Assembly: GCA_946557105.1 (NCBI GenBank)
Contig: CAMNSZ010000001.1
Span: 237,405 to 301,404 of the forward strand
Length of the DNA: 64,000 nucleotides
Direction of reading: 5' to 3'
Source of the DNA: an uncultured Lachnospiraceae bacterium
GTDB taxonomy: Bacteria > Bacillota > Clostridia > Lachnospirales > Lachnospiraceae
The translations under genes and the position numbers were made by a program. The notes under the pieces were generated by a model. The model was given only the letters and a program-made list of their open reading frames with translations, did no database searches and was not told where the DNA came from. This document shows positions 1 through 64,000 of this stretch, piece by piece. The stretch's first letter is position 1. Every line of letters begins with the position of its first letter.

Positions 1-254
1 AATGCATCATGCTTCTCCGCAGTAATTCCGGTGAGGGGTTGGAACCAATGAGTATAATGAGTAGCTCCGTTTTCCACAGCCCAATCCTTCATGGCCTTGG
101 CCACAACATCAGCGGTTGCCAAAGACAGCTCTCCGCCCTGATCCATAATTTTCTTCACTTCCTTATACACATTCTTCGGCAGCCTTTCCTTCATCTTTCC
201 CAAAGTAAAAACCTTACTCGCAAAAATCTCTTCTACATTTAGGACATCACTCAT
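1..254 (-). CDS. glnN: Type III glutamine synthetase, second tandem copy (N-terminal part only)
   Basis: This minus-strand reading frame starts at an ATG at 254 and runs off the left edge after 84 codons, so only the N-terminus is present. Read by eye, 78 of 84 residues match the N-terminus of the complete type III glutamine synthetase immediately upstream (401..2512). The differences are conservative (D/E, N/K, S/G, K/R twice, I/V). A GGGAGGAT-type ribosome binding site precedes the ATG. Glutamine synthetase makes glutamine from glutamate, ammonia and ATP. The gene is a tandem paralogue with its own promoter and leader hairpin (see 355..383 and 293..326). The ORF track shows only a plus-strand shadow here. 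Whether the copy is full length cannot be judged from this window. Confidence 0.9.
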   Translation of the reverse strand, partial: MSDVLNVEEIFASKVFTLGKMKERLPKNVYKEVKKIMDQGGELSLATADVVAKAMKDWAVENGATHYTHWFQPLTGITAEKHDA

Positions 255-292
255 ATTCCCATCCTCCCTTTGCCTTCTTTTTTCCGAAACAC

Positions 293-326
293 AAAAAAGG
301 CGTTACACTCCCTGTGTAAACGCCTT
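293..326 (-). terminator. Intrinsic terminator or attenuator in the leader of the second glutamine synthetase gene
   Basis: On the minus strand the segment folds as AAGGCGTT(T)ACAC, a short AGGGA loop, then GTGTAACGCCTT, followed by a run of T. It lies about 75 nt after the stop of the upstream glutamine synthetase and about 40 nt before the ATG of the downstream copy. It could simply end the first transcript. Because a promoter can be read just upstream of it (355..383), it may instead act as an attenuator in the leader of the second gene. Confidence 0.8.
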
Positions 327-354
327 CGTTTTCATTGTTTCTTTATGATTTTTT

Positions 355-383
355 ACTATACAACAAAATAAATGAAAATGCAA
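355..383 (-). promoter_or_regulatory. Putative sigma-A promoter of second glutamine synthetase gene
   Basis: On the minus strand a TTGCAT -35 box is followed by a 17-bp spacer and a TATAGT -10 box. Transcription would begin about 20 nt before the terminator hairpin at 297..326, so the hairpin would sit at the very start of the mRNA. The -10 box is strong and the -35 box weak. Confidence 0.55.
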
Positions 384-400
384 CCCCTAATTTTGTTTTT

Positions 401-2512
401 TTATACCTCGAACAACAAATCCGCATAGGTGGGGAAAGGCCAATATTCCTTATCCACCAGCTTCTCCAGCTCATCTGCAGGCTTTCTCAAGGCTTCCATT
501 GCAGACACCACCTTGTCATGATAGAAAAATGCCTGTTCCTTTCCCTGCGCCATGGCGGAGGCATGCTCCTCTGCCTCCAACAAGGCATTCGCCGCCTTTT
601 TAGCCTCTGTCAGCTTGCCTGTCACAGTCTTCAGCAGCTCCGTGGACACAAAATCATCCCCCCCTGCCTGCTGCACTGCGATAGAGGTATCAGCTAAGGA
701 TTTTGCAAATTTCATCACCGCGGGAATAATCTGCTTATTTGCCATATCTATCATGGTCAGAGCCTCGATATTAACCGTTTTGGCATAGGTCTCATACAAA
801 ACCTCCGCTCTGGAATGGAGCTCTGCCTCCGTAAAAATACCGAACTTCTCAAACAGGCGAATGGACTTGGGTGTGGTCAGCGTATCCACCGCCTCCACCA
901 TGGAAGGAATGTTGGGCAGCCCGCGTCTTGCCGCTTCCTCCTCCCACTCCTTGGCGTAGCCGTTTCCGTTAAAAATGATTCGCTGATGCTTTGTCATATA
1001 TTCTTTAATCAAGTCATGTACGGCAATTTCAAAATCTTCCGCACTCTCAAGCCTGTCTGCCGCCTCGCAGAATGCCTCCGCCACAATAGCGTTCAACGTG
1101 GTATTGGGGCTTCCGATAGAATCCGCGCTGCCCACCATTCGGAACTCAAATTTATTGCCGGTGAAGGCAAAAGGCGACGTTCTGTTTCTGTCCGTAGCGT
1201 CCTTCACAAAATCCGGAAGAGTGGACACACCTGTACGCAGCATACCGCCCTCCTTCAGGGAATCCGCTTTTCCCGTTTCTACCAGCTGAGCCACCACATC
1301 CTCCAGCTGCTCTCCCAAAAAGATGGAAATTATGGCAGGCGGCGCCTCATAGCCGCCCAATCTTTGGTCATTCCCCACGTTGGAAGCGCTCTGGCGCAGC
1401 AAATCCGCATGAGTATCCACAGCCTTCATAATACAGGCTAACACTAACAGAAACTGTATATTTTCATTGGGAGTCTGCCCCGGCTCCAACAGATTCATAC
1501 CGTTATCGGTAGTAATGGACCAGTTATTGTGTTTGCCGGAGCCGTTCACACCCGCAAAGGGCTTTTCGTGAAGCATACAACGTAAACCGTGCTTTCCCGC
1601 CACACGCTTTAAAGTTTCCATAACAAGCTGATTGTGGTCAACCGCCACATTGGCGGATTCATATATGGGCGCCACCTCATGCTGCGCGGGCGCCGCTTCA
1701 TTGTGCTGAGTCTTTGAGGTTACTCCCAGCTTCCAAAGCTCAATATTCACATCATGCATAAATCCGCCGATGCGCTCTCTGATTACGCCGAAATAATGAT
1801 CGTCCATCTCCTGACCCTTTGGCGCAGGGGCTCCGAAAAGCGTTCTTCCCGAAAAAATGATATCCTCTCTCTGCAATGCTTTTTTTGCATCCACCAGAAA
1901 GTATTCCTGCTCTGCGCCTACCGAGGGCACCACCTTTTTTGCCTCCGTATTGCCAAACAGTCTCACAATTCTGATAGCCTGCCGGCTAAGCGCCTCCATG
2001 GAGCGGAGCAGAGGCGTTTTTTTATCCAGAGCCTCTCCGGTATAAGAGCAAAATGCCGTGGGAATACACAGCGTAGGACCGGTTGCCGTCTCCTTGATAA
2101 AAGCGGGAGAGGTAATATCCCATGTAGTATACCCCCTCGCCTCAAAAGTAGCGCGCAACCCTCCCGAAGGAAAGGAGGAAGCGTCAGGCTCGCCCTTTAT
2201 CAGCTCTTTTCCGGAAAATTCCATAATCATCCGCCCGTCTTCGTCCGGATGCGTCACAAAAGCATCATGCTTCTCGGCCGTGATCCCCGTGAGCGGCTGA
2301 AACCAGTGAGTATAATGGGTTGCACCGTTCTCCACGGCCCAGTCCTTCATTGCCTTTGCCACCACATCGGCAGTCGCCAGCGAAAGCTCACCGCCCTGAT
2401 CCATGACCTTTCTGACCTCTTTATATACATTCTTAGGTAATCTCTCCTTCATCCTGCCAAGGGTAAATACTTTACCGGCAAAAATCTCTTCTACCTTTAA
2501 TACTTCACTCAT
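401..2512 (-). CDS. glnN: Type III glutamine synthetase (GSIII), complete copy
   Basis: Catalyses ATP-dependent ligation of ammonia to glutamate in the cytoplasm. The protein is 703 residues from the ATG at 2512, typical of the large GSIII class (about 700 residues) and far longer than GSI (about 450). The ORF track extends to 2647, but the start at MSEVLKVEE is preferred. It has an AGGAAA ribosome binding site, it matches the start of the tandem copy, and the extra 45 codons would overlap the promoter at 2618..2647. Recognisable stretches include [10 protein letters not shown] and the [10 protein letters not shown] segment of the catalytic core, plus a helical C-terminal region ending FEV. 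It forms a tandem pair with the truncated copy at 1..254. Confidence 0.95.
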
Positions 2513-2617
2513 GCTTCTATTTCCTTTCCTGCTCCTGTTTCTCTCTTTACCGTAAGCAATAAGCCTGACTGTTTTTCCTATATCCCGACAGCCTATTCTC
2601 GCCTTAACACTGCTCAC

Positions 2618-2647
2618 ATTGTACAATATGTGCATGATACAGGTCAA
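2618..2647 (-). promoter_or_regulatory. Putative sigma-A promoter of complete glutamine synthetase gene
   Basis: On the minus strand TTGACC, an 18-bp spacer and TACAAT form a good sigma-A-like promoter, giving a leader of about 100 nt. The early leader contains an AAGGCG hexamer like the ones at the base of the leader hairpins of the second glnN copy and of amt. Here no matching CGCCTT follows, so no terminator hairpin forms. Confidence 0.65.
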
Positions 2648-2663
2648 CCTTTAAATTGACGCT

Positions 2664-3986
2664 CTAAGCTTCCCTCACTCGCAGCAGGTCGTACACCTCT
2701 GGCGCACAGGAAAGCTTAAGCCACAAAGGCTGTTTTGGGTGGGGGGCGCTTTCCACCGCCCCCCCTTCTTCATCAAAAATAGCTTCCACAGACACAGATA
2801 AATTGCTTCCGTCAGGCTTCATTATCTCTATGCTGTCTCCCACGCAGAATTTGTTGCGCTGCTCAATGCGTGCCAAAGACGCTTCACCGTCAAGCTCCCT
2901 TCGGCGGACCATTTCGTTAAAAACGGATATCTCACCGGCGCGTTTAACCGCCTCAACAATCCCAAGATAAGTATATTCATTCACATAAGTATTATTGTCA
3001 TAAATCTGTGTGCTTTCATCCGGCTTCCCAAAATAAAAGCCGGTGGTAAATTGACGATAGGTACATTTTGAAACCTCTGTCCTGTACCACTCCATTCCTC
3101 TGCGGTATTTTTCCTCTGATTCAAAATAGTCGTCTATTGCCCTTCGATAGGTTCGGGCCACGGCTGCCACATACAATGCCGTCTTCATGCGCCCTTCGAT
3201 TTTCAAGCTGTCAATTCCCGCCGCCACAAGCTCGGGGATATACTCTATCATGCACAAATCCTTGGAATTAAAAATATAGGTTCCTCTCTCATTCTCGTAC
3301 ACCGGCAGATATTCCCCCGGCCTTTTCTCCTCCACCACGGCATACTTCCAGCGGCAGGGATGGGTACACGCGCCCTGATTGGCGTCCCTTCCCGTAAAAT
3401 AATTACTCAAAAGACAACGTCCGGAATAGGAGATACACATGGCGCCATGGACAAAGCTCTCAATTTCCATTTCATCGGGGATATGCTCTCTGATATCACG
3501 AATTTCCTCCAGTGAAAGCTCTCTGGCAGAAACCACCCGCTTCGCCCCCATCTTCTGCCAGAACAGATAGGTCTGATAGTTGGTATTGTTTGCCTGTGTG
3601 GAAATATGAATTTCCACATCCTTCCATACCTCCCTCGCCAGCATAAACATTCCCGGGTCCGAAATAATCAAGGCGTCCGCTCTCTCCGGTCTCATATCCT
3701 TAAGCTCGGCAAAATAGTTCCCTGCTTCCTCCAAGTCCCCATTGTGCGCCAGAATGTTCGCCGTCACATATACCTTCACTCCATGGGCGTGGGCAAATAT
3801 AATTCCTTCCTCCATCTCCTCCATAGAAAAATTTTTTGCCTTGGCACGCAGTCCAAACGCTTCTCCTCCGATATACACTGCGTCCGCCCCAAAAACCACC
3901 GCAGTCTTCAGCACCTCAAGACTGCTTGCCGGAATAAGCAGCTCAGGCTTTTTATATGATCTTCCTGCTTTATCCTTATTTTGCAT
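2664..3986 (-). CDS. Peptidase U32 family protein, TrhP/YrrO-like tRNA hydroxylation protein
   Basis: Member of the U32 'collagenase-like' family, 440 residues. Homologues YrrN/YrrO (TrhP) are required for 5-hydroxylation of uridine 34 in tRNA, the step before methylation by TrmR. The sequence carries the family core VHGAMCISYSGRCLLSNY followed by a cysteine-containing GACTHPCRW segment, and a C-terminal beta-barrel-like extension. The start ATG at 3986 has a GGAGG site seven bases upstream. It is the last gene of the IreB-RuvX-...-TrmR cluster. Bacillus subtilis has two U32 genes at this place (yrrN and yrrO); only one is present here. Protease function is not implied. Confidence 0.88.
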   Translation of the reverse strand: MQNKDKAGRSYKKPELLIPASSLEVLKTAVVFGADAVYIGGEAFGLRAKAKNFSMEEMEEGIIFAHAHGVKVYVTANILAHNGDLEEAGNYFAELKDMRPERADALIISDPGMFMLAREVWKDVEIHISTQANNTNYQTYLFWQKMGAKRVVSARELSLEEIRDIREHIPDEMEIESFVHGAMCISYSGRCLLSNYFTGRDANQGACTHPCRWKYAVVEEKRPGEYLPVYENERGTYIFNSKDLCMIEYIPELVAAGIDSLKIEGRMKTALYVAAVARTYRRAIDDYFESEEKYRRGMEWYRTEVSKCTYRQFTTGFYFGKPDESTQIYDNNTYVNEYTYLGIVEAVKRAGEISVFNEMVRRRELDGEASLARIEQRNKFCVGDSIEIMKPDGSNLSVSVEAIFDEEGGAVESAPHPKQPLWLKLSCAPEVYDLLRVREA

Positions 3987-4000
3987 ATTAATCCTCCATG

Positions 4001-4072
4001 CCGGAGCGTTTTTTGCACAGGCACGCGAGACGAATATCAGATTCGGCTCTGCGATTCAAATTTGTGGCTCCG
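4001..4072. repeat. Intergenic CCGGAGCG...GCTCCG inverted element
   Basis: The gap between the U32 gene and trmR starts with CCGGAGCGTTTT and ends with GATTCAAATTTGTGGCTCCG, so its ends can pair. Pieces of it (CACAAATTTGAA, ACGCTCCGG and the trailing GGAG-ATTAATATG) recur in front of the small gene at 18044. This looks like a dispersed intergenic repeat or shared leader; the family is not known to me. Confidence 0.4.
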
Positions 4073-4076
4073 TTTC

Positions 4077-4781
4077 TTATGTTGTAACACTACCATGCTT
4101 TTCATAATCACCTAACCCTCCCGCTTTCGTACTCAGTGTCACTCCGTCTCCCACAGGCAGAATACAAGTCTCCAGCTCGGGATGATGCTTTAACTCATAC
4201 AGATATTCTCTCATCCTTGCATGTATGGTTCGGTTTCGGCGGCATACGGCGAAGCGTGATTCTATAATATCCCCATCCTGCAAAACATTATCGGATATAA
4301 GCAGTCCTCCTGGCGTCAACAGACGAAGTATATCAGGTAGAAAATTTATGTATTGCCCCTTCGCGGCATCCATAAAAATCATATCGTAACCTCCTGCAAG
4401 CTTCGGCAAAATTTCCGTGGCGTCGCCCTCCAACAGAGTGATAGCCTTCTCCTTTCCGGCACGCCTGAAATTTTCCCTTGCAATAGGAATCCGTTTTTCA
4501 TACTTTTCAATGGTGGTGACATGACAGCCCTCCGGCGCATACTCACTCATAAGCAAAGCAGAAAAGCCGATGGCAGTCCCGACCTCCAGGATGTTCTTCG
4601 GCTTTACATAAGCTAACAAAAACTTTAACAGGCTCTGCATTGATTTTCGGATAACAGGCACCTGTGTCTCTATAGCGAATTTTTCAATTTCGTTTAAAAA
4701 AGGGGTGTTGCCTCTATCAAGCGAATCGATAAAGGCAGACATTCTCTCGTCAACTATCATGAATACTCCCGTTACGGCCAT
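4077..4781 (-). CDS. trmR: TrmR-type tRNA 5-hydroxyuridine methyltransferase (class I O-methyltransferase)
   Basis: S-adenosylmethionine-dependent O-methyltransferase of the YrrM family, 234 residues. It is predicted to methylate 5-hydroxyuridine at the tRNA wobble position to 5-methoxyuridine. The SAM-binding motif ILEVGTAIGFSALLM lies near residue 60 and the acidic metal-binding segment YDMIFMDAAKGQY near residue 130. The adjacent U32 gene would supply the hydroxylation step, so the pair makes biochemical sense and matches the yrrMNO order of B. subtilis. The ATG at 4781 has an AAGGG site; a second ATG seven codons in (MIVDERM) also has a GGGAG site and may be used instead. Confidence 0.87.
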   Translation of the reverse strand: MAVTGVFMIVDERMSAFIDSLDRGNTPFLNEIEKFAIETQVPVIRKSMQSLLKFLLAYVKPKNILEVGTAIGFSALLMSEYAPEGCHVTTIEKYEKRIPIARENFRRAGKEKAITLLEGDATEILPKLAGGYDMIFMDAAKGQYINFLPDILRLLTPGGLLISDNVLQDGDIIESRFAVCRRNRTIHARMREYLYELKHHPELETCILPVGDGVTLSTKAGGLGDYEKHGSVTT

Positions 4782-4803
4782 GCCGATAACCCTTTTACAG
4801 CCC

Positions 4804-5196
4804 CTATTCCTGTGTATCGCCGCCGTCTTGGTCAGAAGCCGTCGCCATGACCTCCATCATCTCTTCTACCGTCATAGCCGTGCTCAATTCAAATACGCCC
4901 GGCTTAACTTCCTTTTGAAACTCGGACAGATAATACTGAAACACAAATAATTTATCATCCCTGATTAATCCCTTGGACAAGAACAGCGTTCCTATTTCCT
5001 TCGGCGACATATCCTCCGTCACCGTTACCGTCACCTTTCTGCCCTCGCCGGTGGATACGGCAGGCTCCGCAAAAATACGGTAACCGTAATCATAACAGGC
5101 TGTTGCTCCATGATATATAAAATATATCACCACTATCACAACCACAACCTTCACCACGGCTCCGACTACTGCGGTTACTAAACTACTGGTTTTCAT
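4804..5196 (-). CDS. MltG/YceG-related membrane protein lacking the catalytic domain
   Basis: A short protein (130 residues from the ATG at 5196; the ORF track begins at a GTG three codons earlier). It has one N-terminal transmembrane helix (VVVVIVVIYFIYH) and one extracytoplasmic domain. That domain, with the segment VTEDMSPKEIGTLFLSKGLI and a PGVFELSTAMTVEEMMEVM tail, resembles the LysM-like N-terminal half of endolytic transglycosylase MltG (YrrL). The roughly 200-residue lytic domain with its catalytic Glu is absent. The gene sits where yrrL is found in B. subtilis, just before trmR. It is probably not a nuclease or transglycosylase but a remnant or a binding/regulatory paralogue. Confidence 0.7.
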   Translation of the reverse strand: MKTSSLVTAVVGAVVKVVVVIVVIYFIYHGATACYDYGYRIFAEPAVSTGEGRKVTVTVTEDMSPKEIGTLFLSKGLIRDDKLFVFQYYLSEFQKEVKPGVFELSTAMTVEEMMEVMATASDQDGGDTQE

Positions 5197-5216
5197 TTGC
5201 TTCACTTTCCTTTTCT

Positions 5217-5537
5217 TTACTCAAAATGCATCGCCTCCGTAATACGAAGGTTTATACCCTGCATCATCCTGCACAATGCCAACTCTGCCGCCAAAAAATC
5301 CGAAACCAACGGATTCTCTCTAAAAACTGCATACTCTCTCTCAAATGCATCGATTTTATCAAAAGCATAATCTTTTCTGTTTTGGAGCTCATAATTAAGT
5401 TTTCTGTATTCGTCAATCTGTGCCTTCAGTTCAGGATACTGATTAACCTTATTCCGCTGTACATCATATTGCCGATATTCCTCAGAGGACAAAATCGCAT
5501 CAATTATATGCTCCACTGCATTATCTATGTTGCTCAT
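5217..5537 (-). CDS. YlbF/YmcA family protein (DUF964)
   Basis: A 106-residue, all-helical protein with the family pattern of a short N-terminal helix (AVEHIIDAILSSEEYRQY), an amphipathic middle helix and a C-terminal FLAAELALCRMMQGIN helix. In B. subtilis the family members YlbF, YmcA and YaaT form the Y-complex that modulates RNase Y activity and development. The location directly downstream of the RNase J gene fits an RNA-turnover role, but which paralogue this corresponds to is not decided by the sequence. The upstream ribosome binding site is weak (AGAGAGAAG). Confidence 0.75.
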   Translation of the reverse strand: MSNIDNAVEHIIDAILSSEEYRQYDVQRNKVNQYPELKAQIDEYRKLNYELQNRKDYAFDKIDAFEREYAVFRENPLVSDFLAAELALCRMMQGINLRITEAMHFE

Positions 5538-5613
5538 ATTGTATCTTCTCTCTAATAATATTGCAAGGGCAAATTCAATTTATCACCCGTCAACCTTGTA
5601 GCAGAACGGCTTC

Positions 5614-7287
5614 CTATACTTCCATGATGATAGGAAGGATCATGGGGCGGCGCTTTGTCTTTTTCCAGACATATTCGCTCAGAACGTCCTTTGTTGTGGA
5701 CTTTAGCTTGCCCCAGTCGGTTATGCCTCTGTCCAGACAATTCTGCAACGCTTCATCCACCGTACAGCGCGCTTCCTCAATCAGCTCGTCCGACTCGCGG
5801 ACATACACAAAGCCTCTTGAAACTATATCGGGCCCTGCAACCAGCTGACCGCTATATTTCTCCAGACTCATCACCACAATCATTATTCCGTCTTCGGCCA
5901 GATGCTGCCTGTCACGCAATACCACATTCCCCACGTCGCCAACGCCCAAGCCGTCTACCAATATGGTTCCCGTAGGTACCTTACCCGTTACGACCGCCTG
6001 ATTATCGTCAAGCTCCAAAACATCACCTGAAGATAAAATAAAAATATCGTCCTTCTCTATGCCAAGGCTTTCGGCAATCTTTGCCTGTGCTTTCAGATGC
6101 TTGTACTCACCGTGCACGGGAACCGCATATTTAGGTTGTACCAGCGTATAAATCAGTTTAATCTCCTCCTGACAGGCATGACCGGAAACATGAGCGTCCT
6201 GAAAAATCACATCTGCCCCCTTGCGAAGCAGCTCGTTAATAATTTTAGTAACCGATTTCTCGTTTCCCGGTATAGGATTTGAGGAAAAAATAACCGTATC
6301 CCCCGCGCCGATAGTTATTTTGCGGTGCATATTGTTTGCCATACGGCTTAACGCCGCCATACTCTCTCCCTGACTTCCGGTAGTTATAATCACCTGCTGC
6401 TCATCCGGGAAATTCTTCATCTGCTCTAAATCCACCAGTGTATTTTCGGGAATGCTGATGCACTCCAGACTGATGGCAGTCTCTATGATATTGACCATGC
6501 TTCGGCCTTCAACCGCAACCTTTCGCCCAAATTTATATGCCGTGTTGATAATCTGCTGTACGCGGTCCACATTGGAAGCAAAGGTTGCTACAAAAATTCT
6601 GGTATTTTTATGCTCCTCAAAAAGGGTGTCAAAGGTCTTACCCACCGTTCTCTCGGATGGGGTGAAGCCCGGACGCTCCGCATTGGTGGAGTCGCACATC
6701 AGAGCAAGCACACCCTTTTTGCCCAATTCGGCAAAACGCTGTAAATCAATGGCGTCGCCAAATACCGGCGTATAATCCACCTTAAAATCACCTGTGTGCA
6801 CTACAACTCCTGCAGGGGAATAAATGGCAAGAGCCGCTGCATCCACAATACTGTGGTTTGTTTTTATAAACTCTACGCGAAAGTTCCCAAGGTTAATGGA
6901 TTGCCCGAACTTAACTACCTTTCTCTTTGTTCCCTTCATCAAATTATGCTCTTTTAATTTATTTTCAATAATACCCATTGTAAGACGGGTCGCATACACA
7001 GGTACATTGATATCCTTGAGTACATAAGGAAGCGCGCCTATATGGTCCTCATGTCCGTGAGTAATCATAAAGCCCTTTACCTTGTCAATATTATCCTTCA
7101 GATAGGTAACGTCAGGAATCACTAAATCAATTCCCAACATATCGTCCGCCGGAAAAGACAGTCCGCAATCCACTACAATAATACTGTCCTCATACTCGAA
7201 GGCAGTAATGTTCATACCAATTTGCTCCAAGCCCCCCAAAGGGATAATTTTCAGCTTTGAGCCGCTATTATTCTCTTTTTTCTTCAA
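5614..7287 (-). CDS. rnj: Ribonuclease J
   Basis: Metallo-beta-lactamase/beta-CASP ribonuclease of 557 residues with 5'-to-3' exonuclease and endonuclease activity in mRNA decay and RNA maturation. The zinc motif HGHEDHIGALPY is near residue 75, further metal ligands lie in the VHTGDFKVDYTP segment, and the beta-CASP segment DAHVSGHACQEE is near residue 370. A C-terminal RNase J domain follows. The start codon is TTG at 7287, chosen because a perfect GGAGG lies eight bases upstream and the protein then begins at the expected point before LKIIPLGGLEQIG. A 340-nt leader separates it from the DUF1292 gene. Confidence 0.95.
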   Translation of the reverse strand: MKKKENNSGSKLKIIPLGGLEQIGMNITAFEYEDSIIVVDCGLSFPADDMLGIDLVIPDVTYLKDNIDKVKGFMITHGHEDHIGALPYVLKDINVPVYATRLTMGIIENKLKEHNLMKGTKRKVVKFGQSINLGNFRVEFIKTNHSIVDAAALAIYSPAGVVVHTGDFKVDYTPVFGDAIDLQRFAELGKKGVLALMCDSTNAERPGFTPSERTVGKTFDTLFEEHKNTRIFVATFASNVDRVQQIINTAYKFGRKVAVEGRSMVNIIETAISLECISIPENTLVDLEQMKNFPDEQQVIITTGSQGESMAALSRMANNMHRKITIGAGDTVIFSSNPIPGNEKSVTKIINELLRKGADVIFQDAHVSGHACQEEIKLIYTLVQPKYAVPVHGEYKHLKAQAKIAESLGIEKDDIFILSSGDVLELDDNQAVVTGKVPTGTILVDGLGVGDVGNVVLRDRQHLAEDGIMIVVMSLEKYSGQLVAGPDIVSRGFVYVRESDELIEEARCTVDEALQNCLDRGITDWGKLKSTTKDVLSEYVWKKTKRRPMILPIIMEV

Positions 7288-7627
7288 TCAAATTTCCTCC
7301 AATTCTTCTCGACGCAAAAGGCTGACCCTGCAATCAACAATCACTAAACGGCTATTGCGGCAGCCCCTTGGGAATCTCCCGTAAACCCCAAGAGCCTTAT
7401 CTCGCCGTATTTGTGCAGATTTCTATAAGAATGGCGCCTCCATTATGTACCTAAGTATTCCCTGTCTGTCGGCACATAAAACCATTCTCCGGAGAAATCC
7501 GGTCAATTCAAGGAAGCCTGCTGCTTCCGTTCTCATTTATAAAAAAGCATCGCCCGTAAAAATGCTCCGCATTCTATGGCACTGCGTTTTTTCATGCATA
7601 TATAATGTGATGCGCCCAATCCGCCGC
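7288..7627. other. 340-nt gap: terminator remnant and leader of the RNase J gene
   Basis: No credible gene is present; the plus-strand ORF at 7445..7672 overlaps the DUF1292 gene and lacks a ribosome binding site. On the minus strand, reading toward rnj, there is a possible terminator (7540..7567), then a compact CCGGA-TTTC-TCCGG hairpin. Nearer the RNase J start there is a CTTGGG...CCCAAG stem. A weak promoter-like pair (TTGACC with a TTTTAT box) overlaps the CCGGA hairpin. The length and the stems suggest a structured leader, possibly for autoregulation, but I recognise no known RNA family. Confidence 0.4.
7540..7567 (-). terminator. Weak intrinsic terminator downstream of the DUF1292 gene
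   Basis: On the minus strand a 5-bp AGCAT/ATGCT stem with an 11-nt loop is followed by six T. It lies 60 nt after the stop of the DUF1292 gene. The short stem makes the call tentative. Confidence 0.45.
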
Positions 7628-7891
7628 TCACACAAAGCTTATGTCGTCAAGCATATCCGCAAATACGCCTGAAACTGCGGCAAGCTCGTCGTCGTCAGAC
7701 ACAATGGCAAAGACACTCTCCTCCTCGCCATCCTTTGACAAATCCTTTAATATAAGGGCTTCTCCATCGCCCTCCTCAAAATCAGTCACTAAAATATAGT
7801 TACAGCCTCCGATTCTGGTCTGCTCCAGCACAAAAAATTCTACCGGTTCTTCTCCCTCCGGATTAAAGGTAATCTTCTCTAATTTACTCAT
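7628..7891 (-). CDS. DUF1292 family protein (YrzB-like)
   Basis: Small acidic protein of 87 residues with the DUF1292 pattern: EKITFNPEGEEPVEFFVLEQTRIGGCNYILVTD, then an acidic EEGDGEALILKD segment and a C-terminal amphipathic helix. Its function is unknown. It is conserved in Firmicutes between ruvX and mltG, and the same order is kept here. GGAG five bases before the ATG supports the start. Confidence 0.85.
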   Translation of the reverse strand: MSKLEKITFNPEGEEPVEFFVLEQTRIGGCNYILVTDFEEGDGEALILKDLSKDGEEESVFAIVSDDDELAAVSGVFADMLDDISFV

Positions 7892-7935
7892 ATCTGCTCC
7901 ATAACCGTTTCTACGCGGCGCCCCTTTGCCGTCAA

Positions 7936-8391
7936 TTACACCGATTGCGTCTCCTTCGACCGCTCACCCTGCATGCTTCTTCTGTCCAAATAACCCTGCA
8001 ATATAAATACCGCCGCAATCTTGTCCACATGCTCCTTGCGGTTTTCCCTGCGAATACCTGCCTCCATCATCGCCCTATCCGCAGCCACGGTTGTCAGACG
8101 CTCGTCCCATAACACAACGGGCAGCCCCGTGCGTCTTTCCAGTTTTTCCTTGAATTCCTTTGTCAATTCCGCACGAACACCCTCCGTGGCATTCATGTTC
8201 TTGGGAAGACCCAAAACAATTTCCTCAACCCCGTACTCCACAATAAGCTCTTCTATTCTTGCAAGCGACTGGCGAAGCTTATTCTCTTCCTTGCGACGGA
8301 TAATCTCCACACCCTGCGCAGTCAAAAGCAGGCTGTCGCTTACAGCAACACCCACTGTCTTAGAGCCAAAATCCAAACCCATTATCCTCAT
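7936..8391 (-). CDS. ruvX: Putative pre-16S rRNA nuclease / Holliday junction resolvase (YqgF/RuvX family)
   Basis: RNase H-fold nuclease of 151 residues. The N-terminal [19 protein letters not shown] contains the first catalytic Asp; [16 protein letters not shown] and LWDERLTT provide the remaining family motifs. The family matures the 5' end of 16S rRNA in E. coli (YqgF) and has been linked to junction resolution. It lies 10 nt after ireB and 44 nt before the DUF1292 gene, almost certainly in one transcript. A perfect AGGAGG precedes the ATG. Confidence 0.93.
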
Positions 8392-8401
8392 AGGGTTCCT
8401 C

Positions 8402-8665
8402 CTATTGCCAACGATTGTTGCGGATGTACTCCATCAGCAGCTCCTCCACCAATTCGTCACGATCTACCTTCATAATCAGGCTTCTGGCACTCTTATGGCT
8501 GGTGATATAGGTAGGGTCACCGCTCATAATATACCCTACAATCTGATTGACGGGATTATACCCTTTTTCTGTCAGCGCTTCATACACCGTGGATAAAACC
8601 ACCTTCACTCCGGTTTCAGGCTCTGTTTCTACCTTGAAGTATTGCGTATTTCCTAAGTCCTGCAT
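8402..8665 (-). CDS. ireB: IreB family regulatory phosphoprotein (UPF0297)
   Basis: Small 87-residue protein matching the UPF0297/IreB family (YrzL in B. subtilis). It shows the typical [27 protein letters not shown] core and the C-terminal [13 protein letters not shown] helix. In Enterococcus faecalis IreB is phosphorylated by the kinase IreK and modulates cephalosporin resistance. It is the first gene of the ireB-ruvX-DUF1292 operon, and the promoter at 8729..8757 fits this. GAGGG precedes the ATG. Confidence 0.92.
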
Positions 8666-8728
8666 AAATCCCTCTCATTTCTCTATTGTGGAAGCCTCCA
8701 CTTGTATCCTATAAGTCTGCTGTTTATT

Positions 8729-8757
8729 ATCTTAACTCATTTATCATTAAAATTCAA
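8729..8757 (-). promoter_or_regulatory. Putative promoter of the ireB operon
   Basis: TTGAAT, a 17-bp spacer and TAAGAT on the minus strand. The -35 box overlaps the last codons of the upstream HAD gene. The predicted transcript starts about 55 nt before the ireB ATG. Confidence 0.6.
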
Positions 8758-9532
8758 GTACCCCCAGCCACTTTAAAGCGTTCCAGATGCCGTCCTTATC
8801 CACATCAGTGGTTACATAGTCCGCTAAATCAAGCACCCTCCCGGTAGCGTTTCCCATGGCAATGGAAATATGCGCCGCTTCCAGCATGGGAATATCGTTT
8901 GTGCTGTCGCCGATTGCCACGGTGTCCTCCATGGAAAGGTTCAGGTACCGGGCAATATACTGCATACCGCTGGCTTTGGAATAGCCCTTCGGCACAATTT
9001 CATAAAACCCTTTTTCTCTGTCAATAAAATCTAATATATGTTCATATTCTCTCCGAAAAGCGTCCATAGTATCTCTTTCTTCCACATAAGCGTAAAACTT
9101 ATCAAAATGTCCTATCGCCTCCTCATAGCTCCCATAATCGCATTCCGCAAAACGAACCACAAAATCATAGAAGGTTTTCGTGTTCATTTTCTCAAGGTCG
9201 TCATGAAAATTGTTTGCGCTTCCCTCCAGCACCGCGTCTATTTTATATTTTCGCAGCCCGTCTATAATATATCTTGCCTGCTCTTCATCAAAAGTCTTGT
9301 GGAGCAGGATCTGATTATGGTAGGTAATCATAGTGCCGCAGCCCATCAGATAACCGTCAAACTCTACCAGCTCAGAAATACGCCCTCCTACCAGTTTGTC
9401 CGTCCTGCCTGTATTAATCATACAAATATGGCCGTTACTTCTTGCCTTTGCTATTGCCCTTTTAGTACTGTCCGACATTTGAAATCGTTCGTCAATCAAG
9501 GTTCCGTCTATGTCAAAAAATATAATTTTCAA
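8747..9532 (-). CDS. Cof-type HAD-superfamily phosphatase
   Basis: Cytoplasmic haloacid-dehalogenase phosphatase of 261 residues. Motif I is FFDIDGTLID at the N-terminus and motif IV is GDSTNDIPML near residue 215. A C2-type cap lies between them, as in the Cof/YbjI group that acts on sugar phosphates or flavin mononucleotide. The substrate cannot be inferred. The start is a TTG at 9532 with AGGAG seven bases upstream, giving a protein that begins right at motif I. It is probably co-transcribed with the NUDIX gene 32 nt upstream. Confidence 0.9.
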   Translation of the reverse strand: MKIIFFDIDGTLIDERFQMSDSTKRAIAKARSNGHICMINTGRTDKLVGGRISELVEFDGYLMGCGTMITYHNQILLHKTFDEEQARYIIDGLRKYKIDAVLEGSANNFHDDLEKMNTKTFYDFVVRFAECDYGSYEEAIGHFDKFYAYVEERDTMDAFRREYEHILDFIDREKGFYEIVPKGYSKASGMQYIARYLNLSMEDTVAIGDSTNDIPMLEAAHISIAMGNATGRVLDLADYVTTDVDKDGIWNALKWLGVLEF

Positions 9533-9564
9533 AATATTCTCCTTTGGTCCGTGTCCTCTTTACG

Positions 9565-9990
9565 TTATAAAATCCCTCTTCTTTTGGCTTCCTCTATAAG
9601 CTTTGGCTGTATATTCGGATACGTCCAGCTTTCGGGAAGCTTGTCCAAAATCACCACCTTTTCTATTTCACTATGTAATTCAGGCTCAAGGAATTCTACC
9701 TCTGCATAATATAACATACCGAAGGATTCCTCACCGCCAAAATTATCTTTTGCTATGACAGAATACACACAAACAGGCCAAATATCAAATTTAACCGCGC
9801 CTGTTTCTTCATACAATTCTCTTCGTGCCGTTTCCTCTATTGTCTCACCCTCCTCCCGATGTCCGCCGGGAATTTCCAATGTATCCCGTTTTCTATGCTT
9901 ACAAAAAACATACTTCCCGTTATATTTTGCAATTATAACAGCAAATTTTAATAAATCATCTCTAACCTCTTCATAAAAATATACCGCCAT
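9565..9990 (-). CDS. NUDIX hydrolase
   Basis: 141-residue NUDIX protein with the Nudix box GGHREEGETIEETARRELYE, in which the REXXEE glutamates bind Mg2+. It hydrolyses a nucleoside diphosphate linked to another group; the substrate is unknown. The ORF track begins at a TTG two codons earlier, but ATG at 9990 has GAGG six bases upstream. It is the last core-type gene before the accessory island. Confidence 0.88.
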   Translation of the reverse strand: MAVYFYEEVRDDLLKFAVIIAKYNGKYVFCKHRKRDTLEIPGGHREEGETIEETARRELYEETGAVKFDIWPVCVYSVIAKDNFGGEESFGMLYYAEVEFLEPELHSEIEKVVILDKLPESWTYPNIQPKLIEEAKRRGIL

Positions 9991-10053
9991 TTTCAACCTC
10001 TTCTTTCCAAATCCGATTTTAAAATATTTCTCCCTTTTCGGAAAAGTGTTCCC

Positions 10054-10130
10054 GAGGGTTCCGTTATGTGCTCCCTTGTGTTATATCTCTTCGCAAGGGA
10101 GCACGAACCCTCATAAGGGCAAAAATAAGG
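10054..10130. repeat. Hairpin repeat at left border of the accessory island
   Basis: GAGGGTTC and GTGCTCCCTT (10054..10077) pair with AAGGGAGCAC and GAACCCTC (10095..10112), forming an 18-bp interrupted stem. The right part, 10105..10130, recurs exactly but inverted at 17221..17246 (26 of 26 bases). An ATATAACACAAG segment is shared too. It resembles a MITE or REP-like element and marks one end of the AT-rich island. Confidence 0.8.
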
Positions 10131-10433
10131 AACGCAAAATTACATAGCACATTATAACACAATATGAATGGACTGTGTAAACTGATTGAAATGCTTTTTA
10201 GCTGTTACAGAAAAGAGTATTGATGCAAAGGACAGTCTGGAAGTGTGGTGATTTTACGGGCAGATTACTATGGAAGCAGTCCGCCTTTTATGAAAACTTT
10301 AGAAAAATATAAGCGGCATAAAGAAATAATAGGTGAAATGTAAAGTCTGTGTTACATAATTGAAGGAAAACGCGCATATTGGTTTGTTTAGATGTAACGT
10401 AATTTGTGTTACAATAATATTGGAGGTGAACTT
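10131..10433. other. AT-rich gap after the left border repeat
   Basis: No intact gene. A short plus-strand frame ending at 10343 (SVVILRADYYGSSPPFMKTL... to a TAA) has no start or ribosome binding site and may be the tail of a lost gene. The right end carries a dyad and promoter-like sequence for the decayed regulator (10393..10413). Confidence 0.4.
10393..10413 (+). promoter_or_regulatory. Dyad operator overlapping a -10 box
   Basis: TGTAAC, nine bases, GTTACA form a perfect 6-bp dyad whose right arm overlaps a TACAAT -10-like box. It lies 21 nt before the GTG/ATG region of the decayed XRE regulator. Such placement suggests autoregulation by that regulator before it decayed. Confidence 0.5.
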
Positions 10434-11031
10434 ATGAGTTAGGAACTAACATATGATATTTACGCAAATCAAAGAACCAACACAGGAACAATTCGCTGAA
10501 AGGATGAGCATTACAAGGCAAGCTGCCTCAAGATGGGAAACAGATGAGGTTATATTGGAACTTAAAAAGCTTGTGGAGATGTGTTCTGTATTTTCATGTA
10601 AATTGGATGAATTGGTTAGAGGGAATATGCCTTCCCAAAATGAAATTTATTCTAAAGTCAAGATTAGAAAAGTACCTGTTTTCCAAATGGCCAAATATGT
10701 AACGGTTCATCTAATCCGGAATCTGATGTGCAAAATTATATGAAAAATCGGTGGGTGAGTGGATTGACTGCAACAAATTCAAACGCAAAATTAATTGGTT
10801 GGGATTTTCCTTACCGTAACAGAACTTTTTGCTTCGCCTTTTGAGAGAATACCGAGGGGATATAAATGTATCATAGAATTCTTACAAGCTAATGACCTTA
10901 AAGATAAATTATGTGAAGATATCATCTGTTGTTTTGAATAACAAATATGAAAAGAGAGTGTAGGCTATATGGATATTTATGTGCATGTTGACAGTGTTGC
11001 TAAGGAACATGCATATTCCATTTTCAATTAA
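10434..11031 (+). pseudogene. Decayed XRE regulator with GyrI-like effector-binding domain
   Basis: A GGAGG site precedes ATG-AGT-TAG, so the original start is followed at once by a stop. The next frame (10453..10743) encodes an XRE helix-turn-helix (PTQEQFAERMSITRQAASRWE) lacking its first residues, then a QNEIYSKVKIRKVPVF segment. After a frameshift near 10710 the frame reads PESDVQNYMKNRWVSGLTATNSNAKLIGWDF. After another it reads FASPFERIPRGYKCIIEFLQAND to a stop at 10941, and after a third GYMDIYVHVDSV to 11031. Together these resemble an HTH regulator with a GyrI/AraC-E effector-binding domain. At least one nonsense mutation and two to three frameshifts are needed. Confidence 0.7.
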
Positions 11032-11043
11032 GGAGGAAACGAT

Positions 11044-11493
11044 ATGGAAAAAACAGCGAGTCAAATACAAAAGGAAAGAACAAAAGAATTAGAAAATAAA
11101 GCAAATGCACTTCTTAAAAGGTGTGATGTAGCAACGCTTACATCTATAAATGAGAAAGGATATCCGCGTACCTGCGTGGTGTCTATTGCGAAAGCGGATA
11201 CATTTTCGGATATCTATTTTGTGACTTCAAAGCGTTCGGATAAAGCTGGTAAAGCGTCGCACTTTGAAACCAATACGAAGTCAAGCGTTTGTTATTTTCT
11301 TGATGGAGATAGCGTGACTCTTATTGGAAACGTGGAGTTTGTAGGAGATAGAAAATTACAGGAATCTATAGAGGCTGATAGGCAATTTTTCAAAAAAGGG
11401 ATTGATGACCCCAAATTCAGATTAATTCGGTTTCACACAATTGAAGCCACGTTCTGGATAGAAGGTAAATTTAGAACCTGTAAATATAAATAA
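11044..11493 (+). CDS. Pyridoxamine 5'-phosphate oxidase-family split-barrel flavoprotein
   Basis: A 149-residue protein with the FMN-binding split-barrel pattern. It runs CDVATLTSINEKGYPRTCVVSI, then SDIYFVTSKRSDKAGKASHFETN, then SVCYFLDGDSVTLIGNVEFV, and ends in an EATFWIEGKFR strand. Related proteins bind flavins or F420/heme and are often annotated as general stress protein 26-like; the reaction is unknown. AAGGAGG seven bases before the ATG supports the start. It is intact although it lies between two decayed elements in the island. Confidence 0.8.
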   Translation: MEKTASQIQKERTKELENKANALLKRCDVATLTSINEKGYPRTCVVSIAKADTFSDIYFVTSKRSDKAGKASHFETNTKSSVCYFLDGDSVTLIGNVEFVGDRKLQESIEADRQFFKKGIDDPKFRLIRFHTIEATFWIEGKFRTCKYK

Positions 11494-11575
11494 TTCGTAC
11501 CGCAGACTACAGTTTAACAGAAGAGCCGAAAATTTCGAGACTATGAAAAAGTCTGTAAATACAGATTGGTATGTC

Positions 11576-11605
11576 AAGAGCGGCTGGCTGATACCAGCCG
11601 TTCTT
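11576..11605 (+). terminator. Strong hairpin, possible terminator
   Basis: AAGA-CGGCTGG and CCAGCCG-TCTT pair across a six-base loop, followed on the plus strand by TTCTTTGACGG. It lies about 85 nt after the flavoprotein gene and inside the left end of the insertion sequence, so it could serve the gene or belong to the element. Confidence 0.4.
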
Positions 11606-11619
11606 TGACGGCTCTTCCT

Positions 11620-12467
11620 TTATTCCGGAGGACACCCTTCATACATGATCCCCGGTTCCCCATAGACCTGTGCCCGGTTTCGGATTGGTATCGTCCATTT
11701 TTTCGTGGCTTCAAAGGCTGCCGGATACAGAGCCTTCAGCAGGGCTGCATCGCTTGGGAATACTCTTCTCTGGCGGTTCAGCTTCCGGTATGTGGAATTC
11801 AGGGATTCTATCCCATTGGTCGTGTATATGACCTTCCTGACAGTCACAAAAAACTTGAAGATCGGTAAAACGGCATCCCGGTTATCTCTCCGGCGCTTTT
11901 TTCTCATCTGCCGCCTGATAGAGCGTCTTTAAATCTGCTGCAAAGGGTTTCCGGTCTTTCTCCGGAACATATTTCAGGGTATTCCTGACCTGAGGAACGA
12001 TGCAGCGCTGGTATTCCGTTTTGGGAAATGCTGTGGCAATTGCCTTCTGCATTGACGCCGAGAATCACATAAGCTGCCAGTTTTCGGATTACGCCATTGT
12101 CACGGACAGAATAATGGATTGCATCAATGTAGAGGATAGGATATATCTCATCTAACGGGCGGTTCTGCCAGTCTTCAATCTGTGGCCGTATCTTATCCGT
12201 AACATCACAGATAAAGCCTTCTGATGTCTCAAAGCCGTAAATGTCTTCTACGGTTTCAAAAATCTGGCGGGTAGTCATGCCTTTTGCATCATTGCTGTCA
12301 GAACGCTCTGATTTTTCATAGCCGGGATGCCCGTCCATTTCCGCTTCCAGCATTTCTTTGATGGTTCCGCCGAGCAAATCCTTCAGGGCTTCCTGAATGT
12401 CCTCAGCCGTCTGGACATCATACTCTTCCAAGAGCTGGTGAATGATGTTTCGTTTTCCTTCCGTCAT
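11620..12467 (-). pseudogene. IS256-family (Mutator-type) transposase, frameshifted and internally deleted
   Basis: The N-terminal fragment (11904..12467) has the family start IIHQLLEEYDVQTAEDIQEALKDL and a GHPGYEKSERSDSNDAK segment. It jumps directly to MTTRQIFETVEDIYG, so a block is missing. The first catalytic Asp is present (LYIDAIHYSVRDNG). After GVNAEG about 35 residues including the second catalytic Asp are missing, and the frame shifts. The other frame then reads FPKTEYQRCIVPQVRNTLKYV. A third fragment (11620..11907) has IYTTNGIESLNS with the catalytic Glu. The gene cannot encode an active DDE transposase. Confidence 0.88.
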
Positions 12468-12507
12468 TTGTACTGTGTGTACAGGTTTCTTTTACCATGA
12501 TAAAAGG

Positions 12508-12538
12508 CTTCCTATGATTTTTTATTTTATCATAGAAG
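12508..12538 (-). terminator. Hairpin terminator of the ABC transporter-XRE operon
   Basis: On the minus strand CTTCTATGAT and ATCATAGGAAG pair around an A/T loop and are followed by CCTTTTAT. The left arm overlaps the stop codon of the XRE gene. The insertion sequence begins just beyond. Confidence 0.55.
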
Positions 12539-13453
12539 ACCTCTTAAAACATTATTTACAGAAAAAGTTTCACACTCTCTTGTCAAGTCTATAACCATTT
12601 CCGAGAATATTCCTGAAACGCTGATTTGATTTTCACTGTCAGAAACGTTTTCGTACTCTGTCTCTTTTCCTGCTTTTACATAATAAACATTACATTTTCT
12701 GCCCTTATTTACCACATTTACTATATTTTCCTGTGGGATATGAAGAATCGTTTTTGCTTTCCACTGGTTAATATCCAACCTTCCCGTAATCTTATCGACC
12801 GTAATTTCATAATCTGTCTTTGCTGTCAGTTCCAAACTTCCACTGCTGTCTAAAACTATGACATGCTCTGCATCACCGTCATATTCTAGGCGGTTCAGAT
12901 GAAGATTCCTGATTGCAAGCAGTTTCACGCTGGCTGCAATCTCACAGCTTTCAGAATATTTACATGGAAAGACAATCTCAACCGTCAGCGATTCCTCTGC
13001 TTCATAACGGCTTAACTTATTTTTGTTAATGCAGATTACATCCAGCTTGTTTTTCTTTTCATCCAGCTTTATCTTAAACATGGAGTCTAAATTTTCAAGG
13101 GTTTCAGAGGACAGCTTAATATGTAGTTTTTCATCGTCACCTGATGACAGCAGAATTGTGGATGCACTTCCAATATTGACATCAAAATGTTTTTCACGGT
13201 CAATGTCATAGATTGTTTCGCTGGTATATACAGATGTTTCCGGAGCTGCTTTTGTGACAGAATCCATAAGCAGCTCATCTATGGTAGTCTTAAAAATCTC
13301 TGCTATGATTACCATATTTTCCACATCAGGCAATCCTTTTCCTGTTTCCCACTTTGTGATAGCCTGCCTTGAAACACCAATTTTTTCGGCAAGCTGCTCT
13401 TGTGAGATACCTTCTTTTTTTCGTATTTCCTTTAATTTTTCAGAAAAATTCAT
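12530..13453 (-). CDS. XRE-family regulator with C-terminal beta-solenoid (DUF4097-like) domain
   Basis: 307 residues. Residues 1-65 form a classic helix-turn-helix (ISQEQLAEKIGVSRQAITKWETG). The rest is beta-rich with repeated strand patterns (DVNIGSASTILLSS, VKLLAIRNLHLNRLEYDG, SGSLELTAKTDYEITVDKITG) as in the DUF4097 putative adhesin fold. It lies 12 nt after the ABC permease gene in the same operon, so it probably controls this transporter. A GGAGG site supports the start. In this island it is intact, unlike the regulator at 10434. Confidence 0.82.
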   Translation of the reverse strand: MNFSEKLKEIRKKEGISQEQLAEKIGVSRQAITKWETGKGLPDVENMVIIAEIFKTTIDELLMDSVTKAAPETSVYTSETIYDIDREKHFDVNIGSASTILLSSGDDEKLHIKLSSETLENLDSMFKIKLDEKKNKLDVICINKNKLSRYEAEESLTVEIVFPCKYSESCEIAASVKLLAIRNLHLNRLEYDGDAEHVIVLDSSGSLELTAKTDYEITVDKITGRLDINQWKAKTILHIPQENIVNVVNKGRKCNVYYVKAGKETEYENVSDSENQISVSGIFSEMVIDLTRECETFSVNNVLRGLL

Positions 13454-13465
13454 ATGAAACCTCCT

Positions 13466-15730
13466 TTAATCTTTTAATAGTGAATATGCTGTAATCTTTT
13501 TAATCGGTGCAGAAAGAAGTACACTGATTCCAAATGCCACAGCAGTAAACATAACCGCAAATATAATTAAAATCCAAACGGATACTTCAAACTGATTTTT
13601 TACAGCCCCAATCAGTGAAAAAATAACATTGTCTATTGCGGGAAGATACCAAAATCCGGCTATTGCTGAAATGACTGATGCCACAGCAGTGGCGGGTATA
13701 AACTCAAACGCCGTCTTGACAGTAAGCTGCCTGTTTGTATATCCGATTGCTTTATATATTCCAAATTCCTGTCTGCGCCTGCTTATCATTGAATTTATGA
13801 TAACATACATCACAAGCAATACCATCAGTACGGAAATTACAAACAGGATAATCACAATGACTGAAACAATACCCGTATACATCATTTGACCATTTTCACT
13901 CATCTGTTCAAAATTTACTGACGATTTAACTACTGTATCGTAGTTTTCTTCGTACTCCTTTATAAACGCATCGGCATTTTTATCATATAAGTAAACATTG
14001 ACGGATTCCGTTTTTTCGCCGATTTTTTCATATCCTTTACTTGTCAGCTGACATACCGCCCCGGCATTATTAACGCTTTGAATATAGCCTGTTACAATGT
14101 AATTTTGCGATTGGGAGCCGACTGTTATCTCTATTTCTTTACCGATAGGATAATCGTCCGCAAGTGCGTTTCCTACTGCAATTTCATTATCTTTCGCGGG
14201 GCTGCTTCCCTCATAACAGATATCGTTTGTTACTTTTGAAAAATCTTCACACACAAAGGCGGTAAGACTGCCATCCGTATAGCTTACAGGTACGGAAGCA
14301 TATTCCATAAAAAGCTGCACACGATTATCCTTTTGAAGAATTTTCTTAAGTTCTGCCATTTTTTCATCCTCAGCCGTAAAAATAACAGACGGTAATTCCT
14401 CTGAAAGCGTATTCATAAAATTATCCGACTTAATATTTACATTGTATAAAAGAGTTCCTGCAAAAGACAGCAGCACCATGATACAAAATGCAACAATAAA
14501 AAGTAATATATTCTGTCCCACTGATTCTTCCCCGACAACGCCTCTTATAGCGTTTATAGGCTCTAATCTATGTATTTTCCCTGCTGAAATATAGGAAAAA
14601 AGTAATATTGCCAATGTCAGTGTCAGAACTACGATCAGCATAGCCATTATATCAAATACAGGAGTATAGGAAAATCCTGATTGGATTGCCAAAATACCCG
14701 CTACAAAAGGCAAAACGGCATAAGATACAGCGATTCCAATGACTGTAGCAATAATCCCTACAAACACATAGGGCATAACTGCCCCCGCAATAATCATATT
14801 ACTTGTATAACCAATTGCTTTTAATACCCCCATCTGCGCAAGTTCGTCCTCTACCCCGCTTCGTATCCGAAAGTTACTGAGGAAAATACTCACTACAAGT
14901 ATAATTGCAGCAATCGCCAAAAATATAACGATAAGCAGCGTACAGACCATCGTTCTGGTCTGTTTTGAAGCTGCCCTGTCATTGATGCTTAATAAGGCAA
15001 TCCCTTTTCCTTTTATCATTTCAGATATTATATTTTTCATTTCACTTAAATCAGCGTTTTCAGTTGTTTTTATGGAATATTCCTTAACGGCATTATTGCT
15101 GTATTTACCTGCAAATTCCTCATAGACCGCTTTCGGAAAATAGCCGCCAATCAGTCCTGTACCGTAATTTCCATACTGCATCTCCAATACGGTTCCGCCA
15201 ATATGATAAGTATGATCCTTGCCGTCTATGGAATAAGTAATGCTGCCGCCCTCCGTAAAACCGCCCAATTTTTTCATATACATGGGAATATAAGCAGAAT
15301 CTCCGCTCTTTCCCGCTTGTTCCGTAACATCAAGCAGATTCAGTTTCCTTTCCTCATCAATATTGTAAAAAACAGTATTCATGTCAAAATCAGACCCTGC
15401 AAATTCACGGACTGTTACCGGAGTAAATACCCCGCCATGCTTTTCAACAAATGATACCCCGTTGATTTCCTCTACTTCTGTGAGCAGATTATCATTATCC
15501 TGAATCTGTGGAATGATAAAATTGATATCCGCTGTGTCAAGCTTGTCAAACAGGTCATCATAAGCGTCAAATGTTTGAAAAGCAAGCACAAGGGCAATAT
15601 TTATAATAAATGCGGTCAGACAGATAAACACCCCAAAAGATATGTACTGTCCTTTTGCTTTATTCAAATTATGTAAAATCAACGTGGATAGTTTTTTCAT
15701 GATTCGAAGAATCATTATGCCAGACTTCAT
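13466..15730 (-). CDS. ABC transporter permease, FtsX/MacB-like
   Basis: 754-residue membrane protein with an N-terminal transmembrane helix, a large extracytoplasmic MacB-PCD-like domain (about residues 40-250), and three helices of an FtsX domain (IVIFLAIAAIILVVSIFLSNF onward). A second extracytoplasmic domain and a second FtsX domain follow (MISRRRQEFGIYKAIGYTNRQL). This duplicated FtsX layout is typical of transporters for antimicrobial peptides or lipids, or of mechanotransmission systems. The gene is four bases after the ATPase gene. The substrate is not evident. Confidence 0.88.
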   Translation of the reverse strand: MKSGIMILRIMKKLSTLILHNLNKAKGQYISFGVFICLTAFIINIALVLAFQTFDAYDDLFDKLDTADINFIIPQIQDNDNLLTEVEEINGVSFVEKHGGVFTPVTVREFAGSDFDMNTVFYNIDEERKLNLLDVTEQAGKSGDSAYIPMYMKKLGGFTEGGSITYSIDGKDHTYHIGGTVLEMQYGNYGTGLIGGYFPKAVYEEFAGKYSNNAVKEYSIKTTENADLSEMKNIISEMIKGKGIALLSINDRAASKQTRTMVCTLLIVIFLAIAAIILVVSIFLSNFRIRSGVEDELAQMGVLKAIGYTSNMIIAGAVMPYVFVGIIATVIGIAVSYAVLPFVAGILAIQSGFSYTPVFDIMAMLIVVLTLTLAILLFSYISAGKIHRLEPINAIRGVVGEESVGQNILLFIVAFCIMVLLSFAGTLLYNVNIKSDNFMNTLSEELPSVIFTAEDEKMAELKKILQKDNRVQLFMEYASVPVSYTDGSLTAFVCEDFSKVTNDICYEGSSPAKDNEIAVGNALADDYPIGKEIEITVGSQSQNYIVTGYIQSVNNAGAVCQLTSKGYEKIGEKTESVNVYLYDKNADAFIKEYEENYDTVVKSSVNFEQMSENGQMMYTGIVSVIVIILFVISVLMVLLVMYVIINSMISRRRQEFGIYKAIGYTNRQLTVKTAFEFIPATAVASVISAIAGFWYLPAIDNVIFSLIGAVKNQFEVSVWILIIFAVMFTAVAFGISVLLSAPIKKITAYSLLKD

Positions 15731-15733
15731 ATA

Positions 15734-16495
15734 TTACCACCCCATTTCTTTAATGAATTTATCAAGTTTTTCAGTTCTTTCCATGTTGTCCTGCTCAAAT
15801 TTTCCTAGATCACATTCGCCAAAAATTTTCCCATCTTTAATATAAATGATGCGATTTCCACGCAGGGCTGATTTTTTGTCATGAGTAACCATGACGATAC
15901 TCTGACCTTTATCATGAAGCGAAGTAAAAACATCAAGGACTGCCGCCGAATTTGCGGAATTTAACGCACCTGTCGGCTCGTCCGCAAAAAGTACATTGGG
16001 ATTATTGATAACTGCCCTGACAATGCCCGCCCTTTGCGCTTCGCCTCCTGAAATCTGAGCAGATGTTTTTCTCCATGTTTTTTCAGGAATGTTTACCAAA
16101 GAAAACAACTCCTCTGCACGATTTTTAATATCTTCCCTATTTTTACTTGTCAGCACCCCTGCCGTAATGACATTATCCATAAGGTTCATCTTATCAATTA
16201 AATAAATCTGTTGGAACACAAATCCACACTCTTTCCGCCGAAACACAGCCAGCTTGTCATTGTTTAACTTCGTGATGTCCACTCCGTCAAAGTAAATCTC
16301 CCCACCGTCCGGCTTATCCATACCTGAGAGGGAATACATCAAGGTAGATTTGCCTGCCCCCGATGAACCCATAATAACGGTAAAATCCCCTTTGTAAATA
16401 TCAATATTCAGATCCGAATAAATGACCTGAATACTTTCGCCTTTGCCAAAAGCCTTTTTCAAATGCTTTGCTGATATGGATATTTGCTTGTTCAT
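15734..16495 (-). CDS. ABC transporter ATP-binding protein (LolD/MacB type)
   Basis: Cytoplasmic ATPase of 253 residues with Walker A GSSGAGKST, signature SGGEAQRAG and Walker B NVLFADEPTGALN. The pattern matches the LolD/MacB/BceA class that partners FtsX-type permeases. The ORF track starts at 16528, but ATG at 16495 follows a GAAAGGTGG site by seven bases and begins at the usual MNKQISISAKHLKK. It heads the ATPase-permease-XRE operon. Confidence 0.92.
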   Translation of the reverse strand: MNKQISISAKHLKKAFGKGESIQVIYSDLNIDIYKGDFTVIMGSSGAGKSTLMYSLSGMDKPDGGEIYFDGVDITKLNNDKLAVFRRKECGFVFQQIYLIDKMNLMDNVITAGVLTSKNREDIKNRAEELFSLVNIPEKTWRKTSAQISGGEAQRAGIVRAVINNPNVLFADEPTGALNSANSAAVLDVFTSLHDKGQSIVMVTHDKKSALRGNRIIYIKDGKIFGECDLGKFEQDNMERTEKLDKFIKEMGW

Positions 16496-16865
16496 AACAC
16501 AACCACCTTTCTTTTGATTATGTATCATACAATAATGAAAAAGCCCATACTACGCCACCAACAGTTGTATACATTTGATTTTTTTATGCTACTTTCCGTT
16601 TCATATCAATGTGGCAATGTTTTTATGCCCTCAGAGAATATGATTCAATGGCATTATTCTTAATTGCACCATGAAAAAGTGCGTAACTGCCCATTCTGTC
16701 ATGGATATCCCCATAAGATTAGGCTGTTGCACACTTTCCCGCAATGCTAATATGAATTCCATTTTTCCAATCATTTATATTTATAAAATGTTCTTCTTGT
16801 TGAGCAGATGATTTAGAAAAGGTGCTGACTACATAATAAAAATAGTCAGCACCTCGTTAATGTTG
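16496..16865. other. Gap upstream of the ABC operon, with possible gene remnant
   Basis: The region before the ATPase gene holds a TGTATGATACA dyad and TATGAT/CATAAT boxes but no convincing -35. Around 16670..16735 a plus-strand frame reads NCPFCHGYPHKIRLLHTF, and the opposite strand reads HGAIKNNAIESYSLRA. Either could be a transposase scrap, but neither is long enough to assign. The right end is the terminator of the next gene (16816..16854). Confidence 0.35.
16816..16854 (-). terminator. Intrinsic terminator of the small island gene
   Basis: AGGTGCTGACTA and TAGTCAGCACCT pair perfectly (12 bp) across an 11-nt loop, followed on the minus strand by TTTTCTAAATC. It lies just after the stop of the gene at 16866..17105. 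Confidence 0.85.
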
Positions 16866-17105
16866 CTACCAAATTTCCAAACTATCCTCTGCATCTACCC
16901 ACATCTGTAAGTTGCCATCAAGTGCTAATCGGGCATATTCAAGCGGATTGTCTATTGCTAATGCAGCTAAAGCACATTGGGAACAGGGAGTCATCTGTAA
17001 TCCATCTTCAGCTATATTACAGTCAATCCGTATGATATATCCGTCAAAGGTGGTTATATCAACACTATTGTGGTACATATTATATTCTGCATATATGAAT
17101 CTCAT
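16866..17105 (-). CDS. Small protein, DUF6061-like
   Basis: 79 residues, acidic. The layout is YNMYHNSVDITTFDGYIIRIDC followed by a C-terminal DNPLEYARLALDGNLQMWVDAE. This resembles the DUF6061 family of small Firmicute proteins as I remember it; the family has no known function. An AAGGA site lies ten bases before the ATG and a strong terminator follows, which supports a real transcription unit. It sits alone at the right end of the island. Confidence 0.6.
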   Translation of the reverse strand: MRFIYAEYNMYHNSVDITTFDGYIIRIDCNIAEDGLQMTPCSQCALAALAIDNPLEYARLALDGNLQMWVDAEDSLEIW

Positions 17106-17576
17106 ATCTTATCTGTCCTTTCTTTGCTAATTGAATTTTGGGAGAAATTAAGAAAGCATTTCAATCAGTTCTTCCTACCTGATTTATATTGCGCTATAAT
17201 TTATTACAAGTTTTTCTTTCCCTTATTTTTGCCCTTATGAGGGTTCATAACACAGGGGAAAAGGATATAACACAAGAGAAAATCTAAGGGCAAACTCACT
17301 TGCTATAAATTTAGCATTTTCAAGGGTTTGCGAACTTTTTGAAGATAAGAGATAACAGTTAATAAATGTTATAAATTAGGTCTTATCAGAATTCCGGTTT
17401 ATATACTCGATTATGAAATATTTGTCCGCCACTTTCAAAGCGTATTGACATACTTATTTCTAATGGGGCACAATTCCGAAAGGGAAGAAATATTTTTCCA
17501 CAAAAACGGTACATATCTTACGTATACCTAAATATACCATAAAAAGCTATTTTTTCCTACCATATCTAATAATATA
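17106..17576. other. AT-rich gap holding the right border repeat
   Basis: No gene is recognisable. It contains the inverted copy of the border repeat at 17221..17246 and a second weaker block (AAGGATATAACACAAGAG) matching the left border. The remaining sequence is AT-rich with no ribosome binding sites in front of usable frames. Base composition becomes GC-richer from about 17590, which may be the island junction. Confidence 0.4.
17221..17281. repeat. Inverted copy of the island border repeat
   Basis: Bases 17221..17246 are the exact reverse complement of 10105..10130 (26 bp). A following GATATAACACAAG also matches the left copy in the same relative orientation. The core contains a CCCT-TATG-AGGG stem. 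Together with 10054..10130 it brackets 7.1 kb of accessory DNA. Confidence 0.8.
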
Positions 17577-17830
17577 ATCAAACCGAATAATTCGGACTTT
17601 TCCATTGCTGCCGCACTCATCTTATGCGCCGCAAACTGGATATTGGCGCTCACTGCAGGAGAAATATTGGGCTCCCATAGTATGGGCGGTGAATACGGCG
17701 CGGACCGTGGACTGGGAGTCTTACTTGAAACTCCTTCGACCCTGATTCCTTTTTTGTAACCTTATTGGTAATTTTTGTATTTTCTGTGGCCCTAGGAACG
17801 CTTATCAGAATGTTGCGCAGCAAGAAATAG
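17577..17830 (+). pseudogene. 3' fragment of a small membrane protein gene
   Basis: In frame the segment reads SDFSIAAALILCAANWILAL, then GADRGLGVLLETPSTLIPF, and hits a stop in a run of six T. With one extra T it continues VTLLVIFVFSVALGTLIRM to a stop at 17830. Two hydrophobic helices and a basic C-terminus suggest a membrane protein. There is no start codon or ribosome binding site, so this looks like the tail of a gene lost when the island formed. I do not recognise the family. Confidence 0.5.
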
Positions 17831-17946
17831 CTTCCATATTCATCTACATGAATATTTTTTTACCGCCCTGCACACGCTAACCGTGAAAGGACGGCATAGT
17901 GTGAAAAATCACGCTGATGTGCTGATGCTTTTTAAGGCATGCAGAC

Positions 17947-18030
17947 GAATTTGTGCCGGAGCGTCACAAATTTGTTTGATGGCAGACACAAATTTGAAAT
18001 TTGCGTCGCCCCGTCGCATAAACGCTCCGG
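17947..18030. repeat. Intergenic repeat with CCGGAGCGT...ACGCTCCGG arms
   Basis: CCGGAGCGT at 17956 and ACGCTCCGG ending at 18030 are inverted copies. Inside are a second hairpin (AATTTGTG ... CACAAATT) and a further CACAAATTTGAAATTTGCG. The 3' part (ACGCTCCGG, five bases, GGAG-ATTAATATG) closely matches the leader of the U32 gene at 3986..4010. It forms the leader of the small gene at 18044. Confidence 0.5.
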
Positions 18031-18043
18031 AACGGAGATTAAT

Positions 18044-18202
18044 ATGGACAATAACACGTTAAAAACCAAAAACGCTACTTCCGATAAAGCTTCAGGCTCT
18101 TCCAATGTCTATGATGACGGCAACATTCCTCAGACCGATTTGCCCAAGGACATTATCCCTGACGAGGTTCCCAGAAAGGACGGCCCCGGCGGCGAAAAGT
18201 AA
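18044..18202 (+). CDS. Small hydrophilic protein of unknown function
   Basis: 52 residues from ATG 18044 (MDNNTLKTKN...), preceded by GGAG seven bases upstream; the ORF track begins 35 codons earlier inside the repeat. Low complexity and rich in Ser, Asp, Lys and Pro, ending in RKDGPGGEK. It has no membrane segment or recognised domain. The ribosome binding site and the shared leader argue that it is translated, but it may not be a gene. Confidence 0.4.
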   Translation: MDNNTLKTKNATSDKASGSSNVYDDGNIPQTDLPKDIIPDEVPRKDGPGGEK

Positions 18203-18209
18203 CGGCTTC

Positions 18210-18261
18210 ATCCTGTCCGGATATGCTTCGGCCACTGTTTTTTTACTTCTTCGGACAGGAT
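18210..18261. repeat. ATCCTGTCCG inverted repeat between convergent genes
   Basis: ATCCTGTCCG (18210..18219) and CGGACAGGAT (18252..18261) are perfect 10-bp inverted copies with a 32-nt loop containing eight T. It lies between the small plus-strand gene and the end of mtaB and may act as a bidirectional transcription end. Confidence 0.5.
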
Positions 18262-18287
18262 AACCTTACATAATATGTTGAACACTG

Positions 18288-19787
18288 TCACTGCAGTTCA
18301 CCCAACAAAATCTCCTCCGTCAAAAATTTCCGCACAGTTACCTTCACCAGCATATTGGAGTCCGTTCCGATTTTTCCCGGCGCATTCCCCGCCGCCCCAT
18401 GCCTGTCCGCCTTTTTCTCGCCCGGAGACAAGGCTATTCTTACATAATCCTTGGTATGTCCTAAAAGGAAGCTCTTTCCCTCAATCTCCTTCCTCTCCTC
18501 CAGCAAAATCTCCACGGTTCGTCCGATATAACGGCTGCGGAATTGCATGGACTGTTCCTTCTCCAACACCAACAATTCATTACTTCTTTTACTCTTAATC
18601 TGTTCCGGCACCTGCCCCTCCATAACGGCTGCGGGAGTGCCGGCGCGCTTGGAATATTTAAAAATATGCATTTCATAAAAGCCTACTTTTTGCAGGAATT
18701 CTTTTGTTTGTCCGAATTCCTCCTCTGTCTCTTTGGGAAATCCGACAATCACGTCCGTTGTAATAGCCGGATGGTCAAACACCTCCCGCAAAAGCCTTAC
18801 GCTGCGAAAATATTCCTCCGCAGTATAATGCCTGTTCATCCTCTTTAGCGTGGCGTCGCAGCCGCTTTGAAGAGACAGGTGAAAATGAGGGCATAGCTTA
18901 GGCATCGCCGCAAGTCTTCTCGCCGCCTCCTCTGTTATTATCCTTGGCTCCAAGGAACCCAGTCTGATTCGCTTAAGCCCCTCTATTCCATGTATTTTTT
19001 CAATTAAATCAATAAGCTTACTGCTTCCGGAGTAGTCCCGCCTTTCCTGTGTGCGGTACGCCTCCACGCTTTTTCCCTTCCTCCACTGTTCCTCGTCAAA
19101 ATCAATGCCATAAGAGCTGATGTGTATACCTGTTAAAACAATTTCCTTGTAGCCCGCATCCACCATACAGGCAATCTCTCTTAAGACGTCCTCCACATGG
19201 CGGCTTCTCACACGACCTCTGGCAAGAGGAATGGCGCAGTAGGTACAAAATTGATTACAGCCATCCTGTATTTTAATATAGGCGCGTGTATGCTCCGCAG
19301 TCTGCTTTAACGTCATCTCCTCATACTCGTAAGTATTATTTATATCTATAACAGTGGTGTCATTTAAGGTCTTGTTCCTGCGGCACGACGCAGTCTCGTT
19401 TAAGCCGCCGGCCTGTTCCCGGCCGTCCTCCTCTCCTTCTTTCCTTGCAAGAAATTCCTCCAGAATTGCCGCCAAATCCTTTTTTCGGTTGTTTCCTATA
19501 GCAAGGTCTATGCTTTCGTCCTGCTCCACTTTCTCCTTTCCCGTCTGTACATAGCAGCCCACAGCCACCACAATAGCGTTGGGATTTTTCTGCTTTGCCC
19601 GATGCAGCATCTGCCTGCTCTTACGGTCCGCTATATTTGTAACGGTACAGGTGTTTACAATGTATATATCTGCCTTTTCATCAAATGACACAACCTGATA
19701 GCCTTTTTCTTCCAGCATTTGTTGCATAACGTCCAATTCATAGGAGTTGACTTTACAGCCCAGATTATGAAGTGCTACACTTTTCAT
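18288..19787 (-). CDS. mtaB: tRNA t6A37 methylthiotransferase MtaB
   Basis: Radical SAM methylthiotransferase that converts t6A37 to ms2t6A37 in tRNA. The N-terminal UPF0004 domain has LGCKVNSYE, NTCTVTNIADRKSRQ and VGCYVQTG with its three iron-sulfur cysteines. The radical SAM motif DGCNQFCTYC is near residue 180. A C-terminal TRAM-like region follows. At 499 residues it is longer than the usual 430-450; the excess sits in the linker before the radical SAM domain (an N/T-rich stretch) and near residue 480. The prmA-rsmE-...-mtaB neighbourhood matches B. subtilis yqeT-yqeU-yqeV, with three genes inserted. Confidence 0.93.
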   Translation of the reverse strand: MKSVALHNLGCKVNSYELDVMQQMLEEKGYQVVSFDEKADIYIVNTCTVTNIADRKSRQMLHRAKQKNPNAIVVAVGCYVQTGKEKVEQDESIDLAIGNNRKKDLAAILEEFLARKEGEEDGREQAGGLNETASCRRNKTLNDTTVIDINNTYEYEEMTLKQTAEHTRAYIKIQDGCNQFCTYCAIPLARGRVRSRHVEDVLREIACMVDAGYKEIVLTGIHISSYGIDFDEEQWRKGKSVEAYRTQERRDYSGSSKLIDLIEKIHGIEGLKRIRLGSLEPRIITEEAARRLAAMPKLCPHFHLSLQSGCDATLKRMNRHYTAEEYFRSVRLLREVFDHPAITTDVIVGFPKETEEEFGQTKEFLQKVGFYEMHIFKYSKRAGTPAAVMEGQVPEQIKSKRSNELLVLEKEQSMQFRSRYIGRTVEILLEERKEIEGKSFLLGHTKDYVRIALSPGEKKADRHGAAGNAPGKIGTDSNMLVKVTVRKFLTEEILLGELQ

Positions 19788-19831
19788 AGGATTCTCTTCT
19801 TTTCTTCGATATTTTTTGATTGTTTTTATCC

Positions 19832-19860
19832 TTGACTTTTACACCCTCAACAATTAATAT
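19832..19860 (+). promoter_or_regulatory. Putative promoter of the HPr-like gene
   Basis: TTGACT, a 17-bp spacer and TAATAT on the plus strand, about 40 nt before the ATG at 19901. Confidence 0.7.
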
Positions 19861-19900
19861 GGATTCAGAAGGTATGACAAACATTAAGGAGGTAATTACC

Positions 19901-20131
19901 ATGAAGACAGTTCAAATTTCTTTAAATTCCATTGACAAAGTTAAATCTTTTGTAAATGACATTACTAAATTTGATTATGATTTTGATCTTGTATCGGGAA
20001 GATATGTTATTGATGCAAAATCTATTATGGGTATCTTCAGTTTAGATTTATCCAAGCCTATCGACTTGAATATCCATGCTGAAGACGGTGCAGAAGAAGT
20101 TTTAAACGTGTTAAAGCCTTACACCATATAA
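19901..20131 (+). CDS. HPr-like protein without the phospho-accepting histidine
   Basis: 76 residues from ATG 19901, chosen for its AAGGAGG site; the longer ORF in the track has no such site. The DAKSIMGIFSLDLSKPI segment matches the region around the regulatory serine (Ser46) of HPr. The position of the GLHARPA motif reads SIDKVKSF, so His15 is absent. It cannot pass phosphate in the PTS but could be an HprK substrate or a structural relative. It is a single-gene unit with its own promoter and terminator on the plus strand between minus-strand tRNA-modification genes. Confidence 0.82.
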   Translation: MKTVQISLNSIDKVKSFVNDITKFDYDFDLVSGRYVIDAKSIMGIFSLDLSKPIDLNIHAEDGAEEVLNVLKPYTI

Positions 20132-20181
20132 GTCGGCGGCGAATAAATAACATAAGAACGGCTTTTCAAGCCGTAAGCTTT

Positions 20182-20225
20182 AAAAAGGATGTCGTAGGGA
20201 AATCTGACCTAAGGCATCCTTTTTT
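20182..20225 (+). terminator. Intrinsic terminator of the HPr-like gene, probably bidirectional
   Basis: AAAAAGGATG and CATCCTTTTT pair, with an inner TAGG/CCTA stem, and the plus strand ends in a run of T. The opposite strand also ends in T, so it may terminate thiI-direction transcription as well. A smaller ACGGCTT-TTC-AAGCCGT hairpin lies just upstream. Confidence 0.85.
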
Positions 20226-20231
20226 GTTCCT

Positions 20232-21410
20232 CTATTCCACAACAATAACCTCATCCGTCCGCAATGCGGCTTCAACCAGCTCTTGGATTTTCTCATCCAG
20301 ATTATGTTCATGACGGCGTATAATATTTATATTGGGCTTTGTAACGGGGTGCTTTGCCACAAATATGGTACAGCAATCCTCAAAGGGCAGTATGGAGGTC
20401 TCATATGTGCCTATTTTTTCGGATACCTCTACAATCTCCTGTTTATCAAAGCCAATCAGAGGCCGATACACCGGAAGGGTACATACTTCGTTGGTAGCGG
20501 CAAGAGAATTCATTGTCTGGGAAGCCACCTGACCGATACTTTCACCCGTAATCAACCCCAGACACTCCGTCTCTTTTGCTATTTGCTCCGCTATACGCAT
20601 CATATAGCGACGCATAATAATCGTCAGCTCCTCGTGAGGACACTTCTCATGAATATAAAGCTGTATATCCGTGAAATTAATCACATGGAGATAGATGGGC
20701 CCTGTATATCTGGATACAAGCCTAGCCAAATCCACTACCTTCTGCTTTGCCCTCTCGCTGGTGTATGGCGGTGCATGAAAATAAACCGCATCAATCTTTA
20801 CACCGCGCTTTGCTATCATGTAACCTGCCACCGGAGAGTCAATGCCGCCGGACAACAGCAGCATTGCCTTTCCTCCTGTTCCCACAGGCATTCCTCCGGG
20901 ACCCGGAATAATTTCGGAATAAATATAAATCTTCTCGCGCACCTCAATGTTCAAAAGGATATCCGGATTATGCACATCAACTCTCATTTCGGGATATGCC
21001 CTTAAAACAGCCTCTCCCATGTCCATATTAATACTCATGGAATCCTTTGGATAATTTTTGCGCGCTCGCCTCGCCTGTATCTTAAACGACTTATCACGTT
21101 CAGGGTACACGTTCGCAATATATTCTATTATAGTCTCCTTAAGCTTATCAAAGCCCTCGTCCTCCACATACACCACAGGACAGATGCCTGAAATGCCAAA
21201 CACCGTCTGAAGACGCTCTACTGCCTCGTCAAAATCAAATTCCGTCTCGGCGTCCACATAGATACGCCCCTGCGTCTTGTGAACTATAAATTGCCCTTCG
21301 CATTTTTTCAATGCGTGCTTTATCTGATGAACCAACGCATCCTCAAATAAATAGCGGTTTCTTCCCTTAATACCAATCTCGGCGTACTTAATCAAAAAAG
21401 CTGTAAACAT
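20232..21410 (-). CDS. thiI: tRNA 4-thiouridine synthase ThiI
   Basis: 392 residues with an N-terminal ferredoxin-like/THUMP region and a C-terminal PP-loop ATPase domain containing LLLSGGIDSPVAGYM. It transfers sulfur to U8 of tRNA (and to the thiazole precursor in some bacteria). There is no C-terminal rhodanese domain, as in B. subtilis ThiI, so a dedicated cysteine desulfurase must deliver sulfur; one is encoded directly upstream. The start at 21410 (MFTAFLIKYAEIGIKGRN) has GAGGT five bases before it; the ORF track adds 20 unlikely residues. Confidence 0.94.
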   Translation of the reverse strand: MFTAFLIKYAEIGIKGRNRYLFEDALVHQIKHALKKCEGQFIVHKTQGRIYVDAETEFDFDEAVERLQTVFGISGICPVVYVEDEGFDKLKETIIEYIANVYPERDKSFKIQARRARKNYPKDSMSINMDMGEAVLRAYPEMRVDVHNPDILLNIEVREKIYIYSEIIPGPGGMPVGTGGKAMLLLSGGIDSPVAGYMIAKRGVKIDAVYFHAPPYTSERAKQKVVDLARLVSRYTGPIYLHVINFTDIQLYIHEKCPHEELTIIMRRYMMRIAEQIAKETECLGLITGESIGQVASQTMNSLAATNEVCTLPVYRPLIGFDKQEIVEVSEKIGTYETSILPFEDCCTIFVAKHPVTKPNINIIRRHEHNLDEKIQELVEAALRTDEVIVVE

Positions 21411-21523
21411 TCTGTACCTCGTCTTTCCTTTAACCGACGTCAAATTAGAATTCCCACCGGCGCTTCCCAAATATTAATGCGGTATACCTGCCCGTCTGTC
21501 CGTATTCACCGCACACCTCAACC

Positions 21524-22693
21524 TTACCTGCGAGTGTACATTCGCAGCATCGGAATTTTATCATACATTACCTGCAATGTATAGTCAATCTCTTCTATAG
21601 TTGTAAATACGGAAAAGCTGAATCGTATGGTGGACTCCAGCAACGACTTCTCCACGCCTATCGCCTTCAACGTAGCGGATGGCTGAGGCTTACGTGCCGA
21701 GCAGGCGCTGCCTGCGGATACATAAATGCCCTTTTCCTCAAGTGCGTGAAGAAGCACCTCGCTCCTTACCCCCTTAAAGGATACGCTCACCACATGGGGC
21801 GCAGTGCCATGTCCGTACGGTTCGCCGGAAAGCAGTCCGTTGACTGTTATTCCTTCAATTTTGCCCACTCCTTCGATAAAATGTCTTTTACAATGATAAA
21901 GATGGTTGATATCCTCGTCAAAGTGCTGGTAAAGCAGTTCTGCCGCCTTGGCAAGCCCTACCACGCCGGGTATATTTTCCGTTCCCGAACGCAGATTCTG
22001 CTGCTGCCCTCCCCCGAAAAGGATAGGATGCAGCTTCACCTTTTCTCCAACATACAAAAAACCTACTCCCTTTGGACCATGAATTTTATGACCGCTCACC
22101 GAAAGCATATCAATATTCATTCTCTTCGGATAAATCCTCGCCTTACCAAAGCCCTGAACCGCATCTACATGAAAAAGCGTTCCGGGATTCATTCGCTTAA
22201 TCAAGGCGCCCGCTTCCGATATAGGCTGTAGGGAACCTATTTCGTTATTGGTATGCATAATGGACACCAATATAGTATCGGGCGTCATGGCGCGATGCAA
22301 ATCCTCAATATGAATTTGTCCACAACTGTCCACCGGCAAATAAGTCACGCGGTAACCCTGCTCTTCTAAGTGGCGCATCGTCTGCAAAACGGCAGGATGC
22401 TCAATCTGTGTGGTTATCAGATGACGTCCGCGTCTGTTATTGGCAGCTGCCGCTCCAATCAATGCAAGATTATCGGACTCCGTTCCTCCCGAGGTAAAAA
22501 TGATTTCTTTCTCACTTACCTTCAAAAGCCTTGCAACGGTCTCCTTGGCATACCTGAGATACTGCTCTGCCTGAACACCCTTCATATGCAGACTGGAGGA
22601 ATTTCCGTAATCCTCGCACATTACCCTTGTCATCAATTCTGCAACCTCCGGAAATACACGGGTAGTAGCGGAATTGTCCAAATATACTTCCAT
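21524..22693 (-). CDS. Cysteine desulfurase (NifS/IscS family), ThiI partner
   Basis: PLP enzyme of 389 residues that takes sulfur from cysteine. The PLP lysine is in SVSGHKIHGPKG near residue 200 and the sulfur-carrying cysteine in GSACSARKPQPS near residue 330. Its place immediately upstream of thiI with a 113-nt gap matches the NifZ-ThiI arrangement, so its main job is probably tRNA thiolation rather than bulk Fe-S assembly; no iscU lies nearby. AAGGAGA precedes the ATG. Confidence 0.93.
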   Translation of the reverse strand: MEVYLDNSATTRVFPEVAELMTRVMCEDYGNSSSLHMKGVQAEQYLRYAKETVARLLKVSEKEIIFTSGGTESDNLALIGAAAANNRRGRHLITTQIEHPAVLQTMRHLEEQGYRVTYLPVDSCGQIHIEDLHRAMTPDTILVSIMHTNNEIGSLQPISEAGALIKRMNPGTLFHVDAVQGFGKARIYPKRMNIDMLSVSGHKIHGPKGVGFLYVGEKVKLHPILFGGGQQQNLRSGTENIPGVVGLAKAAELLYQHFDEDINHLYHCKRHFIEGVGKIEGITVNGLLSGEPYGHGTAPHVVSVSFKGVRSEVLLHALEEKGIYVSAGSACSARKPQPSATLKAIGVEKSLLESTIRFSFSVFTTIEEIDYTLQVMYDKIPMLRMYTRR

Positions 22694-22797
22694 CTATTTA
22701 TCTCCTTTTATTGCCGTCTTCTTAATAATATATGCAGCATACTCACGTTCTGTCAGCACATATCGCGCTGCGTAAAACTGTCTTTCCCTCGCTTATT

Positions 22798-22827
22798 AAT
22801 GGCTGCAGGTCGCGGCTTGCAGCCATT
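22798..22827 (-). terminator. Perfect hairpin overlapping the end of rsmE
   Basis: AATGGCTGCA and TGCAGCCATT pair over 10 bp with a 10-nt loop and overlap the rsmE stop codon. No T-run follows, so termination is uncertain; it may protect the 3' end. Confidence 0.4.
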
Positions 22828-23572
22828 ATTCCTCCAGCTGATACATTATCCATGAAAGCAGCGTAAATCCCGCCGTCTCGGTGCGCAAAATCCGTTTTCC
22901 CAAGGTAATCGGTTGAATTGCGCGTTCCGACGCCTTTGCAATCTCCGCTTCGTCAAAGCCTCCCTCGGGCCCTATGAAAACGGCAATACTCTGCCCTCCT
23001 CGCAGCTTTCCGATTATTTCTCTGGTTCTGTCCATGCCCTTTGCAAGCTCATAGGGAATCAGGCCCACATCCATATCCGCCGCAAGCTTCACTGCCTCAT
23101 CGAAGCCTATCGGCTCCGCAATGCGGGGAATAATCGCTCTTTTACTCTGCTTCGCCGCCGCCTCCGCAATATTCTGCCAACGGGCAAGCTTCACCCTAGC
23201 TTTCTTATCGTCCAGTTTTACCACACATCTCTTTGCCTCTACCGGAATAACCTGATATACGCCCAGCTCCACTGCTTTTTGGATAATCAGCTCCATTTTA
23301 TCTGCTTTTGGCAAGCTCTGGAATAAATAGACCTTAGAGGGAAGCTCCACTCCCTCCTCTTTGACGAATCGAAGCTCGCACAACACTCGGTTTTCCTCAA
23401 AGGCGGCAATCCCGCAACGATATTCTCTGTTATCCTGCCCGCTCCTTACGACGATTTCCTCACCTATTTTCATGCGAAGCACATTTTTAATATGGTTTAC
23501 GTCGCTCCCCAAAATAATGACGCTCTTATCATTTACATTCATTTGATAAGGCTCAACAAAAAATTGATACAT
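22826..23572 (-). CDS. rsmE: 16S rRNA m3U1498 methyltransferase RsmE
   Basis: SPOUT-class methyltransferase of 248 residues. An N-terminal PUA-like domain is followed by the trefoil-knot motifs FIGPEGGFDEAEI and LGKRILRTETAG that bind SAM. The ORF track starts inside prmA at 23641; ATG 23572 (MYQFFVEPYQMN) gives the usual N-terminus and leaves 38 nt after prmA. It is co-transcribed with prmA, as in many Firmicutes. Confidence 0.94.
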   Translation of the reverse strand: MYQFFVEPYQMNVNDKSVIILGSDVNHIKNVLRMKIGEEIVVRSGQDNREYRCGIAAFEENRVLCELRFVKEEGVELPSKVYLFQSLPKADKMELIIQKAVELGVYQVIPVEAKRCVVKLDDKKARVKLARWQNIAEAAAKQSKRAIIPRIAEPIGFDEAVKLAADMDVGLIPYELAKGMDRTREIIGKLRGGQSIAVFIGPEGGFDEAEIAKASERAIQPITLGKRILRTETAGFTLLSWIMYQLEE

Positions 23573-23610
23573 TCCTATATACACACCTTCCCGGGACGAA
23601 TCTATACAGT

Positions 23611-24597
23611 CTATTCTTTTGCTGCGGTCACGCTGACCCACTCTCCCTGATAAGTAACCTCAAGCACCCTGAGCCCTGCCGCCTTAACGGCCTCTACCAC
23701 AACCTCTTCTTTATCGTCAATAATGCCGGACGTAATATATATACCGCCTTTTTTCAGTTGATTGACAATCACCGGGGTAAGGGGCACCAGCACGTCCGCC
23801 AAAATGTTCGCCACCACAATGTCATAGCATTCATATCCAGCCTTATCCTGTACTTCCCTGTCTGTAATAATGTTTCCTATCATCATATCAAACTGTCCGG
23901 AAGAAATGCCGTTCGCCCGGCAATTCTGCTCCACCGCCTCTACCGCACAGACGTCCAAATCCGTTCCCACGGCATGCTTTGCGCCAAACATCAAAGAAAG
24001 AATAGCCAGAATACCACTTCCCGTACCCACATCCAAAAGCTCCGTCTCAGAAGTAATAAATTTGCGGAGCTGACGTATACAGAGCTGCGTCGTCTCATGC
24101 ATTCCCGTGCCAAAGGCCGTGCCCGGATCTATATGCAGCACTGTTTTTCCGGCGTCCTCCTCCCTTATCTCCTCCCAGGAGGGAATCACTAAAATATCAT
24201 CTATATAAAACTGATGGAAATATTGCTTCCAGTTATTAATCCAGTCAATATCCTCCGTCTCGTCCACTGTAACCGTGCCCTCGCCTATATCCATAAATTC
24301 CGCAAGCTCGTCAAGCTCACTGCGAATATGAGACAGGATAGTTTCAATATCGGTGCTTTCATCTTGTATCTCAAGACCTCCATCCTCCTTCTCCTCCACA
24401 AAAAAGCTTAAATATGCAATACCGTCATCCTCCGGTGCGTCAGGCAGGATGTCCACAAACATCTGCTCCTTTTCCAATGCGGTGAGCGGTATCTTGTCCT
24501 CAATCTGAGCGCCCTCAAGTCCGATGTCATACAGGGTGCTTATGATAATATCCTCTGCCTCGGTAATTGTTTTGATACGAAATTTTACCCACTTCAT
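23611..24597 (-). CDS. prmA: Ribosomal protein L11 methyltransferase PrmA
   Basis: SAM-dependent methyltransferase of 328 residues that trimethylates ribosomal protein L11. Motif I LDVGTGSGILAILSL is near residue 195 and the catalytic-pocket segment VVANILADVLVPL near residue 265. An N-terminal ferredoxin-like substrate-recognition domain comes first, starting MKWVKFRIKTITEAEDII. It heads a run with rsmE. An AAAGG site lies upstream of the ATG. Confidence 0.95.
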   Translation of the reverse strand: MKWVKFRIKTITEAEDIIISTLYDIGLEGAQIEDKIPLTALEKEQMFVDILPDAPEDDGIAYLSFFVEEKEDGGLEIQDESTDIETILSHIRSELDELAEFMDIGEGTVTVDETEDIDWINNWKQYFHQFYIDDILVIPSWEEIREEDAGKTVLHIDPGTAFGTGMHETTQLCIRQLRKFITSETELLDVGTGSGILAILSLMFGAKHAVGTDLDVCAVEAVEQNCRANGISSGQFDMMIGNIITDREVQDKAGYECYDIVVANILADVLVPLTPVIVNQLKKGGIYITSGIIDDKEEVVVEAVKAAGLRVLEVTYQGEWVSVTAAKE

Positions 24598-24673
24598 TAT
24601 TTACACATTTTACCTTTCTCTATTTTTACTATAAATGTTCCGTTAAAAGCAACACCATTTTATCATTTCTAGC

Positions 24674-26257
24674 TTATAAAATCAAATCCTCCGACGGCTC
24701 CGTCTGTCTTTTACTTTCACAAAGTCCAAGCACGAGAAATAGAAGCGGCGCGTTCATTACCTGCTGAAAACTCACAAGGGAATTTACAAAATACAGACCT
24801 ACGGCAAGCATACCAAGCAACATACCTCTATATCTTTTCACTGCCGTCACAAATATACCCGTATAGCAGATTACACCCAGAATTCCCATATTTATCAAAT
24901 GGTTCAACCATTCGTTATGAGCATTGGCAAAGGTAGCTCCCGCCCAATGACCGTTTGTATTTATGACCGTACTCGTCCGGAAACCATTGTGCAAATATTC
25001 TGCAAAGCAATCAGGACCGGCGCCCACCAGCTTTTGTAAAATGTCTGCTTTCAGAAAACCGCATCCTGCCAGCTTCCACAAGGCGCCTCGTCCCTCCTGC
25101 CAAAAGTCCTGCAAAATGCCGTTCCTGCCTGTCAGCCCCGTAAAAAGAAAAAAGCACACCGTCAGGCATACGCCTGCCGGCAGCGCCACATACCATACTT
25201 TTCCCACAGCCGAAAGCTTCCTGACAGTTCCCTTCCCTAAATTACCGCGTCTCCTTAATAAGCAAAATAGAATCATCAATATGGCAAGGACTGCCCACCA
25301 TCCCGCCCAGCTGATTTTTTCGTACACGTCACCGTCTGCAGGCATGGCTTGTACACTTTCCATAAAAAATACTAAACCTGCAAAGCAGCCAATTCCAAAA
25401 ACCGTTCCGGCGGCAAGCAACAGACTTCTTTGAAGGAAAATAATATTTTTCCTTCCCCAGACAATACATATGCCAATACACATAGCGCAAAGCACCCAGC
25501 CAATATCACTTCCCTGTATGCACAAAAGCAAAAGTCCTGCCACGCTGGCAATAAAATGCCCTATTCTCTTGCGCCTCTCTTCACTCTGTAAATACGCCGA
25601 CGCCGAAAAGGCTATTGCCACACTCAGATACCCGCATAACCAATTAATGTTTCCCACTGTAGAAAGCATATGCCTGTATTCCCAGTCTATCTCGTTATAG
25701 GCCTTATGTAAACCCAACACATCAATTCCCAAACGCTGTAAAAATGCAATGCTACAGACCAAAAGCATCGCGCACTCCCCCAAATAAATGAGAAAACTAC
25801 CGTTACAACAGCTTCTGGAAACCATAAAATATATTGCCACAAATAATAGCTGTGAAATTGCGCCCATATACCAATCCCGATACCCCAGCCACGCCGTCCT
25901 CTCATAAGAACTCAATGCGGCGGACAAAAACGCACTGCCGCCATAAGCCGCCATGCAGGTGTCCATCATACTCCAAGCCCTTCCCCGCTTTTGTATATCC
26001 CCTACAATCTGCATCCCATCTGCTCCCTTTTTTCCCGCAATGATTTTCTGCACGAGGCATAGGAGCGCCGCCGCAAGCCATAAGCCCACGCAAATAAAGG
26101 ATACGTTGCGAAATAATAAATACTTCGTATCCCCCAGCTGCACGTAAGTTCCCTGTGTGTACAAAGGAAGAACGCAGAGAATCACTGCCATATAAAACCT
26201 ACAGAGCATGGCTTGGAATTCATTGTCTTTTGTCCTCATGATATTTTCTCTACTCAT
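24674..26257 (-). CDS. O-antigen ligase/polymerase-like membrane protein
   Basis: Polytopic membrane protein of 527 residues with about 12 hydrophobic helices. The large extracytoplasmic loop LVGAGPDCFAEYLHNGFRT, with NAHNEWLNHLINMGILGV, matches the Wzy/WaaL 'O-antigen ligase' pattern in which conserved Arg and His act on undecaprenyl-linked sugars. In a Gram-positive bacterium it would polymerise or attach a surface polysaccharide. No other glycosyltransferases adjoin it. No good ribosome binding site precedes the ATG at 26257; a second ATG six codons in is possible. Confidence 0.8.
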   Translation of the reverse strand: MSRENIMRTKDNEFQAMLCRFYMAVILCVLPLYTQGTYVQLGDTKYLLFRNVSFICVGLWLAAALLCLVQKIIAGKKGADGMQIVGDIQKRGRAWSMMDTCMAAYGGSAFLSAALSSYERTAWLGYRDWYMGAISQLLFVAIYFMVSRSCCNGSFLIYLGECAMLLVCSIAFLQRLGIDVLGLHKAYNEIDWEYRHMLSTVGNINWLCGYLSVAIAFSASAYLQSEERRKRIGHFIASVAGLLLLCIQGSDIGWVLCAMCIGICIVWGRKNIIFLQRSLLLAAGTVFGIGCFAGLVFFMESVQAMPADGDVYEKISWAGWWAVLAILMILFCLLRRRGNLGKGTVRKLSAVGKVWYVALPAGVCLTVCFFLFTGLTGRNGILQDFWQEGRGALWKLAGCGFLKADILQKLVGAGPDCFAEYLHNGFRTSTVINTNGHWAGATFANAHNEWLNHLINMGILGVICYTGIFVTAVKRYRGMLLGMLAVGLYFVNSLVSFQQVMNAPLLFLVLGLCESKRQTEPSEDLIL

Positions 26258-26306
26258 TTATTTATTACGTCCGGACAGCAGCCATAACAGGCGTTCTATA
26301 CTGCGC

Positions 26307-27140
26307 TTATCTAACGCAGCAATAATTTTGTAACAGCCATTTTGCCACACCGTCACTATCATTACTTTCAATAATTCCTGTCGCAATGCTTTTCAGTTCC
26401 TGCACGGCATTTTCCACGGCATAGCACTCGTCCGATATTTCAAACATCGGAATATCATTAACGGCGTCTCCAAAAGAGACAATTCTGTCACTCTCCGATA
26501 ACTCCTTCAATCTCTTTATCGCTTCCGCCTTTGTGGCCCTTTGGGGCATAATCTCACACATATATTCCGATTGATACAATTCCTGCTGAAGAATACATCG
26601 AAATCCGTCAATCTTTGAAAAAATATTATAGATGGGGAGCAATTCCTCTTTTTCACCATAACATGTATAATAAAATGCCTCTCCATCATACAGACCTTCC
26701 TGATCCTTTAATGGTCTGAACCTCTTGTCCTTCTTGCGAAGAGAAAGGTAATTCCTAATCCCCTGATTTTCCCTCGCTTTATTCCATGAAACCCTTTCAA
26801 CCTGCTCCACATAAGAATATACCAAAGGACTTATATCGTTCTCTTCTAAAATTCCTCTGGCAAATTCCGCTTCTTCTTTTGAAAAAGCTAAGGAAGATAT
26901 AATCTCTCCCGTTTGAGGGTGTACGATAAGCGCGCCGTTATATACGGCCACCGGAATACTCACGGGCAATCCTTCCGTTACCACCGACGACGACGTCAAA
27001 GACCTTGCGGTTGCATATGTAAACATCATTCCTTGTTTTATCAGCTCACTGATGATCCTTATACTATCCGCATTAACCCTGCTCCTTGTATTTAAAAGCG
27101 TTCCGTCCAAATCCGTCACATATAACGTTCTCTTATTCAT
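26307..27140 (-). CDS. Cof-type HAD-superfamily phosphatase
   Basis: 277 residues with motif I TDLDGTLLNT at the N-terminus, a C2 cap, and motif IV SFGDAVNDIPMFEI near residue 235. It is probably a sugar-phosphate phosphatase of the YidA/Cof group; the substrate is unknown. GGAG lies upstream of the ATG. It differs clearly from the Cof protein at 8747 and is not a recent duplicate. Confidence 0.88.
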   Translation of the reverse strand: MNKRTLYVTDLDGTLLNTRSRVNADSIRIISELIKQGMMFTYATARSLTSSSVVTEGLPVSIPVAVYNGALIVHPQTGEIISSLAFSKEEAEFARGILEENDISPLVYSYVEQVERVSWNKARENQGIRNYLSLRKKDKRFRPLKDQEGLYDGEAFYYTCYGEKEELLPIYNIFSKIDGFRCILQQELYQSEYMCEIMPQRATKAEAIKRLKELSESDRIVSFGDAVNDIPMFEISDECYAVENAVQELKSIATGIIESNDSDGVAKWLLQNYCCVR

Positions 27141-27249
27141 TATTACCTACTCCATTCCGCTCACCGCGTAATCCCTTTACTATCGTGCTTTTCCTGCCAC
27201 CCCAATGATTCCTTAAAGCAATCCGGTCTGATATGCAATGTCATTTAGG

Positions 27250-27347
27250 GCAATCGCCCGGAACGCTCCATGACTTAGGTACTTTATAAGCGCTTTAGCG
27301 CGATGCGCTGATGTGACCACGCATTGACACTCATCGGAGCATCTATC
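27250..27347. repeat. Possible relative of the CGGAGC/GCTCC intergenic repeat
   Basis: In the 209-nt gap, CGGAACGCTCC near 27260 and CATCGGAGC near 27342 are partly complementary, and a TAAGCGCTTTAGCGCGATGCGC palindromic run lies between. Similarity to the elements at 4001 and 17947 is limited to the arms. Confidence 0.3.
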
Positions 27348-27349
27348 GC

Positions 27350-28072
27350 CTATAGTTCCAGCATCATATCTTTAAGGGCTTCCCAGCTCTCAACTGTCAA
27401 TACATCTTCCTTTTTATTGTACGGCAAATCAATGGCGCCTGTATACCAGACCGGAAATATTCCTGCATTCCTTGCTCCCACAATATCACATTCATATTGA
27501 TCCCCAATATACCAGACGTCCTTTGGCGCTAAATCCGCCTTTTCAAGCGCCAATTCAAAAATTCGCTTGTTTGGTTTGCGAAACATATATTCGCTTGTCG
27601 CAAGAATAAATTCAAACTCATGGTTAGGAACTATGGAACAAATCCGCTGATTTACAGCTTCCTTGCAGTATGAAATGTTGCTTATCACCCCTGTGCGAAT
27701 ACCCTGCTTCTTTAAAAATACCAAAAATTGTTCTATTCCTTCCGTCGGAACCGCCGGCGCTGCAGCATCCCAAAAAATTGTGTCTACCTCCTCGTTAGAT
27801 AAGGGTATATCAATTCCCAATGACTCATATAAGTACGACGTAAACGTATGATTCGGAACTTCCACTTGAAATAAATGCCTCTTTAACGGGTCAAATCTGC
27901 CCAATTCTTTATTAATAGAGTTTGCTGCTGCCTGAATCTCCTCAGCGGTACGGTTATATTTGTTTTTTGCAGCATACTTCATTACGGCTTTTGTACCCTT
28001 CACTCCATCAAATTTCATTTCATTCGCCAATGTTTGTCCATAATCAAACAGTATCATTTGGGGTAGATTCAT
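27350..28072 (-). CDS. HAD-superfamily hydrolase (subfamily IA)
   Basis: 240 residues with a variant motif I LFDYGQTLANE, motif II VISNISYCK, motif III KPNKRIFELAL and motif IV YIGDQYECDIVGARNAG. The helical C1 cap places it in the YjjG/HAD-IA group, often nucleotidases or phosphoglycolate-type phosphatases. Its start has an AGAGGAG site. It lies between the other HAD phosphatase and the restriction-modification pair; no functional link is visible. Confidence 0.88.
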   Translation of the reverse strand: MNLPQMILFDYGQTLANEMKFDGVKGTKAVMKYAAKNKYNRTAEEIQAAANSINKELGRFDPLKRHLFQVEVPNHTFTSYLYESLGIDIPLSNEEVDTIFWDAAAPAVPTEGIEQFLVFLKKQGIRTGVISNISYCKEAVNQRICSIVPNHEFEFILATSEYMFRKPNKRIFELALEKADLAPKDVWYIGDQYECDIVGARNAGIFPVWYTGAIDLPYNKKEDVLTVESWEALKDMMLEL

Positions 28073-28206
28073 ACATTCTTTCTCCTCTGGCTTTAATAAA
28101 TCATTTAAGGCATTTTCTTATACCTTTAATTTTTTTCATGTATTTTCTTATATATTTATCAAGCTTCTATTCTGCAATTATATGGCCGCCAAAGCTGCTT
28201 AATAAA

Positions 28207-29166
28207 TTAAATTTTAAAATATGCGTACTCCAAAGACAATTTTGAAAGCTCCGCCTTTAATGTAGCTCTATGATTATCAACTGCGCCGCCAGCCAAATTC
28301 CTGCCCAACATCTCCTTCATGGAGCCGGCTATCCCTGTTGCAGATTTTCTTCCCCAGTAATTTCCGCCGCTTAAATTACTCACACGCAAAACAGACACCG
28401 ACGTACTTTTAAGCTTCTCTATGTTCACCGTTGGAACCGTAGCAAACGCATATGTAAATCGTTTTGCATTGCCAATGGCATATCCTTCCCTTCCTATAGT
28501 AATATTGGTTTTAAATTTATCAGCCGAATAAATCATATCCCATAGCATAGGAATTTGGGCGTTATCGTTCCAGTTGGTCTTACACTGGATAATATGAATT
28601 TCTGTTTCCGCAAAATCCCTTGCCGCCAATGCGTTCAAAACCTCTTTTAAATTGTATTGCATTTTTCCTCTATGCTCTATTTTAATTACATTGCCATCCT
28701 CGCCTTGAACGGATACCCTATCCTTATCCATAATATATTCCCGTTTATCCGGGAATGTAATTGCAATTAAATCAGACTCCGTATTGGAAACAAAGGTGCC
28801 GTAATTTACGGTTATTGCATTGCTAACCGGATCCGGAATCAAATCCTTTTTATGCTTTATCACCACTGTCCTTCTGCCTATACAGCACAAATTTAAATAC
28901 CAGCATACTAAGGCTTCCCAGTTAGCGCCTCCTCCCGACACCTCGCTTTGACTTCTCGTTTTGTCTGTCCGCGCTTTTGACGTATTTGTTGTATAAAATA
29001 TCTCTCTTAAATGATCTCCCAAATCAAAAATTTGGCCGGCGTTTTTTTGAGGCGCAAGCGTATCTATCTTACTTTTCCATTTTGACCATGCACCATTAAA
29101 GCCTTTTACGTCAAAAAGACTTTTTACGGATTCTTCTCTTAACTTCTCTACTATATTTTGACACAT
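28207..29166 (-). CDS. Type II restriction endonuclease, PD-(D/E)XK type, of unknown specificity
   Basis: 319 residues. A conserved-looking SGGGANWEALVCWYLNL helix precedes the nuclease core NTESDLIAIT ... EIHIIQCKTNWND. This fits the D-(D/E/Q)xK active site in the Gln variant that is also seen in Mrr-like enzymes. It begins 16 nt after the cytosine methyltransferase gene and shares its transcript, so it is assigned as the cognate endonuclease. The recognition sequence cannot be read from the protein. An AAAGGGG site precedes the ATG. Confidence 0.78.
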   Translation of the reverse strand: MCQNIVEKLREESVKSLFDVKGFNGAWSKWKSKIDTLAPQKNAGQIFDLGDHLREIFYTTNTSKARTDKTRSQSEVSGGGANWEALVCWYLNLCCIGRRTVVIKHKKDLIPDPVSNAITVNYGTFVSNTESDLIAITFPDKREYIMDKDRVSVQGEDGNVIKIEHRGKMQYNLKEVLNALAARDFAETEIHIIQCKTNWNDNAQIPMLWDMIYSADKFKTNITIGREGYAIGNAKRFTYAFATVPTVNIEKLKSTSVSVLRVSNLSGGNYWGRKSATGIAGSMKEMLGRNLAGGAVDNHRATLKAELSKLSLEYAYFKI

Positions 29167-29182
29167 AAATCCCCTTTCATCT

Positions 29183-30502
29183 CTATAAAACTCTTATTAT
29201 CTCAGCCGCCACGGCTTTAGCCAATAACGGCGGCACGGCGTTGCCCACCTGTGAATACTGGGGCACCTCTACACGTCTGCGCAATCCACCCGTCGTCCTT
29301 TTCCCTAAAAATTCAAAGCTATCGTCAAACGACTGCATCCGTGCCAATTCTCTGACGGTAAAGGTTCTTGGTTCAAAAGGCGAAATGTAATCATCCGCTA
29401 TTGTCATAACTGTCGCTGCCGGTCTGGTTCTATCTAATCGAGTCCTGATATTTTTTTTGGTGAGTAAAATATCAGCATTCTCCCTACTTACATTTCCGGC
29501 TCTAAATACTTCAATGACAGCCTCTGCATCTATTCCTATATTTTCAACACAATGTGCTATCAATGCGGGATAATCCGCTATGTCGATTCCTTCAGTCATC
29601 ACTCTGTTCTTTAATTCCGCACCGTCTTCCCCCTCTCTGAAAAGTGAAAAACGCTCGGAAATAATTTGCCGGTGAACGGAAATTTCATTATTATATACAT
29701 TTCCGTTACTGGGAATCGCATTTCCATTGACATCCGGCGTTCTACCGGCTCTGGAACTCAACTGAAAATCGGAATCATTTGTATGTACTTGAGCAAAAAC
29801 TTGCCCGTCTCTTATTAAATCGCTTATAGCATCCGTAATTGTTAATGCCGTCTCATCCGTATATACAGGCTCAGGATATGACGGAGCTGTCATATCCGTT
29901 CTGTACGCAATAACAATAATTCTATTTCTTCTCTGGGGCACACCGTAATGCGCCGCATTTAAAATTCTTGGTTCAAGCGTATGATAACCTATCAATTCAA
30001 ATTCATTTCTCAATATATTCAAAACAAATTCGCCGTCTTCATATCGTCGACCCGTTATCCCTGCAAATCCATAAAATCGTGTATCTGTAAAACCCGTAAC
30101 ATTCTCCATTACCACATATTTGGGACGTACTTCGTTAATCACTCTTAAATATTCTCTAAAAAGCATATTTCTGGGATCGTAGGGATTTCTCCTGCCCGCC
30201 CTGCTAAACCCTTGACATGGCGGACCGCCGAAAACCGCGTCTATTTCCGGGATTTGTTCCCCTCTGAATATTTCAAGATTACCTATCGCTTCGTGTATGA
30301 TTTGCCCGTTTAAGTCTCTTATATCACCACAATGAAAATATGTATTAACTCCTTGATATAATCCCAGCTGCCTATGTCTGTTTATATATGTCCTCTGAAC
30401 ATCTTTGTTAATATCATTGGAAAAAAGGATATGAAAACCGGCTTGAATAAGCCCTTCACTCATTCCACCGGCGCCGCAAAACAAATCTATTGCATATGCC
30501 AT
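29183..30502 (-). CDS. DNA (cytosine-5)-methyltransferase of a Type II system
   Basis: 439 residues with the ordered C5-methyltransferase motifs: I AIDLFCGAGGMSEGL, IV GGPPCQGFSRAGRR with the catalytic Cys, VI VVMENVTGF, VIII PQRRNRIIVIA, and IX-X RTFTVRELARMQSF ... QVGNAVPPLLA. The variable target-recognition region lies between VIII and IX (about residues 210-350). It protects host DNA from the adjacent endonuclease. The pair sits downstream of dnaJ in otherwise conserved chromosome, which suggests horizontal acquisition. GGGAGG lies upstream of the ATG. Confidence 0.93.
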   Translation of the reverse strand: MAYAIDLFCGAGGMSEGLIQAGFHILFSNDINKDVQRTYINRHRQLGLYQGVNTYFHCGDIRDLNGQIIHEAIGNLEIFRGEQIPEIDAVFGGPPCQGFSRAGRRNPYDPRNMLFREYLRVINEVRPKYVVMENVTGFTDTRFYGFAGITGRRYEDGEFVLNILRNEFELIGYHTLEPRILNAAHYGVPQRRNRIIVIAYRTDMTAPSYPEPVYTDETALTITDAISDLIRDGQVFAQVHTNDSDFQLSSRAGRTPDVNGNAIPSNGNVYNNEISVHRQIISERFSLFREGEDGAELKNRVMTEGIDIADYPALIAHCVENIGIDAEAVIEVFRAGNVSRENADILLTKKNIRTRLDRTRPAATVMTIADDYISPFEPRTFTVRELARMQSFDDSFEFLGKRTTGGLRRRVEVPQYSQVGNAVPPLLAKAVAAEIIRVL

Positions 30503-30849
30503 TGCTGGTTCCTCCCTTTCCTAAATCCTCTCACATATTTCACAAAATGTTTCAGAGCTTATGTTTATATAACTGAACAAGTACCGCTATGCGTGATTCA
30601 TTTTAACATATATTTCATTGCCTTACCACAAAATAATTTATTTCATATATAATTTAACATTCCTTCTTATATCCAATTGACAAATTAGAATAAGGCAGGG
30701 CTACCGTTCTTATGCAGACCGCCATGTCATGCACAATATCAATCAAGCTCCAAGCCCGATTCAATTAATAAAGAAACACCCCGCTTCCACATACCTCCCC
30801 GGCTCAGCAAAAAGGCAGTGTTTCTTTACAAACACTGCCTCCCTACCGC
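30503..30849. other. 347-nt gap: leader of the restriction-modification operon and dnaJ terminator
   Basis: The left part is an AT-rich leader for the methyltransferase gene with several TTAAAAT/TATATAA boxes but no clear -35 pairing. The right end holds the dnaJ terminator (30808..30840). No gene or repeat is recognised in between. Confidence 0.5.
30808..30840 (-). terminator. Intrinsic terminator of the hrcA-grpE-dnaK-dnaJ operon
   Basis: AGGCAGTGTTT and AAACACTGCCT pair perfectly (11 bp) with a six-base loop, and the minus strand continues with TTTTTG. It lies 10 nt after the dnaJ stop. Confidence 0.92.
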
Positions 30850-32028
30850 TTATTTCCAAAATTTCTTTTTCTTCCCGTCCTTGGTTTCCTTGTTCTCACC
30901 GCCTGCTTCGGCGCCCTCTGTTTTCTTGGTGGCGTTAAGGGAATTATCCGTCAATGCGTCAAACTGCTTTAGCAGCTCCTTCGCCTCATGACTTAGCTTA
31001 TCGGGCACCTGTACCACTAAGGTGACATAATGGTCTCCGCGCACATCTCTGCTGCGCCATGAAGGAACACCCTTACCCTTTAACCGCACCTTTGTATCGG
31101 TCTGCGTTCCCGGCTTAACGTCATAGATGACCTTACCGTCCACCGTATCAATATAAATTTCCCCGCCAAGCGTCGCAACGGCAAAGGAAATCGGCACCGT
31201 TGAATAAATATTAAATTCCTGACGCTGGAAAATAGGATGCCTGCCCACAATAACCTCTACCAAGACATCTCCTCTGGGTCCTCCGTTTGTTCCGGGCTCA
31301 CCAAGACCGGGCATTCTCGTGGACTGCCCGTTGTCAATGCCCGCGGGAATATCAACGGAATAGCGCTTCTTCATAGGGATATATCCCGTACCCCTACAAT
31401 CCGCACATTTCTCCTTGATAACCTTACCCGTTCCCTGACAATCAGGACAGGTCTGCACGTTGCGGACAGTTCCGAAGAAGGATTGCTGTGTATAAACAAC
31501 CTGCCCCTTTCCGCCGCACTTTCCACAGGTCTCAGGACTTGTTCCCGGCTTAGCGCCGGAACCGTTACAGGTCTTACAGGTCTCCTTTACCGTAAGCTCA
31601 ATCTCCTTTTTACAGCCAAATACAGCCTCCTCAAAGCTGATACGGACACTGGTTCGCAGATTGGCTCCCTTCATGGGACCGTTATTTCTCGCGCTCCTGC
31701 TGCGTCCGCCGCCAAAGAAATCACCGAATATATCACCGAATATATCGCTAAAATCCGTTCCGCTGAAATCAAAGCCACCGGCGCCGCCGGCGCCACCCTC
31801 AAACGCTGCATGACCAAACTGATCATACTGCCGCTTCTTTTCGGGATCACTTAACACAGCATATGCCTCTGAAGCCTCTTTAAACTTTTTTTCGGCTTCG
31901 GCGTCACCGGGATTCATATCCGGATGATACTTTTTCGCCAAAATACGATATGCTTTTTTAATTGCAGCTTCATCTGCATTTTTATCCACGCCGAGGACTT
32001 CATAATAGTCTCGCTTTTGCTCTGCCAT
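30850..32028 (-). CDS. dnaJ: Co-chaperone DnaJ
   Basis: Hsp40 co-chaperone that stimulates DnaK ATPase and delivers clients. 392 residues from ATG 32028. The J domain has the HPD motif ([10 protein letters not shown]). It is followed by a Gly/Phe region with DIF-G repeats, and four zinc-finger repeats ([32 protein letters not shown]). The C-terminal substrate domain comes next, and the tail is Lys/Glu rich ([22 protein letters not shown]). The track start four codons upstream is a TTG and unlikely. It lies downstream of dnaK, separated by 234 nt. Confidence 0.97.
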
Positions 32029-32179
32029 TGTAATAACCAAGCCTTTCTATCTATCACTTTGCGGCTGCTCTATCTAAAACTGCAGCCATCCTGCACACTT
32101 GAACTATCATAGCACAAATTGTCTATACCGTAAAGTAAACATTATAAGTACCTTTAACGTATCGCAGCTACGTATTATT

Positions 32180-32210
32180 TCGGACAGAAGAGATTATCTC
32201 CCCTGCCCGA
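32180..32210. repeat. Stem-loop between dnaK and dnaJ
   Basis: On the minus strand TCGGGCAGGGGAGA and TCTCTTCTGTCCGA pair over 14 positions allowing G-U pairs, with a very short loop. No T-run follows, so it is more likely an mRNA processing or stabilising structure than a terminator. Confidence 0.45.
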
Positions 32211-32262
32211 ACCTATCACTATATTGTATTAAAAAATAATGAAACTGTTATATATATTATTC

Positions 32263-34140
<1,878 letters not shown>

Positions 34141-34176
34141 CTATATATTTGAAATGTTTCTTTGCTTTGTTAATAT

Positions 34177-34806
34177 CTATTGAACTACCGCTACCATACT
34201 GTGCCTTACTACGGCTTCTCTATAGGTATAGCCCTTTTGAAGCTCCTGCGCGACAATACCTGATTCGTATTCCTCACTCTCCACCTGCATTACCGCATTG
34301 TGAAGGTTGGGGTCAAACTCACAGCCCACCGCTTCTATAGGCGCAACTCCCACCGCTTCCAGCTCAGTAAGGAGCTGCTTGTAAATACGGTTCATACCGT
34401 CCACAAAGGGATCCTCCTTCTGATCCTCCGGAACCGTGGCAAGCCCTCTTTCAAAATTGTCAACCACGGGAAGTATCTTTTCAATAATACTTTTGGCTCC
34501 CGTCTCAAACATTGCCTGCTTTTCTCTGTCCGTTCTCTTTCGGAAATTCTCGAATTCCGCCATCTGACGCTTAACCCGATCCTCTAACTGTTCAATCTGC
34601 TCTTTGTAAGCATCCGCCTTTTTATCCAGCTTCGCCTGCTTCTTTGCAGCCTTTTTCTCCGCTCTGGTCCTGCCGCCTTCCTCCGCCTCGCAGGCTTCCT
34701 CCGAATGATCCTCCAAATCCTGCTCTGTTTCGGTATCCTCAGCCTCGGATGCAGTATTTTCTTCAACATCAGATTCCTCTAATATTTCTTTTTCCTGTTC
34801 TTCCAT
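34177..34806 (-). CDS. grpE: Nucleotide exchange factor GrpE
   Basis: 209 residues. The N-terminal third is a highly acidic coiled-coil leader, then comes the signature region RQMAEFENFRKRTDREKQAMFETGAKSIIEKILPVVDNFERGL. The C-terminal beta domain ends with GYTYREAVVRHSMVAVVQ. It releases ADP from DnaK. Located between hrcA and dnaK. Confidence 0.96.
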   Translation of the reverse strand: MEEQEKEILEESDVEENTASEAEDTETEQDLEDHSEEACEAEEGGRTRAEKKAAKKQAKLDKKADAYKEQIEQLEDRVKRQMAEFENFRKRTDREKQAMFETGAKSIIEKILPVVDNFERGLATVPEDQKEDPFVDGMNRIYKQLLTELEAVGVAPIEAVGCEFDPNLHNAVMQVESEEYESGIVAQELQKGYTYREAVVRHSMVAVVQ

Positions 34807-34830
34807 GCTTACCCGTTCCTTTCTATTCCT

Positions 34831-35868
34831 TTATGACTCATCATCTTTTCTGTATAATTCATCCAACTTGGTCTGAAGTGTTCTGAGCGTTCCCACAACC
34901 TTGTCGTAATCCATTCGCTTAGGACCGATGATACCTATAGTTCCCCTCATTCCCCCGTCTAATTCATAGGTTGCGGTTACCACGCTGCAATCCTTCATGC
35001 TCTGTACGGGAGTCTCGTCTCCAATATATACCTGAATCCCTGTATTTTCCTCATCTGCAAGCGCTTCCTGCACCAAACTGCCAAGCTGCTGCTTCTCCTC
35101 AAAGGTATTGATCAGCTCGCTTGCTTTCTGCTGATCCGCCAGCTCGGGATATCGGAAAATATTGTTGGTTCCGCTGGTGTAAATCTCCAAATCCTCGTCT
35201 GCCTTAATCGCCTCAGCCACCGCATCAATCACTTCGCTGACTATATCGCTATGACTTCCCGCCTGCTGCTTCATGGCGGAAATCATGGCCAAATTAATCT
35301 CGTCGATGGATAAGCCGTTTAAATTAGTATTCAACAAAATATTCAGCTTTAACAGCGTCTCATCGGAAAGCTCCTGTGTTACGGAAAGAATGTTATTTTT
35401 TATAACGTTCCCTTCTACTACTATAACGGCCAAAATCTGATTGTCGGCAACCCTGGAAAGCTGAACGAACTTAACCTTGTTCCTCTTGGTCTGAGGTGCG
35501 GTTATCATGGCGGCATACTGCGTATTCTGCGCCACCACCTTTGCAACCTGCTTCAAAAGCGTCTCCATCTTATCCTGACGCTCCAAAAGCATCTCTTTCA
35601 TTTCCACTACCTCTCTCTCCTTCTCCTGCATCAAAGCGTCCACATAAAAGCGGTAACCCTGATCGGAGGGAATCCTTCCTGCCGAGGTGTGGGGTTGTAA
35701 GATATAACCCATTTCCTCCAAATCTGCCATCTCGTTCCTGATTGTAGCGGAACTTAAGTTCAGGTCAGTATACTTAGAAATTGTCCTGCTGCCTACCGGT
35801 TCTCCTGTCTCCAGATAATTCCGAATAATGGCTTGCAATATCTTGGTCTTTCTCTCATCCAACTGCAT
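34831..35868 (-). CDS. hrcA: Heat-inducible transcription repressor HrcA
   Basis: 345 residues with an N-terminal winged helix (LDERKTKILQAIIRNYLETGEPVGSRTISKY), an insertion domain and a GAF-like domain ending near GTIGIIGPKRMDYDKVVGTL. It binds the CIRCE operator located 70 nt upstream of its own start and so represses the whole operon; GroEL normally keeps it active. GGAG precedes the ATG. Confidence 0.97.
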   Translation of the reverse strand: MQLDERKTKILQAIIRNYLETGEPVGSRTISKYTDLNLSSATIRNEMADLEEMGYILQPHTSAGRIPSDQGYRFYVDALMQEKEREVVEMKEMLLERQDKMETLLKQVAKVVAQNTQYAAMITAPQTKRNKVKFVQLSRVADNQILAVIVVEGNVIKNNILSVTQELSDETLLKLNILLNTNLNGLSIDEINLAMISAMKQQAGSHSDIVSEVIDAVAEAIKADEDLEIYTSGTNNIFRYPELADQQKASELINTFEEKQQLGSLVQEALADEENTGIQVYIGDETPVQSMKDCSVVTATYELDGGMRGTIGIIGPKRMDYDKVVGTLRTLQTKLDELYRKDDES

Positions 35869-35938
35869 CCCGTCACTCCTTTACGGAACTGTTGCAATAA
35901 CATCCGCCGGGAAATCAAAAACATTCTCCGGCTTCTTA

Positions 35939-35965
35939 TTAGCACTCGACAAAGAGGAGTGCTAA
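35939..35965 (-). promoter_or_regulatory. CIRCE operator (HrcA binding site)
   Basis: TTAGCACTC, nine bases, GAGTGCTAA: a perfect match to the CIRCE consensus inverted repeat. It lies between the promoter and the hrcA start, within the expected transcript leader. Confidence 0.98.
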
Positions 35966-35979
35966 CATCTTCTTACCAT

Positions 35980-36008
35980 AAAATAGCACTTGGGCTATAC
36001 GTTGTCAA
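35980..36008 (-). promoter_or_regulatory. Sigma-A promoter of the hrcA operon
   Basis: TTGACA, a 17-bp spacer and TATTTT on the minus strand. CIRCE begins 14 nt downstream of the -10 box, so HrcA would block at the transcription start. Confidence 0.9.
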
Positions 36009-36061
36009 CAGATTTCTCGGAAAATAATTCTAAAATAATTATTAAGTAAAAATGGCACTCC

Positions 36062-37465
36062 TCAGAGTACCATTCCAATCCGTAAATATTCCGGCAGCGA
36101 CCGAAGAAAAATCATTTCCGCCGTACCTCCTATAACTAAAATATAACATAAGGTCAAACCTGTGTTGACAAGCCAACGGGGCAACGCATGTCGCCTAAAG
36201 CGTATTGTGACGATTTTTTCAATTCCCTTGACGATATAATACATAAACGGTATTATAATAGGCATGACATATCTTCCCTGAGGCTGATAATCGGTAGTAA
36301 ACGCATAGTAAATCATTAGCCCGATGGTTATCAGAATACAAAACACCATATTGCAATGGAAAAAAATCTCCTTCCACCCAAATCTCCTGCGGGCCTTGGA
36401 GAAAAACCTCCTGTTAAGCAGCCAGTAAACCGCCCCTCCAATGCCCACGGCAAAAAATACCTTGTAAGCCCGGTATAGCCATATGGAGCTGACCATGGAC
36501 ATAGAACCAAATACTGCTACAAAACTTTGAAAAATACCCTCAAGGGTACGACGCTCTTTCATCATCTGCCATATGGTATAACCCTTTTCCTGATAAGTCT
36601 GGCTTGTCAAAGGATTTACACTTTCCACGGCATATTGTATCGCCATCTTCTCTCTTGTGGCAAGCCCCAGAAAATCACCGTCCAGCGTATTATACTTGCG
36701 GATAAACCACCAGCTGATACCCAAAAGAACAATGACGCTGATAAAAATACCTTTTTTAAGCATCTCCTTCCAATCGTATCGGATGCGCCCCTCGCTCACT
36801 TTGAAGAAATAAGCCACAAAAAGCAGGATACAGCTGAGAATGTAGCCGTATGCATTATAATAGGAAAGAGCGCACAAAATAATGCCGACGCACATCCACA
36901 GACAATTTCCGGTTTTAAATCCCTCCCTATAGCTCTTTATCAGAGCATATACCATCATGGAGGTTGCCAGCAGGCAACAGGAATCCGTATTCACATAAGT
37001 ATGCACAAACAGACTCTGAGGCAGATACATGACGGCAAAACAAAACAGCCACCCAAAGCGCCTGTCGCTAAACACCTGTCTGCTGATCATATAAACCAGC
37101 ACCGCCATAAATGCGCCAAAAAACACATTTACCATTCTTGCCGTATATAAAAGCGCTACCTCGGAATCCGTAAAAAGATGGACGAAGCGCATTAAATATC
37201 CCTGAATGATATAAGGGAAAACATTATATAATCCATAGGAGGTGCCATAACCGGGAATGCGTACCTCCTCCTCCAGACCTGTGGGAATTTCCCCATGTCT
37301 ACAGATGTACTGGGGAATCAGGTATCTGGAATGCTCGTCAGGAGGATTTGCAAATAAGGGCGGCGTATCTGCAAGAGGCTGATAAATTGCAAGAGTCATC
37401 GCCATAACAATAAAGCCTAACAGATACGCCAACAAAACAGGCATGTCCTTTTTAACATTAATCAT
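36062..37465 (-). CDS. DUF2142-type polytopic membrane protein (putative GT-C glycosyltransferase)
   Basis: 467 residues with about ten transmembrane helices. The first extracytoplasmic loop has ANPPDEHSRYLIPQY, with an acidic residue pair after the first helix as in GT-C fold glycosyltransferases and in the DUF2142 family. It probably transfers a sugar from a polyprenyl phosphate to a surface molecule. No partner genes adjoin. Its promoter lies inside an 11-bp inverted repeat (37480..37547), which could allow on/off switching. Confidence 0.78.
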   Translation of the reverse strand: MINVKKDMPVLLAYLLGFIVMAMTLAIYQPLADTPPLFANPPDEHSRYLIPQYICRHGEIPTGLEEEVRIPGYGTSYGLYNVFPYIIQGYLMRFVHLFTDSEVALLYTARMVNVFFGAFMAVLVYMISRQVFSDRRFGWLFCFAVMYLPQSLFVHTYVNTDSCCLLATSMMVYALIKSYREGFKTGNCLWMCVGIILCALSYYNAYGYILSCILLFVAYFFKVSEGRIRYDWKEMLKKGIFISVIVLLGISWWFIRKYNTLDGDFLGLATREKMAIQYAVESVNPLTSQTYQEKGYTIWQMMKERRTLEGIFQSFVAVFGSMSMVSSIWLYRAYKVFFAVGIGGAVYWLLNRRFFSKARRRFGWKEIFFHCNMVFCILITIGLMIYYAFTTDYQPQGRYVMPIIIPFMYYIVKGIEKIVTIRFRRHALPRWLVNTGLTLCYILVIGGTAEMIFLRSLPEYLRIGMVL

Positions 37466-37479
37466 AAAATCTCTTTTCC

Positions 37480-37547
37480 GGTAGCCGTTTTCATTTTAGT
37501 TTTAAGAAACCAATAAGTCAACCCTTCAAAACAGACAAACGGCTACC
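37480..37547. repeat. Inverted repeat flanking the DUF2142 promoter
   Basis: GGTAGCCGTTT (37480..37490) and AAACGGCTACC (37537..37547) are exact 11-bp inverted copies 46 bp apart. The promoter at 37493..37521 lies between them. One arm covers the predicted transcription start and the other lies 15 bp upstream of the -35 box. Alternatives are an operator pair or a long-range mRNA stem; there is no T-run, so it is not a standard terminator. Confidence 0.75.
37493..37521 (-). promoter_or_regulatory. Putative promoter of the DUF2142 gene
   Basis: TTGACT, a 17-bp spacer and TAAAAT on the minus strand, 28 nt before the ATG. It is the only strong promoter-like sequence between the two neighbouring genes. 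Confidence 0.7.
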
Positions 37548-37561
37548 TCATACTTTGAAAC

Positions 37562-37984
37562 TTAGATTTGGAAGCTTCCCATAAACTCCTTGTTCATAAC
37601 GTAATAAACAAGGTTCTCCTCAGGCTTTACATAAAGCTCTACACTGGAAAGATCTCTTGCCTTCTGCTTTAAGTCATATTTCCAGACATCCTTAGCCATC
37701 TTAAGAAGATCCTCTTGAGAATAGGACTTTCCGTCAAACTGTACATGAACCGCACTCTTAAGCTCCGCCTTCTTGACCGCCGCTTTCCTGATTGTTGTTT
37801 TCTTAACCTCAGGCTTCTTAGCTGCCGCCTCTGCTTCAGGCTTCTTAACTTCCTTTACCTGTGTCTTGTCAGCTGCTTTGGCAGGCTCTGCCTTTACCGG
37901 CTCCGCTTTTACCTCTTCGGTTTTTACAGGCTCCGCCTTTACTGCCTTTACTGTTTCTTTTGTTATCTTCTTAGGTGCTGCCAT
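37562..37984 (-). CDS. Lys/Ala-rich protein with DUF6465-like C-terminal domain
   Basis: 140 residues from ATG 37984, preceded by AAGGAG; the track start 13 codons earlier lacks a site. Residues 1-75 are low complexity with repeated KAEPVK/KPE units, like histone H1 or bacterial nucleoid-tail sequences. Residues 80-140 form a folded domain (HVQFDGKSYSQEDLLKMAKD ... YVKPEENLVYYVMNKE) that matches DUF6465, a family common in Lachnospiraceae as I recall it. A nucleic acid- or envelope-binding role is possible but unproven. Confidence 0.75.
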   Translation of the reverse strand: MAAPKKITKETVKAVKAEPVKTEEVKAEPVKAEPAKAADKTQVKEVKKPEAEAAAKKPEVKKTTIRKAAVKKAELKSAVHVQFDGKSYSQEDLLKMAKDVWKYDLKQKARDLSSVELYVKPEENLVYYVMNKEFMGSFQI

Positions 37985-38072
37985 AATAAATCTCCTTCCA
38001 TAATATACAAAAATAAATTTCACTCCCTACCTTAAATATATTCTATTCGCAAAGAGTTGTCAACTATAGCGG

Positions 38073-38924
38073 CTATGCCGACAGATTAAAATACAAAAGT
38101 ACAATAATACCCAGTATGATCCTATACCACCCAAAAACCTTAAAATCGTGTTTTTTGATATAACTCATCAAAAAGCGAAGCACAAACAGGGAAACCACAA
38201 ACGCCACTATCGTGCCTATTAAAAGCAAGGTCAGCTCCAAAGCCGTAAATTCAAACCCGAATTTCATAACCTTCAGCAGACTGGCCCCGAACATTACGGG
38301 AATAGCTAAAAAGAATGTATATTCCGCCGCAATGGTTCTGCTGACGCCGATTAACAATGCGCCCACGATAGTCGCTCCGGACCGGGAGGTACCCGGAAAC
38401 ACCGCGGCAATCAGCTGAAATACGCCAATCATAAACGCTGTCTGATAGGTTATTTCCGACAGTGTTGTCACCTTTGCGCCGCGCCCCTTATTCCAGCTTT
38501 CAATCACAATAAACGCCACGCCAAAAATAATCAGCGCCAAAGCAACACAGGGGGGATTATAAAACAAAGCGTCAAATACATCATCAAACAAAACGCCGAT
38601 TATCGCGGCAGGCACACAGGATACAAGAATCTTAAACCACAATTTCATAATATCCGTTTTAATAAAAGAAACCGCGCCTGTTTTGCCCTCTCTTTCCCTT
38701 TTCGTCAAGGCAAAGGGCCATATCTGATTCCAGAATAATACCACAACCGCCAAAATAGCGCCCAGCTGAATTACCACGTCAAACATACCGAAGAAATCCT
38801 CGCTGGTGCCGTTAAAGGGAATCAACTCCTCCACCAGTATCAAATGCCCCGTACTACTGATTGGAAGCCATTCCGTAATCCCTTCCACAATGCCGTAAAC
38901 AAACGCCTTAATAATTTCTAACAT
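38073..38924 (-). CDS. uppP: Undecaprenyl-diphosphatase UppP (BacA)
   Basis: 283-residue membrane enzyme that recycles undecaprenyl pyrophosphate to the monophosphate for cell wall synthesis; high levels give bacitracin resistance. Motif I is GITEWLPISSTGHLIL at residues 14-29 and motif II is FPGTSRSGATI near residue 175. GGAG precedes the ATG. It stands as a single gene. Confidence 0.96.
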   Translation of the reverse strand: MLEIIKAFVYGIVEGITEWLPISSTGHLILVEELIPFNGTSEDFFGMFDVVIQLGAILAVVVLFWNQIWPFALTKREREGKTGAVSFIKTDIMKLWFKILVSCVPAAIIGVLFDDVFDALFYNPPCVALALIIFGVAFIVIESWNKGRGAKVTTLSEITYQTAFMIGVFQLIAAVFPGTSRSGATIVGALLIGVSRTIAAEYTFFLAIPVMFGASLLKVMKFGFEFTALELTLLLIGTIVAFVVSLFVLRFLMSYIKKHDFKVFGWYRIILGIIVLLYFNLSA

Positions 38925-38999
38925 TACCGTTTCTCCAATCTTATCATTTTACTTTTTTATCCTCCGGTTTTGCATGTTATAAACAGCAATCACAAATCC

Positions 39000-39854
39000 T
39001 TATGCCTCAAGATAGGCGATCAGCTGCTCATAACAGTTCTCCGCGTCGGCATAGCCCTCTTTATACAAAGCAATCAGCTTTTCTTTATCCTTTTCAATGC
39101 GTCCCACGGCGCTTGCCTGTCTGGGACGTATCACAAATGCCTGCCCGCCTTCCCGTAAACGGTAAATATACTCCACCGTCTCATTATATCGAATATGGCG
39201 ATTCGCCATCATATCGTATACCTTAGGATATTTCAGATAACGGGCTTTTATGAGTGCCAGCTGCGCCTGCGCCGTGGGCTTACGGATATAACCTTCTTCT
39301 TTTGTCATTACCACAATATTCCTGCGATTGCCGTCCATCACGGATTTTTGCAGAGGTATCGCATCACTGATACCTCCGTCCAGATAATAATTTCCGTCTA
39401 TTTTTACATTTCTCGCCACCAAAGGAAGAGACGCGGATGCACGAATTTTGTCAATGTCTGCTTTCATATCCCGAATCCGCATATATTCCGTTCTTCCCGT
39501 GGCAATATTCGTCACCACGCTGTATGCCTTGCCTTGATATTTGTTAAACTCTTCATAATCATATGGGTAGAGATAATCCGGTATGAGATGATAGCACATT
39601 TCTACATTGAATAAATCTCCCGTAGTCAAAAGGCTCTCAACACTGCAATATTTTTTTGTGTCCAGATAATCAATGCTGATGTCAAGCGCCCGCCCGCTCT
39701 GCTTGGAAAGATAACTGCACATATGACATGCTCCTGCCGACACCCCGTATACATTGGAAAACTCTATTCCTTTATCCAGAAAAAATTCCAAAACCCCTGC
39801 GGTATAAATCCCCTTCATACCGCCGCCTTCAAGGACCAAACCTGCCTGATACAT
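39000..39854 (-). CDS. Patatin-like phospholipase
   Basis: 284 residues with the patatin triad: oxyanion loop LEGGGMKGIYTAG, nucleophile elbow GVSAG near residue 40, and catalytic Asp in DGGISDAIP near residue 160. It resembles YjjU of E. coli. No signal peptide, so it acts in the cytoplasm, probably as a lipid acyl hydrolase. AGAGG lies before the ATG. Confidence 0.92.
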   Translation of the reverse strand: MYQAGLVLEGGGMKGIYTAGVLEFFLDKGIEFSNVYGVSAGACHMCSYLSKQSGRALDISIDYLDTKKYCSVESLLTTGDLFNVEMCYHLIPDYLYPYDYEEFNKYQGKAYSVVTNIATGRTEYMRIRDMKADIDKIRASASLPLVARNVKIDGNYYLDGGISDAIPLQKSVMDGNRRNIVVMTKEEGYIRKPTAQAQLALIKARYLKYPKVYDMMANRHIRYNETVEYIYRLREGGQAFVIRPRQASAVGRIEKDKEKLIALYKEGYADAENCYEQLIAYLEA

Positions 39855-39915
39855 TCCTTTTTACCTCTTTTTTAAATGTCTTACATAATGACATCCAAGC
39901 GCATTCCTGCGCCTT

Positions 39916-41106
39916 TTATTTTCCGTATTCACATTCTACAAATTTCCGCAACGCCGCCAGAGAACGCTCCACCTTTTCCGTATCTATACAATATGCCATA
40001 CGGAAATATCCCGGCGCGCCAAAGGTGTCGCCCGGCACCAAAATCAGATCATATTTCAACGCCTTCTGCGAAAACAGCTTCGCATCCTCCTCAAGAGCCT
40101 TGGGGAAAATATAAAAGGTTCCTCCCGGCTTTACACAGGTAAAACCAAGCTTGACCAACTCTTTATAAAGAATATTCATGTTTGTCTCATAAACGCTTAA
40201 ATCCGCCGTCTTGTCCGCCACCTGCGCAACTGCAAGCTGGATAATGGAGGGCGGGCAATTATGTCCTATTCCTCTGGAAATCTGGCCGCACATATTAATC
40301 ATATCCTCGGCGTCCTTACATGCCGGATTGACAGCCACATAACCGATACGCTCCCCCGGTAAGGACAATGATTTAGAGTAGGAATAGCACATAATAGTAT
40401 TGTCATAGAAACGGGAAACACAGGGAGAATCCACTCCCTCAAAAACAATCTCCCGATAGGGTTCATCGGAGATTAAATAAATATTATGTCCGTATTTTAC
40501 GGATTTTTCCCTCAAAATATCGGCAAGCCTTTTCAAGGTTCCCGTAGAATATACTATGCCGGAGGGATTGTTCGGTGTGTTTATCAGCACAGCCATGACT
40601 TTCTTTGTGAGCATTTCCTCAAATGCCTCAAAATTAATCTGAAAGCTTTCCGTGTCGGGAGGAACCACCTTCAACACGGCGCCCGTCAGATCCACATAGG
40701 GATGATACTCCGGAAAAAAAGGAGCGAAGGTTAGGATTTCGTCTCCCGGAACCGTCACGAGCCGGAAGGCATGCGCCAAAGCTCCCGCAGCTCCCGAGGC
40801 CATAAAAATATGCTCCTTACGGTATGGGATTGCGAAGCGTCTCTCCAAGGATGCCGCAATGGCCTCCCTGACGCCGGTAATGCCCAAACTGGGACTGTAG
40901 CCATGCAGCTTTGAAGACTCCCTTGTGGACAGCATGCTTATCATACTGTCGGTAAATTCCTTTGGTACCGGTACGGAGGGGTTTCCCAGACTATAATCAA
41001 ATACATTCTCGTAGCCTATCTCCTTTCCTCTTGCGGCAGCAAATTCCGAAAGCTGCCTTATCACGGATTTTCCTGACAGCATATCCTTGTATTTTTGAAC
41101 CAACAT
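39916..41106 (-). CDS. PLP-dependent aminotransferase, class I/II
   Basis: 396 residues of the aspartate aminotransferase fold type I. The PLP-binding lysine is in CYSYSKSLSLPGERIGY near residue 235, with NTPNNPSGIVYS near residue 170 and the C-terminal arginine in GYFRMAYCID. It probably transfers amino groups between aspartate, or another amino acid, and 2-oxo acids; the substrate is unknown. AAAGG precedes the ATG. Confidence 0.92.
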   Translation of the reverse strand: MLVQKYKDMLSGKSVIRQLSEFAAARGKEIGYENVFDYSLGNPSVPVPKEFTDSMISMLSTRESSKLHGYSPSLGITGVREAIAASLERRFAIPYRKEHIFMASGAAGALAHAFRLVTVPGDEILTFAPFFPEYHPYVDLTGAVLKVVPPDTESFQINFEAFEEMLTKKVMAVLINTPNNPSGIVYSTGTLKRLADILREKSVKYGHNIYLISDEPYREIVFEGVDSPCVSRFYDNTIMCYSYSKSLSLPGERIGYVAVNPACKDAEDMINMCGQISRGIGHNCPPSIIQLAVAQVADKTADLSVYETNMNILYKELVKLGFTCVKPGGTFYIFPKALEEDAKLFSQKALKYDLILVPGDTFGAPGYFRMAYCIDTEKVERSLAALRKFVECEYGK

Positions 41107-41262
41107 TGTTTTTAATTCCTTTCCGTAGCTTTAGTCATGCGCCAAAGCCTCTTTTTTTATTATTACATATATTGCATTACTTAGCTGTTAACATTTTACC
41201 ATATTTTACCCACTTTACAAGTAGGTTTACTTCTGCCACAAGCTGTTCTCTTTTGTCCGGCT

Positions 41263-42756
41263 CTACTCCTGAGCCCACGCAAGCGCACATTTGACGGCTC
41301 TGTGCCAGCCTTTAAGCAGCTTTTCCCTTTCTTCGTTCCCCATACCGGGGTCAAACTGTGCCGCCATCTGCCAGTTTTGCCGGATTTCATTCTTATCCCG
41401 CCAATATCCGGTAGCTAACCCCGCAAGATAAGCCGCTCCCAGAGCAGTGGTCTCAATACACTCGGGGCGTCTGACCTGCGTATTTACAATATCTGCCTGA
41501 AACTGCATAAGGAAATCATTTGCGCTGGCTCCCCCATCCACCTTAAGACTTTTTAGCTCCATGCCGCTGTCCTTCTCCATTGCTTCCAACACATCCGCCG
41601 TCTGATAGGCGATGGATTCCAATGCCGCTCTCACAAAATGCTCCTTTGTACAGCCTCTGGTGATACCCACAACGGTTCCTCTGGCATATTGATTCCAATA
41701 GGGCGCTCCCATGCCGGCAAAAGCCGGAACCATATACATCCCCGCCGTATCCTCCACCTGTGTGGCATATTCCTGCGACTTGGGGGCGGAGCTTATCATC
41801 CTCATACCGTCGCGCAGCCACTGAACGGCCGCCCCGGCAACAAAGACGCTGCCCTCCAAAGCATATTCTGCCTGACTCCCGGTACATGCAGCCATGGTAG
41901 TCAAAAGCCCCGCCTTGGAAGTAATTGCCTCCTTTCCTGTGTGCATCAGCATAAAACAGCCCGTACCGTAAGTGTTTTTCACCTCCCCCGGCTCAAAACA
42001 GCATTGTCCGAACAATGCCGCCTGCTGGTCTCCCGCCGCTCCGGCAATAGGAATTCCTTCCCCAAGGGCCGTGCTGTCCGTATAACCGTAAATCCGGCTG
42101 GACGCACACACCTTCGGCAGCATTATCATCGGAATGTTAAAGTAATCCGCAATTTCCTTATCCCAACAAAGCTTATGAATATCAAAAAGCATGGTTCTTG
42201 AAGCATTGGTATAATCGGTAATATGTACGGCTCCCTTTGTAAGATTCCAAATCAGCCATGTATCCACCGTACCAAAAAGCAGCTCGCCCGCCCAAGCCCT
42301 CTCCCTGCATCCCGGCACGTTTTCCAATATCCATGCGATTTTGGAAGCGCTGAAATAAGCGTCGGGAATCAATCCCGTTTTCTGCCTGATTATCTCATAC
42401 AGTCCATGCTTCTTTAATTCCTCAATTTTATCCGAAGTCCTGCGGCACTGCCACACAATAGCGTTATATACGGGCTCCCCCGTATTCTTATCCCATACGA
42501 TAGTGGTTTCTCTCTGATTGGTAATTCCTATGCCGCTTATCTGTTGCGCTTCCACTCCCAGCATTGCCATCGCCTCCGCGGCCACCGCAAGCTGAGACGA
42601 CCATATTTCCTTGGGATTATGTTCCACCCAGCCGGGTCTTTGATAAATCTGCGAAAATTCCTTCTGTGCCATGGCGCATATATTTCCGCCTTTGTCAAAA
42701 ATAATACACCTTGAGCTTGTCGTTCCCTGATCCAGCGCCATTATGTACCTATTCAT
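41263..42756 (-). CDS. glpK: Glycerol kinase GlpK
   Basis: FGGY-family kinase of 497 residues, the standard length, that phosphorylates glycerol to glycerol 3-phosphate. It begins [19 protein letters not shown], with [13 protein letters not shown] near residue 80 and [18 protein letters not shown] near residue 400. The segment [12 protein letters not shown] is retained from the region that can carry a regulatory histidine in Gram-positives, but His phosphorylation by the PTS is uncertain. No glpF or glpD adjoins. A strong GGAGG site and promoter lie upstream. Confidence 0.96.
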
Positions 42757-42848
42757 ATTCTTTACCTTCCTCCCGAATGTTATCTTCCTTCAGGTTCCAA
42801 TATTCGTTTTTAGCAAAACCCTTTTATCCATAATAAAGCCATAACCTT

Positions 42849-42877
42849 ATTTTATGCCATTTTCCTCCTCTTGACAA
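42849..42877 (-). promoter_or_regulatory. Putative promoter of glpK
   Basis: TTGTCA, a 17-bp spacer and TAAAAT on the minus strand, about 90 nt upstream of the glpK ATG. No cre-like palindrome was seen nearby. Confidence 0.65.
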
Positions 42878-42985
42878 CACATTAAGACTTGCTCGCGTCA
42901 GGTCTTCGTTGTTTTTCAGAGCTGCCGTCCATTCCGGGCATACCGCCTCTGCACGTTGCCCTCCTATAATATACATTTCTTTCTA

Positions 42986-43014
42986 TTGCAAAACTACCCC
43001 GATTCAAGTAAGAT
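42986..43014 (+). promoter_or_regulatory. Putative promoter of hflK-hflC
   Basis: TTGCAA, a 17-bp spacer and TAAGAT on the plus strand, 56 nt before the hflK ATG. Confidence 0.6.
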
Positions 43015-43070
43015 GTAATAAACGAACGAATCCTAAACTTTCCAGCAGAATAAGAAGGGAGCGGATATAT

Positions 43071-44120
43071 ATGACAAAAGATTCTTTTCGTAACCGTCAA
43101 AACGGCTTTCAAACCATGGACGGCAGCAGCCAAAGGCCGGCAGGTATTTCCGGCGGCAAAATAGCAGGTATTATTATTTTACTAATTGTGATTGCCTTTT
43201 TGGCATTTAACTCGACCTACCAAATCAGAGAACAAGAGCAGGCCGTACTCATTACTCTGGGCAAAGCGCAGGCCGTCACCGACTCCGGACTTCACTTTAA
43301 AATCCCCTTGATTCAACAGGTAAAAAAGGTAAACACCACTATTCAGGGCTTTAGTATCGGATACAATATTGATTCTAACGAATCCGCCGAAAATGAATCT
43401 CTGATGATTACCTCAGATTATAACTTTGTCAATGTGGACTTTTTTGTGGAATATCGCTACAGCGACCCCGTAAAAGCAGTCTATGCCTCCAGAAAGCCTG
43501 TCGATATCCTGCGCAACATCAGTCAAAGCTGCATTCGTACCGTTATCGGCAGCTATCCTGTAGACGAGGTATTGACTACCGGTAAAAACGAAATTCAGGC
43601 GGCAATCAGGGAAATGATCATGGCAGATTTGGAAGAACAGGACATCGGAGTACAGCTGGTGAATATTACCATTCAGGATTCCGAACCTCCCACCGCAGAG
43701 GTAATGGAAGCCTTCAAGGCAGTGGAAACCGCAAAGCAGGGCAAGGAAACCGCCCTCAACAATGCCAATAAATACCGCAACGAGCAGCTTCCCCTTGCGC
43801 AGGCAAAAGCAGACGGCATTATCAAGGATGCCGAGGCGCAAAAGACCGAACGTATCAACGAAGCAACCGCTCAGGTGGCACGCTTTAATGCCATTTATGA
43901 AGAATATATTAAAAATCCTGCCGTAACCAGACAACGTATGTTCTATGAGGCTATGGAAGCGGTTCTGCCGGATTTAAAGGTTATCATTGAGGGAGCGGAC
44001 GGAAACATGCAGACTATTTATCCCGTTGAATCCTTTGTAGATTACAATAATAAAAACGCAGGCGGCACAGCTGCGGCAGCAGACAAAAACTCGGCTGCAA
44101 ACGATACTGCAGACAATTAG
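43071..44120 (+). CDS. hflK: FtsH protease modulator HflK (SPFH/band 7)
   Basis: 349 residues from ATG 43071, preceded by GGGAG; the track start 54 codons upstream has no site and overlaps the promoter. One transmembrane helix (IAGIIILLIVIAFLAF) near residue 40 anchors an extracytoplasmic SPFH domain (EQAVLITLGKAQAVTDSGLHFKIP), followed by a coiled coil (EAQKTERINEATAQVARF). With HflC it forms a cage around FtsH. The C-terminus is Ala/Asn rich. Cotranscribed with hflC, 12 nt apart. Confidence 0.93.
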   Translation: MTKDSFRNRQNGFQTMDGSSQRPAGISGGKIAGIIILLIVIAFLAFNSTYQIREQEQAVLITLGKAQAVTDSGLHFKIPLIQQVKKVNTTIQGFSIGYNIDSNESAENESLMITSDYNFVNVDFFVEYRYSDPVKAVYASRKPVDILRNISQSCIRTVIGSYPVDEVLTTGKNEIQAAIREMIMADLEEQDIGVQLVNITIQDSEPPTAEVMEAFKAVETAKQGKETALNNANKYRNEQLPLAQAKADGIIKDAEAQKTERINEATAQVARFNAIYEEYIKNPAVTRQRMFYEAMEAVLPDLKVIIEGADGNMQTIYPVESFVDYNNKNAGGTAAAADKNSAANDTADN

Positions 44121-44132
44121 GAGGAAACGCAT

Positions 44133-45005
44133 ATGAAAAAGACAATTAGAAATGTAGCTCTTACCATTATTATATTTGCCGTACTCATCATCGGCTCCTC
44201 CTGCATAGTCGTTACCAACGAGAACGAATACAGCCTTATCCGGCAGTTCGGCGGCATAGACCATGTAGTATCGGACGCCGGCGTCAGCCTGAAGATTCCT
44301 TTTATACAAACCGTCGACAAACTGCCCAAGCAAACTCTGCTGTATGATCTGGCGTCATCGGATGTCATCACCAGCGACAAAAAGACCATGATTTGTGACA
44401 GCTATATTCTCTGGCATATTACAGACCCCTTAAAATTTGCACAGACTCTGAATTCTTCCATTACTAACGCAGAGAGCCGCCTAAATACTATTGTGTATAA
44501 CTCTACAAAAAATGTTATCAGCAGCACAACGCAGGACGATGTTATCTCCGGTCGGGACGGCGAGCTGTCCGAAGCCATAATTGCCAATATCGGCAGCACG
44601 CTGGACCAGTACGGCATTGAGCTTTTAAGCTTTGAAACCAAGCAGCTGGATTTACCCGGCGACAACAAGGCGGCGGTATATGAACGTATGATTTCCGAGC
44701 GCGACAACATTGCTGCAACCTACACCGCAGAGGGCAGCTCTGAAGCGCAGATAATCAGGAATACTACCGACAAGGAGGTTACCGTTACTCTTTCAGAGGC
44801 GGAAAAAAATGCAGAGATTCTCATTGCAGAGGGCGAGGCGGAGTACATGCGTATTCTCTCCGAGGCCTATGCCGATGAATCCAAGCAGGATTTCTACTCC
44901 TTTGTAAGAAGCCTAGACGCCTTAAAGGTTTCCATGCAAGGCAATAACAAGACTGTTATCCTCTCACCGCAGTCGCCTATTGCACAAATATTTTATGGGA
45001 AATAA
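44133..45005 (+). CDS. hflC: FtsH protease modulator HflC (SPFH/band 7)
   Basis: 290 residues with an N-terminal membrane helix (VALTIIIFAVLIIGSSCIVV), the SPFH domain (EYSLIRQFGGIDHVVSDAGVSLKIP) and a coiled-coil segment with the typical GEAEYMRILSEAYADESKQDFYSFVRSLDA end. Partner of HflK in the membrane. GGAGG precedes the ATG. Confidence 0.94.
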   Translation: MKKTIRNVALTIIIFAVLIIGSSCIVVTNENEYSLIRQFGGIDHVVSDAGVSLKIPFIQTVDKLPKQTLLYDLASSDVITSDKKTMICDSYILWHITDPLKFAQTLNSSITNAESRLNTIVYNSTKNVISSTTQDDVISGRDGELSEAIIANIGSTLDQYGIELLSFETKQLDLPGDNKAAVYERMISERDNIAATYTAEGSSEAQIIRNTTDKEVTVTLSEAEKNAEILIAEGEAEYMRILSEAYADESKQDFYSFVRSLDALKVSMQGNNKTVILSPQSPIAQIFYGK

Positions 45006-45086
45006 AAGCAGCTTTTGATTAAATCAGTCGAAATAGCGCAGCAAAGATGAATACATGCATTGGTATTATAACTTTCTTTGGAATAA

Positions 45087-45124
45087 CAAAAAGCCCCAAA
45101 TGATGAAATCATCCGGGGCTTTTC
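45087..45124. terminator. Bidirectional terminator between hflC and amt
   Basis: AAAAAGCCCC ... GGGGCTTTTT with an inner GATG/CATC stem. A-run before and T-run after make it active for hflC on the plus strand and for the amt gene on the minus strand. Confidence 0.92.
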
Positions 45125-45182
45125 CATTTGAACAATCTATCTATTAACGTAAGAGAGCAGATAAACACATGCTGCAAGGCAA

Positions 45183-46931
45183 TTATTCCACATCCTGTAA
45201 AGCGTCGAAATCCTCCTCGCCTGTACGGACCTTAATCACCTTATCCACATTGTAGACAAATATCTTACCGTCCCCGATGTGCCCGGTGTAAAGCGCTTTC
45301 TTCGCGGCTTCAATAACCGCTTGCACGGGAATCTTGCTGACTACCACTTCCACCTTAACCTTGGGCAGCAGGGTTGCATCCAATTCAACGCCACGATACA
45401 TCTCGCCGGCGCCCTTCTGGATACCGCAGCCCATAACCTGAGTTACCGTCATTCCGGTTACCCCCAAATCGTTCATAGCCTTCTTCAACTGCTCATATCT
45501 GGCAAGCTTTGCAATGACTGCCACTTTATACATACCCGTAGAGGCGGCCGCCGGAGCCTCCATTACCTTTACCGCTGCTTCCTTCTGAGCCTTAGAAGCC
45601 ATCTCATAGTCCTCAACGCCAAGATTTGTATTTTCATTGACCTCCATTGTCATGGTATTGGAAATATCCATAATGCTGAAGCCCGCATAAGCGGAGGTAA
45701 GTCCATGCTCGCAGGAATCCAGACCTACAATCTCTTCTTCCTCCGTAACCCGAAGTCCGACGGTTGCCTTAATTATCAGAAAGGCAATAGTAATCGTTAC
45801 GGCGGTCCACGCCGCAACCGCTCCGAATCCCAGAAACTGTAATCCCAGCTGCTTTAATCCGCCGCCATAGAAAAGCCCTACAACGCTGTCGTTTCCGGGC
45901 GCCGATGTTGTGGCAAATAAACCGACTGCAATAGTACCCCAAATACCGTTTAAGCAGTGAACGGCAACTGCTCCCACGGGGTCGTCAATATGTAACTTAT
46001 AATCTAAGAACCAGACGCCAAATACTACTAAAAATCCCGCAACCGCTCCAATAATCAATGCTCCTGTCACATCGGTTACATCGCAGGGAGCCGTGATTGC
46101 CACCAGACCTGCAAGGGAAGCGTTCAGACACATGGAAACATCCGGCTTTCCGTATTTAATCCATGTAAAAACCATACATACTACGGTGGCAATTGCAGGG
46201 GCAATCGTTGTGGTAACAAATACGGAACCAAGCTGCTCTACACTGGTACAGGCCGCACCGTTAAACCCATACCAACCCAGCCAAAGAATAAATACGCCAA
46301 GACAGCCGATAGGAAGATTATGTCCGGGAAAAGCATTTACCTTTGTAACCCTTCCGTTCTTATCCTTTACAAACTTACCGATGCGGGGCCCAAGAATCTT
46401 TGCGCCGATAATTGCGGAAATACCACCCACCATATGAATCGCGCAGGAGCCCGCAAAATCATGGAAGCCAAGCTGCGCAAGCCAGCCGCCGCCCCATATC
46501 CAATGCGCTTCAATGGGATAAATCAACGCCGAAATAATTCCCGAATAAATACAATAGGATAAAAATTTCGTTCTTTCAGCCATGGCGCCGGAAACAATTG
46601 TAGCCGTCGTTGCACAAAATACCAGATTAAATACAAAGTTTGACCAGTCAAAGCTTTCATATGCCGTAAATATGTCAAACCCGGGCTTACCAATCAGCCC
46701 CGCCACATCTTCACCCAACAGCAGCCCAAAACCTATTAAAATGAACACTACCGTACCGATGCAGAAATCCATCAGATTTTTCATCAGAATGTTACCTGCA
46801 TTCTTTGCTCTGGTGAAACCCGTCTCTACCATTGCGAAGCCCGCCTGCATCCAGAATACCAGCGCTGCACCTATCAAAAACCAGACGCCAAACACTTCGC
46901 CGTTTACCATGCTTAAAATTTCCTCTGTCAT
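45183..46931 (-). CDS. amt: Ammonium transporter fused to a C-terminal PII (GlnK) domain
   Basis: 582 residues from ATG 46931, which follows a strong AAGGAGGG; the 49 extra residues in the track lie in the structured leader. Residues 1-420 form an 11-helix Amt channel (FWMQAGFAMVETGFTRAKN, VFILWLGWYGFNGAA, HIDDPVGAVAVHCLNGIWG). A linker follows, then from residue 467 a full PII domain (MYKVAVIAKLARYEQLKKAM ... IGDGKIFVYNVDKVIKVRTGEED). The T-loop keeps the Tyr of EMYRG, but the position of the uridylylated Tyr51 is Leu (GVELDAT). Normally GlnK is a separate protein that plugs Amt when nitrogen is plentiful; here the regulator is tethered. Confidence 0.96.
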   Translation of the reverse strand: MTEEILSMVNGEVFGVWFLIGAALVFWMQAGFAMVETGFTRAKNAGNILMKNLMDFCIGTVVFILIGFGLLLGEDVAGLIGKPGFDIFTAYESFDWSNFVFNLVFCATTATIVSGAMAERTKFLSYCIYSGIISALIYPIEAHWIWGGGWLAQLGFHDFAGSCAIHMVGGISAIIGAKILGPRIGKFVKDKNGRVTKVNAFPGHNLPIGCLGVFILWLGWYGFNGAACTSVEQLGSVFVTTTIAPAIATVVCMVFTWIKYGKPDVSMCLNASLAGLVAITAPCDVTDVTGALIIGAVAGFLVVFGVWFLDYKLHIDDPVGAVAVHCLNGIWGTIAVGLFATTSAPGNDSVVGLFYGGGLKQLGLQFLGFGAVAAWTAVTITIAFLIIKATVGLRVTEEEEIVGLDSCEHGLTSAYAGFSIMDISNTMTMEVNENTNLGVEDYEMASKAQKEAAVKVMEAPAAASTGMYKVAVIAKLARYEQLKKAMNDLGVTGMTVTQVMGCGIQKGAGEMYRGVELDATLLPKVKVEVVVSKIPVQAVIEAAKKALYTGHIGDGKIFVYNVDKVIKVRTGEEDFDALQDVE

Positions 46932-46974
46932 AATATTTCCCTCCTTATTACGGCTGCACGCTCCTGCGTTTTGC

Positions 46975-47027
46975 CAAAAAATATGCGATGCACGGGTTGC
47001 CGATATCGAAGCCCCATTGCATCGCAT
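46975..47027 (-). terminator. Second terminator-like hairpin in amt leader
   Basis: ATGCGATGCA and TGCATCGCAT pair perfectly (10 bp) across a 25-nt loop that has inner GGG/CCC pairing, followed on the minus strand by ATTTTTTGG. It lies about 45 nt before the ATG. Confidence 0.65.
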
Positions 47028-47063
47028 TCTTTTTCTCCGGTCACGCGCGTCTCGACTCACCGG

Positions 47064-47102
47064 AAAAATAAAAGGCACTACGGATTACTCCATAGCGCCT
47101 TT
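47064..47102 (-). terminator. First terminator-like hairpin in amt leader
   Basis: AAAGGCGCTATGGA and TCCGTAGTGCCTTT pair over 14 positions including two G-U pairs, with a four-base loop, followed by TATTTTT on the minus strand. It begins within about 10 nt of the predicted transcription start. Confidence 0.8.
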
Positions 47103-47116
47103 GCTTTATGTATGAG

Positions 47117-47145
47117 AGTATAACACTTAGTTTTTTATATGTCAA
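47117..47145 (-). promoter_or_regulatory. Strong sigma-A promoter of amt-PII
   Basis: TTGACA, a 17-bp spacer and TATACT on the minus strand, near consensus. The first leader hairpin lies immediately downstream. Confidence 0.9.
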
Positions 47146-47205
47146 CAATTAATTTGGCATACCAAAATGCACAGCATTTCACCCCTGCCAGACAAGACCG
47201 GCTAA

Positions 47206-48069
47206 TTAATTAGCCGATAAATTGCAAAGAAGGCGCAAATACTTGACATGGTTTAACATAATATATTCCTCTTTGTAAAAGCCCAGCTTTTCACAGACCG
47301 CACCGGACGCCTTATTTTCCGGCGCCACCAGCGCCTGAACCCGCTCAAAGCCCAAATTTTTACGACCATATTTCAATATGGCGCCGCAGACCTCGGTGGC
47401 AAGACCCTGACCCTGCCATGGAACGCCGATAAGGAACCCCAGCTCCGGCTCTTCATAGCCCTCACGAGGAAACAGTCCGGCGCGACCGATTATCTCTTTG
47501 GTATCCTTTTTCAGAACCGTCCAGACCCCAAAACCATAAAAACCATATTGCTTTTCAATATAATCCCTCACATACTGTTTTTCTTCCTCTATATCAGGGT
47601 ATAGGTCCTCCATATATCTTGTCATGCGCGAATCGTCGTATATTTTGTAAAAAGCATCTACATCCTCCGGTACGGTCTCACGCACCAGACAACGCCTTGT
47701 CTCCAAAATATCCCACGGAATTTTGTAATAACGTCGATACACCTGCTCCAAATATTCTTCATCCATGTCCTCGGGATTCTCCAAAGCATACTGCAGCCCC
47801 GTAAAATCCTCTTCCCTATTTCCATCATGAAGATAGATAATCACTGCTTCTTTCGCCTGTGTCAGCTGCATTGCACACCTTACGCAGTCCGTTACCCACA
47901 GCACGCCTTCTCCGCCGTTCGCTCTCACAAGCTCTTTGGTTGACATATTTTTCTCTTCCGCAAAAATAAAGGCGACGCCTTTACTCTCAAGCCGTTTCTT
48001 CAGCAATGTATAACTGTCCTTTTGTTCTTTTTGTCCAAGCACTGCCATTACCCTTTTCAAATAATACAT
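47206..48069 (-). CDS. GNAT-family N-acetyltransferase with N-terminal HAD-like segment
   Basis: 287 residues. The C-terminal half is a GNAT domain of the RimJ/RimL type (TRRCLVRETVPEDVDAFYKIY, GFLIGVPWQGQGLATEV with the acetyl-CoA loop, VAPENKASGAVCEKLGF). The first 110 residues (KGVAFIFAEEKNMSTKELVRAN, VLWVTDCVRCAMQLTQ) resemble a partial HAD-like phosphatase domain found in front of some Clostridial acetyltransferases; the catalytic DxD motif is not present. The acceptor is unknown. Confidence 0.85.
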   Translation of the reverse strand: MYYLKRVMAVLGQKEQKDSYTLLKKRLESKGVAFIFAEEKNMSTKELVRANGGEGVLWVTDCVRCAMQLTQAKEAVIIYLHDGNREEDFTGLQYALENPEDMDEEYLEQVYRRYYKIPWDILETRRCLVRETVPEDVDAFYKIYDDSRMTRYMEDLYPDIEEEKQYVRDYIEKQYGFYGFGVWTVLKKDTKEIIGRAGLFPREGYEEPELGFLIGVPWQGQGLATEVCGAILKYGRKNLGFERVQALVAPENKASGAVCEKLGFYKEEYIMLNHVKYLRLLCNLSAN

Positions 48070-48247
48070 ACTTCCCGTTTCTCCTCTTTACGAATCAGCT
48101 AAAATACATTATACTATTTCTTATTGGAAAGAATTAAGGGCGAAAGAAAAAATAAGGAAAGGGCAAAATGCAAACATCTCTTTCACTCCTTACGTTTGCG
48201 CCTCAAAAGAAAATATATACATTATCGCTTGAGGCTTGGTGCAAATT

Positions 48248-48775
48248 ATGACAAAAAATCCTGTTGTTACTATCAACATGAAAGGCGGCGACCTTATCAG
48301 ACTGGAGCTTTACCCCGACGTCGCCCCTATTTCGGTAAACAATTTTATCAGTCTTATCAACAAGCGCTTCTATGATGGATTGATTTTCCATCGGGTTATC
48401 AAGGGCTTTATGATTCAGGGTGGTTGTCCTGACGGCACCGGTATGGGCGGACCCGGCTACAGCATCAAGGGCGAGTTTGCACAGAATGGCGTGGAGAACA
48501 CCTTAAAGCATACAGAAGGCGTTCTTTCTATGGCAAGAGCAATGCATCCCGACTCTGCGGGCTCTCAGTTTTTCATTATGCACAAAAATGCTCCCCATCT
48601 TGACGGAGGCTATGCCGCCTTTGGCAAGGTTATCGAGGGTATGGATGTTGTAAACAAAATTGCCGAGACCTCCACCGACTATAACGACCGTCCTCTGGAG
48701 GCACAGATTATGGAGACCGTTACCGTGGATACCTTCGGCGAAAGCTATCCCGAACCGGAAAAGCTGCCGGACTAA
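48248..48775 (+). CDS. Cyclophilin-type peptidyl-prolyl cis-trans isomerase
   Basis: 175 residues from ATG 48248 ([15 protein letters not shown]). Cyclophilin motifs [45 protein letters not shown] and [13 protein letters not shown] are all present. No signal peptide, so it acts in the cytoplasm as a proline isomerase in folding. A GAGG lies 13 bases upstream; a TTG or GTG four or three codons earlier has closer spacing and could be the true start. Confidence 0.92.
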
Positions 48776-48808
48776 ACAGGCAATTAAATCATAAAAAACG
48801 CTAAACCG

Positions 48809-48833
48809 GGCAAGATATGTTATATATCTTGCC
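48809..48833 (+). terminator. Hairpin after the cyclophilin gene
   Basis: GGCAAGATAT and ATATCTTGCC pair perfectly (10 bp) with a five-base loop, followed by TGTTCATATTTTG on the plus strand. Located 33 nt after the stop codon. Confidence 0.65.
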
Positions 48834-48984
48834 TGTTCATATTTTGTTCACAAATCATTTAAAATTTTTTCAATTTCCTATCACGTTTTGGACATTTCTT
48901 TCCCCTATACTATAATCATCCAATAAAAATATTAAGAAGCAAGCTACAATTAATTGTTTTAATAAATAACTTTTTCATAATAAA

Positions 48985-49008
48985 TGCCAAGGAATCGCTT
49001 CCTTGGCA
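48985..49008 (-). terminator. Intrinsic terminator of the aldolase gene
   Basis: TGCCAAGGAA and TTCCTTGGCA pair perfectly (10 bp) with a TCGC-type tetraloop, and TTTATTATG follows on the minus strand. Located about 50 nt after the fba stop. Confidence 0.75.
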
Positions 49009-49032
49009 TCCTCCCTTTTATGGGAAATGCTT

Positions 49033-49058
49033 GTGTCCGTTTCTGCGGACACTTTTTT
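49033..49058 (+). terminator. Second hairpin next to the aldolase stop codon
   Basis: GTGTCCG and CGGACAC pair with a six-base loop, followed on the plus strand by six T that overlap the fba stop codon. It may stop plus-strand transcription coming from the cyclophilin side. Confidence 0.6.
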
Positions 49059-49920
49059 AAGCCTTTCCAACGGAACCGAAAAGCTCCATCTTCTCCTTAA
49101 CGGTAGCTTTAATTGCCTCTACGCCGGGAGCAAGAAGCTTACGGGGGTCAAAGCCCTTTCCTTCCAAATCCTTACCTGCCTCGATATACTTACGGGTACC
49201 CTCGGCGAAAGCCAGCTGGCACTCGGTATTTACGTTAATCTTAGCAACGCCAAGGCTGATTGCCTTCTTAATCATATCTGCCGGAATGCCTGTACCGCCG
49301 TGAAGCACTAAGGGAAGCTCTCCTGTCAGCTGCTGAACGGCATCCAAAGTCTCAAAGCTAAGTCCTTTCCAATTTGCAGGATATTTACCGTGAATATTAC
49401 CGATACCTGCTGCCAGAAAGTCAACGCCCAAATCGGCAATCGCCTTGCACTCCTTAGGGTCCGCACATTCGCCCATGCCTACAACGCCGTCTTCCTCGCC
49501 GCCGATAGAGCCTACCTCAGCCTCGATAGACAGACCCTTGCCGTGAGCGGCTGCAACCAGCTCCTTTGTCTTCTCCACATTCTCTTCGATTGCATAATGG
49601 GAACCGTCGAACATAATAGATGAAAATCCTGCTTCAATACATTTGTAGCATCCTTCAAAGCTGCCGTGATCCAAATGTAACGCCACGGGAACGTCAATAT
49701 CCAAATCCTTCAACAAACCGTTTACCATGCCGACCACCGCATGATAACCGCCCATATACTTGCCTGCTCCCTCGGATACGCCTAAGATAACAGGGGATTT
49801 GCATTCCTTTGCAGTCAAAAGAATAGATTTTGTCCACTCCAGATTATTGATATTGAACTGGCCTACCGCATAGTGACCTGCTTTTGCTTTTTTCAGCATT
49901 TCTGTTGCAGAAACTAACAT
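49057..49920 (-). CDS. fba: Class II fructose-bisphosphate aldolase
   Basis: 287 residues from ATG 49920, preceded by GGAGGT; the 28 extra residues in the track lie over the promoter region. Zinc-dependent aldolase of glycolysis and gluconeogenesis. Zn ligands are in ALHLDHGSFEGC near residue 82, and in GIGNIHGKYP and LPLVLHGGTGIP. The short FbaA/GatY-like form is usual in Clostridia. Single-gene unit with terminator downstream. Confidence 0.95.
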   Translation of the reverse strand: MLVSATEMLKKAKAGHYAVGQFNINNLEWTKSILLTAKECKSPVILGVSEGAGKYMGGYHAVVGMVNGLLKDLDIDVPVALHLDHGSFEGCYKCIEAGFSSIMFDGSHYAIEENVEKTKELVAAAHGKGLSIEAEVGSIGGEEDGVVGMGECADPKECKAIADLGVDFLAAGIGNIHGKYPANWKGLSFETLDAVQQLTGELPLVLHGGTGIPADMIKKAISLGVAKINVNTECQLAFAEGTRKYIEAGKDLEGKGFDPRKLLAPGVEAIKATVKEKMELFGSVGKA

Positions 49921-49983
49921 TTTGATACCTCCGTTTTTTATTGATAGTTTGTAGTAAACAGTAAGAACTTTTACCTCTTGTTC

Positions 49984-50012
49984 AATATAACACATTCCCC
50001 TCAAAAAGAAAA
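49984..50012 (-). promoter_or_regulatory. Putative promoter of fba
   Basis: A TATATT -10 box on the minus strand with a weak TTTTCT -35 at 17-bp spacing, about 65 nt before the fba ATG. Confidence 0.4.
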
Positions 50013-50043
50013 TATTATCGTTAAATTTTTATCGTCAAAATAG

Positions 50044-50072
50044 TGTCAAAGCGTTCAAAATAAGTGTATACT
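50044..50072 (+). promoter_or_regulatory. Putative promoter of the AraC-family gene
   Basis: A TATACT -10 box on the plus strand with a weak TGTCAA -35 at 17-bp spacing, 35 nt before the ATG. It is divergent from the fba promoter. Confidence 0.45.
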
Positions 50073-50106
50073 GTAACAAAAAAAGATAAAACGGAGACCT
50101 ATCACC

Positions 50107-51006
50107 ATGAAACACACCCCTGAAACCTCTGTACAATTATTGGATATGCCTCTTTCCTGTGAATACAAAACACTGGACGGATTTCCCATAACATCATCCC
50201 CGTCCAGCTACAGGCTCCATAATCATGATGGCTATGAGCTATACCTATTCTTGGACGGGGATGTAAATTTTTATACGGAAACAGACAGTAAAAAGCTGGT
50301 ACGCGGCGACCTAATCTGTATTCCTCCTTATGCGTTTCATGGCGCTCTTCTTATGTCCTGCAGCTGCTACAACCGGATTGTGCTTAATCTATCAAAAAGC
50401 TATTTACAGTCTCTGTGCAGCCCTGCCACCGACTTGACTCTCTGTATGCACTCTTCCGACAGCGCATTTCTGATTGCACAGCTGACGGAGGAAAAAATTA
50501 CGGAGTTCAAAATATTAACCGACCGGCTTTCGGCAGCCCTTTCTTCCCAAGAATGGGGCTCCGACCTGATGCGCAACGCACTTCTTACGCAATTATTGAT
50601 TTTACTGGGCAAATATGTCCTCTCCATACCCGTAAAGCCTTATCCCCAAGCTATGCCTTCCTTAGTCATGAAAACTTTTGCTTATATAGAGGAGCATTTG
50701 ACGGAGGAAATCACGCTAAAGCAGCTGGCAGATACGTTTCATCACAACGGAACCTATATCAGCAGATGCTTTAAAAGAGCGACCGGAATCCCTCTGTTTG
50801 ATTTTATCCTTGCCAAAAGGCTCACACTTGCCAAACAATACCTTATTCGGGGGCTTTCACCCACAGAGGTCTGTTTTCGATGCGGCTTTGGGAATTACTC
50901 AAATTTTTCCCGCTCCTTCAGTCATAGGTTCGGTTGTTCCCCAAAGCATTATCAGGACAATATTTATAGCTTTCCACAGGACCCAGATAGGACTGGGGCA
51001 GACTGA
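50107..51006 (+). CDS. AraC-family transcriptional regulator
   Basis: 299 residues with an N-terminal cupin sugar-binding domain (HNHDGYELYLFLDGDVNFYTE, RGDLICIPPYAFHG) and a C-terminal AraC double helix-turn-helix (EEITLKQLADTFHHNGTYISRCFKRATG, SPTEVCFRCGFGNYSNFSRSF). Convergent with and overlapping the end of the GH115 gene by 89 bp, so it probably senses a xylan-derived sugar and controls that enzyme, by inference from location. ATG is preceded by a weak GGAG site. Confidence 0.92.
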   Translation: MKHTPETSVQLLDMPLSCEYKTLDGFPITSSPSSYRLHNHDGYELYLFLDGDVNFYTETDSKKLVRGDLICIPPYAFHGALLMSCSCYNRIVLNLSKSYLQSLCSPATDLTLCMHSSDSAFLIAQLTEEKITEFKILTDRLSAALSSQEWGSDLMRNALLTQLLILLGKYVLSIPVKPYPQAMPSLVMKTFAYIEEHLTEEITLKQLADTFHHNGTYISRCFKRATGIPLFDFILAKRLTLAKQYLIRGLSPTEVCFRCGFGNYSNFSRSFSHRFGCSPKHYQDNIYSFPQDPDRTGAD

Positions 51007-53794
51007 TACGATCACGGTAAAGCAATACTTTCTCCAGAACAATCGCCGGACTCATTCCTAAGAATCGCAGCGTATTGACGCCCTGTTTACATTTCACAGC
51101 GCTTTCCGTAATCTTAATCTGTTCCAATGCTTCCCGATGCCACTGGCTGCTGCCGAAAAACTCGCGCTCCTCCTCCCTCACCGTATTGACAATACAAACC
51201 TCGCCGTCATTGAGAGAAAATCCTACATATTGCTTTCTGTCGTATGTAACCGGCGTTGTGGCTGCCATATATAGTCTGAGCTTATAGCTTCCCGCCTCCT
51301 CCGCCCAAAAGCGATATTCCACATAAGGTCTCTTCTCCTCCTTCATAAAATCAGCCGTAACCGGATAAATCTTTATTGCGCTTCCCGTTCTCCCGTATGG
51401 ACGAAGCACCTTAAAGCCGCCCTTTTCCACGTCTTGCTTCCCTTGAAAATGGCTTGCTTCCATACAAATATATCCATCGCTTTCCAGAAACATTTCCTTT
51501 TCCGAATGCAGCTTTTTGTTTTCGGCTTCCAGACGGATGACAGCCTCTCCGTATCCCACATTCCGAACCGTAAAGCTTCCCGCCGCTTTTCCCTCAAATC
51601 TTTCTCTGTGGATATGAAGCTTGATTGTTTCGCTTTTTTCCACCACGCCCTCCGTATCAGAAAAGCTTATCCACGGACACTCCGTACTGATTTGATAGGT
51701 GACCGCCTGACTGCTCGCGCAGGCAATCACAAACACAATATCGTCCACCCCCTGCTTAAGCCCGTCTCTCCAGACCTGCGGTCTGTCGCTCCAGCAGCCG
51801 CCCGTCACATAACGTTCATCATCTGTTCTGGATACAATCATCCTTGGCTTATTTACGGGGTGTACATAGAGCATCTTGGGGTATTTTGCATCTTCTTCGT
51901 TCCAGTGTGTAAATCCGATATGCTCCGACAATCCAAAACCGTAAAAATACCCGTTGTCAACGGTATGATATTCCTCTGTAAGACAGTCATCCCTGCGGAT
52001 ACACTCCTCCACAAGCTTGGCAATATCATTTGCCTCCACCCGGTTCTGCTCCGCATACAGAGCGTTTCTTCCCGCCAGAATCCACATTTTCATCAAATTG
52101 GCCGTTCCACATGCAGGATAATACACAAGAGAAATAAAAGCTCCTCTCTTTTCCTTCGGACATTTTGCCTTCATTTCATTACAAATCTTCAAAATCCGAT
52201 CCGCTTTCTTCAGCGCTTCTTGCGCCTCTCCAAAATGTACAGGATGGTACACCTTATCATTCATCACCTCATGCTTACGGCAGGCAAGAAGTCCTGTATA
52301 ATCCATAAATACCAAAAATAACTGCTCCAGCTCCTCCTCCGTGAAGCTGTCTCCAAACAAAACCGCAAGCCATCTTTTCATATATTCCTCTGTGACGGCT
52401 GCATCCTGTCCTCCCCAACGGTCAATATCATATGCAAGATCTAAAAAGAAGGACAAACCATATTCCTGCGTTCCGATATCCCCTATATTTGTCACCCAGA
52501 TTTCTTGTACTCCATACTCGTAGGCCTGCGTCATCTGTTCCCACAGCCTAGGCAGATATGTGGAGCCTATCCATTTAAACGAATAGGGTCCTCCGTTCAT
52601 GTCCATATGGTAATACATTCCATATCCGCCCTTGTGCGAACGCATCTGCTCCGTGGGCAGCGTTCTGGTCGCACCCACATTGTTGTCGCTCAGCATCAGC
52701 GTCACCCCCTCCAGTTCAGGGTCGCCTATCAGTCCGGGAACCTGTTTATTTCCGTAAAAGAATTCCTCCACCTCGGTAAACAGCACAATCTGTCTGGGCA
52801 CCTGCATAACGTCCTTATTGATTGTCTCTCGAATCAGCCGGTTCTGCGTATGCAAAACCTCTCTCAACAAATCAATATTTTCTTTTAAAGAAGCTTCTTT
52901 TTCCAAAAGCGCAGTATCATTTTCTCCACGCATGCCCATAGTAATCACATTTTCAAACGCCTTGTTTCTTAAAAGCCCGTCCCTCCAGAACCGGGTAATT
53001 CCCTCCAGATTACTGCGAAAATCCCATGCATCCCCGTAAACGGAATCCTTCCCCCTCATCAACCCGTATTCGCCGCCGCTGCGCATACAGGGCTCATGAT
53101 GGGAAGTGCTCATGACCACGCCTAATTCGTCCGCCAGTTTTGCGCTTTTAAGCCCCGGTCCGTCCAGACTAAAGTTTGACGCCCACATTGCGGGCCACAA
53201 ATAATTTCCCTTTAGACGCAGCAGCAGCTCAAATATCCGCTCATAGCACTCCTCATTGATTCCTCCAAAATGGGTTTTTGCCCAATTTCCAAAGGCAGGC
53301 CACTCATCGTTAATGAAAAACCCCCTGTACTTTACGGAAGGCTCTCTGGACACCATATTGCAACTCTCTGTCAGCACCACTCTTTCCTGCTTTTTCGGCG
53401 TCACATGATTCCAGTTGACAAGCGGCGATACGCCCATTAATTCAGACAAATGGAAAAGTCCGTAAACGGTTCCCCTCTTATCGCTTCCCGCAATCACTAA
53501 AGCTTCCTCAATATACTCCGTGGGCTGCTTAAGAATCCAAAAAGCATAAACCTCTCTCTTTCCCCTGACCTTACTTAAGTCAATCAGCTGCCTGCTCTCC
53601 AGCTCATCCAATATGGCGCTGCGGCCTATTGTTCCATAAATCACCATATGGGAAACGCATTGACCCGGCTCAAATATTTTGGGATAACTCCCTGTCACAA
53701 GCTCTATATCCCTCCTGACATAACCGGCAGCCCTACGGACTCCCGGATAAGCTGTGTCTTCATCATAAAATACGGTACATGCACTGATTTCCAT
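50918..53794 (-). CDS. Glycoside hydrolase family 115 (xylan alpha-1,2-glucuronidase type)
   Basis: 958 residues from ATG 53794, preceded by GGGAG; the track start 17 codons earlier lacks a site. It shows the GH115 pattern: an N-terminal domain with YGLFHLSELMGVSPLVNWNHV, then the barrel with SREPSVKYRGFFINDEWPAFGNWAKTHFGG, GNYLWPAMWASNF, STSHHEPCMRSGGEYG and WVTNIGDIGTQEYGLSFFLDLAYD. A C-terminal beta-rich domain follows. The family removes glucuronic or 4-O-methylglucuronic acid from xylan or its oligosaccharides. No signal peptide is present, so it acts on imported oligosaccharides. Confidence 0.92.
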   Translation of the reverse strand: MEISACTVFYDEDTAYPGVRRAAGYVRRDIELVTGSYPKIFEPGQCVSHMVIYGTIGRSAILDELESRQLIDLSKVRGKREVYAFWILKQPTEYIEEALVIAGSDKRGTVYGLFHLSELMGVSPLVNWNHVTPKKQERVVLTESCNMVSREPSVKYRGFFINDEWPAFGNWAKTHFGGINEECYERIFELLLRLKGNYLWPAMWASNFSLDGPGLKSAKLADELGVVMSTSHHEPCMRSGGEYGLMRGKDSVYGDAWDFRSNLEGITRFWRDGLLRNKAFENVITMGMRGENDTALLEKEASLKENIDLLREVLHTQNRLIRETINKDVMQVPRQIVLFTEVEEFFYGNKQVPGLIGDPELEGVTLMLSDNNVGATRTLPTEQMRSHKGGYGMYYHMDMNGGPYSFKWIGSTYLPRLWEQMTQAYEYGVQEIWVTNIGDIGTQEYGLSFFLDLAYDIDRWGGQDAAVTEEYMKRWLAVLFGDSFTEEELEQLFLVFMDYTGLLACRKHEVMNDKVYHPVHFGEAQEALKKADRILKICNEMKAKCPKEKRGAFISLVYYPACGTANLMKMWILAGRNALYAEQNRVEANDIAKLVEECIRRDDCLTEEYHTVDNGYFYGFGLSEHIGFTHWNEEDAKYPKMLYVHPVNKPRMIVSRTDDERYVTGGCWSDRPQVWRDGLKQGVDDIVFVIACASSQAVTYQISTECPWISFSDTEGVVEKSETIKLHIHRERFEGKAAGSFTVRNVGYGEAVIRLEAENKKLHSEKEMFLESDGYICMEASHFQGKQDVEKGGFKVLRPYGRTGSAIKIYPVTADFMKEEKRPYVEYRFWAEEAGSYKLRLYMAATTPVTYDRKQYVGFSLNDGEVCIVNTVREEEREFFGSSQWHREALEQIKITESAVKCKQGVNTLRFLGMSPAIVLEKVLLYRDRISLPQSYLGPVESYKYCPDNALGNNRTYD

Positions 53795-53863
53795 TCCAAT
53801 CTCCCTTCCTGAGCGTTTGCGCCACGGAATAACGCAATGCTCCAATGTGTGTTTTTAATCAGG

Positions 53864-53945
53864 CAGATTTGTGCGCCTTGACACAAATCTGTCCGGCTGA
53901 AATGATGTTGTTTTTACCGTTAATATAACAACATTTCAGCCGGAC
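53864..53945. repeat. Twin hairpins upstream of the GH115 gene
   Basis: CAGATTTGTG and CACAAATCTG (53864..53891) pair over 10 bp. Directly after, GTCCGGCTGAAATG and CATTTCAGCCGGAC pair over 14 bp with an additional TTGTT/AACAA (53891..53945). The first hairpin resembles the AATTTGTG...CACAAATT element at 17949. It fills the gap between the GH115 start and the end of the lipid kinase gene and may terminate either side or be an intergenic repeat. Confidence 0.6.
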
Positions 53946-54003
53946 ATCTACACGCCACATTACCTGTTCATTGCGTCAGGTGACTGGATTTTGTATTTTG
54001 TAT

Positions 54004-54888
54004 TTATACTCTGATATCTATCGCCTTATTCAGATTTTTTATCTCAATCTTTTTATGGCTTCCGCCATATTCACCGTCCAAAGTCCATGCTATGGTATCG
54101 TCGGATTCCAGATAGAGCTTTGCCGTCCTAAAGCAATACATGGCATTCGTATCAATATTCCTGTCAAGCAAAGACACTATCAGATTATTCAGCTCCAACG
54201 GATTGGAGGGAAGCTTTATGAGCGTTACCTCAAACACACCGTCGTCCAGCTTTACATGCTTTCCCGTAATGCGCTTAAAGCCTCCCACCGAAAGGGAATT
54301 GGTAATCATGCCAAAAACAAAGTCATCCTCTATTACCTTATCCTCATAGGCAACCCGCATATGATAGGAGCGAATCGCCGACAAACGTTTAACTCCCTCC
54401 AAAAGATATGCCATATGGCCTAAAATATTTTTGATATCCTGCCCCGTCTCATAGGATACCTCCGTAAACAACCCGAAAGCAGCAATATAGACAAATATAT
54501 CCTGATTGAAAGAACCGATGTCACAGGCAAAATTTCTGCCTTTTACCGCCTTCTCCGCCGCCTTCACCATATTTTTGGGCAACGAAAGGCTTCCTCCGAA
54601 ATCGTTGGTGCTGCCGGCAGGAAGATAGCCGATAGGAGTATTAAAGCCGCTTTTTATCATGCCTGTCACCACTTCGTCAAGAGTTCCGTCTCCCCCGCCG
54701 CAGACAATCAAATCATATATAGGCTCGCGTTTTGCCGTAAGCTCCATTGCATCCTGATGCTTTTGTGTGGGATGTATCGTAATCTCATAACCTGCTCTTG
54801 CAAAAATATCAAGGATATCTGCCAGTTTATTGCGTATCCGGGCCTTCCCTGCTTTGGGATTATATATAAACAGCATTTTTTTATTCAT
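54004..54888 (-). CDS. Diacylglycerol kinase-family lipid kinase (DgkB/YegS-like)
   Basis: 294 residues from ATG 54888, preceded by AGGAGG (the GTG three codons earlier overlaps the site). The DAGK catalytic domain begins MLFIYNPKAGKARI and has GGGDGTLDEVVTGM near residue 65 and GYLPAGSTNDFGG near residue 90. It phosphorylates diacylglycerol or a related lipid, feeding phospholipid turnover and lipoteichoic acid metabolism. Single gene before crh. Confidence 0.92.
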   Translation of the reverse strand: MNKKMLFIYNPKAGKARIRNKLADILDIFARAGYEITIHPTQKHQDAMELTAKREPIYDLIVCGGGDGTLDEVVTGMIKSGFNTPIGYLPAGSTNDFGGSLSLPKNMVKAAEKAVKGRNFACDIGSFNQDIFVYIAAFGLFTEVSYETGQDIKNILGHMAYLLEGVKRLSAIRSYHMRVAYEDKVIEDDFVFGMITNSLSVGGFKRITGKHVKLDDGVFEVTLIKLPSNPLELNNLIVSLLDRNIDTNAMYCFRTAKLYLESDDTIAWTLDGEYGGSHKKIEIKNLNKAIDIRV

Positions 54889-55000
54889 TTTCCGCACCTC
54901 CTGTCGCTATTACTTTTCTATAGCCGAAAAAGGCTGGTACAACAGAAAATTCCATTGTTCCCGCCTCCTTTTGATTTCCGCGTTTAATTTTTATCCGCCG

Positions 55001-55261
55001 TCAAGCCACCTGACCGCTCAAAAATTTCTCAATTCCTTCAACTGCAACCTGCTCGTCCTCGCCATCTGCCGTAACCAGCAGCTCCTCTCCATTATCCAAG
55101 CCAAGACTCATCATCCCCATAATGCTTTTTGCATTAACCTTTTTCTCTCCCGACTGAATATAAATAGTGCTTTCATATTTGCTAGCCTCCTGCACCAAAA
55201 GTGCCACAGGTCTTGCTTCCAGCCCATTCTCCAGCTGAATTTGAATATTCTTCCTTGTCAT
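55001..55261 (-). CDS. crh: Crh-like HPr protein without His15
   Basis: 86 residues. The active-site region reads NGLEARPVALLVQEASKYES, with Glu in place of the phospho-accepting His15. The regulatory serine region AKSIMGMMSLGLDNGEE is intact. This matches Crh, which is phosphorylated by HprK on Ser46 and helps CcpA in catabolite repression but does not transfer phosphate in the PTS. Its ATG overlaps the whiA stop (ATGA), implying translational coupling, as in B. subtilis whiA-crh. Confidence 0.88.
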   Translation of the reverse strand: MTRKNIQIQLENGLEARPVALLVQEASKYESTIYIQSGEKKVNAKSIMGMMSLGLDNGEELLVTADGEDEQVAVEGIEKFLSGQVA

Positions 55262-56148
55262 TGTATTTCCTCCTCTTTTTTCAGGCTCTTTATTTTCCCT
55301 GCAAGCTCAGTGAGCTTGCGCAATCTGTGATTGACGCCGGATTTCCCCACAGGCGGGCTTAAAAATTCACCAAGCTCTTTTAACGGCGCATCCGGATTCT
55401 CCAAACGTACCTCTGCCATTTGGCGCAGATTCTCAGGTAAATTCTGAAACCCATAATGGACTCGAATATATTCGATATCCTCTATCTGTCTGGTTGCGGC
55501 ATTAACGGTCTTGGTAATATTCGCCGCTTCACAGTTTACGCGTCTATTGACAGAGTTCCGCACCTCCTTCAGTATCCGCATATTCTCCAGATTCATGAGA
55601 GACACGGGCGCCTCGCATACATTCAGTAGGTTTACGATTCCCTCTCCTTCTTTTATATATACGACATAATATCTTTTGCGAAGTATAGTCTTCGCCTCAA
55701 TGTTAAATTCCTGCATTATTTCCTGCAGCTGCTCTGCCTTATCCTTGTGCGTACACACAAATTCCAAATGATACCCCTTTTTAGGGTCGCTTATGGAACC
55801 GCAGCCAAGGAAAGCCCCTCTCAGAAATGCTCTCTGACAACAGGAATTCTTAATAAGCAGCGGATTTACAGGCTCTTCCAGCTTACCGGTTTTGGATAGC
55901 AGCGCCTGCATCTGTTCCCCGCTTATCGGAACATCAGCCTCTATATTATATGTTTTTTTTAATAATGTAAAGCCTTTTCTTACAACAGCCTCATTTTCTG
56001 TCTGAAATCCGATGGTAAAATTACCGTTTTTATCCCTGCCGTATTGCCCGCAGCAGCTCATAACCGCCGCCAGTTCCGCCAGCTGGCAATGCCTTGCGGA
56101 GCTGACGCGCTTTGCAAGCTCGTCCTTAACTTCACTTGAAAATGACAT
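55258..56148 (-). CDS. whiA: WhiA family protein
   Basis: 296 residues with a LAGLIDADG-derived N-terminal domain (FSSEVKDELAKRVSSARHCQLAELAAV) and a C-terminal helix-turn-helix (PDAPLKELGEFLSPPVGKSGVNHRLRKL). DNA-binding protein that affects cell division and chromosome segregation in Firmicutes. Overlaps crh and lies 15 nt after rapZ. AGGAGA precedes the ATG. Confidence 0.95.
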   Translation of the reverse strand: MSFSSEVKDELAKRVSSARHCQLAELAAVMSCCGQYGRDKNGNFTIGFQTENEAVVRKGFTLLKKTYNIEADVPISGEQMQALLSKTGKLEEPVNPLLIKNSCCQRAFLRGAFLGCGSISDPKKGYHLEFVCTHKDKAEQLQEIMQEFNIEAKTILRKRYYVVYIKEGEGIVNLLNVCEAPVSLMNLENMRILKEVRNSVNRRVNCEAANITKTVNAATRQIEDIEYIRVHYGFQNLPENLRQMAEVRLENPDAPLKELGEFLSPPVGKSGVNHRLRKLTELAGKIKSLKKEEEIQ

Positions 56149-56163
56149 AATTTCTCAACTCTC

Positions 56164-57021
56164 CTAAGCGGAAATATCCCTGTGATAAAGCTTCATACCA
56201 TAATTTCCCTGATTCTTCATTCTGTTATACAGGGCGTTCGCCAAGGTAACGCTTCTGTGCCTGCCGCCGGTACAGCCGATAGCAACCACCAGACGATATT
56301 TTCCTTCCTTCACATAATTAGGAATCAGAAATTGTATCATATCCGTCAATTTATCCAAGAAGCAATCTGCTTCTTGAAACTTCATCACATAATCCTGAAC
56401 CTCTTTGTCGTTTCCCGTCTTAGCCTTCAGCTCATCAATATAGAAGGGGTTCGGAAGAAAGCGCACATCAAAAACCAAATCCGCATCCGCCGGAATCCCG
56501 TTTTTAAAACCAAAGGACATCACTGTGACCATAAGGTTATTGTACCGTTCATTCTTTACAAAAATACGGTCAAGCTCTTCCTTAAGTTCCCTTGTCAGCA
56601 GATTGGAGGTATCAATGACATAATCTGCATTCTTTCGGATATTCTCCAAAATTTTACGCTCCCTGCGTATACCATCCTCCACCCTGCCGCCTGCCTCTAA
56701 AGGATGAACCCGCCTCGTCTCCTTATAACGCTTAATTAGCGCGGCTTCGTCCGCATCCATAAACAAAATTTCAAACTTATAGCCGTTATTTTTTAAATTT
56801 TCCAAAATACGGGTAACATCTTCAAAGGACTGATCCGCACGCACATCCAGCCCCAACGCCACCCTGCTGATTTCGCTGTTAGGCATTGCAATCAGCTCCA
56901 CAAATTTTTCTATGAGGGATACGGGAAGATTGTCTACACAGTAAAATCCGTCATCCTCCAACATTTTCAGCGCAGTTCTTTTCCCGCCTCCGCTCATACC
57001 TGTCACTACTACAAATCTCAT
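56164..57021 (-). CDS. rapZ: RapZ (YvcJ) RNase adapter / nucleotide-binding protein
   Basis: 285 residues from ATG 57021, with GAGG five bases upstream; the track start is a GTG two codons earlier. RapZ features FVVVTGMSGGGKRTAL, EDDGFYCVDNLP, and the C-terminal domain with GCTGGRHRSVTLANAL. Hydrolyses ATP and GTP and, in E. coli, controls GlmZ decay. The Walker A reads GGGKR-T instead of the usual GK-S/T (codon AGA, one base from AGC), an unusual substitution. The gluconeogenesis factor gene yvcK, often between rapZ and whiA, is absent. Confidence 0.93.
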   Translation of the reverse strand: MRFVVVTGMSGGGKRTALKMLEDDGFYCVDNLPVSLIEKFVELIAMPNSEISRVALGLDVRADQSFEDVTRILENLKNNGYKFEILFMDADEAALIKRYKETRRVHPLEAGGRVEDGIRRERKILENIRKNADYVIDTSNLLTRELKEELDRIFVKNERYNNLMVTVMSFGFKNGIPADADLVFDVRFLPNPFYIDELKAKTGNDKEVQDYVMKFQEADCFLDKLTDMIQFLIPNYVKEGKYRLVVAIGCTGGRHRSVTLANALYNRMKNQGNYGMKLYHRDISA

Positions 57022-57036
57022 AAGCACCTCATTTGT

Positions 57037-57951
57037 CTAAAAACGCCCCAAAAATATAATCTCCGGCTCCAGCCGCACGTGGAATTTATCCTCCACACAG
57101 GTTTGCACCTCACCGATAACCTGCATAACATCCGACGCCGTTGCATTCCCTTTATTGATAACGAAACCGCAATGCTTCTCCGATACCTGCGCGCCGCCAA
57201 TCTGCAATCCTTTAAGCCCCGCCTTCATAATCAGCTCTCCCGCAAAGTATCCTTCCGGGCGCTTAAAGGTACTTCCTGCACTGGGATACTCCAACGGCTG
57301 CTTTTCTCTTCTTTTTGCCGCAAGCTCCTCCATCCTTTCCCTGATTTCCGAAGCGTTTCCCTGCTGAAGCTCAAATACCACCTCTGTCACAATAAACGGC
57401 TGGTGCTTGATAGTGCTAAAGCGATAACCAAACTCCATGGTCTCATTGTCAAGCTCCAAAAGCTCGCCCTCCCTGTTAAGTACCGTCACGCGGCTCACTA
57501 CCTGACTCATCTCGCCTCCGTAAGCGCCTGCGTTCATCACTACGCCGCCCCCCACCGTGCCGGGAATCCCCGACGCAAACTCCAAGCCTGTCAAGCCATG
57601 CTCCATGGCGGTTCTCGCCACCAAAGACAGCTGTGCCCCCGCCTGTGCCACAATACGGCTGCCCTCTACACGGATATCATTCATACTGCCGCCTATCTGC
57701 AGTACTACACCTCTATAGCCCTCGTCGCTCACAATAAGATTACTTCCGTTCCCCACAACTACAAAGGGAACCTCCACCATCTGAAGATAACGCTGAACCT
57801 TTTGCAGCTGGAGGGTATTTTCCAACTCCACCAGACAGTCCGCCGGTCCTCCGACCCGAAATGTAGTATGTGCGGACATGGGCTCCTGTAGACGGATATT
57901 GCCCTCCGGCACATAACCCTTTAATGCATTCAATACTGCTCCACTAATCAT
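57037..57951 (-). CDS. murB: UDP-N-acetylenolpyruvoylglucosamine reductase MurB
   Basis: 304 residues, type IIa short form. FAD-binding domain with HTTFRVGGPADCLVE, VVVGNGSNLIVSDEGYRGVV and EFASGIPGTVGGGVVMNAGAYGGEM; catalytic Ser in YPSAGSTFKRPEGYFAGELI near residue 230. Makes UDP-N-acetylmuramate, an early peptidoglycan step. Lies 15 nt before rapZ. Ribosome binding site weak. Confidence 0.96.
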   Translation of the reverse strand: MISGAVLNALKGYVPEGNIRLQEPMSAHTTFRVGGPADCLVELENTLQLQKVQRYLQMVEVPFVVVGNGSNLIVSDEGYRGVVLQIGGSMNDIRVEGSRIVAQAGAQLSLVARTAMEHGLTGLEFASGIPGTVGGGVVMNAGAYGGEMSQVVSRVTVLNREGELLELDNETMEFGYRFSTIKHQPFIVTEVVFELQQGNASEIRERMEELAAKRREKQPLEYPSAGSTFKRPEGYFAGELIMKAGLKGLQIGGAQVSEKHCGFVINKGNATASDVMQVIGEVQTCVEDKFHVRLEPEIIFLGRF

Positions 57952-58135
57952 TCTCTACAGCTTCCCGCAAAATCAGAGGCAATTGTTCTCACAACCGCTC
58001 GCCAATTTTTTCCTTTTCTTCATTTTTACAAGCCTTCGCAAAGCTCCCCTATAAATATGTCTTACATAACAGACCGAAAACTTCACAATTACTATTTTAT
58101 TAGTCAACAGGCATTTATATGCCTGACGGCAGACA

Positions 58136-59092
58136 TTATCGCAGAATCAATCCCGCCGCACCGTATATTCCAGCATCGTTCCCCAGTGTTGCAAGCGTGA
58201 ATTTTGCTCCCCTGCACGCCGGAAATACATACTTTTGAAATGCCGGTTCAATATAGGACAACAATATTTCACCCGCCTTGGACACGCCGCCTCCGATTAC
58301 AAAAACCTCGGGATTTACCACATCGGCAACTGCCGCAAGACCCTTTCCCAAATACTCCCCGAACCGTTGGGCAATTTCAACCGCCACGACGTCGCCTGCC
58401 TTCACGGCGTCAAACACCGCCTTTGCGGTAAGCTCTCCTCCCTCCCTTAAAATGCTGGGGGAAGCATCCTTTTCCAAACGCCTTTTTGCCAACCTGACAA
58501 TGCCTGTGGCGGAAGCGTACTGCTCCAGACAGCCTCTGTTCTTGCAGCCGCACTGCTCGGGCTCGTTGTCTTCTATATGAATATGACCGATCTCACCGGC
58601 TCCTCCCACGGCGCCGTTGAGTATTTTTCCGTTCACAATAATTCCGCCGCCCACGCCGGTTCCCAAGGTAACGGCAACAAGATTTTTATAACCCTTGCCG
58701 CCTCCCTGCCACATTTCGCCATAAGCCGCTACATTGGCGTCATTTGCCGACTCAACCGGCAAATGGAGGTATCCGTTCAATGTATTTGACAGATTAAATA
58801 CACCCCAGCCTAAGTTGACGGCGCCGTTGACCATAACGCCTTCGTCATCCACCGCACCCGGCGCACCCACGCCTACCCCGACTACCTCATCTAACAAGAT
58901 TGATTTTTCCTTCATTTTGCTGCGAATGCTCTCCGCTATGTCAGGCAGAATCGCCGCACCCTCATTATCCTTCACGGTTGGGATTTCCCATTTATCCAGC
59001 ACGTGTGCGTCTCTGTCGAACAGGCCCAGCTTTACAGTTGTGCCGCCTATATCCACGCCAAATGCATATTTTCCTATATCAGCTTCATTCAA
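58136..59092 (-). CDS. glk: ROK-family glucokinase
   Basis: 318 residues. N-terminal ATP-binding YAFGVDIGGTTVKLGLFDRD, ROK signature with TLGTGVGGGIIVNGKI and the zinc site CGCKNRGCLEQYAS near residue 175. Phosphorylates glucose in the cytoplasm, feeding glycolysis. The start is TTG at 59092, two bases after the hprK stop, with GAGG about 10 bases upstream. Sits between hprK and murB. Confidence 0.93.
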   Translation of the reverse strand: MNEADIGKYAFGVDIGGTTVKLGLFDRDAHVLDKWEIPTVKDNEGAAILPDIAESIRSKMKEKSILLDEVVGVGVGAPGAVDDEGVMVNGAVNLGWGVFNLSNTLNGYLHLPVESANDANVAAYGEMWQGGGKGYKNLVAVTLGTGVGGGIIVNGKILNGAVGGAGEIGHIHIEDNEPEQCGCKNRGCLEQYASATGIVRLAKRRLEKDASPSILREGGELTAKAVFDAVKAGDVVAVEIAQRFGEYLGKGLAAVADVVNPEVFVIGGGVSKAGEILLSYIEPAFQKYVFPACRGAKFTLATLGNDAGIYGAAGLILR

Positions 59093-59094
59093 TT

Positions 59095-60042
59095 TTATTC
59101 AACCTCTTCCTCTTCTTCTCTTCTTTTTGCCAAAGAATTCTGGACGCGTGTGTAAAGCTCCTGCGCCGCATTATATCCCATTTTCTTCTGACGATGGTTA
59201 ACCGCCGCAGATTCACAGATAATCGCCAGATTCCGACCCGGACGAATAGGAATATTATGACATACTATTTTATTGCCCAGATATTCGGTATAGTTTTCCT
59301 CCAGACCCAGTCTGTCATATTCCTTATCCTTATCCCAGTCCTCCAGACGGATTACCAAGTCGATATTCTGCGTGTCTTTAACGGAGGACGCGCCGAACAA
59401 TGCCTTTACATCCACGATGCCGATGCCCCGAAGCTCGATAAAATGCTTCGTTATATCGGGCGCCGTACCAATCAGAGTGTCGTCGCTTACCTTTCTTAGC
59501 TCTACCACGTCGTCCGTTACAAGACGGTGTCCGCGCTTTATCAACTCCAACGCCGCCTCGGATTTACCGATTCCGCTCTCGCCCGTAATCAGCACGCCCT
59601 CGCCGTATACGTCCACCAGAACGCCGTGTACGGAGATACAGGGAGCCAGCTTTACATTCAGCCATCGGATAATCTCCGCCATAAATGCGGAGGTAGACTT
59701 CTTGGTAGACAATACTGGTACCTTATGCTTAACGGCAATCTCCAAAAATATTGCATCCGGCTTCAGTTCACGACAAAATACAATACAGGGTATATCGTAG
59801 GTCATAAGCTCCTCGTATACCTCCCTCTTTCTGTCGTCGCCCAGACCCTCCATATATGTATATTCTACAAAACCAATGATTTGTAAACGTGTCGCGTCAA
59901 AATGTTCAAAATAACCTGCTATCTGCAGCGCAGGACGGTTGATATCCGGCTGAGTAATGCGGATTTTGCGCACGTCAATTTCCGGAGTCAGATTTTCCAG
60001 CTTCATCTTCTCAATCACATGGGTCAAACTTACACTTGCCAT
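59095..60042 (-). CDS. hprK: HPr kinase/phosphorylase HprK
   Basis: 315 residues. N-terminal domain of unknown role, then the kinase domain with Walker A LITGESGIGKSEAALELI near residue 155 and the HprK signature ELRGIGIVDV near residue 205. Phosphorylates HPr or Crh on Ser46 depending on fructose bisphosphate, the key signal for carbon catabolite repression. C-terminal tail rich in Glu. GAGG precedes the ATG. First gene of the hprK-glk-murB-rapZ-whiA-crh run. Confidence 0.96.
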   Translation of the reverse strand: MASVSLTHVIEKMKLENLTPEIDVRKIRITQPDINRPALQIAGYFEHFDATRLQIIGFVEYTYMEGLGDDRKREVYEELMTYDIPCIVFCRELKPDAIFLEIAVKHKVPVLSTKKSTSAFMAEIIRWLNVKLAPCISVHGVLVDVYGEGVLITGESGIGKSEAALELIKRGHRLVTDDVVELRKVSDDTLIGTAPDITKHFIELRGIGIVDVKALFGASSVKDTQNIDLVIRLEDWDKDKEYDRLGLEENYTEYLGNKIVCHNIPIRPGRNLAIICESAAVNHRQKKMGYNAAQELYTRVQNSLAKRREEEEEVE

Positions 60043-60193
60043 ATTTACCTCATTTCCGCGCCGCTCTCCATTCAGTCTTACCGAATGTGCGCTTATATAG
60101 TTTTACGGATATTACGGACGCAAGCTTCTTTCCGCCCCATGCCGTAAAGCCTCTCCGTATCATGGCCCGCAATATGCCTTAATCTTGATTGTA

Positions 60194-62080
60194 TCACAGG
60201 CTCTGCGTGTTGGGAAGAGATTGCCTTGAAAAAAAAGCCACAATCTCCTGCGCAGTACGCTCGTTCATCTCGGGAATTTCCAAAAGCTGCTCCATTGTTG
60301 CATTTTTGATTTCCTCCAAGGACTTAAAACGCCGCATAAGCGCTTTTCTGCGGGCGGGCCCCACCCCTGGAATATCATCCAGCACCGACTTCACCTGCGA
60401 TTTGCTTCTGAGGGAGCGATGATATTCAATGGCAAAGCGATGGGCCTCGTCCTGAATGCGTGTTATCAGCTTAAAGCCCTCCGAACGGGTGTCAATGGGG
60501 AGCTCCACATTCCGAAAATACAGCCCTCTTGTCCTATGATTGTCATCCTTAACCATACCGCACACCGGAATGTCAATGCACAGCTCCTCAAGCACGGAAA
60601 GGGCAATATTTACCTGACCCCGCCCGCCGTCCATCAATAGCAAATCGGGGAATCTGGTAAAGCTGCCGCACTCCTCGTCTATCTGTCTTTCCTTGAGCTC
60701 CTTACTCTCCTCCATGCCGTGCAGGAAACGTCTGGTAAGCACCTCCCTCATGCATGCGTAATCGTCCGGTCCTGACACGCTCTTGATTCTGAACTTACGA
60801 TAATCGCTGCGCTTGGGCTTTCCCTTTTCATAAACTACCATAGAACCTACATTCTCAAAGCCGTTAATGTTGGAAATGTCAAACGCCTCCATACGGTCGA
60901 TATGCCCGATGCCCAAAAGCCCTGCAATTTCCTTCACCGCGCCGATAGTCCTGCCCTCTTCTCTCTTTAACTTCTCCCTGTCCTGACTTAATATCAGCTT
61001 GGCATTTTGAGCGGCAAGCTCTACCAGCTTTTCCTTAAAGCCGATTTTGGGTACGCGCAGATACACCCTGCCTCCCCTTCTCTCACCCAGCCACTTTTCA
61101 ATCAGCTCTCTGTCCTCAACTTCATATTGCAGCATAAGCTCTCTGGGAATAAAGGGGGTTCCCGCATAAAACTGCTTAACAAAATCCTGCAGAATACCGG
61201 GCTTGTTGTTTTCCGACACATTTGTCATATAGTAATGCTCTCTGCCGATAAGCTTTCCGTCTCTCACAAAGAACACCTGCACAACAGCTTCCGTCTCGTC
61301 CTGATACAGGGCAATTACATCCTTATCCTCCCCGGCGCTGTCCGTAATCTTTTGCTTTTGCGATACCTGCTTCACACTGTTATATAAATCACGGATTCTT
61401 GCCGCCTCCTCAAACTCCAGCTGCTTTGCAGCCTCCTTCATTTTTTCCTCTAAATCCTTTAATATCAAATTATAATTTCCGTTCAAAAATTCCAGAGCCC
61501 CCGCTACCTGCCTCCGGTACTGCTCCTTATCCACATAACCCTGACAGGGAGCCAGACACTGCTTAATATGATAGTTTAAGCAGGGCCGCTCCACCCCTAT
61601 ATCTCTGGGCAGGCTGCGATTACAGGTGCGAAGCTGATAGAGCTTATTTAACAGCTCTATGGTATCCTTCACCGCCGCCGCGCTTGTATAAGGTCCGAAA
61701 TATTTGGATTTATCCTTTTTCATGGAACGGGAAAAAAGAATGCGCGGAAACTCCTCTCCCAGCGTCACCTTAATATAAGGGTAGGTCTTGTCATCCTTTA
61801 ACAGCGTGTTGTACTTTGGGGAATGCTCCTTGATTAGGTTGTTCTCCAGCACGAGAGCCTCCAGCTCCGAGTCCGTTACAATATACTCAAAACGCGCAAT
61901 CAGAGATACCATTTTGTCTATTGCCGGACCCCTTCCGATATTTTCCCGAAAGTAGGATCGCACACGGCTATGCAGGTTAACCGCCTTGCCCACATACAAA
62001 ATGACATCCTTGTCATCTCTCATAATATATACCCCCGGCTTATTGGGGAGCTTTTTCAACTCTTCTTCAAAATTAAACAT
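60194..62080 (-). CDS. uvrC: Excinuclease ABC subunit UvrC
   Basis: 628 residues from ATG 62080, preceded by GAGGG; the track start nine codons upstream lies over the site. N-terminal GIY-YIG nuclease ([21 protein letters not shown]), UvrB-binding UVR motif ([19 protein letters not shown]), central RNase H-like region ([36 protein letters not shown]) and C-terminal tandem helix-hairpin-helix ([20 protein letters not shown]). Cuts damaged DNA in nucleotide excision repair. Confidence 0.96.
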
Positions 62081-62165
62081 AGTCATATCCCTCTGGCGCT
62101 TCTCCAAGCATTAACCTCCGCATTTGAAAAATGCAAATTTTAAGGATAGTATAACATTTTTCCGT

Positions 62166-62200
62166 AAAAAAAAATAGATGGCGGAAAATTTTCCGCCATC
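62166..62200 (-). terminator. Intrinsic terminator downstream of the SirTM-macrodomain operon
   Basis: GATGGCGGAAAA and TTTTCCGCCATC form a perfect 12-bp palindrome and the minus strand continues TATTTTTTTTT. It separates the sirtuin gene from uvrC. A second GTAACGGTT-C-AACCGTTAC palindrome lies between it and the sirtuin stop. Confidence 0.93.
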
Positions 62201-62230
62201 CCTTCGTAACGGTTCAACCGTTACATTCTT

Positions 62231-63100
62231 TCAAGAAATCAGTTTTAAAACTTTTCCTATATCTCCCCCAATGCATATAGATTGGTTTCGGATTTCCGCA
62301 GGGGCATAGGCATCCGAAAAATTTATACAGGCATAGACCGCTTTTGGATTTTCCGCCGTCATTTGCCAAAACGGATATTTGATAATACCCGGGGTATTTC
62401 CTCCCACTCCCAATTCAAGATATAAGATATGCAGCCCTTCATGACGATGCAGAAAATCCCGATACCCGTCCGCCGCCTTATGCCATCCCTCGTCCTCTAC
62501 AAAAGTGCCGTCCGCGCGCAGATTCATTGCCACAGGCGCTCCGCAGACAGGACAATAAGGAATCAAGTCCGGCACAATCCGCATATCCCGTTGAGTGGCA
62601 GCCATTTCCTTCACAGTCTCTTCGTTGTCGTATGTCTTATTATGACAGGGTTTAGAACACTGCCACAAGCCATAGTCGCCCTGCGTATAAAACAGTCTCT
62701 TCTTGTCAAATCCAGCTTTCTGAAAACAGTGGTCTACGTTTGTCGTCAATACAAAATAATCCTTATCTTGTACCAACCTTAACAAATTATCATAGATAGG
62801 CTTCGGAATTTTTCGGTAGCGGTTCAGATCGATATAGCGGCTCCAATACGCCCAATACTCCTCCAAGGTCTCAAAAGGATAAAAGCCTGCCGAATACATA
62901 TCTTTAAACCCATACCTTGCAATAAAATCCGGGAAATTTTCTTCAAAGCGTCTCCCTGAATAGGTAAATCCCGCGGAGGCGGACAGCCCTGCTCCGGCGC
63001 CGATTAAAACGGCGTCTGCAGCTTCTATTTCCTTTTTCAGCCGCTTCGCACTATCTAAGTAATCGCTCGTAGATTTCATAGTCGCTGTTCTTAAAGACAT
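62231..63100 (-). CDS. SirTM-type sirtuin (putative protein ADP-ribosyltransferase)
   Basis: 289 residues. Rossmann-type N-terminus ADAVLIGAGAGLSASAGF as in sirtuins, TTNVDHCFQKAGF near residue 125, and TQGDYGLWQCS where other sirtuins have the catalytic His; here it is Gln, the hallmark of class M sirtuins (SirTM). Zinc-type cysteines are in CSKPC and CPVCG. SirTMs in Staphylococcus and Streptococcus ADP-ribosylate a lipoylated GcvH-like protein. The start at 63100 has GAGGTGG six bases upstream and overlaps the end of the macrodomain gene by 50 bp; ATG 63079 is an alternative. Confidence 0.85.
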   Translation of the reverse strand: MSLRTATMKSTSDYLDSAKRLKKEIEAADAVLIGAGAGLSASAGFTYSGRRFEENFPDFIARYGFKDMYSAGFYPFETLEEYWAYWSRYIDLNRYRKIPKPIYDNLLRLVQDKDYFVLTTNVDHCFQKAGFDKKRLFYTQGDYGLWQCSKPCHNKTYDNEETVKEMAATQRDMRIVPDLIPYCPVCGAPVAMNLRADGTFVEDEGWHKAADGYRDFLHRHEGLHILYLELGVGGNTPGIIKYPFWQMTAENPKAVYACINFSDAYAPAEIRNQSICIGGDIGKVLKLIS

Positions 63101-63824
63101 TAAAAACCACCTCTGGACCGTTGTCGTTTTTCTCTAAATAATCTTGCACCGCTTGTATGGCTATCCCCGCCGCCCTTTCATTCGGAAAACGAAATTCCCC
63201 TGTAGAAATACAGCAGAAGGCAACGCTCTCCAAATGATGGGCTGTTGCAAGCTCCAGACAGGAGCGATAACAGGCTGCCAGCAGATCGCAATCCTTTTGG
63301 GTAACTGTTTCATAAATAATCGGTCCCACCGTGTGCAGGACATAACGGCAGGGAAGGTTATAGGCTCTTGTGATTTTTGCCCTGCCCGCAGGCTCCGGCA
63401 TATTTTGCCGTTTCATAATATGGGCGCATTCCTCCCTAAGCCGTACTCCGGCAAATGTATGTATCGTATTGTCAATACACCTGTGGCAAGGAATAAAGCA
63501 GCCCAGCAGTTCACTGTTTGCCGCATTTACGATAGCGTCCACAGACAGCCGCGTAATATCGCCCTTCCACAAATAAATTCCCGGTTGTATGGGAGATACG
63601 TCTGTCAAAGAGACAATGCCCTTTTGCGCCTGTTCCTCCTGTAAATACGCGTCCTGTACGATTAAAAATTCTTTGGAAACAGGCTTTGCAGGACGGATGT
63701 TCATCAGAGAGCGCAACAGCCGCTTCTGCGCCGCAGTCTCCGCGGGAACATGAATTTTTTTTAATCTGTTTTCTTCCTTCTCTAAATACTCTATCAGAAA
63801 AATACGCCTTTCTTCTTGTGTCAT
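63051..63824 (-). CDS. Macrodomain protein, zinc-dependent (SirTM-linked) type
   Basis: 257 residues from ATG 63824, preceded by GAGGATG; the track start 19 codons upstream lacks a site. A helical N-terminal region precedes the macrodomain (VDAIVNAANSELLGCF). The segment FIPCHRCIDNTIHTFAGVRL has the Cys-His-Cys-rich pattern of zinc-containing macrodomains that remove ADP-ribose from proteins; the ADP-ribose loop CISTGEFRFP follows. It is directly upstream of and overlaps the SirTM gene, forming a writer-eraser pair. No GcvH-like carrier or lipoate ligase is visible here; these could lie beyond the edge. Confidence 0.87.
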   Translation of the reverse strand: MTQEERRIFLIEYLEKEENRLKKIHVPAETAAQKRLLRSLMNIRPAKPVSKEFLIVQDAYLQEEQAQKGIVSLTDVSPIQPGIYLWKGDITRLSVDAIVNAANSELLGCFIPCHRCIDNTIHTFAGVRLREECAHIMKRQNMPEPAGRAKITRAYNLPCRYVLHTVGPIIYETVTQKDCDLLAACYRSCLELATAHHLESVAFCCISTGEFRFPNERAAGIAIQAVQDYLEKNDNGPEVVFNVFKNSDYEIYERLLR

Positions 63825-63884
63825 AACATCCTCATTTCCTCGCATACTTTTCGTGCGCCGCGGGCTTTGCGTCAAAAACACCCA

Positions 63885-64000
63885 GAACCAAAACCCCCCC
63901 CGCGTGAAGTTGAAAAAAAAAAAATTGAAAAGTTGAAATATTTATTTGAACTGATAAAAGAAGAAATAAACAGACTCTCAAATAGAATACTTATTAAATC
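63885..64000. other. Abrupt AT-rich end with homopolymers, possible assembly junction
   Basis: A run of eight C near 63895 is followed by GCGTGAAGTTG, twelve A and then very AT-rich sequence to the edge. The plus strand reads an open frame IEKLKYLFELIKEEINRLSN... off the end. Composition and gene density differ sharply from the preceding macrodomain region. It may be a real junction to other DNA or an assembly artefact; I see no intact gene. Confidence 0.4.

Follow-up and report, generated by a model that had tools for sequence, protein, structure and literature searches.

A probable two-step ANTAR antitermination switch in the leader of a Lachnospiraceae ammonium transporter gene

The leader of the ammonium transporter gene amt-PII very probably works as a two-step ANTAR antitermination switch, in which an ANTAR protein would bind a hexaloop in the nascent RNA when nitrogen is short and thereby block termination. 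The gene lies in a 64,000-nt stretch of DNA (the window) from an Acetatifactor-like Lachnospiraceae, as judged by the named relatives to which its ANTAR protein is closest. We observed the anatomy of this leader, its conservation, compensatory changes in its hairpins H1 and P1, a regulon of genes preceded by the same element, and an association with ANTAR genes. The elements of the leader and the gene that follows it are listed below in window coordinates.

47117-47145, minus strand: amt-PII promoter, sigma-70, TTGACA-17-TATACT with an extended -10 (TG), from a consensus scan (11/12 matches)
47064-47102, minus strand: H1, first intrinsic terminator of the amt-PII leader, 14-bp stem 47102-47071 and U-run 47073-47064
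47094-47105, minus strand: P1, hexaloop mini-hairpin AGC[AAAGGC]GCU, loop 47102-47097, putative antiterminator of H1
47037-47063, minus strand: H2, hairpin CCGG..ACGCGCGUG..CCGG of the amt-PII leader, extended arms 47068-47030
46976-47027, minus strand: H3, second intrinsic terminator, stem 47027-46983 and U-run 46981-46976
47007-47024, minus strand: P2, hexaloop mini-hairpin CGAUGC[AAUGGG]GCUUCG, loop 47018-47013, putative antiterminator of H3
46939-46946, minus strand: Shine-Dalgarno sequence AAGGAGGG of amt-PII, from the sequence
45183-46931, minus strand: amt-PII fusion, 582 aa, ammonium transporter with a C-terminal P-II domain (Pfam PF00909, E 7e-120; PF00543, E 1e-22)

From the start of the promoter to the ATG (46931) the minus strand spans 214 nt, and H1 begins 15 nt behind the -10 box, hence roughly 8 nt into the RNA. 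An initial annotation of this DNA had described a near-consensus promoter followed by a 14-bp hairpin with a T-run, then a stem that would consume this T-run, and a second hairpin with a T-run before the ATG. All of these were found: in the extended arms of H2 the U-run of H1 (47068-47064) pairs with AAAAA (47034-47030), and H3, the stem of which has a base of 9 bp, is followed 3' of its U-run by the Shine-Dalgarno sequence and the ATG. For the 185-nt leader the folding energy is -75.5 kcal/mol, versus -49.3 +/- 4.1 kcal/mol for shuffled sequences (z -6.4), with none of 200 shuffles folding as low. The annotation had also seen no match to ANTAR leaders, a statement that we had to revise, as both terminators overlap mini-hairpins with an A1/G4 hexaloop, the defining features of ANTAR targets. 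The hexaloops sit in the 5' arms of H1 and H3; we looked for them in the apical loops of these hairpins as well (GUAA in H1) and they were absent from both. Positions 47102-47094 are common to P1 and the 5' arm of H1, and positions 47024-47007 to P2 and the 5' arm of H3, so that within each pair the folds are mutually exclusive. The mini-hairpins are weak when unbound, at -2.8 kcal/mol for P1 and -3.4 kcal/mol for P2, as compared with -21.5 kcal/mol for H1 and -23.3 kcal/mol for H3, and a protein partner would therefore be needed for P1 and P2 to prevail. H1 may also halt read-through from an upstream acetyltransferase-like gene. A perfect palindrome, CGGCTAATTAATTAGCCG (47199-47216), overlaps the stop codon of that gene and has no U-run.

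We based the case for the switch on comparison between genomes, because a hexaloop within a terminator is not significant in one genome alone: two cases were found in the window, and a random 64-kb sequence would be expected to hold 1.35. When 138 congeneric genomes were searched at the DNA level, 51 amt leaders were recovered; in these, conservation was mainly confined to two blocks, one formed by the promoter and H1 and the other by H3. Both units were present in 44 of the 51 leaders and the first unit only, with H3 absent, in seven. The distance between the loops of the two units, 84 nt in the leader studied here, ranged from 45 to 217 nt, which leaves no constant aptamer and argues against a compact one. 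The same promoter was found at the same distance in nearly all of the leaders. What is invariant in H1 is not the tip of its stem but the first part of its 5' arm, AGC(A/G)AAGGCGCU, three bases of which lie outside the terminator stem.

The pairing itself has also been maintained. In 61 aligned units, 98.1% of the cells of H1 were paired, with 65 double-change cells versus 16 in shuffles. The three-pair stem of P1 was 100% paired in the same alignment, and two of the three pairs have changed on both sides; the P1 pairs covary even though columns 10-12 fall outside the terminator stem. The P1 loop AAAGGC stays constant while the stem varies (GGC/GCC or AACGC/GCGUU), and some P1 and P2 loops start with G instead of A. 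For H3, 99.2% of cells were paired, with 10 double-change cells. For P2, pairing was found in 81.7% of cells versus at most 52% when the hairpin was slid along the alignment, and G4 was invariant (40 sequences). Covariation, which the initial annotation had proposed looking for in orthologous leaders, was therefore seen in H1 and P1, whereas P2 has almost no compensatory changes and draws its support from conservation and the invariance of G4.

The same annotation had read the hairpins as competing, with a stem 3' of H1 that would use up its T-run. We rejected H2 as an antiterminator, since it is completed only after the decision at H1 has been made and is not general: H2, with a GCGC-containing loop, a CCGG stem and arms reaching into the U-run of H1 and an A-run, was found in about a dozen of the congeneric amt leaders. 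The alternative to each terminator is instead the mini-hairpin within its own 5' arm. A hairpin related to H2, with the loop AAUGCGCAA, was seen in the leaders of genes for type III glutamine synthetase (GSIII).

We sought to determine how widely the units occur, using covariance models of the H1 unit (R1) and of P2/H3 (R2) and a sample of 396 well-assembled Lachnospiraceae genomes from 280 genera. R1 matched in 225 of these genomes and 173 of the genera, as well as in 53 of 196 genomes sampled over the class, some of them Lachnospiraceae. The hexaloop was present in 85 of 87 distinct R1 hits from other genera, with G4 in 85/85 and A1 in 79/85. The outer (third) pair of P1 in these genera was AU in 69, GU in 6, CG in 6 and GC in 4; this pair was outside the structure of the R1 model, although the model contained the consensus sequence. 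R2, in contrast to R1, gave only two good hits in other genera, and the P2/H3 form thus looks largely genus-specific. The genes downstream of the unit, named by sequence and clustering and not by family search, were most commonly GSIII (33), followed by amt (18), asnB/purF-type amidotransferases (15), gltB (6), carA (3) and pyrG (2), with purA, dapF and dapL among the genes seen once. Tandem units were found in front of a GSIII gene and in front of asnB, two units in each case. In another Clostridia family, three successive hexaloop-terminators in one leader (locus L232, about 195-410) precede an ABC-transporter ATPase-like gene.

The window itself contains a second unit, in front of a GSIII gene.

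293-330, minus strand: second unit of the window, in the GSIII leader, AAC[GAAGGC]GUU 330-319, terminator 326-297 and U-run 298-293
1-254, minus strand: start of the type III glutamine synthetase gene, which runs off the window, from the similarity of its translation to the GSIII behind the unit elsewhere

The R1 match to this second unit (E 0.07) is weak alone, but the unit was found independently by the scan of the window and its anatomy is like that of the H1 unit. A further R1 hit in this genome, at C2:148628, was set aside as it has no hexaloop.

The genome carries one ANTAR gene, encoding a REC-like and an ANTAR domain in 184 aa (PF03861, E 2.6e-16). It lies at L039:7210-7764, immediately after glnA and ahead of dapF and dapL (L039:5641-9933), and the glnA leader of this genome carries GGAC[AAAGGU]GUUC and a terminator. 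The gene order, glnA-ANTAR-dapF or dapL, is also found at other loci across the family, and in most of the 30 that were inspected the ANTAR gene is behind glnA. Units of the H1 type before glnA-ANTAR, GSIII and amt suggest a nitrogen regulon. ANTAR genes were found in 361 of the 396 family genomes, usually once, and the unit in 221 of these 361 genomes versus 4 of the 35 without a detected ANTAR gene (p 8e-9, a value that is optimistic since related genomes are not independent). Furthermore, in genomes with both positions listed, 19 of 53 units were no more than 25 kb from the ANTAR gene versus 0.9 expected, a proximity that is partly a product of the clustering of nitrogen genes.

The phospho-acceptor aspartate is missing from the receiver in 26 of 31 ANTAR proteins (loci L110-L139 and this genome), including that of this genome, as if the receiver were degenerate. 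Since the receiver-like part has no phosphorylatable aspartate, the signal may come through another protein, with glutamine synthetase and PII as candidates, and not through phosphorylation. In the ANTAR domain, K149 and E160 are invariant, residue 164 is aromatic in 29/31 and M172 is present in 28/31. Residue 164, which in EutV is the Tyr164 that stacks on G4, is His in the protein of this genome, and the EutV RNA contacts R142, K143, K147, R168 and R175 are replaced in it.

In the mechanism we propose, transcription would start almost at the P1 hexaloop hairpin. By default, the nascent RNA would fold into H1 and transcription would stop, while polymerases that escaped would be halted at H3. 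Under nitrogen shortage, an ANTAR protein would grip the P1 hexaloop and keep hold of the 5' arm of H1, allowing polymerase to pass; the most likely candidate is the glnA-linked protein, the only one of its kind in this genome. Likewise at P2, H3 would be blocked and amt-PII would be made. Expression of glnA-ANTAR itself and of GSIII would be under the control of the same kind of unit. Binding, direction of control and signal sensing are modelled here on EutV, NasR and AmiR. We also put forward, at slightly below an even chance, a broader reading in which this is a regulon of the whole family, one 5'-terminal hexaloop suffices, stacked units sharpen the switch, and the glnA-linked ANTAR protein with its degenerate receiver is signalled by glutamine synthetase or PII and not by a kinase.

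The layout had initially been described as typical of attenuation or a riboswitch. The attenuator stood up, being conserved with compensatory changes, whereas the riboswitch did not. A metabolite riboswitch, in which the leader from promoter to ATG would bind a nitrogen metabolite and pick between stems, is quite unlikely. Tandem terminators and strong folding would fit a riboswitch-type expression platform, but with units 45-217 nt apart and H3 absent from 7 of 51 leaders there is no constant aptamer, and what does stay invariant is a hexaloop hairpin of 12 nt. Moreover, the unit tracks ANTAR genes. The annotation had seen no match to known glutamine or purine leaders. There was no Rfam 15 gathering-level hit in the window, and in the leader the Rfam 15 covariance models, run at gathering and permissive thresholds, gave only sub-threshold hits and no family match. 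Very unlikely, in our estimate, are passive hairpins that act with no regulator, either as two constitutive terminators keeping amt low or as a 5' stabiliser. H1 and H3 are indeed strong, and chance alone would place a hexaloop within a terminator about once in 64 kb; yet passive hairpins would not account for an invariant AAAGGC loop, for a covarying P1 pair outside the terminator stem, or for the nitrogen regulon and its ANTAR association. It is barely credible that H1 is a DNA operator for a repressor, despite being a near-perfect inverted repeat behind the promoter and near the start site, since G-U pairs are common in it and its upper stem varies freely but in a compensatory manner, which indicates that RNA pairing is kept rather than DNA sequence; a U-run also follows it.

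P1 and P2 could instead form one canonical site for an ANTAR dimer if the intervening RNA were looped out. The target described in the literature is a dual hexaloop, and two hexaloops are present in 44 of 51 amt leaders. However, the hexaloops of EutV sites are 5-12 nt apart, a 14-nt linker impairs induction and a 20-nt extension abolishes it (PMC3369931; PMC8934654), as opposed to the 84 nt here and 45-217 nt elsewhere. In addition, the decision at H1 precedes the existence of P2, and there is only one hexaloop in seven amt leaders and in most units of other genes. We therefore regard a single looped-out site as unlikely. Nor was an upstream partner hexaloop found in any of 47 family leaders. 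The hexaloop lies about 14 nt behind the -10 box; in the genus it starts at a distance of 11-16 nt, and in 43 of 44 promoters of other genera at 12-21 nt. The RNA 5' of P1 is too short for a partner. In the two-step switch, each hexaloop would be a site of its own. This is plausible since, in the structure reported in 2022 (Walshe et al. 2022, PMC8934654), a EutV dimer is in contact with only a single hexaloop at any time, and by the single-hexaloop definition of that year the anatomy of this leader makes it a putative binding site.

Canonical pairs do exist near such genes. In one genome of another Clostridia family, near-identical copies of a dual hexaloop, UAUAC[GACGAC]GUAUA and AAAGC[AAAGGC]GCUUU, are followed by a terminator (L233 about 235-270; L234 about 180-215). 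The second loop is as in P1, and the L234 copy precedes an amt gene. Given this canonical pair before amt, the single-hexaloop form may have been derived from the double one by loss of the first hairpin.

ANTAR leaders before genes for P-II, an ammonium transporter, and glutamate and glutamine synthases were already predicted in 2012 (PMC3369931). Those hits were obtained with a dual-hairpin model, and Lachnospiraceae are not named in the main text (Ramesh et al. 2012, PMC3369931). The new part is the single-hexaloop, 5'-terminal, tandem layout; we found no report of this design, or of a Lachnospiraceae regulon, in the open-access literature, with subscription papers outside the search. If the proposed switch is true, it provides a concrete mechanism for the control of ammonium uptake and glutamine metabolism in Lachnospiraceae, dominant gut bacteria. 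It would also test a live question about ANTAR proteins, namely whether one hexaloop is enough, as the crystal structure suggested and the eut spacing experiments seemed to deny.

The ANTAR target is defined by an A1/G4 hexaloop on a 3-bp stem that overlaps the 5' arm of a terminator, with the eut consensus AGCAANGRRGCUY (Ramesh et al. 2012, PMC3369931). Both hexaloops of the amt-PII leader, AAAGGC and AAUGGG, have A1 and G4 on stems of at least 3 bp. The leader shares the hexaloop, the short stem and the overlap with the terminator 5' arm with the Enterococcus faecalis eut system, and the eut 13-mer resembles AGCAAAGGCGCUA here. Unlike in eut, there is one hexaloop per terminator, located at the extreme 5' terminus of the transcript, and the units are repeated with variable spacing; unlike EutV, the regulator is encoded beside glnA and its receiver has no acceptor aspartate. 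The NasR/nasF and AmiR/amiE systems likewise combine an ANTAR protein, a hexaloop and a terminator, and AmiR has His at the EutV Tyr164 position, as does the protein studied here, but each is a single locus rather than a regulon, with known inducers and sensors and with dual hexaloops reported. The ANTAR leaders predicted in 2012 (Ramesh et al. 2012, PMC3369931), for example in Desulfotomaculum acetoxidans, where six units hold 13 attenuators, resemble the present ones in the kind of regulon, in the target genes and in having several attenuators per transcription unit.
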